Shown in pieces: positions 1 to 32,703 of a stretch of DNA of 32,703 nt (position 1 is its first letter; the number at the start of each line of letters is the position of its first letter). The stretch is from assembly GCA_002715265.1 (NCBI GenBank), contig PAYS01000003.1, forward strand, positions 42,845 to 75,547. The letters are read 5' to 3'. The DNA is from Candidatus Pelagibacterales bacterium. GTDB lineage: Bacteria; Pseudomonadota; Alphaproteobacteria; TMED109. A program made the translations under genes and the position numbers. The notes beneath the pieces are model-generated. The model was given only the letters and a program-made list of their open reading frames with translations. It ran no database searches and was not told the origin of the DNA.

Positions 1-1614
1 TTTTAGCACTGATGTTGAGTCTTTAACTGCCAAAATTAAATTTTCTATTCTAATTCCATATTTATTGGTTCTGTAAAAGCCTGGTTCATTGGATACTATC
101 ATTCCCACTTCAATAGGGATAAATGAACCTTTTGAGATTCTTTGAGGGCCTTCATGCACGCTTAAGCATGAGCCAACTCCATGACCAGTACCATGGCCAT
201 AATGCATTTCATTTTTCCATAACGGAGTTCTGGCTATAATGTCTAGTTCATTACCAGTAGTTCCAATTGGAAATTTAGCTGTTGCCAGTGCAATATGTGA
301 TTTTAGAACTATAGTAAAATCTAATTTCATTTGTTTAGTAGGTTGGCCAATAATAATAGTTCTAGTTACATCTGTGGTGCCCTCAAGATATTGTCCTCCA
401 CTATCACATAAATACATGCCATTTTTTAAAAATTTTTTACTTGATATTTTTGATACTCTATAATGCACTACAGCTCCGTTAGAAGAAAAGCCACTTATTG
501 TTTCAAAAGAAGTACATAAAAAGTTAGATTGAATTTTTCTTAAACTATCTATTTTTTTAGCAACGGATAACTCATTTAATTTATTGTAATTAGAATTTTT
601 TAGCCAATAAATAAATTTACATAGCGCAACCCCATCTTTTTTATGTGCGGATATAGCTCCTTTAATTTCTACTTTATTTTTGATTGCTTTTTTAATTTCA
701 ATGGGGCAATCCTTTTCGTAAAGATTGTTATATTTATTGGCACATTCAGCTATCACATGAGGAGTAGTCTTTGGGTCAACCCATATGGATTTTTTATTTT
801 TTGTAATTATTGAAACAATATCTAATATTTTATTTTCAGGATAAATCGTTAAATTTTTTATTTCTTCACTGAAGTATTTATGTATTCCTTGATTAATACG
901 ATTTTTATTTGTAAACAAATATAATTTCTTATTTCTTAACAAAATTGCCCTTAATAAAACAATTGGAGTGTGCGGTAAATCAGATCCTCTTATATTTAAT
1001 AACCATGCTAATGATTCTGGTTGAGAAATAATATATGCATCAACATTATTTTTATTTAAAATTTCGCATATGCAATTAATCTTTGATCTTGTTTTAATGC
1101 CTGCGTATCTAATTGCGTGCTTTTTTATTTGTGTTGTAGGACTATTAATTCTGTTTGATGTCCAGATTTGATCAATTAAATTATTACTATTCTTAATAAA
1201 ATTTATATTATTATTTTTCCCAAATTCTACTAGATTATTTAAATGAGAGTAAGAATAAATCCATGGATCTATTCCAATTTTTATAGTTTTGGTTTTAATA
1301 TTATTTTTAATCCATGACTTAAGAGGTATTTCAGAGCTCAAACATACTTCTATTTTAGTTCCTCTAGTTTCTTCTTTAGCTTGTAAAATATATCTACTAT
1401 CTACAAAAAGAATACATTTATTATTTAAAATAAGAATTTCTCCTGCAGAACCAGAAAAACCAGATATCCACTCCAATCTTGCTGAAGACTTAGGAACATA
1501 CTCTCCTAAAAAACTATCTGCCCTAGGCTGAATATATCCGTCTAAATTATGTTTTTTAAACAGCTGTCTTAATAAATTAATTCTATCAATAATCTTTTTG
1601 TGTTCTTGTGCCAT
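1..1614 (-). CDS. pepP: Xaa-Pro aminopeptidase (aminopeptidase P family), C-terminus truncated by window edge
   Basis: Reverse-strand translation from ATG at 1614 reads MAQEHKKIIDRINLLRQLFKKHNLDGYIQPRADSFLGEYVPKSSARLEWISGFSGSAGEILIL, typical of the aminopeptidase P N-terminal domain. The frame continues off the left edge. The + strand ORFs here are antisense. Confidence 0.85.
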   Translation of the reverse strand, partial: MAQEHKKIIDRINLLRQLFKKHNLDGYIQPRADSFLGEYVPKSSARLEWISGFSGSAGEILILNNKCILFVDSRYILQAKEETRGTKIEVCLSSEIPLKSWIKNNIKTKTIKIGIDPWIYSYSHLNNLVEFGKNNNINFIKNSNNLIDQIWTSNRINSPTTQIKKHAIRYAGIKTRSKINCICEILNKNNVDAYIISQPESLAWLLNIRGSDLPHTPIVLLRAILLRNKKLYLFTNKNRINQGIHKYFSEEIKNLTIYPENKILDIVSIITKNKKSIWVDPKTTPHVIAECANKYNNLYEKDCPIEIKKAIKNKVEIKGAISAHKKDGVALCKFIYWLKNSNYNKLNELSVAKKIDSLRKIQSNFLCTSFETISGFSSNGAVVHYRVSKISSKKFLKNGMYLCDSGGQYLEGTTDVTRTIIIGQPTKQMKLDFTIVLKSHIALATAKFPIGTTGNELDIIARTPLWKNEMHYGHGTGHGVGSCLSVHEGPQRISKGSFIPIEVGMIVSNEPGFYRTNKYGIRIENLILAVKDSTSVLK

Positions 1615-1854
1615 AATATTATTATATAGATTAAACCCTAAACAATAAAATAGTTATATAGTATTTTAATTTATTTATAAAAGGTTATGAATAAAAAGCA
1701 TATCAGCTGTGTAATAATGACTTAATAATACAAAAAAAATAAGTTTTTATTGCATAAGATATGCTTATATATAGTAATTTTATTAATAATTTATGCATAA
1801 AATGCATATCAAAATTGAAATATTAAATCTTTTAATTCTTCAATTTTAGTCTTA

Positions 1855-1860
1855 TATAAT
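1855..1860 (+). promoter_or_regulatory. Putative -10 box (TATAAT) upstream of the C-rich hairpins and small ORF
   Basis: Exact TATAAT at 1855-1860. No good -35 at standard spacing. Predicted start near 1867, just before the first hairpin. Confidence 0.35.
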
Positions 1861-1866
1861 TCTACA

Positions 1867-1992
1867 TAAGTGTTAATAATTTAGTTTCCTCCCCCAGATG
1901 AGTAATCATCTAAAATGAATTAAATTATTAAAAATTTAGTATTTAATGGCAGTTTGTTTCCTCCCCGAAAATTCCCAAGCTGCCATTATATT
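1867..1992 (+). ncRNA. Candidate structured RNA / 5' leader with two C-rich (GTTTCCTCCCC) hairpin elements
   Basis: GTTTCCTCCCC occurs at 1884-1894 and 1956-1966. Element 1: AGATGA-GTAA-TCATCT hairpin (1896-1911), with AATAATTT (1875-1882) able to pair with AAATTATT (1922-1929). Element 2: TAATGGCAG (1944-1952) pairs with CTGCCATTA (1980-1988), placing the C-rich segment in a 27-nt loop. Confidence 0.45.
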
Positions 1993-2008
1993 AATTTAGG
2001 AAAAATTT

Positions 2009-2275
2009 ATGAGATATGAAGAATTGAAAGATGACTCTTTTAAAAGAGTAAAATTAAGTAATGTCAGTCAATATTATGAATATAAATATTGTATAGAAAA
2101 AATCAGTATAGGTAAATATGAACACAGTAAAAATAGTATTAAAATTTTTAAGTATATTTTAAACTTTATTATTAATATTTTTTGTGTGTCGAAGAATAAC
2201 AAATTGAACGTTTATTATAAAAATAATAATAATAATGAAATGTACTCAAAGTTTTGGTGGAACATAAGTTTTTAA
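2009..2275 (+). CDS. Small orphan ORF (88 aa), unknown function
   Basis: ATG at 2009 preceded by AGGAAA (1998-2003). Lies directly downstream of the hairpin elements. The 3' end overlaps prmA antisense and has an Asn-rich tail. No family recognised. Confidence 0.35.
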   Translation: MRYEELKDDSFKRVKLSNVSQYYEYKYCIEKISIGKYEHSKNSIKIFKYILNFIINIFCVSKNNKLNVYYKNNNNNEMYSKFWWNISF

Positions 2276-3124
2276 TATAATTATTGCCCATTTATTTATT
2301 AAAATATTTTTATCTATTATTAATCCAAATTTTCTGAATTTATTAGCTACCATAAAAATTTGAGTATTTAATATTCCTGATAATATAACTCTGCCATTTT
2401 TATTTAGTTTATTACTAATATTTTTGGCCATATCCATTATTGGTCTAGCAAGAATATTTATTACGATTAAGTCATAGTTATTTTGTAGAGTTTTTTTAGT
2501 AAAAGAGCCTTTATATATAAAAGTATTATAATTTACCAAATTAATTTTAATATTAGATTTTGCAGCATTTATAGCTAATTTATCAATATCTAAGCCTTCA
2601 ATTTTTAACTTATATATTTTTGCTAATATAATGGTTAATATTCCTGAACCGCATCCAATATCAATAATGTTTTTTGTTTTTGATTTTTTTAAATATTTTA
2701 TTTTGTTTAATATTTGAATAATTCCTTCTGTAGTAGGATGGTGACCTGTTCCAAAACCAGTGCTGGCAGGAATTATAATGTTTTTATTAATAAAAAAATT
2801 ATTGTTATTTTTATTTTCTGAAATGTAATATTTTCCTATCACTTTCTGGGCCAGAATTGGATAATTATAATTTACTTCATGTACTTCTTTAACTAATTTT
2901 AAATTATTTATTTTTTTAACTATTTTAGAAAGTTGGATTTCTATTTTTTTTAAATTAGGCTTATTATAAAAAATAGCTTTGGTAATAAATTTTGATGAAT
3001 GTGTATATTCATACTTACTATTTAAATTAATTGATGAAGTTGAAGCATTGAAGTTTAAAAATATATTTTCAATTTTTTCTCTATTTTCTAAAGATGTTTT
3101 AATTTTTAATGTATAAATGATCAT
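2246..3124 (-). CDS. prmA: Ribosomal protein L11 methyltransferase
   Basis: Contains PASTGFGTGHHPTTEG and IIDIGCGSGILTIILAK SAM-binding motifs and DLIVINILARPIMDMA, typical of PrmA. Confidence 0.85.
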   Translation of the reverse strand: MIIYTLKIKTSLENREKIENIFLNFNASTSSINLNSKYEYTHSSKFITKAIFYNKPNLKKIEIQLSKIVKKINNLKLVKEVHEVNYNYPILAQKVIGKYYISENKNNNNFFINKNIIIPASTGFGTGHHPTTEGIIQILNKIKYLKKSKTKNIIDIGCGSGILTIILAKIYKLKIEGLDIDKLAINAAKSNIKINLVNYNTFIYKGSFTKKTLQNNYDLIVINILARPIMDMAKNISNKLNKNGRVILSGILNTQIFMVANKFRKFGLIIDKNILINKWAIIILKTYVPPKL

Positions 3125-3136
3125 ATAGTAAAAAAG

Positions 3137-5320
3137 CTATACTTTTTCTATGAAATTAATCAGCAGTTTTTTTATATCTGATTTTTCAAAATCAATCGTA
3201 ACCTTGTCTTCATCGATATCAACAATAATTCCATAACCAAATTTTTGATGAAATACTCTTTCTTTTAACGCAAAATTATTTTTATTATTTTCTATACGGT
3301 TATTAAGTAAATTTATGTTTTTTTTATAATTATTATTGTTTCTCCAAGCAGAAGCATAGGATGATGGAAAATTTGTATTATGCTCATTGAATGATGACAT
3401 CTCATTAATATTTTTTTTAGGTAATTCATTTAAAAACCTCGAAGGCAGGCAATCAACCCATTGACCATGTGTAAGTCTTGAACTTGCATTATATATCCAT
3501 ACCTCTTGTCTTGCTCTAGTAATTCCTACATATGCGAGTCGTCTTTCTTCTTCTAAACCTTCTGAACCATTTTCATCTATTGCTCTTTGATTTGGAAATA
3601 AACCATCTTCCCAACCAGGTAAAAATACTATGGGAAATTCTAATCCTTTTGCAGAATGAAGCGTCATTATTTTAGCTGTTTCATTACTATCATTTGATGC
3701 TCCATCCATTACTAGTTGAATGTGTTCCAAAAAATTACTTAATGAGTCAAATTCATTTATAGCATTTACTAATTCTTTTAAATTATCAAGTCTTCCAGGC
3801 GCTTCAATTGATCGGTCTTTTTTTAGCATATCTATATAACCGGATTCTTCTAATATAATTTCCAATAGTTCATTTAATTTAGTATTTTTAGATTCTTCAC
3901 GCCATCTATCTATATTTTTAAAAAATATTCTAATAGATGATCTAGCTTTATTGGAAATTTCGTCTGTTTCAATTAATCGTCTGGAAGAGCTCTCTAAATT
4001 TATGTTCATAGAGCGGGCATATTTTTCAATTATATTTAATGTAGCATCACCAAGACCTCTTTTTGGTTTATTTATTATTCTCTCGAAAGCTAATTGATCA
4101 TCAGAAGAATGTGTTAATCTTAAATAAGCAATAGCATCTCTAATTTCAGATCTTTCGTAAAACCTTAATCCTCCTATAACTTGATAAGGTAAGCCAATTT
4201 TTAAAAACCTTTCTTCGAAATTTCTAGTTTGAAAACTTGCTCTTACTAAAATAGCGATCTTATTAAGAGAATTATTTTTTCTATGGTAAGCCTCAATTTC
4301 TTCTCCTATAGCCCTTGCTTCTTCTTGTCCATCATATACAGTTCTAATATTTAAAGTATTTCCCATCTCATCATCAGTCCAGAGAGTTTTGCCTAATCTG
4401 CTTTTATTATGTGATATTAAATGAGAGGCTGCTTCTAATATATTTCCAGTAGATCTATAATTTTTTTCTAGTTTAATAATTTTTGCTTCTTTAAAATCCT
4501 TTTCAAAATTTAAAATATTATTTACATCAGCGCCTCTCCAAGAGTATATTGATTGATCATCATCGCCCACGGCACATAAGTTTTTATGCATATTGGATAG
4601 TGTTTTAAGCCAATAATACTGCGATGCATTTGTATCTTGAAATTCGTCAACTAAAATATATTTAAATTTTTTTTGGTATAAATTTTTTATATCTTCATTT
4701 TCTTTAAAAATAGTAATCACATGTAGTAATAAATCTCCAAAATCCGCCGCATTTAAATTTATTAGACGTTTTTGATAATTTTCATATAATTTTATTGATT
4801 TATGGTTTGCAAAATCTGTGCCTGAGTGGAAAGAATCTTTAATTTCACTTGGTTTCAAGCCCATATCTTTCCATCTTTGAATAATTGACAGTAAGCTTCT
4901 CGCTGGCCATCTTTTTTCGTCAATATTTTCAGCGGAAAGTATTTGTTTTATAAGTCTAATTTGGTCATCACTATCTATAATAGTAAAAGATGGTTTTAAA
5001 GATACAAGTTCTGCATTCGTTCTGAGTATTCTTGCAGCAATGGAATGGAACGTCCCCAACCACCAGCCAGCTACGGATCTTTTTATCATACTTTCTACTC
5101 TAATTCTCATTTCATTTGCAGCTTTATTAGTAAAAGTAACAGCACATATTTCTGAAGGATGCGCAGATTTGGAGTAAAGTAAATAAGCTAATCTGGTAGT
5201 TAAGACTTTTGTTTTACCAGTACCGGCTCCTGCTAAAACTAATAAAGGGCCATTTATTGTTTCAACAGCCTGTTTTTGTTCTTTGTTAAGGTTTGTAAAA
5301 TAATTTAGTTCTTTTTGCAT
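3137..5320 (-). CDS. uvrD: ATP-dependent DNA helicase, UvrD/PcrA/Rep family
   Basis: Walker A LAGAGTGKT, VDEFQDTN, GDDDQSIYSWRGA, TLHSAKGLEFPIVFLPGWEDGLFP and RRLAYVGITRA motifs of superfamily 1A helicases. Confidence 0.93.
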   Translation of the reverse strand: MQKELNYFTNLNKEQKQAVETINGPLLVLAGAGTGKTKVLTTRLAYLLYSKSAHPSEICAVTFTNKAANEMRIRVESMIKRSVAGWWLGTFHSIAARILRTNAELVSLKPSFTIIDSDDQIRLIKQILSAENIDEKRWPARSLLSIIQRWKDMGLKPSEIKDSFHSGTDFANHKSIKLYENYQKRLINLNAADFGDLLLHVITIFKENEDIKNLYQKKFKYILVDEFQDTNASQYYWLKTLSNMHKNLCAVGDDDQSIYSWRGADVNNILNFEKDFKEAKIIKLEKNYRSTGNILEAASHLISHNKSRLGKTLWTDDEMGNTLNIRTVYDGQEEARAIGEEIEAYHRKNNSLNKIAILVRASFQTRNFEERFLKIGLPYQVIGGLRFYERSEIRDAIAYLRLTHSSDDQLAFERIINKPKRGLGDATLNIIEKYARSMNINLESSSRRLIETDEISNKARSSIRIFFKNIDRWREESKNTKLNELLEIILEESGYIDMLKKDRSIEAPGRLDNLKELVNAINEFDSLSNFLEHIQLVMDGASNDSNETAKIMTLHSAKGLEFPIVFLPGWEDGLFPNQRAIDENGSEGLEEERRLAYVGITRARQEVWIYNASSRLTHGQWVDCLPSRFLNELPKKNINEMSSFNEHNTNFPSSYASAWRNNNNYKKNINLLNNRIENNKNNFALKERVFHQKFGYGIIVDIDEDKVTIDFEKSDIKKLLINFIEKV

Positions 5321-5344
5321 TATTATAAATGTTGTTAAATTAAT

Positions 5345-6175
5345 TTAAATAGCTGACCAACCGCCATCTAACATTAAAGTATGGCCTGTAACGATAGAAG
5401 AAGCATCTGATGCTAAAAATAGAATCCCTCCTGCCATCTCTGAAACTTCTGCTAACCTTTTTAGAGGAGTTCTTTGAATAATATGATCCAGTTTTGCTTT
5501 ATCTTTACTTAATTCTTTTACTAATCTTGTTTTGGTATAGGTAGGTCCTATAGAGTTGACTCTAATTCCTCTATCTCCCCATTCATTAGCTAAAGACCTA
5601 GTTAAATTAACTAGCGCACCTTTTGAGGCGTGATAAGGTGAATTTGGTGCTGGTCCTCCTCCTGTAACTCCCATTATAGAGGAAATATTAATAATTGATC
5701 CTTTGTTTTTTTCTAGCATGCCTTTTGCGACTGTTCTACAACATATAAAAGCACTAGTGAGATTTAAATTAATAATTTTATTAAATTCTTCTGTTTTCAT
5801 TAATTCTGCAGGATTTCTATGAGCAGTCCCTGCATTATTTATTAATACATCAGTAGTTCCAAATTCTTTTTCTACATCGTTAAATACTTTTATTATATCC
5901 TTTTCATAGTTTACATCTAATTCCCACGCTTTGGCTTTAATATTTGCTTCATTAAGCTCTTTTTCTAGTAATTTAGCGCTATTAATATCTTTATCAGTTA
6001 TAGCTATTTTACTTCCTGCTTTACCGCATGCTATTGCTGCCACCCTGCCAATACCCTGTGCGGCTCCAGTAATCAGTGTTGTTCTTTCGTCTAGGCTAAA
6101 TAGTTTTTTTATATCAAATTCTTTTGCGGAAGGCATTGTAAAGCCTGTTTGTTCATCTATTAAGTCATTATTCAA
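5345..6175 (-). CDS. Short-chain dehydrogenase/reductase (SDR)
   Basis: TGAAQGIGR cofactor motif, NNAG, S..YHASKGA catalytic motif, and C-terminal LMLDGGWSAI. Confidence 0.9.
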   Translation of the reverse strand: MNNDLIDEQTGFTMPSAKEFDIKKLFSLDERTTLITGAAQGIGRVAAIACGKAGSKIAITDKDINSAKLLEKELNEANIKAKAWELDVNYEKDIIKVFNDVEKEFGTTDVLINNAGTAHRNPAELMKTEEFNKIINLNLTSAFICCRTVAKGMLEKNKGSIINISSIMGVTGGGPAPNSPYHASKGALVNLTRSLANEWGDRGIRVNSIGPTYTKTRLVKELSKDKAKLDHIIQRTPLKRLAEVSEMAGGILFLASDASSIVTGHTLMLDGGWSAI

Positions 6176-6191
6176 TTTGTTTCTCCTAAAA

Positions 6192-6851
6192 CTAGAATTT
6201 TTTGTATTTTAAATATGCTTTCTTGGGATTCTCTCCATTTAAAATAGCAATTCTCATTTTATCTTCTGAGTTTAAATCATTTTTAGCTTTATTTATGATT
6301 TTTCTTACTATATTTTTAGGAATTATTACAATTCCATCCTCGTCAGCAATTAAATAATCTCCAGTATCTATAGGGGTATTTTCTATACAAATTTTTTTGC
6401 CCATAGATTTTGTCAACCATTTTCCTGCAATATCTTTGGGCGTATTAAATCTGCAATAAACTGGAAATTTAATTTCATTTTTAATTCTTGTAACATCCCT
6501 GCAACCCCCATCAGCAATATAACCTATAATATTTCTTTTTTTTAGTGTTTCTGCGGACAGCTCTCCCATTAGTGCTATAGAATGATTATTTGGTTGACAT
6601 ACTACAATACTATTTGGTTCTGCATTAGACAAAAACTCAGTCCAAGACAGCAATGTATCATGTACTTCTGCTTTTTCATTCAATTCTCCTGATAATGTCC
6701 ATATTTTTCCAGCTAAAACCTTTTCGTACTTCAAAGGTCTTATTTCTGGAGGTAAGGTTTGATCTGAAAACCCTTCCGATCTGAGAGCATCATGTATAAT
6801 AGAAGAGTTAAGTTTTGAGAGCTCTTCAACTATATCATCATTATTTTGCAT
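6192..6851 (-). CDS. RraA-like / dimethylmenaquinone methyltransferase family protein
   Basis: GELSAETLKKRNIIGYIADGGCRDVTRI and GDYLIADEDGIVIIP motifs of the RraA-like fold. Confidence 0.82.
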   Translation of the reverse strand: MQNNDDIVEELSKLNSSIIHDALRSEGFSDQTLPPEIRPLKYEKVLAGKIWTLSGELNEKAEVHDTLLSWTEFLSNAEPNSIVVCQPNNHSIALMGELSAETLKKRNIIGYIADGGCRDVTRIKNEIKFPVYCRFNTPKDIAGKWLTKSMGKKICIENTPIDTGDYLIADEDGIVIIPKNIVRKIINKAKNDLNSEDKMRIAILNGENPKKAYLKYKKF

Positions 6852-6852
6852 T

Positions 6853-7032
6853 TTAATCTTTTGTGGGATTGGGAAAATCTGTTTTCACTGTGCAGCTATT
6901 TGTATCAGGATCAAATTCACCAGAACAAAATAAATTAAAGGGGTTTAGTTCATTAAAGGAGTATTCACTGCAGCTTGAAATACTAATAATAGTAATAAAT
7001 ATAAAAAATATTTTTATAAGTATATTGATAAT
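6853..7032 (-). CDS. Small lipoprotein (~59 aa) with probable non-canonical start codon
   Basis: Open frame: (M)INILIKIFFIFITIISISSCSEYSFNELNPFNLFCSGEFDPDTNSCTVKTDFPNPTKD*. Hydrophobic signal plus ISSC lipobox. AAAGGA precedes ATT (7032). No ATG/GTG/TTG between the upstream in-frame stop and the lipobox. Absent from the ORF track. Confidence 0.6.
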   Translation of the reverse strand: MINILIKIFFIFITIISISSCSEYSFNELNPFNLFCSGEFDPDTNSCTVKTDFPNPTKD

Positions 7033-7048
7033 ATATTCCTTTGATGCT

Positions 7049-7177
7049 CTACACTAAAAAAATAGCCATTAGAATTAATAAAACTATTACACCTATAGAA
7101 GTATAGACACCCAATTTTATAAAATTCTTAAAAGTATTAACATGTTCTTGATAGTATTTTTTTTTATCGTAAGACAT
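7049..7177 (-). CDS. aa3-type cytochrome c oxidase subunit IV (bacterial small subunit)
   Basis: 42-aa ORF MSYDKKKYYQEHVNTFKNFIKLGVYTSIGVIVLLILMAIFLV. The EH.NT(Y/F)..F.KL + single TM pattern fits the bacterial aa3 subunit IV family. Divergent from coxB. Below the ORF track size cut. Confidence 0.75.
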   Translation of the reverse strand: MSYDKKKYYQEHVNTFKNFIKLGVYTSIGVIVLLILMAIFLV

Positions 7178-7332
7178 TTTTTCTCCATAAATATATATAT
7201 AGATATTTCATTTAATATTAATACATTAATAATATAATTAATGATATATGTATATTAAATATTTTTTAGAATTAAAAAAAATAGTATTTATTAGCTATTT
7301 TTTTATCTAATCCTTGATTTACTAATTATTCG

Positions 7333-7362
7333 TTGTTAAATGATATGTATTAATATTATAAT
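7333..7362 (+). promoter_or_regulatory. Putative sigma70-type promoter for the cox operon
   Basis: TTGTTA (7333-7338), 18-bp spacer, TATAAT (7357-7362). coxB ATG at 7399 with AAAGAGG upstream. Confidence 0.5.
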
Positions 7363-7398
7363 GTATTAAAATAACAAATTTTTATAAAGAGGTCTTTA

Positions 7399-8244
7399 AT
7401 GTTTAATCTTAAAATTTTAGCTTTTTTCTCAAGTTTATTGTCAATGTTATTTATTTCGAATCATGCTTCTGCTGATAATATTGGGCAGGCAGTGCCTTGG
7501 GGGTTAAACTTACGTGAACCTTTCTCAGGCCTTATGGCAGAAATGGTAGTATTTCATAATGGACTATTATGGTTAATTACAATAATTTCTCTTTTTGTAT
7601 TAGCTTTACTAGTTATTATTGTAGTTAAATTTAATGCAAAAGCTAATCCTAAGCCATCTAAGACTACGCATAATACCTTCTTAGAGATTGCATGGACTGC
7701 AATACCAGTATTGATACTGGTTATTATGGCTGTTCCATCATTTAAATTACTCTATAAAACAGATGTAATACCTGAAGCACATATGACTATTAAGGCTATC
7801 GGCCATCAATGGTACTGGTCCTATGAGTATCCTGATCATGGAAACTTCACATATGATGCATGGATGGTTCAAGATGCTGAGGAAATAGAAGGACAAGACA
7901 GACCTTTTACTAGACTTTTAACTACTGACACACAAGTAGTAATACCAGTAGGTAAAGTAATTAGAGTTCAAATGACCTCCACTGATGTACTTCATAGTTG
8001 GACAATTCCTTCGCTTGGTGTGAAGAAGGATGCGGTTCCAGGTAGATTGAATGAGATTTGGTTACAGGCAGATAGAGAAGGTATTTTTTATGGTCAGTGT
8101 TCTGAACTTTGCGGTACTAATCATGGTTATATGCCAATAGAGGTAAGAGCTGTGTCAGAAGAAAAGTTTCTCTCGTGGGTAGAACAAGCCAGAGAGGAGT
8201 ATGCTAAGGTTGGTGAGGATATCGATCTAGCAAATAATAAGTAA
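7399..8244 (+). CDS. coxB: Cytochrome c oxidase subunit II
   Basis: Signal peptide, two TM segments, CuA site CSELCGTNHGYMPIEV, and GHQWYWSYEYPD. Confidence 0.96.
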   Translation: MFNLKILAFFSSLLSMLFISNHASADNIGQAVPWGLNLREPFSGLMAEMVVFHNGLLWLITIISLFVLALLVIIVVKFNAKANPKPSKTTHNTFLEIAWTAIPVLILVIMAVPSFKLLYKTDVIPEAHMTIKAIGHQWYWSYEYPDHGNFTYDAWMVQDAEEIEGQDRPFTRLLTTDTQVVIPVGKVIRVQMTSTDVLHSWTIPSLGVKKDAVPGRLNEIWLQADREGIFYGQCSELCGTNHGYMPIEVRAVSEEKFLSWVEQAREEYAKVGEDIDLANNK

Positions 8245-8273
8245 TTTTTTTAACAATTAAGTGAGGAAATTAA

Positions 8274-9857
<1,584 letters not shown>

Positions 9858-9862
9858 TTATA

Positions 9863-10774
9863 ATGTTATCTTATGACAAAAATAATTCTTTAAAAGGAAG
9901 CATAGTGAATGTAGCAAGTGCGGAAGATTATATTGAGTTATTAAAACCAAGAGTAATGTCACTAGCTATATTTACAGCTATAATAGGTCTCTTATTGGCT
10001 CCTGGATATATTCATCCTATGCTTGCTATATTTTCCATTATAGCTATTGGAGCAGGGGCTGGAGCAGCTGGTGCGATCAATATGTGGTATGATCATGATA
10101 TAGATTCAGTCATGGATAGAACAAAATTACGTCCCCTGCCTTCAGGAAGAGTTTTACCGCAGGAAGCTCTTTCATTAGGAGTTATTTTAACATTTTTTTC
10201 AGTATTATTCCTGGCTATAGCATCAAACTATATAGCTGCTTTTTTCTTACTTTTATCCATATTGTTTTATGTATTTGTATATACTATTTGGTTGAAAAGA
10301 AAAACTCCCCAAAATATTGTTATAGGAGGAGCAGCAGGTGCTTTGCCTCCTGTAATTGGATGGTTTGCAGTATCTACAGATTTTAGTATATTTCCAATAA
10401 TTTTGTTTTCAATAATATTTTTATGGACACCGCCGCATTTTTGGGCCCTTTCACTTTATAGGTCTGGTGACTATGAAAAAGCCTCAGTTCCGATGCTACC
10501 AGTAATAAAAGGAAAAAAATTTACTCGATTAAATATTTTACTATATTCATTTTCTTTAGTTTTTATTACACCATCTTTATGGTATTTAAACTTACTTGGT
10601 GTTTTTTATGGAATATCATCTTTGGTATTATCCTTAATTTTTGTATATTATGCATATAAAGTTTACCTTAATGAAGAAAGTTCCGCTCCACGTTTATTTA
10701 AATATTCAATTTTATATTTATTCTTAGTATTTTTGCTTATGCCTATTGATCAATTGATAGAAATGGTTTTTTAA
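9863..10774 (+). CDS. ctaB: Protoheme IX farnesyltransferase (heme O synthase)
   Basis: LLKPRVMSL, NMWYDHDIDSVMDRTKLRPLPSGR, WTPPHFWALSL motifs; position after coxA. Confidence 0.95.
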   Translation: MLSYDKNNSLKGSIVNVASAEDYIELLKPRVMSLAIFTAIIGLLLAPGYIHPMLAIFSIIAIGAGAGAAGAINMWYDHDIDSVMDRTKLRPLPSGRVLPQEALSLGVILTFFSVLFLAIASNYIAAFFLLLSILFYVFVYTIWLKRKTPQNIVIGGAAGALPPVIGWFAVSTDFSIFPIILFSIIFLWTPPHFWALSLYRSGDYEKASVPMLPVIKGKKFTRLNILLYSFSLVFITPSLWYLNLLGVFYGISSLVLSLIFVYYAYKVYLNEESSAPRLFKYSILYLFLVFLLMPIDQLIEMVF

Positions 10775-10775
10775 A

Positions 10776-10898
10776 ATGGTTGAAAACAATTTAAGAGAAA
10801 AAAAATTAAAAAAAAAGAATTTGGTTATAGCTTTGTTAATAATTTTTATAATTTTTAGTATATATGTTATCTCTATGATAAGAATGGGTGGAGCATAA
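10776..10898 (+). CDS. CoxF-like small single-TM protein of the cox operon
   Basis: 40-aa ORF MVENNLREKKLKKKNLVIALLIIFIIFSIYVISMIRMGGA between ctaB and ctaG. Basic N-terminus, one TM and a short ...RMGG tail, as in the small ORF found at this position in alphaproteobacterial cox operons. Not in the ORF track. Confidence 0.65.
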   Translation: MVENNLREKKLKKKNLVIALLIIFIIFSIYVISMIRMGGA

Positions 10899-11474
10899 TT
10901 GAATAATAAAAATAGAAAATATACTGCTATTGCAGTTGTTGCTATAATATTTGGAATGATAAGTCTTTCTTATGCTGCTGTGCCTTTATATGACTTGTTT
11001 TGCAGAACTACAGGGTTTGGAGGAACGCCAGTAGATGCAAATCAGATATCTGATACTAAAAATACAGAAAATTTAACCATAAATGTGTTGTTTAACTCAG
11101 ATGTAGCAAGAGGATTAAATTGGGATTTTATTCCTACTCAAAGAAAACAAGTAGTAAAATTAGGAGAAAATAATTTAGCTTTCTATAAGGCAAAAAATTC
11201 TTCTAGAGATGAAATTACAGGTGTAGCAACTTTTAATGTAACACCTCCTAAAGTAGGAAAATATTTCACAAAAATAGATTGTTTTTGCTTTGAAGAGCAA
11301 ACTTTAAATAGTGGAGAAGAAGTGGAAATGCCTGTAAACTTCTATATTGACCCTGAAATAGCTATAGACCCTAATACAAAAGATGTAAAATCTATTACAT
11401 TATCATACACTTTCTTTAACTCTTCTGAAGAAAAACAACATAAAGGAAAAATTAAAAAGAATTCTATTGAATAA
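10899..11474 (+). CDS. ctaG: Cytochrome c oxidase assembly protein (Cox11/CtaG family), TTG start
   Basis: AAVPLYDLFCRTTGFGGTP and KIDCFCFEEQTLNSGEEVEMPVNFYIDPEI copper-chaperone motif. Confidence 0.94.
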   Translation: MNNKNRKYTAIAVVAIIFGMISLSYAAVPLYDLFCRTTGFGGTPVDANQISDTKNTENLTINVLFNSDVARGLNWDFIPTQRKQVVKLGENNLAFYKAKNSSRDEITGVATFNVTPPKVGKYFTKIDCFCFEEQTLNSGEEVEMPVNFYIDPEIAIDPNTKDVKSITLSYTFFNSSEEKQHKGKIKKNSIE

Positions 11475-11525
11475 GACTAGTATTTTATTTTATAAATAGA
11501 ATATATATTTTTAAAGGAGCATAAA

Positions 11526-12368
11526 ATGTCTAATACAAAAGCAAATCATCCCTATCATTTAGTGGATCCAAGTCCATGGCCACTAGCAGGAGCAATATCA
11601 GCTCTAGTACTAGCAGTAGGAGCTATAATGTACATGCATGAAATTGACGGAGGTTTGGTATTAGGTGTGGGACTTTTAATGTCTTTGGCGACTATGGCTG
11701 TATGGTGGAGAGACGTAATTAAAGAGGCAGAACATGATGGTCACCATACTACTACTGTTCAATTAGGCCTAAGATATGGAATGGTTCTATTTATTGCATC
11801 AGAAGTAATGTTTTTTGTTGCTTGGTTCTGGGCTTTTTTTGATGCGAGCTTTTATGCAGGTGAGGCTATTCAGGAAGCAAGAGTTGCTCATACTGGTGGA
11901 GTTTGGCCTCCACAAGGTGTAGAGGTCTTTGATCCTTGGCATTTACCATTATTGAATACAGTAATTTTATTAACTTCTGGTACTACAGTTACATGGGCAC
12001 ACCATGCGTTAAAAGAGGGTAAAAGAGGAGGTCTTATCTGGGGATTAGTTTTGACCGTCCTATTAGGACTATTGTTTACTGCAGTTCAAGCATATGAATA
12101 TGGGCACGCTGCTTTTGGATTTACAGACGGTATATATTCTTCTACATTTTATATGGCTACGGGATTCCATGGTGCACATGTTATTATTGGATCAATATTT
12201 TTAATTGTATGCCTAGGCAGAGCTTTGGCGGGACATTTTAAACCTGATCATCATTTTGGTTTTGAGGCTGCTGCTTGGTACTGGCATTTTGTAGATGTTG
12301 TGTGGCTATTTTTGTTTTTTGCTATTTACTGGTGGGGAGGACTAGGCGGCACCGTCCACGGTGGCTAA
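11526..12368 (+). CDS. coxC: Cytochrome c oxidase subunit III
   Basis: HPYHLVDPSPWPLAG, GFHGAHVIIGSIFL, AAWYWHFVDVVWLFLFFAIYWWGG. Confidence 0.97.
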   Translation: MSNTKANHPYHLVDPSPWPLAGAISALVLAVGAIMYMHEIDGGLVLGVGLLMSLATMAVWWRDVIKEAEHDGHHTTTVQLGLRYGMVLFIASEVMFFVAWFWAFFDASFYAGEAIQEARVAHTGGVWPPQGVEVFDPWHLPLLNTVILLTSGTTVTWAHHALKEGKRGGLIWGLVLTVLLGLLFTAVQAYEYGHAAFGFTDGIYSSTFYMATGFHGAHVIIGSIFLIVCLGRALAGHFKPDHHFGFEAAAWYWHFVDVVWLFLFFAIYWWGGLGGTVHGG

Positions 12369-12729
12369 AAGTAATAAAGTAAGAGATAAAAAAAGTTTAA
12401 AACAAGTTTTTAAGATCATATTCTTTGGGCTGTGTCCCTGTTGTGGAAATGTTAAATTTATCGATATTTTCTTAAGAGTAAGAGAAAAGTGTTTAAATTG
12501 TTCTTACAGTGTAAACTACAATGACATAGGTGATGCAGCAATATGGTTTTCAATGCTTGTTACAAGCATAATTATAGCTTCTGGCGCATTATATATAGAA
12601 TTATTCTTCAAACCTAGCTTATGGGTACATATATTAATTTGGGTACCAACGGTATTGTTTTTGGTTTTTATATTATTAAGATTTTTTAAAATATTATTTA
12701 TTTATATAAATTATGTAAAAAGAGAATAG
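12361..12729 (+). CDS. DUF983 family protein
   Basis: CPCCG...CLNCSYSVNYNDIGDAAIWF, typical DUF983 zinc-ribbon-like N-terminus. GTG start overlaps coxC by 8 nt. Confidence 0.82.
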   Translation: MAKSNKVRDKKSLKQVFKIIFFGLCPCCGNVKFIDIFLRVREKCLNCSYSVNYNDIGDAAIWFSMLVTSIIIASGALYIELFFKPSLWVHILIWVPTVLFLVFILLRFFKILFIYINYVKRE

Positions 12730-12738
12730 GAATTTAAA

Positions 12739-13416
12739 TTGAATATAAATAAATTAAAAAGTTATTTAATATTTAATATATGTGCCATTATTATTTTACT
12801 TTCATTAGGTACATGGCAATTAGAGAGGTTGCAGTGGAAAAATAGGTATATTAGTCAAATTGAGACTAAAATTTCTATGCCAGCTATAGAAATAAATGAA
12901 AATAATTCTATATATTTAGATACCTATAAGAATAGAAAAGTTACAATTAAAGGTAGTTATTTATACGATAAAAAAATTACCTTACATTCAAAAGTATATA
13001 ATAAGCTAGTAGGCAAGCATTTGTTAGTTCCTTTAAAGACAGATTATGGATATTTACTGGTTAATAGAGGGTTTATAACTGATGCTGGTTTGAAGAACTT
13101 GAATGAAGATACTGAAGTTTTAAATATTACTGGTATGATAAATTTTTCCTCTAAAAAGCCATATTTTATTCCTAATAATAATTTGCAAAATAATGATTGG
13201 TATTATGTCAATATAAAAGAAATAGGTGAGTACTTAAGTTTAAATTTGCTTGATTATTATTTAATAGAAGAGAATAATTTAGCAGAACCATTTCCAATTG
13301 GAAGTCAATATAATATTGATATACCAAATGATCATTTACAATATGCTTTTACATGGTTTTCTTTAGCTTTAGCTTTATCTATATTTATGCATCTAGTATG
13401 GAGAAAGTATGAATAA
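12739..13416 (+). CDS. SURF1 family cytochrome oxidase biogenesis protein
   Basis: LGTWQLERLQWKNRYI, LLVNRGFI, DDWYYVNI-like block, YAFTWFSLALALSIFMHLVW C-terminal TM. Confidence 0.87.
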   Translation: MNINKLKSYLIFNICAIIILLSLGTWQLERLQWKNRYISQIETKISMPAIEINENNSIYLDTYKNRKVTIKGSYLYDKKITLHSKVYNKLVGKHLLVPLKTDYGYLLVNRGFITDAGLKNLNEDTEVLNITGMINFSSKKPYFIPNNNLQNNDWYYVNIKEIGEYLSLNLLDYYLIEENNLAEPFPIGSQYNIDIPNDHLQYAFTWFSLALALSIFMHLVWRKYE

Positions 13417-14356
13417 TTATAAAGTTGATTCAAATTTACAAAAATTAATTCCTTATTTTTCATTAGGTTTGATTATTCTAATAGTTTTACAGATTTCCTT
13501 AGGAGCATCTATTAGGCTCACCGGATCTGGTCTCTCGTGCCCAGATTGGCCATTATGTTATGGTCTATGGATACCTTTAAAAAGTAAATTATTACTTATA
13601 AGTGATTTAAATTATGAATATTATCAAGTTATGTTGGAATGGTTACATAGATTAAATGCAGCATTATTAATAGTACCAGTTACTTTATTTGTATGTATTG
13701 CTATTATGTTGATTAATAAAACAAAAAAGATAAAATATATTGCATCTTTGACTTTATTTGTTCTAATGATGCAAGGTTTGATGGGAGGATTTACTGTTTT
13801 TGATAAAAATTCTCCATGGTCAGTTGCTGTGCATTTAGGACTGGCACTAATTTTATTATTTTTGGTAATTAAAATTCATCTTTTTTCAAAGAATATTATT
13901 TTTGAGCAAATTAATACGGTCCCAAAAGATAATATATATATTTTTATAACGACTATAATTTTTGTATATTTTACAATGTTAATGGGAGCAATAGTCTCTA
14001 AAAGTGGATCATCACTTGCTTGTGATTTATGGCCTTTATGTTCAAGTGATAATATGAGTATATTACAAATTAATAAACTTATTCATATTGTGCATCGTGC
14101 ATTAGCATTAATTAGTGCTTTTTTTGTATTATGGAGTTGTATAGTATTGAGTAAATTAAAAATTAAGTATATTAGCTCTCTTAGATTTTTAATTATAATT
14201 GTATTATTTATGCAAATTTTTATGGGTGCCATGGTAATATTCTTTGAATTAAATATCTTAATAGCTATGATACATCAAATCTTAGCAGTAATATTATTTA
14301 TAATGCTTTCTACAATAATATGGATTAGCTTAGATATTAATAATAAATTAAAATAA
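13409..14356 (+). CDS. ctaA: Heme A synthase (CtaA/COX15 superfamily), cysteine-pair type
   Basis: Multi-TM protein with EWLHRLNAALL, IHIVHRALALI, IHQILA heme-ligand helices and GLSCPDWPLCYG / SLACDLWPLCS Cys-pair loops. Confidence 0.85.
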   Translation: MNNYKVDSNLQKLIPYFSLGLIILIVLQISLGASIRLTGSGLSCPDWPLCYGLWIPLKSKLLLISDLNYEYYQVMLEWLHRLNAALLIVPVTLFVCIAIMLINKTKKIKYIASLTLFVLMMQGLMGGFTVFDKNSPWSVAVHLGLALILLFLVIKIHLFSKNIIFEQINTVPKDNIYIFITTIIFVYFTMLMGAIVSKSGSSLACDLWPLCSSDNMSILQINKLIHIVHRALALISAFFVLWSCIVLSKLKIKYISSLRFLIIIVLFMQIFMGAMVIFFELNILIAMIHQILAVILFIMLSTIIWISLDINNKLK

Positions 14357-14373
14357 TTTTAAGGTTTTGTAAT

Positions 14374-15777
14374 TTGAATTATGTTTCAACTAGAGGTTTA
14401 GTAAATCAAAATAATATGAAGTCATTCAGTGAGGTTACTTTGGAAGGGTTGGCTCCAGATGGAGGGTTATATCTTCCTTTATCTATTCCAAAATTTTCAG
14501 AGTTAGAAATCAATAAATTATCTGATTTATCTTATGTAAATTTATGTGCCAAGATTATTTCATATTATACAGATGAATATTTTACTGAAGATGATATAAA
14601 AACAATGGCTTTTGAGTCTTATAAAAATTTTGATACAGACGATGTAGCTCCTTTAAATTATTTAGATAATAATAAGTACATTCTGGAGTTATTTCACGGT
14701 CCTACATTAGCTTTTAAAGATTTTGCCCTTCAATTATTAAGTAAGGTGTTTGAATCTATTATAGAACGTGATCAAACTAATATTAATATCATAGGTGCTA
14801 CTTCAGGTGATACAGGTTCTGCTGCTATAGAAGCTTTTAAAAATAATAAAAATACTAATATTTTTATTCTGCACCCCAAAAATAAAGTGAGTGAATTTCA
14901 AAGAAGGCAAATGACTACTGTTAGTTCTTCAAATGTTTATAATATTGCAATTGAAGGTAATTTTGATGATTGTCAGGCTTTGGTAAAATCTCTACTAGTT
15001 GATAAAGAATTTAAAAATAAATATAAGTTATCTTCAATAAATTCTATTAACTGGTGTAGAGTTTTAGCTCAAGTCATATACTATTTTTATGCTGCTTTTA
15101 AGTTGAAAAATCATAGTAACATAATTAATTTTTCAGTACCCACGGGAAATTTTGGAGATGCTTATGCAGGTTATATTGCTAAAAAGATGGGATTGCCAAT
15201 AGGTAAGATAATTATCGCCACTAATAGTAATGATATTTTAGCAAGGTTTTTTCAAACTGGTGAATATAGAACAGCAGATGTAGTGCCAACATTGAGCCCT
15301 TCAATGGATATTCAGGTAGCAAGTAATTTTGAGAGGCTTTTATTTGAAATGCTAGATTATGATTATAACTTAGTTAAAGATTATATGAAAAACTTAAGAG
15401 AAGATGGTTATTTTAAAATAAAATCAAATAAATTAATTAAGTACAATAAAACTTTTATTGGTGTAAGTGTAGATGATAATAATACTTTAAATTGTATGAG
15501 AAATGTTTATGAGAACTACGATTTAATTATTGATCCTCATACTTCAGTTGGTATACAAGCTACAAATTATAATAACTTAAAATTAGATGAACCTACTATT
15601 ATATTATCAACTGCACATGCAGTAAAATTCTCAGCAGCAGTTCAAAAAGCTATAGGAGATAAATCGGATTTTTCATCAATTTACAAAAATTTATTTGATT
15701 TGAAAGAAAATTATACTGATTTAAATAACGATTTAACAAAATTAAAGAATTATATTTCAGATAAAATTATAAATTAA
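14374..15777 (+). CDS. thrC: Threonine synthase, TTG start
   Basis: STRGLVNQ, GPTLAFKDFALQLL (PLP lysine), GATSGDTGSAAIEAF, VPTGNFGDAYAGYIAKKMGLPI. Confidence 0.96.
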   Translation: MNYVSTRGLVNQNNMKSFSEVTLEGLAPDGGLYLPLSIPKFSELEINKLSDLSYVNLCAKIISYYTDEYFTEDDIKTMAFESYKNFDTDDVAPLNYLDNNKYILELFHGPTLAFKDFALQLLSKVFESIIERDQTNINIIGATSGDTGSAAIEAFKNNKNTNIFILHPKNKVSEFQRRQMTTVSSSNVYNIAIEGNFDDCQALVKSLLVDKEFKNKYKLSSINSINWCRVLAQVIYYFYAAFKLKNHSNIINFSVPTGNFGDAYAGYIAKKMGLPIGKIIIATNSNDILARFFQTGEYRTADVVPTLSPSMDIQVASNFERLLFEMLDYDYNLVKDYMKNLREDGYFKIKSNKLIKYNKTFIGVSVDDNNTLNCMRNVYENYDLIIDPHTSVGIQATNYNNLKLDEPTIILSTAHAVKFSAAVQKAIGDKSDFSSIYKNLFDLKENYTDLNNDLTKLKNYISDKIIN

Positions 15778-15797
15778 TTTAAATCAAAATATAGGTA

Positions 15798-16442
15798 GTG
15801 GTATTGACAATTAATAAATATAATTTAATCAAAAAAAAAGCTTTTAAAGGAAATAGACTTAAAAAAATAGCCTATAAATTTAAAGGTATATTTCCTAATA
15901 ATAATATTTTATCAGAAAGATTAATTATTCGACCTCCAAGAAGAAGGGACTGGAAAGCTTGGGTGAAATTAAGAATATCTTCATATGAATTTTTGATTAA
16001 ATGGGAACCTTACTGGGATTTAGATAAATGTAATAGAAGTACTTATATGAGGCAGTTGAGGTTACAAAGGACTAGAGCAGCTTATGACCAAGCATATTCA
16101 TTTTTATGTTTTAGAAAATCTGATAAAAGTTTATTAGGAGGCATTAATATTTCAAATATTGAAAGAGGTGTTATGCAAACTGGTAATATTGGCTATTGGC
16201 TTGGTAAGGATTTTACTTCAAAAGGATATATGTATGAGTCCATTTATACATTATTACCGTACATTTTTGATCAGATTAAGTTAAATAGAGTTCAAGCCTA
16301 TACATTAGAAGAGAATAAGTCCTCTAGAAAATTATTAGAAAGTCTGAACTTTAAAAAAGAAGGTATACTTAGAAATTCAATGAAGATTAATAATGTTTGG
16401 AGAGATCATATATTATATTCAAGGTTAAAAAATGATGATTAA
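15798..16442 (+). CDS. GNAT family N-acetyltransferase (RimJ/RimL-like)
   Basis: LSERLIIRPPRRRDWKAWVKLR, GNIGYWLGKDFTSKGYMYES, NRVQAYTLEENKSSRKLLESLNFKKEGILR. Confidence 0.87.
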   Translation: MVLTINKYNLIKKKAFKGNRLKKIAYKFKGIFPNNNILSERLIIRPPRRRDWKAWVKLRISSYEFLIKWEPYWDLDKCNRSTYMRQLRLQRTRAAYDQAYSFLCFRKSDKSLLGGINISNIERGVMQTGNIGYWLGKDFTSKGYMYESIYTLLPYIFDQIKLNRVQAYTLEENKSSRKLLESLNFKKEGILRNSMKINNVWRDHILYSRLKNDD

Positions 16443-18474
16443 TATAAGTAAAAATATTAAACAATATTTATTTATTAGTTTAATTTTTGCAATTTTTTTT
16501 TCTCATGACGCTTTAGGAAATTCATACAAAAATATATTTAAAGAGGAAATGATAGAAGTAAGTTTTGTTTCCTCAATTACTAACTTTGATAGTAATAAAC
16601 CTTTTTATATAGGACTAAAATTTGATATAGAAGATGATTGGAAAATATATTGGAAACATCCTGGTGATTCAGGGATGCCACCTGAAGTTGATTTATCTAA
16701 TTCTGTTAATGTTAATTATCATAAGATTTTGTGGCCTTTTCCAACTAAGGAATATGAAGCTGCTGACCTCCTCACTAATGTATATAAAAGAAGTATAATT
16801 CTTCCAATACAAATAAATGTTTTTGATAAAAACTTATCTTTAAATTTAAGAGGTATAGTAAATTTTCAAGTTTGTAAGGAAATTTGTATTCCATTAACAG
16901 CTTACTTGAAGTTGGATATAGATCCAGGTATTGCAATAAATACAAGTAATTATTTTAATATTATGAAGGAACTTTCAAATGTTCCCGTTTCATATGAAGA
17001 TTTAGGAATAAATAATTTAGAGGTATCTTTAATTAAAAGTAATAAATTACTTATAAAAATTGATAGTTTATTAAATTTTCCGGATGGAAATTTCGATTTA
17101 TTTATAGAGACACTTAATGAATATGTTAAAATTAATGAAATAAATATAAAGAAAAATAGTAAAAAAAGTATACATGCAGAAATACTACTTGACTCGGAAT
17201 TAGATAAATTATCAGATATTTCAATAATAGGTGTAAAAGGTAATATGGCTTTTACAGCAGTTACTAATATTATTGACTATAAAAATAACAAAAATTTATA
17301 TTTAATTTTACTGTTATCTATAGTAGGAGGTATAATTCTAAATTTTATGCCCTGCGTTTTGCCTGTTTTAATGCTTAAGGTCTCTAGACTATTAGTTCAG
17401 CATGGTAAAAGTAATAAAGAAGTTAGGTACAGTTTTATAAGTACTTCATTAGGTATTATTTTCTCATTTTTAGTTTTAGCTTTGATGACTATTATTTTAA
17501 AATATCTAGGTATAGAAGTAGGGTGGGGCACACAATTCCAACAGCCAATTTTTATTGGTATTTTAATATTAGTACTTTTAATTTTTGCTGCAAATTTATT
17601 TGATTTATTTGAATTTAGCTTACCTAATAATTTTTCAACTTCAATCAATAATTTTATTAATAGTAGAAAATATGGAATACCTTTTTTTGAAGGGTCTTTT
17701 GCTACATTATTAGCTACTCCTTGCTCTGCTCCTTTCTTAGGAACTGCTATAGGCTTTGCTTTTACTGCGGAACCTATAATTATTATTTTAATATTTTTAT
17801 TTTTAGGAATAGGGATGTCATTGCCTTATTTATTAGTTAGTTGTTTTCCTAGTATAATAAATTATTTTCCACGACCGGGAAATTGGATAAATTATTTACG
17901 ATTTATGCTAGCAATAGGATTATTTTTAACAGCGCTATGGCTCTTAACAATTCTTGTCACTTTGATTGGTATAAAATATTCAGCAATTTTCTTATTTATC
18001 ATAATAATATCTTTATTAATTTTTAATATTAATATTTCATATAGAAAATTTTTGGTCATATTTTTATCAGTATTTATAACTTTTTTTCTTTCATCTTTTA
18101 TAAGTAATAATAATTTATTTAAGAGTGGTAAAAATGAACTTGCATGGGAAGATTTTGATCAAAATAAAATAAAGATATTGGTTGAACAAAATCGTTCTAT
18201 ATTTGTAGATATTACTGCTGACTGGTGTATTACTTGTAAAGTTAATAAATTATTAGTATTAGATGACAAAAAATTTAGCGATATTGTAAAAAAGTATAAT
18301 TTAGTATTGATGAGGGGCGATCTAACAAAACCAAATAAAGATATAATGCTCTATATGAAAAAATTTGATAGATATGGTATTCCATTTAATGCTATTTATA
18401 GCGTTGACAATTCTACAGGTATTTTACTTTCTGAATTATTAACTATAAAAGAAATACAAGATAATTTAAAGTAA
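16432..18474 (+). CDS. DsbD-like thiol:disulfide interchange protein
   Basis: Periplasmic N-terminal domain (FKIYWKHPGDSGMPP-like), LNFMPCVLPVLMLK CcdA-like core, C-terminal thioredoxin motif DWCITCKVNK. Confidence 0.87.
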   Translation: MMINISKNIKQYLFISLIFAIFFSHDALGNSYKNIFKEEMIEVSFVSSITNFDSNKPFYIGLKFDIEDDWKIYWKHPGDSGMPPEVDLSNSVNVNYHKILWPFPTKEYEAADLLTNVYKRSIILPIQINVFDKNLSLNLRGIVNFQVCKEICIPLTAYLKLDIDPGIAINTSNYFNIMKELSNVPVSYEDLGINNLEVSLIKSNKLLIKIDSLLNFPDGNFDLFIETLNEYVKINEINIKKNSKKSIHAEILLDSELDKLSDISIIGVKGNMAFTAVTNIIDYKNNKNLYLILLLSIVGGIILNFMPCVLPVLMLKVSRLLVQHGKSNKEVRYSFISTSLGIIFSFLVLALMTIILKYLGIEVGWGTQFQQPIFIGILILVLLIFAANLFDLFEFSLPNNFSTSINNFINSRKYGIPFFEGSFATLLATPCSAPFLGTAIGFAFTAEPIIIILIFLFLGIGMSLPYLLVSCFPSIINYFPRPGNWINYLRFMLAIGLFLTALWLLTILVTLIGIKYSAIFLFIIIISLLIFNINISYRKFLVIFLSVFITFFLSSFISNNNLFKSGKNELAWEDFDQNKIKILVEQNRSIFVDITADWCITCKVNKLLVLDDKKFSDIVKKYNLVLMRGDLTKPNKDIMLYMKKFDRYGIPFNAIYSVDNSTGILLSELLTIKEIQDNLK

Positions 18475-18567
18475 ATGCATATTAGATATGCTTAAAATCA
18501 TACAAAAAATAATGGAAATTTGTCCTGTAATTTAGTAAAAAGAACGATAATATTTAAGGAGATAATT

Positions 18568-19053
18568 ATGACTATAAGTGTAGGGGACAGGCTTCCTGAT
18601 ATATCTTTAAAGTGTATCGGTAATGATGGACCAAAGGAAATAAAGATAAACGAATATTTAGCAAATAAAAAGGTTGTTTTATTTTCATTGCCAGGAGCGT
18701 TTACTCCTACTTGTTCTGCCAAGCATATGCCAGGTTTTGTGGAGTATGAAAGTGATATTAAGTCAAGAGGAATTGATGAAATTATATGTGTATCAGTAAA
18801 TGATGCATTTGTTATGCAAGCATGGGAAAAAGATCAAAATTCAAAAGGAAAAGTTACATTATTTGCAGATGGAAATGGAGATTTTGTAGAAGCTGTAGAT
18901 TTAATCTTTGATGGAACATCGTTTGGATTAGGAAAGCGTGGTAAACGTTTTGTAATGATTGTTGAAGACTGTAAAGTGGTTCATTTGGCTATAGAAAAAC
19001 CTGGAACTTTTGATGTTTCTAGTGCAGAAAGCGTCTTAAAGGTTTTAGCTTAA
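18568..19053 (+). CDS. Peroxiredoxin (Prx5 / redoxin family)
   Basis: VVLFSLPGAFTPTCSAKHMPGFVEY, typical Prx5. AAGGAGATAATT before ATG 18568 supports this start over the ORF-track start at 18520. Confidence 0.92.
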   Translation: MTISVGDRLPDISLKCIGNDGPKEIKINEYLANKKVVLFSLPGAFTPTCSAKHMPGFVEYESDIKSRGIDEIICVSVNDAFVMQAWEKDQNSKGKVTLFADGNGDFVEAVDLIFDGTSFGLGKRGKRFVMIVEDCKVVHLAIEKPGTFDVSSAESVLKVLA

Positions 19054-19493
19054 TTCTCTTTAATAGCAGTTGTGGCAAGTAAATCTGCAATGTCATTTTC
19101 TACATTTCCTGAGTGACCTTTAACCCATTTCCATTCTATTTTAAATTTATTTACTAAAGTATCTAGTTCTATCCATAAGTCTTTATTTTTTACATCTTTT
19201 TTATTACTACTTTTCCAATTATTTTGTTTCCAATTTGTTATCCAATTAGTTATTCCTTCTAACACATATTTGCTGTCAGTGTGAATAATAACACTTGAAT
19301 AGTTTTTTAAATATTTAAGGCCTTCTATTACAGCTAACATTTCCATTCTATTATTAGTAGTATATTGCTCGTGCCCAGAAAGTTTAATTTGATTTCCATC
19401 AACTAATTTAATTAATACACCCCATCCACCATATCCAGGGTTTCCTGAGCAGGCGCCATCCGTCCACATTTGAATTATTTCTTTATTTTTCAT
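19050..19493 (-). CDS. rnhA: Ribonuclease HI
   Basis: WTDGACSGNPGYGGWGVLI, NNRMEMLAVIEGL, IHTDSKYV, WVKGHSGNVENDIADLLA. Confidence 0.96.
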   Translation of the reverse strand: MKNKEIIQMWTDGACSGNPGYGGWGVLIKLVDGNQIKLSGHEQYTTNNRMEMLAVIEGLKYLKNYSSVIIHTDSKYVLEGITNWITNWKQNNWKSSNKKDVKNKDLWIELDTLVNKFKIEWKWVKGHSGNVENDIADLLATTAIKEN

Positions 19494-20459
19494 TTATGTA
19501 ATATCCATAAAATTAATTTCATTGTTTTTAAAATATAAATATTTTTCTAAAAATTCATTAGGGTTTTTAATCTGTATATATTTAGGATTATGACCCATAT
19601 TTTTATCATTCAGTCGAGTAAAAAAAAATCTTATACAGTATATTTGGCATAATAAATTTAAAATCTTCAACTCGTTTTTTTTTATATTTCTATATTTATT
19701 ATAACCAATAAATAAATTTTTTACTTTTAATAAATTTAAAAATATCTTTTTTTCTTTATAGTTAAAGCACCAAGAAATTAAAATTATTGCAATATCCGAT
19801 ATTAAATAACTGTTACATGCATAATAAAAATCTATGAATCCAGATATTTTGCCTTTAAAAAAAAGCACATTATCAGGGAATAAATCACCATGTATAATTC
19901 CATAGGGTAATTTCTGCTTATTTATATTAAAGTATTTTTTTAGAGAGGTTTCAAAATATTTTATTAAAAGTCTATCATAATTAATTATGTATTTTTTATG
20001 TTTATTCATATTTTTTTCATAAAAAGACTTATTAAAATAATTATTTATTTTTAATGATGAACTTCTTGTGCAATTATGCATAATCGCTAGGTTAATACCT
20101 AAATTTATAAGATGTTTATTTGAGTACCTCTTTAAATATTTGCCTTTTAGGAATGTAAAAATACCGTATTTTTTGTTTTTATAATAAGACGTGTATTTAT
20201 TCTTTTTATTTTTAATGGGGATTGGGCAATTAAAACTATTTTTATTAATAAAATTCAATAATTGCATATATTTATCTATATTTTTAATTAAATTATTGTC
20301 TTCATATATGGTTAAAATATATTTTTTATCTCCAAGCATTATAAAGTTACTATTTTGTATACCTTCATAAATTGGAATAATCTTTTTAAAATTGGGTAAA
20401 TTATAATTTATACATATTGTATTAAAATCTTTACTGTTTAAATTCGTTAGAAATGCCAT
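19494..20459 (-). CDS. thrB: Homoserine kinase (APH-fold, ThrB type II)
   Basis: IYEGIQNSNFIMLGDKKYILTIYE and IIHGDLFPDNVLFFKGKISGFIDFYYAC; adjacency to rnhA typical in alphaproteobacteria. Confidence 0.82.
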   Translation of the reverse strand: MAFLTNLNSKDFNTICINYNLPNFKKIIPIYEGIQNSNFIMLGDKKYILTIYEDNNLIKNIDKYMQLLNFINKNSFNCPIPIKNKKNKYTSYYKNKKYGIFTFLKGKYLKRYSNKHLINLGINLAIMHNCTRSSSLKINNYFNKSFYEKNMNKHKKYIINYDRLLIKYFETSLKKYFNINKQKLPYGIIHGDLFPDNVLFFKGKISGFIDFYYACNSYLISDIAIILISWCFNYKEKKIFLNLLKVKNLFIGYNKYRNIKKNELKILNLLCQIYCIRFFFTRLNDKNMGHNPKYIQIKNPNEFLEKYLYFKNNEINFMDIT

Positions 20460-20515
20460 ATAATAAGTTTAGAATATATAATTATTTATTCAACTTTATA
20501 TTAAAATGGTGACAA

Positions 20516-21034
20516 ATGATTAATTTTAATAAAACATTTTATATTTTATCTTATTGTTTTTTATTATGGGGTTGTAGTGGACCTGTAACTACTGCATCAA
20601 AAATTTACAATAGTGCATTTTCAACCTCACAAGAAGTTGATTGTCCTGAAGCTAAGTTTATTAAAGGTATGGAATTTCTAAAAAGATATAATGATGACTC
20701 AGATTTATTGTACACTATTTCATTTAATAAAATAGAATGGAGTTGTTATTTAAAAGATGAGAATAATGTTCAAAGTTATTATATAGAATTAAATACTAGT
20801 TTTAGTGTTAATTATGAAGATGAGAATAAGAAAGTTTCTGTTAATAATTTTGAATATGTAATAGCTGTATTGGATTTATATGATAGACCTGCAGTTAGTG
20901 AAAAGTATTTATATGATTTTGAAGAAACAGGTTTATTTAATTTTAAAAATGATAAAAGTGTATCTATAAAAATGAATATTGAGAAAGTTGGTATACTTAG
21001 TGAAAGTAGTTTGCTTTTAGGTTTTATAAACTAA
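20516..21034 (+). CDS. Predicted lipoprotein, unknown function (172 aa)
   Basis: Signal peptide MINFNKTFYILSYCFLLWGCSGP with lipobox LWGC; no known domain recognised. Confidence 0.65.
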   Translation: MINFNKTFYILSYCFLLWGCSGPVTTASKIYNSAFSTSQEVDCPEAKFIKGMEFLKRYNDDSDLLYTISFNKIEWSCYLKDENNVQSYYIELNTSFSVNYEDENKKVSVNNFEYVIAVLDLYDRPAVSEKYLYDFEETGLFNFKNDKSVSIKMNIEKVGILSESSLLLGFIN

Positions 21035-21538
21035 TTATTTCTTAAAATAAGATAAAGCACTGGGTATTTGATCAATAAAATCATTCTCTAAATTATTATT
21101 TTTGGAAGGTTTGAAGTCATTAGAAAGTAAATCTTCAATTGTACTTATAGATATTTGGCTAATTTTTTGTTGAATTTTTAAAGCTGCATTAGAGTGGATG
21201 AATTCTATTTCTTTTGATGCTGAGGCTTGTTTTCTTTCTATTTCTTTATCTATATTTTGTAGATATATTTCTGAGTTTTTAATAGCTATATCTTCCTGTT
21301 CTCTTATTAATTTTTCTGATGATTTTTTATGATCTAGTAATAGATCTTGGCTGCTTTTTAGTAGTTTTTTAGCCTCTAGCAGTGCATTTTCTGTATTTGT
21401 TATTTTTTCTTCAATATCTTTCGATCTTTTTTCTAAAACATTATCAAATGCAGATTTAGCTTTACGTCCTATTAATAATATAAATACAATAAAGGCTATT
21501 AGAACCCAGAACTCTGCATCACCAAATAAACTACTCAT
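21035..21538 (-). CDS. atpF: F0F1 ATP synthase subunit b
   Basis: N-terminal TM then long charged coiled coil; last gene of the atpI-B-E-F'-F order. Confidence 0.85.
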   Translation of the reverse strand: MSSLFGDAEFWVLIAFIVFILLIGRKAKSAFDNVLEKRSKDIEEKITNTENALLEAKKLLKSSQDLLLDHKKSSEKLIREQEDIAIKNSEIYLQNIDKEIERKQASASKEIEFIHSNAALKIQQKISQISISTIEDLLSNDFKPSKNNNLENDFIDQIPSALSYFKK

Positions 21539-22115
21539 TTTTGTAACTCTCTATATACATATCAACCTTAGACTTAATAATACTAGAATCTGGTTTGTCA
21601 TCATAGAACTTAGAAATTATATTTTCTACAATTTCACTAGAAATATTATTTAAATTAAGATTAAAATCATCAATTTCTTTCTCTAGTTTATTTTTTTCTT
21701 TTTCGATTTTGTCATTTATTTCAGATTGACAATCTTTAAGTTTTTTTTCAGCCTCTGTATGCATCTTAATATTAATTTTACTAACTATTTCTTTTATTTC
21801 CTGATTAGTTTTTTCAATAGCAGCCTGATGTTCATTATTAATTTGTTCTATTTTCTTTTTAATTTCCTCTGCCTTTGATAAGTCGTTAGAAATTTTTAAT
21901 TCTCTATTCGTAATTATTTCAGAAATTCTAGGAAGGGCTACATATTTCATAGTTAAATATATTATTGGAAATATAATACATAGCCAGACTAGTTGTGGCA
22001 TAAAATCAGGAAATGACATTTGAGGCATTCCCACATTATCTGCTTCTTTAGCTATAGCATTGGTTGACATTAATGCTATAATCCCTAGTTGAATAAAAAA
22101 ATTAATTTTTAACAT
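21531..22115 (-). CDS. F0F1 ATP synthase subunit b'
   Basis: VGMPQMSFPDFMPQLVWLCIIFPIIYLTMKYVALPRISEIITNR, typical alphaproteobacterial b'. Signal-peptide-like N-terminus. Confidence 0.87.
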   Translation of the reverse strand: MLKINFFIQLGIIALMSTNAIAKEADNVGMPQMSFPDFMPQLVWLCIIFPIIYLTMKYVALPRISEIITNRELKISNDLSKAEEIKKKIEQINNEHQAAIEKTNQEIKEIVSKINIKMHTEAEKKLKDCQSEINDKIEKEKNKLEKEIDDFNLNLNNISSEIVENIISKFYDDKPDSSIIKSKVDMYIESYKNE

Positions 22116-22157
22116 GTTTATTACATTTAATTAGATAACAAAAAAAAAGATTGTAAA

Positions 22158-22385
<228 letters not shown>

Positions 22386-22402
22386 TTATCTCCTTTGTTT
22401 TA

Positions 22403-23191
22403 TTAATGTCCTGGATGAAATGAATCACTTAAATATAAGCAAGTTAAAACTGCAAATACATAAGCTTGAAGAAACGCTATTAACGTTTCTAATATATATA
22501 GCAATACTATAAATATAAATGGAGCTATTCCAAATATACCTAATGCAACCACAAACCCCGCAAAAACCTTTATCATAGTATGACCTGCCATCATATTAGC
22601 AGCTAATCTAACAGCTAAACTAATGGGTCTAGAAATATAAGAAACTATTTCAATAGGTACTAATAACGGAGCTAAAAATATAGGCACTCCAGCTGGAAGA
22701 AATAATCTTAGATATTTAAATCCATGAAGCACAAACCCCAAAATTGTTGCAAATAAAAAAATTCCAAATGCAATTGCAAATGTAATGATAATATGACTTG
22801 TGACTGTGAAACTATAAGGTATTAGTCCTAACATATTACATAATAATATAAACATAAATAAAGAGTATACTAACGGAAAAAACTTAGCTCCTTCTTTACC
22901 AAGATTATCCTTAGTTGTGTTATAAATCATTTCGTAGCTCATTTCAGCAACCGATTGAAGTTTACTTGGAATAACTGCTTTCTTTTTAGTAGCTATAATT
23001 AGAAATGCATTTAAAAGAACTAAAATTATTATCATCATAATTGAAGAATTTGTAATAGAAATATCTATGCCAGCAATTTCCATAGTCCCGAAAGGTCTAG
23101 TTATTTCAAATTGTTTTAAAGGAGAAGCAGCATGCGCTGTATTTCCAATAAAAATTGTGCAAAGTAATAAAATATTTTTAAAATAAGTCAA
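22403..23191 (-). CDS. atpB: F0F1 ATP synthase subunit a
   Basis: ASPLKQFEI start motif, ISLAVRLAANMMAGHTMIKVFAGF with essential Arg, LIAFLQAYVFAVLTCLYLSDS. Confidence 0.96.
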   Translation of the reverse strand: MTYFKNILLLCTIFIGNTAHAASPLKQFEITRPFGTMEIAGIDISITNSSIMMIIILVLLNAFLIIATKKKAVIPSKLQSVAEMSYEMIYNTTKDNLGKEGAKFFPLVYSLFMFILLCNMLGLIPYSFTVTSHIIITFAIAFGIFLFATILGFVLHGFKYLRLFLPAGVPIFLAPLLVPIEIVSYISRPISLAVRLAANMMAGHTMIKVFAGFVVALGIFGIAPFIFIVLLYILETLIAFLQAYVFAVLTCLYLSDSFHPGH

Positions 23192-23226
23192 TTATGTTCC
23201 TTATGTATTGTTTAATTTAATATAAT

Positions 23227-23523
23227 TTATTTCTGCCATTTCTTTGATGATTTATATGAAGTGTAAATACCCGATATCATACCTATAATCAAAAAAATAA
23301 TTAAAAAAATTGGTTTTGTTTCAAAAAAATAATCTAAAGTCCATCCAATACAGCCCCCTACAAAAACATTAGCAAACATTTCCGATACGATTTTAAATGC
23401 ATGCGAAAGACCATAATATGTATTTTTAGAATAATTTTCCTTTAATGTCTCCTTAGTTTTTATATCATCTAATTTTCTCGATAATTTATTTAGTGACGTA
23501 TTTAAATCATCTTTTTTGCTCAT
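23227..23523 (-). CDS. atpI: ATP synthase protein I / AtpZ-AtpI family
   Basis: FVGGCIGWTLDYFFETKPIFLIIFLIIGMISGIYTSYK; position upstream of atpB. Confidence 0.83.
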   Translation of the reverse strand: MSKKDDLNTSLNKLSRKLDDIKTKETLKENYSKNTYYGLSHAFKIVSEMFANVFVGGCIGWTLDYFFETKPIFLIIFLIIGMISGIYTSYKSSKKWQK

Positions 23524-23565
23524 TTTTTGGCCAAAATACTGAACCTCTATATGTGTTTCGATCAG

Positions 23566-23594
23566 AAGATAATGTATAGAAACGGTACTGTCAA
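23566..23594 (-). promoter_or_regulatory. Putative sigma70-type promoter of the F0 atp operon
   Basis: Minus strand: TTGACA (23594-23589), 17-bp spacer, TATCTT (23571-23566), upstream of atpI. Confidence 0.45.
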
Positions 23595-23622
23595 GACAGC
23601 ATAATATAATAAAAATGATTTA

Positions 23623-26600
23623 TTATTCATTAAATTTTACTGCTTCTTGTAGTGAAACTGAAACTAACTGAGATACGCCTGGTTCCTGCATTGTAACACC
23701 ATATAGCCTATCCATCTTAGACATAGAAAGACGGTTATGGGTTACAACTATAAACCTAGTTTGAGTTTTATCTGCTATTGCTCTGATCAAATCAAGGAAT
23801 CTATCTACATTCGATTCGTCTAAAGGTGCATCCACTTCATCTAAAATACAAATTGGTGATGGTTTGGTTAAGAAAATAGAAAATATTAAAGCCATCGATG
23901 TTAGAGCTTGCTCCCCACCTGATAAAAGACTCATATTTTGTAATTTTTTTCCTGGAGGAGAAGCAAATAACTCTAAACCGGCTTCAAGTGGATCATCGGA
24001 CCCTTCTAAGGTTAAATGAGCTTCTCCACCTCCAAATAGGTCTGTAAATAAAATTTTAAAATGTTTATTTACTTCATTAAATGCATTTATTAACCTGCTT
24101 CTAGCTTCTTTGTTAATATTTGATATGCTATCTCTTAATTTTTGAATAGCGTTAATTAAATCTTCTTTTTCTTTATCAATATCAGATATTTTTGATAATA
24201 ATTCTTCAGAGTCTTTTTCCGCAATTAAGTTTACAGGACCAATCCTTTCTCTTTGAAGGTTGTATTTTTCAATAGTTAAATTGCAATCTTCTAAATCTGG
24301 AAGGGTATCAAAAGGTTGTTCAATAATAGTATCAAAATTATCTGGTTTAATATTTAATTTATCAAATATTATTTTTTCATGAGAATTTAATTTTTCTTTT
24401 GTTTCTTGATAAATGCCTTCTTGCCTTGCTTTATTTTCTCTAGCTTGCATTAATTGGTTATTAATTGTTTTATATTGATTTTGAATAACGGAATATTCAT
24501 TTTCTTTTATTGAAATGGTATCTGTTAAATTCTGTATTAACTTTTTATGAGACGCAATTTCTTTTGTTATCTGTATTTGCTTTAATTTTAAATCATTTGG
24601 TTTTTTTTTGTCTATTAATAATTTTTCATTTTGTGTTTTAATTGTGTCATTTATTTTAATTATTCTTTCATCTATAATTTTCAATTGTGATTTAATTCTT
24701 TCATATTCTTTTTGAGAACTTATTAGAATGGTTAATTGAGATTTGTTTTCTGAATTTTTTTCAACTGTCTGCGAATAAGATACTTGATATTTATCATGTT
24801 CTGTTCTTAGATCATTTATTTTGCTCAGAAAGTTTTCATTTTGGTTGTCAAGATTTCTAATAAGGTTTTCTATATCCTTTTTTTCTTTATTTACTTTATC
24901 AAATTCTTTATTTAAATCTTTAAGCAATAAATTAATTTTTTCCATATTCTTTTTATTTTGTAGCATTTGATGAACTGGAGTTTCAGCTTCTGCTGAATGT
25001 TTGTAGCCATCCCAGCGCCAAAGATCTCCTTCTTTGCTTACAAGTTGTTGTCCTGGTTGGAGTAGATTTTGTAATTTTTCTCCTTCTAATTTGTTCTTAA
25101 CCAGTCCTGTAGACTTAAGTAAATTGGCTATTTCAGAAACACCTTGTATTGTATTTTCTAGATTTTGAATATTTGTTGGTAATGAAGGTAAGTTACTTTG
25201 TTTTATTTGTCTCCATTCTATATTTGATTTCGAAAGAGAAGCTTTCAGTCCATATCCTAAAGCTGCTCCTATAGCTTTTTCATACCCATTAGAAAAAGAT
25301 ATTTTGTTTATAATGGTATTTTTATCTTTGCTTTCAAATAATTTTGTTAAAATTATACTTGAGGCTTTATGTTTTTCTATTTCTTTACTTAATTCAGCTA
25401 AAATTATATTTTTTTTATTTAAAATATCTTTATTTTCTCTAATAATTTTGTTATTATCATCCACATTTTTAACTAATTTTGCTTCATTTTCTTTAATCTT
25501 TTTTTGAATTGTATTTATATTTTTTATTTCTTTATCATAATTAATTTTATTATCTAAATTAGATTTGTCTTTATTAATTTTTATTTCATCTTCAATTTCT
25601 TTTAGTTGCTTAAGTAATTTATTTTGTAATTCATATTCTTTTTTTTGTTCGTTTTGTAGATACTCTATATCTTCGTTAATATTTTTAATGTTTAAATAAG
25701 ATGACTCTTTGTCTTTTTCTATTAAATCGTATTCAAGTTGAGATTTATTTAAAAGTGAAATATTTGTTTGATGTTCATCTTTAAGAGAATTAACATTTGA
25801 TTCTAAATTTTTAATTTTTACAGATATGTTAGATATTTTTGCTGTTACAATATCTGCTTCATCACTATATTTATCAAGTAACATTTCAATATTTTTTATA
25901 TTAGATGCTGCTTCATTCCATTGATGGTAAAGAATATAATTTTCAATATTTCTAATTTTTTCAGAAAGTACTTTATATTTTTTAGCTTGATTAGATTGTT
26001 TAATTAAATCTTTTAATCTGAGTCTATCATTAGATATTATCTCTTCTAATTTATTTAGATTATTTTCTGCTGCATTTAATTTAAGTTCTGTTTCGTGTTT
26101 TCTTGCGTGAATTCCTGTAATTCCAGATGCTTCTTCTATTATTTGTCTTCTTTCCTGGGGTTTAGAGTTAATTATTTTTCCAATTTGACCTTGATCTACT
26201 ATAGCATTTGATCTTGAGCCAATAGCATAGTCTGCAAAAAAAATTTGTACATCTCTTTGTCTTACTTCTTTAGCGTTAATGGTGTATCTAGATCCTTCAC
26301 TTTTATTAATTTTTCTAGATATTTGTATTTCATCCTGAGTTGCATATTTTCTATTAGAGTCATCTTTATCCAACTCCATATTAATTATTACCTCTGCAGA
26401 ATTTCTTGAAGGTCTTCCTTTTGTGCCGTTGAAGATAACATCATCCATTTCGCCAGCTCTTAATTTTGATGGGCCTGCTTCTCCCATATTCCATTTAACT
26501 GCTTCTACTATATTTGATTTACCACATCCATTGGGGCCAACTAAACCAGTTAGACCTGATTTTATATCTAAATTTGTATCATCTACAAAAGATTTAAAAC

Positions 26601-26628
26601 CAATTAATTTTAGCTTAGTAAATATCAT
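23623..26628 (-). CDS. smc: Chromosome segregation protein SMC
   Basis: KLIGFKSFVD, GPNGCGKSNIVEAVKW Walker A, hinge block, LSGGEQALTSMALIFSIFLTKPSPICILDEVDAPLDESNVDRF signature/Walker B. Confidence 0.96.
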   Translation of the reverse strand: MIFTKLKLIGFKSFVDDTNLDIKSGLTGLVGPNGCGKSNIVEAVKWNMGEAGPSKLRAGEMDDVIFNGTKGRPSRNSAEVIINMELDKDDSNRKYATQDEIQISRKINKSEGSRYTINAKEVRQRDVQIFFADYAIGSRSNAIVDQGQIGKIINSKPQERRQIIEEASGITGIHARKHETELKLNAAENNLNKLEEIISNDRLRLKDLIKQSNQAKKYKVLSEKIRNIENYILYHQWNEAASNIKNIEMLLDKYSDEADIVTAKISNISVKIKNLESNVNSLKDEHQTNISLLNKSQLEYDLIEKDKESSYLNIKNINEDIEYLQNEQKKEYELQNKLLKQLKEIEDEIKINKDKSNLDNKINYDKEIKNINTIQKKIKENEAKLVKNVDDNNKIIRENKDILNKKNIILAELSKEIEKHKASSIILTKLFESKDKNTIINKISFSNGYEKAIGAALGYGLKASLSKSNIEWRQIKQSNLPSLPTNIQNLENTIQGVSEIANLLKSTGLVKNKLEGEKLQNLLQPGQQLVSKEGDLWRWDGYKHSAEAETPVHQMLQNKKNMEKINLLLKDLNKEFDKVNKEKKDIENLIRNLDNQNENFLSKINDLRTEHDKYQVSYSQTVEKNSENKSQLTILISSQKEYERIKSQLKIIDERIIKINDTIKTQNEKLLIDKKKPNDLKLKQIQITKEIASHKKLIQNLTDTISIKENEYSVIQNQYKTINNQLMQARENKARQEGIYQETKEKLNSHEKIIFDKLNIKPDNFDTIIEQPFDTLPDLEDCNLTIEKYNLQRERIGPVNLIAEKDSEELLSKISDIDKEKEDLINAIQKLRDSISNINKEARSRLINAFNEVNKHFKILFTDLFGGGEAHLTLEGSDDPLEAGLELFASPPGKKLQNMSLLSGGEQALTSMALIFSIFLTKPSPICILDEVDAPLDESNVDRFLDLIRAIADKTQTRFIVVTHNRLSMSKMDRLYGVTMQEPGVSQLVSVSLQEAVKFNE

Positions 26629-26712
26629 TTAGTAACCATCAATAAGGAATATACTATATATTGTATTTAAATTTTTATAATTAACAAGATATTCTTTATA
26701 CAAAACAACTAA

Positions 26713-27306
26713 TTATTCTATAAGACTATTTAATTTTTTAATATCAAATCTGCCTTCAACTTTTTTGCCATTTACAAAAAATGTTGGTGTGGCATCTACG
26801 CCTTTTTGCTTGGCCGCATAATCTCTTCCAGCCAAAAGTAGTTTCCATCTATTTTTATTAGTTTCATTGTCTTCTAAGCAAGATAGTAACATAGGTTTTT
26901 CTATTCCTAATGGTTGTAAAGTTTTAAAAATAGATTCTAGTATATCTTCTGACTGAGTCCATTCAGGTTGTTTTTGAAATAATCTATTTAATACAGGAAA
27001 AAATTGTTTTTCATTCATGCATTGTGTAACCATAGAGCCTAACATAGCTGTTCTATCTAGTGGAAAGTCTCTAAATAGTAATTTAGCTCTTCCTGTGTCT
27101 ATATATTTTTTCTTTATTTCAGGAAGTGTTTGAATATGAAAACTTGCACAATGTCCACATGACATAGATGCATACTCTTCTATTATTATAGGAGCATTTT
27201 CAATTCCTAAAACTCTTGCTGATAATAGTTCTTCTTCATCTTGAGCTATAACAATCTTAGAGATTATCAAAAAAATAAATATTAAAAATGTTTTTATATA
27301 CTGCAT
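26713..27306 (-). CDS. DsbA-family thioredoxin-like protein (exported)
   Basis: Signal peptide, YASMSCGHCASFH (CGHC active site), GVDATPTFFVNGKKVEG. Confidence 0.87.
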   Translation of the reverse strand: MQYIKTFLIFIFLIISKIVIAQDEEELLSARVLGIENAPIIIEEYASMSCGHCASFHIQTLPEIKKKYIDTGRAKLLFRDFPLDRTAMLGSMVTQCMNEKQFFPVLNRLFQKQPEWTQSEDILESIFKTLQPLGIEKPMLLSCLEDNETNKNRWKLLLAGRDYAAKQKGVDATPTFFVNGKKVEGRFDIKKLNSLIE

Positions 27307-27342
27307 ATTTTTCTCCCATAACTATATATATAGATATATAGA

Positions 27343-27807
27343 TTATTTTAAATTAGTAAAAAAGGAATTTGCAAATTTTTGAATATTTTTCTTAACTTTC
27401 TCGTCATTAATATTATCAATTAAAGACTTTAGTTCTTGTTTTTCTTTATTCGATATAGAATTTTGTATCTTATATTTTTTTTGTTTTTTTACTTTTCTAT
27501 AACTTTGTTTAATATTTATTTTTTTAATTGCTTTATAACCTATTAAATATTCTATTCGTTCTAGTATCGTGGGAATAATGTACTGAAATTCTAAAGAAAA
27601 TGAACTTTCAACTCTAACTGTAAGCGTTTTTTTAACTGAAATAGATTCAGGGGTAGTTAGATTAGCAACTTCTTTACCTACAATTTGTTCCCATTCAGAT
27701 ATAATCTTTGTCTGATTAAATCCTCTTTTACGAAAAATATTTTTTGTAATATTTTTTGATATAAAACTAATATTTTGGAGGTTATATTTTTTAATGCCAT
27801 TATTAAT
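27343..27807 (-). CDS. DUF721 family protein (DciA-like), probable non-canonical start
   Basis: Open frame ...INNGIKKYNLQNISFISKNITKNIFRKRGFNQTKIISEWEQIVGKEVANLTTPESISVKKTLTVRVESSFSLEFQYIIPTILERIEYLIGYKAIKKINI... The RKRGF...WEQIVG...TTPESI pattern fits DUF721. No ATG/GTG/TTG near the 5' end; AAAGGA precedes ATC (27813) and ATT (27807). Absent from the ORF track. Confidence 0.72.
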   Translation of the reverse strand: MNNGIKKYNLQNISFISKNITKNIFRKRGFNQTKIISEWEQIVGKEVANLTTPESISVKKTLTVRVESSFSLEFQYIIPTILERIEYLIGYKAIKKINIKQSYRKVKKQKKYKIQNSISNKEKQELKSLIDNINDEKVKKNIQKFANSFFTNLK

Positions 27808-27868
27808 TTTGATTAATCCTTTTTTATATTATTAATATATAGAATATAAAATCTGAGAGAACTTTCAA

Positions 27869-28891
27869 TTGAATATAAATAAAAAGTTACTAAAATGGTA
27901 CTACAAAAATAAAAGAGAACTTCCTTGGAGAAAAAAATCTAAAGAAGATTTAATTGACTCATATTATGTATGGATCAGTGAAATTATGTTGCAACAAACC
28001 ACTGTGAATACGGTAATACCATATTTCAATAAATTTATTCAAAGGTTTCCTAATATACATATACTAGCTAGTTCTTCTATTTCTGAAGTTTTAAAATATT
28101 GGGCAGGATTAGGATACTATGCAAGAGCAAGAAACCTTCATAAAACAGCAAAAATAATTGTTAAAAGATATAATGGTGTATTTCCTAAAAATATAGTTAG
28201 CTTATTAGAACTACCAGGAATTGGGGATTATACTGCGGGCGCCATTCTATCAATTGCATTCAATAAAGTAGCTTTTCCTGTCGATGTAAATATCAAAAGA
28301 GTTGTTCAACGTTTGAGTAATAAGCATGAGGCTAATAAAAAAGATTTAACTGAATACTTAGATAGCAGTATATCTAGATCTAAACCCGGAGATTTCATTG
28401 AGGCATTAATGGATTTAGGATCGCAAATTTGCAAATCTAGCTCTCCTAAATGTGAATTATGTCCATTAAATAAAAATTGCGAAACTTTTTTAAAGAATAA
28501 GAGTATGCTTTCAAGCAAGAAAATAAATTATGTAAAAAAACCTATAAAATATGGTCTTTGTTTGATTATTGAAAGAACTAAAGACCAAAAATATTTTTTT
28601 ATTAGAAGACCTGAAGAAGGATTATATGGAGGTATGCTGAGCTTCCCAACTTCTAATTGGGTGATTAACAAAAAGTCACTATCAAAAGAAAAAGTCTTAA
28701 ATTTTGATGGATTGTCATATAAAAAAGATAAGGTGGTGCATGTATTTAGCCATTTTAAACTTGAGTTATTTATTTGCTATAAAAAAGATTTAGTATTAAA
28801 TGAAATGAAAGGGAAATGGTTTAAAAAAGAGGAGGCTCGTTCTCAATTGCCAAGTTTAATGAAAAAAGTTTTAGATAAATTTATTCATTAG
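27869..28891 (+). CDS. mutY: A/G-specific adenine glycosylase, TTG start
   Basis: WYYKNKRELPWR, EIMLQQTTVNTVIPYF, LPGIGDYTAGAI, 4Fe-4S ligands CKSSSPKCELCPLNKNC. Confidence 0.96.
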   Translation: MNINKKLLKWYYKNKRELPWRKKSKEDLIDSYYVWISEIMLQQTTVNTVIPYFNKFIQRFPNIHILASSSISEVLKYWAGLGYYARARNLHKTAKIIVKRYNGVFPKNIVSLLELPGIGDYTAGAILSIAFNKVAFPVDVNIKRVVQRLSNKHEANKKDLTEYLDSSISRSKPGDFIEALMDLGSQICKSSSPKCELCPLNKNCETFLKNKSMLSSKKINYVKKPIKYGLCLIIERTKDQKYFFIRRPEEGLYGGMLSFPTSNWVINKKSLSKEKVLNFDGLSYKKDKVVHVFSHFKLELFICYKKDLVLNEMKGKWFKKEEARSQLPSLMKKVLDKFIH

Positions 28892-29960
28892 AAGATGTAT
28901 TTAATTGGTCTCTAATTTTTTTTCTTAAGGAATTTATAGAGACTAATTTACCTTGTTTTTCATAGTGCCAAAATTGCCAACCATTACAAGCAGGATTTCC
29001 TTGTACTTGAGCCCCTACTTTATGTATAGAACCTTCTAGAGCGTCTGTGGTTTTAATACTTCCATCAGCTCTTACAATTGCATTATATTTTTTATTTATA
29101 TCGTGTAATTTTGTCCCTATTTTTAGCATTCCTCGGTCTATTAATGTACAAAAAGGAATTTTTATTTCAGTTTTATTATTTTTAATAGTTTCTAATTCAG
29201 CTTTTGAATAAGACTTTATTTTTTGTATTCTTTGTTTTGCAAATTTCATATAATTTAAATCTTTTTCTATTCCAATAAACTTTCTCTTTAGTTTTTTTGC
29301 TACGGCTCCTGTGGAACCAGTTCCAAAAAAAGGATCTAAAATAACATCGCCAATATTAGTACTAGATAAAATTATTCTAAATAATAATGATTCAGGCTTT
29401 TGTGTAGGATGCAATGTTTTGCCGGAAACTTTAATTCTTTCTTTTCCAGAACATATTGGTAAAAACCAGTCAGATCTCATTTGCTTATCATCATTCATAG
29501 TTTTCATTGCTTGATAATTAAAAGTATATTTAGATTGTTTATTATGACTTGCCCATATTATAGTTTCATGAGCATTAGTGAATCTATTTCCTTTAAAATT
29601 AGGCATTGGGTTTGACTTATTCCAAATAATATCATTTAAAATCCAAAAGCCTAAGTTTTGTATCACAGAGCCAACTCTATATATATTATGATATGATCCA
29701 ATTACCCAAATTGTCCCGTTAGGCTTTAATATTCTTTTTGCTTCTTTTAGCCAGCTTTCAGTAAATTTGTCATATTCTTTAAAGCTACTAAACTTATCCC
29801 AGGCATGATTTACTCCATTTACATCTGAATGATCTGGTCTGTTTAAAGATTTGCTTAGTTGTAAGTTATATGGTGGATCAGCAAATATCATGTCTACACT
29901 ATTATCGGTTAAACTGTTCATAGCTGTGATACAATCTTTATTTAAATAGACTTCATTCAT
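28881..29960 (-). CDS. ccrM: CcrM-type DNA adenine methyltransferase (site-specific, GANTC expected)
   Basis: ADPPYNLQ, LDPFFGTGSTGAVAKKLKRKFIGIE, and a C-terminal extension with HKVGAQVQGNPACNGWQFWHYEKQGKLVSINSLRKKIR as in CcrM. ATG at 29960 (MNEVYLNKDCI) with AAAGAGAG upstream is preferred over the track start inside rnhB. Confidence 0.9.
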   Translation of the reverse strand: MNEVYLNKDCITAMNSLTDNSVDMIFADPPYNLQLSKSLNRPDHSDVNGVNHAWDKFSSFKEYDKFTESWLKEAKRILKPNGTIWVIGSYHNIYRVGSVIQNLGFWILNDIIWNKSNPMPNFKGNRFTNAHETIIWASHNKQSKYTFNYQAMKTMNDDKQMRSDWFLPICSGKERIKVSGKTLHPTQKPESLLFRIILSSTNIGDVILDPFFGTGSTGAVAKKLKRKFIGIEKDLNYMKFAKQRIQKIKSYSKAELETIKNNKTEIKIPFCTLIDRGMLKIGTKLHDINKKYNAIVRADGSIKTTDALEGSIHKVGAQVQGNPACNGWQFWHYEKQGKLVSINSLRKKIRDQLNTSSNE

Positions 29961-29982
29961 ATTAATATTAACTCTCTTTTTA

Positions 29983-30585
29983 CTATTTATATAACTTAAA
30001 AGATTTTCTATGATGTTGACATATTCCAAATTCACTTATCGCAGTATAGTGTTCTTTAGTACCATATCCCGAATTATTTTTAAAATTATATTTTGGAAAA
30101 TTTTTATGTAATAATTGAAATATTTTATCTTTATGTACCTTAGCAATAATTGAGGCGGCTGCAATTGATAAACTTTTTGTATCACCTTTAATTATATTTA
30201 AAACTTTACAATTAATATCAGGAGAAAAATTTCCATCTATGAGAGCAACATTAGGTTTTTTTGGTAAGTTATAATAAGCTCTTTTCATTGCTAGAATACT
30301 TGCATTAAGAATATTTAACTTGTCTATTTCATATACGGATGCTTCTCCAATAGCAACTTCAATAGAAGTTTTTTTAATTTCATTAGAAATAATTTCTCTC
30401 ATTTTTTTAGATAGCTTTTTAGAGTCATTTATTCCTTTGGGTATGTTTTTGTAATCTAAAATTACAGCAGCTGCTATAACTGGTCCCGCTAAACAGCCTC
30501 TACCTACTTCATCAATACCACATATGATTTCTTTATCTAAAAAACTTTTTTCAATTTTTAGATTTGGATATACTTTATTAATCAT
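29983..30585 (-). CDS. rnhB: Ribonuclease HII
   Basis: CGIDEVGRGCLAGPVIAAAVIL, NDSKKLSKK, IIKGDTKSLSIAAASIIAKVHKD. Confidence 0.95.
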   Translation of the reverse strand: MINKVYPNLKIEKSFLDKEIICGIDEVGRGCLAGPVIAAAVILDYKNIPKGINDSKKLSKKMREIISNEIKKTSIEVAIGEASVYEIDKLNILNASILAMKRAYYNLPKKPNVALIDGNFSPDINCKVLNIIKGDTKSLSIAAASIIAKVHKDKIFQLLHKNFPKYNFKNNSGYGTKEHYTAISEFGICQHHRKSFKLYK

Positions 30586-30598
30586 TATTCATTTCTAT

Positions 30599-32650
30599 TT
30601 ATCTAGATTCTCTATACCAACTAAGAAATAGTAATACTATAGATAATATTAATGCAAGGTACCATGGAGCTAATGGAATTTGGTCCATACTTTGAACAAA
30701 AAATTGTTCATTTTTATATAGTTTTATGTTTTTATTATTATTTGTAATTTTATTTTTTTCTATATGATTGATTTTTAAAGAAGTATTTCTCTCAGTGTTT
30801 ATCCATTTTATTGATCCTAGTGTAGACTCAGCTAATAGTGCGATACTTTTATCTGTTGCTCTTACATCATTAAATTCAGCAGAATTATAGTTTCCTATAA
30901 TCACACTTATATTAGAATTACCTGAACTTAATTTCCATATTCCAGGTTCTGGTTCTGGTATTTTTGCTATTTGTTGCCCACTTCCAATATCTTCTAGGTC
31001 AATTAGATCAGTTTCATTACTTGGAGATATTATTTTTACAGAATTTAAATCAGGAATTAAACTATTTTTTCTTATTATTAATGTGTTATTCTCAAATTTA
31101 GCCGATAATTCATTTTCTTCTAAGTCAGGTTCTTTCATTAGCCAATGTACTAACCTTCTTAATAAATCAGCTTGAGGTCCTTTGTTGGAGTCTGACCTAG
31201 TCCATACCCAAGATTGGTCAGAAAGTATTTGTGCTACTCTTCCTTGACCTATTCTATTTAAAACTAATAATGGCCTATTTTCAGGTCCCTCTAAGAGAAC
31301 ATCTCCATCTACTGCTAAACCTTCAACCATTCTAAACCAAGAGCCCCAATTATTTTCTATTTTATCTCCATTTATTTCTTGTAAATTTGCAGTAACTGGA
31401 TGTCTTAAACCATAGTTAGTAATTTTAGGTACAAATTCTTTTACCACTATTTCTCCAGTAGGTTCAGTAGGTAATATACTCTGAAGAGGCGATAGAGACA
31501 AACTATATGGTCCTGCATAGGCCGGCCCTGCGGTATCAAGTAAAGCACCACCATTTACAACGTATTCTACAATATTTTTTAAATAGTATTGAGGAAGTAT
31601 TCCTCTTAAATGATATTGATCAAAAATGATTAAGTCAAAGCTATTTAAATTTAACTGAAATAGTTCTCTACTAGGAAATGGAATTAGTGATAATTCACCT
31701 ACAGGTGTTAAATCTTGTTTATTTGGAGGACGCAAAATGGTGAAATGAATTAAATCAACTGATGGGTCAGAGTTTAACAAGTTTCTCCAATTTCTGAGCC
31801 CCATGTTAGGTTCCCCAGAAACTAACATTACTTTAAGTCTTTCTCTAATAGCATTAATAGATATTACAATTTGGTTATTTTTAAGTGTTAATTCGTTTTT
31901 ACCTTCTTCCACTTCAATATTAAGCGACGTAATTCCTGCTCTTTCTAAAGGCAAGGTAATATTTACTGATTCTCCTATAGGTATTGATCTGCTTTGTTTA
32001 TCTTTATCATTCATATTTATAGTTACTAAAGCATTTGGAACATCAGCATTTATATCCTCTACTCTTAATTTAATAGTAACTTCTTCACCCACTATTCCAA
32101 ATCTAGGTGATTCTTCAATTATTAACCTTCTGTCATATTCATTCTTATTTCCTGTAATAAGAAAATTTATAGGTGCTGGGAAATTTAAAGCATTTATTTC
32201 TGGAACGTCTTGTATTTGTCCATCAGTTATTATTATTGCACCTGCAAGTCTATTATCTGGAATGTCCCCAATTAAGGCAGATAGTGGATTAAATATATTA
32301 GTTCCTTTTTCACCATTAATTGTTTTATATCTGACTTCTAAGTTGTTAATTTTTCCTAATTGGTTTTTTAGGTTTTCGTATACCTCAAGGGCATTCTTTT
32401 TACGATCGTTGATATTTTGACTAGGACTTAAATCTAAAATCACTGCTACTGTGTCTGGTAAACTTTCTCTATTTTCAGACATTATTACAGGATTAGCTAA
32501 AGATAGAATTATAATTAGCATGAATAAAAATTTTAAAAAGGCGCTGTTTGATTTTAATTTATAATTTATAAATGTAATAAATAGACTTACAAATATTACT
32601 ATATATAAAAATGTAATTGGTATGTATGGATAGAATATAATATTACTCAT
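30599..32650 (-). CDS. Large membrane protein with VWA-like and glutamine-amidotransferase-like regions
   Basis: Two N-terminal TM segments and one C-terminal TM. VAVILDLSPSQN VWA-like strand; a central block (VEYVVNGGALLDTAGPAYAGP...) resembles class I GATase-like domains in COG5426-type membrane proteins. Confidence 0.65.
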   Translation of the reverse strand: MSNIIFYPYIPITFLYIVIFVSLFITFINYKLKSNSAFLKFLFMLIIILSLANPVIMSENRESLPDTVAVILDLSPSQNINDRKKNALEVYENLKNQLGKINNLEVRYKTINGEKGTNIFNPLSALIGDIPDNRLAGAIIITDGQIQDVPEINALNFPAPINFLITGNKNEYDRRLIIEESPRFGIVGEEVTIKLRVEDINADVPNALVTINMNDKDKQSRSIPIGESVNITLPLERAGITSLNIEVEEGKNELTLKNNQIVISINAIRERLKVMLVSGEPNMGLRNWRNLLNSDPSVDLIHFTILRPPNKQDLTPVGELSLIPFPSRELFQLNLNSFDLIIFDQYHLRGILPQYYLKNIVEYVVNGGALLDTAGPAYAGPYSLSLSPLQSILPTEPTGEIVVKEFVPKITNYGLRHPVTANLQEINGDKIENNWGSWFRMVEGLAVDGDVLLEGPENRPLLVLNRIGQGRVAQILSDQSWVWTRSDSNKGPQADLLRRLVHWLMKEPDLEENELSAKFENNTLIIRKNSLIPDLNSVKIISPSNETDLIDLEDIGSGQQIAKIPEPEPGIWKLSSGNSNISVIIGNYNSAEFNDVRATDKSIALLAESTLGSIKWINTERNTSLKINHIEKNKITNNNKNIKLYKNEQFFVQSMDQIPLAPWYLALILSIVLLFLSWYRESR

Positions 32651-32703
32651 TAATTACCTTCATTATTTTCTTCTATTTTATTTAGTCTTAAAAGAATAGA
32701 TTT
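32650..32703 (-). CDS. C-terminal end of an upstream gene (partial), overlapping the next start (TAATG)
   Basis: Frame ...KSILLRLNKIEENNEGN* ends at 32650. Its stop overlaps the ATG of the following gene. Too short to name. Confidence 0.5.
   Translation of the reverse strand, partial: KSILLRLNKIEENNEGN

Follow-up and report, generated by a model that had tools for sequence, protein, structure and literature searches.

The window, the whole 32,703-nucleotide stretch of DNA that was analysed, carries a conserved structured RNA of about 120 nt on the + strand, directly upstream of a new small-protein gene in the gap between pepP and prmA. The features of this gap are as follows.

1794-1806, strand not given: operator-like palindrome TGCATAAAATGCA (TGCA-N5-TGCA), between pepP and the element
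1853-1860, + strand: -10-like box TATATAAT, the same in G000 and five of the six g4 genomes, TATATAGA in G020
1873-1931, + strand: hairpin 1, from the fold, with a 15-bp outer stem (1873-1887 with 1917-1931)
1884-1894, + strand: C-rich motif 1, GTTTCCTCCCC, its CCTCCCC unpaired in the fold
1944-1988, + strand: hairpin 2, a 13-bp stem of TAATGGCAGTTTG (1944-1956) and CAAGCTGCCATTA (1976-1988), including one U-G pair
1956-1966, + strand: C-rich motif 2, GTTTCCTCCCC, in the loop of hairpin 2
1998-2003, + strand: Shine-Dalgarno (SD) sequence AGGAAA of the small ORF, from the sequence
2009-2275, + strand: small ORF of 88 aa, a new lineage-specific protein family

As an initial annotation of this DNA had stated, GTTTCCTCCCC is duplicated exactly, with a spacing of 72 nt. 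Two occurrences compare with a shuffle expectation of 0.14, and none of 100 shuffles reached two. No further site within one mismatch lies elsewhere in the window, and the exact motif is restricted to the same two places across the 1.67-Mb assembly; additional copies of the element in the genome were sought and rejected, as the 1-mismatch sites examined had no comparable hairpin. Folding positions 1870-1990 of the + strand gave -32.9 kcal/mol, compared with -10.7 +/- 2.7 kcal/mol for shuffles (z of -8.1), an energy that no shuffle matched. The outer stem of hairpin 1 holds motif 1 as an internal loop together with an inner AGATGA-GTAA-TCATCT hairpin at 1896-1911, in agreement with the suggestion that a stem could enclose the first copy. 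The stem around the second copy is likewise real, with the motif in its loop, but it extends to 13 bp rather than the 9 bp first described.

Relatives were searched for the element by DNA similarity, by pattern search, and with a covariance model. A two-hairpin homologue, always single-copy, turned up in seven genomes belonging to a single family: g1 (the window's own genus) and six of seven g4 genomes, all TMED109/MarineAlpha9-type marine alphaproteobacterial MAGs. All seven elements lie between pepP and prmA, ahead of the small ORF, with 18-23 nt from hairpin to start codon. Anchoring on the small-protein profile and pepP reached two further genera, represented by G002 (g3) and G005 (g6), in which the order is uvrD - small ORF - hairpin - pepP, the distance to the start codon is about the same, and a single hairpin presents a loop of ~32 nt with UUCCUCCC and a second C-run. 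Genomes of g5 and g8 have uvrD immediately after pepP, and both the RNA and the ORF are missing from the gap. RNA and small ORF are both present in nine genomes of four genera, with no other copies of either, and since they are present or absent together at the same gap, they were gained or lost together. A covariance-model search of the class (289 genomes) gave no convincing match outside the family; in phage contigs all 16 pattern matches were chance occurrences, and the covariance model found none.

Each of the seven two-hairpin genomes keeps the C-rich run of motif 1, altered at one position in G003 (CCTTCCC) and in G016 (CCTCTCC), and CCTCCC of motif 2 is invariant in all nine genomes. 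Within g4, conservation is 0.81 for the element, 0.71 for the small ORF, 0.61 for the upstream region, and 0.50 for the spacer. Some pairs of hairpin 1 are altered on both sides or appear as G-U variants in relatives, and of the pair cells in the alignment of seven sequences, 94.6% hold standard pairs, compared with 30-55% after sliding the partners. Changes on both sides affect four pairs of this alignment (at least four in 10 of 500 shuffles), the hairpin 2 stem covaries as U-A, U-G, or C-G, and G-U variants occur at alignment columns 6, 9, 10, 15, 82, and 87. We would call this covariation moderate, given seven related sequences, and would regard as stronger evidence for the fold the replacement of the hairpin 2 stem between genera, by AGGTGGCTTATT/AATAAGCCACCT in g3 and GAGGTGGCTTA/TAAGCCACCTC in g6, with the UUCCUCCC loop kept. 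Whether one compares the two hairpins of a single RNA or one genus with another, the loop is kept and the stem is not: an anti-SD-like loop, UUCCUCCCC, occurs once per hairpin, on stems free to change sequence. The initial annotation had proposed that a small-protein gene here is accompanied by a structured RNA on the + strand, whose two loops are C-rich and resemble the anti-SD, and had named a lack of conservation and of compensatory change in relatives as the outcome that would speak against it. Relatives gave the opposite outcome, conservation and covariation support the proposal, and we have very little doubt that a conserved structured RNA on the + strand is real.

The small ORF was found where the initial annotation placed it, although, with homologues in its clade, it is no orphan there. 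Its consensus is MKYE...IEK...GKRxQ...SKDWW, with the MKYE start and SKDWW tail conserved, and dN/dS is <1 in every pair; to judge from these sequence comparisons, it is a real coding gene under purifying selection. Searches of Pfam and NCBIfam returned no family or relative, and none of 13 family genomes had a DUF1127 protein scoring above the cut-off, consistent with the earlier impression that the ORF does not look like DUF1127. A class-wide search with the small-protein profile (385 genomes) gave no convincing homologue outside the family. The predicted model is one long helix of low confidence (pLDDT of 63.5, pTM of 0.31) and uninformative. Among solved structures, the sole match was to a YafQ-family toxin at an E value of 0.41. 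In the window genome, the small ORF and prmA converge, their 3' ends sharing 30 bp (2246-2275).

The TATAAT reported at 1855-1860 is present as part of the -10-like box, which lies 87-93 nt ahead of hairpin 2. No good -35 box was seen on the + strand, and the transcript start, placed from the -10 box, would lie near the element. No intrinsic terminator was found within 1616-2400, hence none between the hairpins and the ORF, and the RNA element and small ORF are very probably linked in one transcript. Farther upstream, the full TGCA-N5-TGCA palindrome is present in six of the nine genomes (G000, G002, G003, G005, G008, and G016), and a TGCAT half-site in all nine. Its distance to hairpin 2 is 152 nt here and 146-150 nt in g4 genomes that keep the full palindrome, as against 77-80 nt in the one-hairpin genera. 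This difference approximates one hairpin module and is near the 72-nt motif spacing, and the simplest reading is therefore that one hairpin module was gained (or lost). Cuckoo RNAs have been reported with varying module numbers (PMC3927594). A second palindrome, GTAACATTAATGTTAC, lies 123-128 nt ahead of hairpin 2 in five of the six g4 genomes (e.g., L050-L054), is degenerate in G016, and is absent from G000 and G020; its center falls ~42 nt upstream of where transcription is presumed to start, a class II activator position.

Comparison with known systems places the element near, but outside, a recognized group. Rfam gave no match at gathering and, at E<=10, only chance-level matches to unrelated families. 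The reported resemblance to CcsR/cuckoo RNAs holds for the C-rich loops beside a small-protein gene, but the element is not a recognized cuckoo, CcsR, or alpha-r14 member. Two or more hairpins with an unpaired anti-SD C-rich motif on variable stems, the arrangement by which alpha-r14/cuckoo/CcsR RNAs are recognized, are found in g1 and g4; their exact CCUCCUCCC loop is not, and only certain g4 copies come near it (e.g., CUCCUCCCC, seen in G016 and G023). Stress induction, Hfq binding, and trans silencing of RBSs by base pairing also characterize that group; for the element here, the evidence on silencing consists of complementarity and candidate sites. The alpha-r14/cuckoo RNAs (NfeR1, SmelA075/A099) share anti-SD C-rich loops, highly variable stems, and varying hairpin number, and transport and metabolic genes are among their targets (PMC10746234, PMC3927594). 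In contrast to their CCUCCUCCC, the loop here is UUCCUCCC(C), and the element, which has no Rfam match, is a leader before an ORF with a single copy per genome. In the CIN1 locus of Rhodobacter sphaeroides (CcaF1-CcsR1-4), C-rich-loop RNAs likewise adjoin a small-protein gene (PMC10253847), and RS0680a has two aSD hairpins (PMC3927594). There, however, the DUF1127 gene leads, its 3' UTR holds four RNAs, the promoter is of the RpoHI/RpoHII type, and a Rho-independent terminator stands at the end, whereas here the RNA precedes an unrelated gene and no terminator separates the two. This reversed order, with the RNA 5' of the ORF, had been noticed from the start, and the accompanying caution that the system might be distinct or divergent was sound. 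By analogy, the element may work like alpha-r14/cuckoo/CcsR RNAs; we do not place it among them because loop motif, Rfam model, neighbor protein, gene order, and terminator all fail to agree. Structured intergenic RNA candidates of AT-rich marine alphaproteobacteria are also described for "Candidatus P. ubique" (PMC2704228), and a text search of that study gave no description of a C-rich double hairpin.

We consider the element most likely to be an anti-SD riboregulator carried in the leader of the small gene. The RNA would be made as the leader, with the small protein coproduced from the same transcript, and would be cut free by RNase E type processing; both steps are proposed because no terminator lies between hairpins and ORF, so that a free sRNA would need processing. 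The loops would then pair with purine-rich GGGAGGAA-type ribosome-binding sites and block initiation, as alpha-r14/CcsR-type RNAs do, and the freed RNA would act in trans mainly on mRNAs for uptake and substrate oxidation. We give such trans action after processing, on predicted GGGAGGAA-type ribosome sites, a little less than an even chance. The loop UUUCCUCCC is complementary to GGGAGGAAA and pairs with it at -15.8 kcal/mol (ViennaRNA), versus -11.9 kcal/mol for the 16S tail, for which we used the general bacterial sequence rather than one read from this genome; on AAGGAGGAAA the two are about equal (-12.5 and -12.2 kcal/mol, respectively; ViennaRNA). Given its stronger pairing at GGGAGGAAA, the loop would compete best at GGGAGGAA-type sites, and on its own gene's SD it pairs weakly, at -2.2 to -7.9 kcal/mol.

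Among pattern matches in G000, candidate ribosome sites with GGGAGG were selected by eye; they precede PQQ dehydrogenases and a GMC oxidoreductase, and further by-eye picks precede genes for solute-binding proteins, a sodium:solute symporter, a GST, and an SDR; for four genes the motif is retained before the G008 orthologue. These classes would fit published alpha-r14/AbcR regulons, in which mRNAs for transport and metabolism are targeted (PMC10746234). GGGAGG makes a strong SD in its own right, and high expression alone may explain its presence before the candidate genes. Hand sums over element-bearing genomes gave 78 GGGAGGAA sites (control, 22) and 153 AGGAGGAA sites (control, 80), compared with 25 (control, 4) and 61 (control, 29) in element-lacking g5, and a low 9 (control, 5) and 66 (control, 32) in g8, counts that do not clearly separate genomes with the element from those without it.

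A purely cis-acting leader, whose C-rich hairpins would control the translation or the stability of the small ORF by way of a trans factor (a G-rich RNA or a C-binding protein) or by pairing with the ORF's SD, is nearly as likely as trans action, although we would hold it only tentatively. Constant spacing and strict co-occurrence suggest a cis role and count against a pure trans reading: the element always stands directly ahead of the same ORF at near-constant spacing, has one copy per genome, and is missing together with the ORF in g5 and g8. Along with the leader position and the missing terminator, these observations favor a cis component. However, two redundant, near-invariant loops exceed the needs of a simple SD lock, and a lock on the ORF's own SD was rejected, as that pairing is weak and not conserved (the g6 SD region is without AGG, G023 has GAGA, and g3 has AGGU). 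A conserved upstream ORF through the C-rich region was also rejected, with frames and lengths differing among relatives, and two specific cis mechanisms therefore lose support. In a separate model, of autoregulation or an RNA-protein module, the small protein itself would bind the C-rich loops, either in a feedback leader or as an RNA-maturing protein. The strict pairing of RNA and protein as single copies across four genera agrees with such a module, as does the precedent of CcaF1, which matures CcsR (PMC10253847), but no relation to DUF1127 or known RNA-binding families was detected and the predicted model is helix-only and of low confidence, and we think it unlikely.

The leader could also be a Rho-dependent attenuator, in which the two C-rich stretches, short, poor in G, and ~70 nt from each other ahead of a small gene, would form a discontinuous, unpaired rut site. 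A precedent has been proposed for a Sinorhizobium meliloti DUF1127 leader, which likewise contains C-rich elements (PMC12218461). That system depends on a translated uORF, whereas no upstream ORF is conserved here, and Rho has no need of an 8-mer conserved exactly in a hairpin loop, making such an attenuator very improbable. Least credible of all, and almost certainly wrong, is a functional RNA on the minus strand, where the loops read GGGGAGGAAAC and would form GGA-loop, CsrA-sponge-like hairpins. The + strand is favored because its G-U pairs become C-A mismatches on the minus strand; moreover, relatives lose hairpin 1 there (z of -1.8 and -3.1, versus -6.4 and -5.2 on the + strand), and the conserved -10 box and ORF are both on the + strand.

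Known anti-SD hairpin RNAs come from rhizobia and Rhodobacter, where their partners are small DUF1127 proteins. If streamlined marine bacteria join a comparable RNA, with its loops on variable stems, to a small protein of another kind, modules that combine an RNA with a small protein would seem to arise repeatedly, and an uncultured marine group with little known posttranscriptional control would gain a candidate riboregulator. The existence of one- and two-hairpin versions would make modular growth of such RNAs directly testable. The most far-reaching form of the leader riboregulator model, which we regard as speculative and rather unlikely as a whole, is an independently evolved CIN1/cuckoo counterpart without DUF1127: a leader-derived anti-SD sRNA of one or two interchangeable hairpin modules, with a cotranscribed small protein that controls its maturation, setting substrate uptake and oxidation genes through GGGAGGAA sites.

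A minor observation concerns divergent pairs of sites of this type, at which one gene (L151/L181), 96% identical between G000 and G008, is without a Pfam match. In G008, contig C6 carries a divergent pair of GGGAGGAA(AC) ribosome-site-like sequences ~130 nt apart at ~38041-38182 (L180 and L181), and similar divergent pairs in G012:C25 and G023:C13 bring the number of genomes with this arrangement to three.
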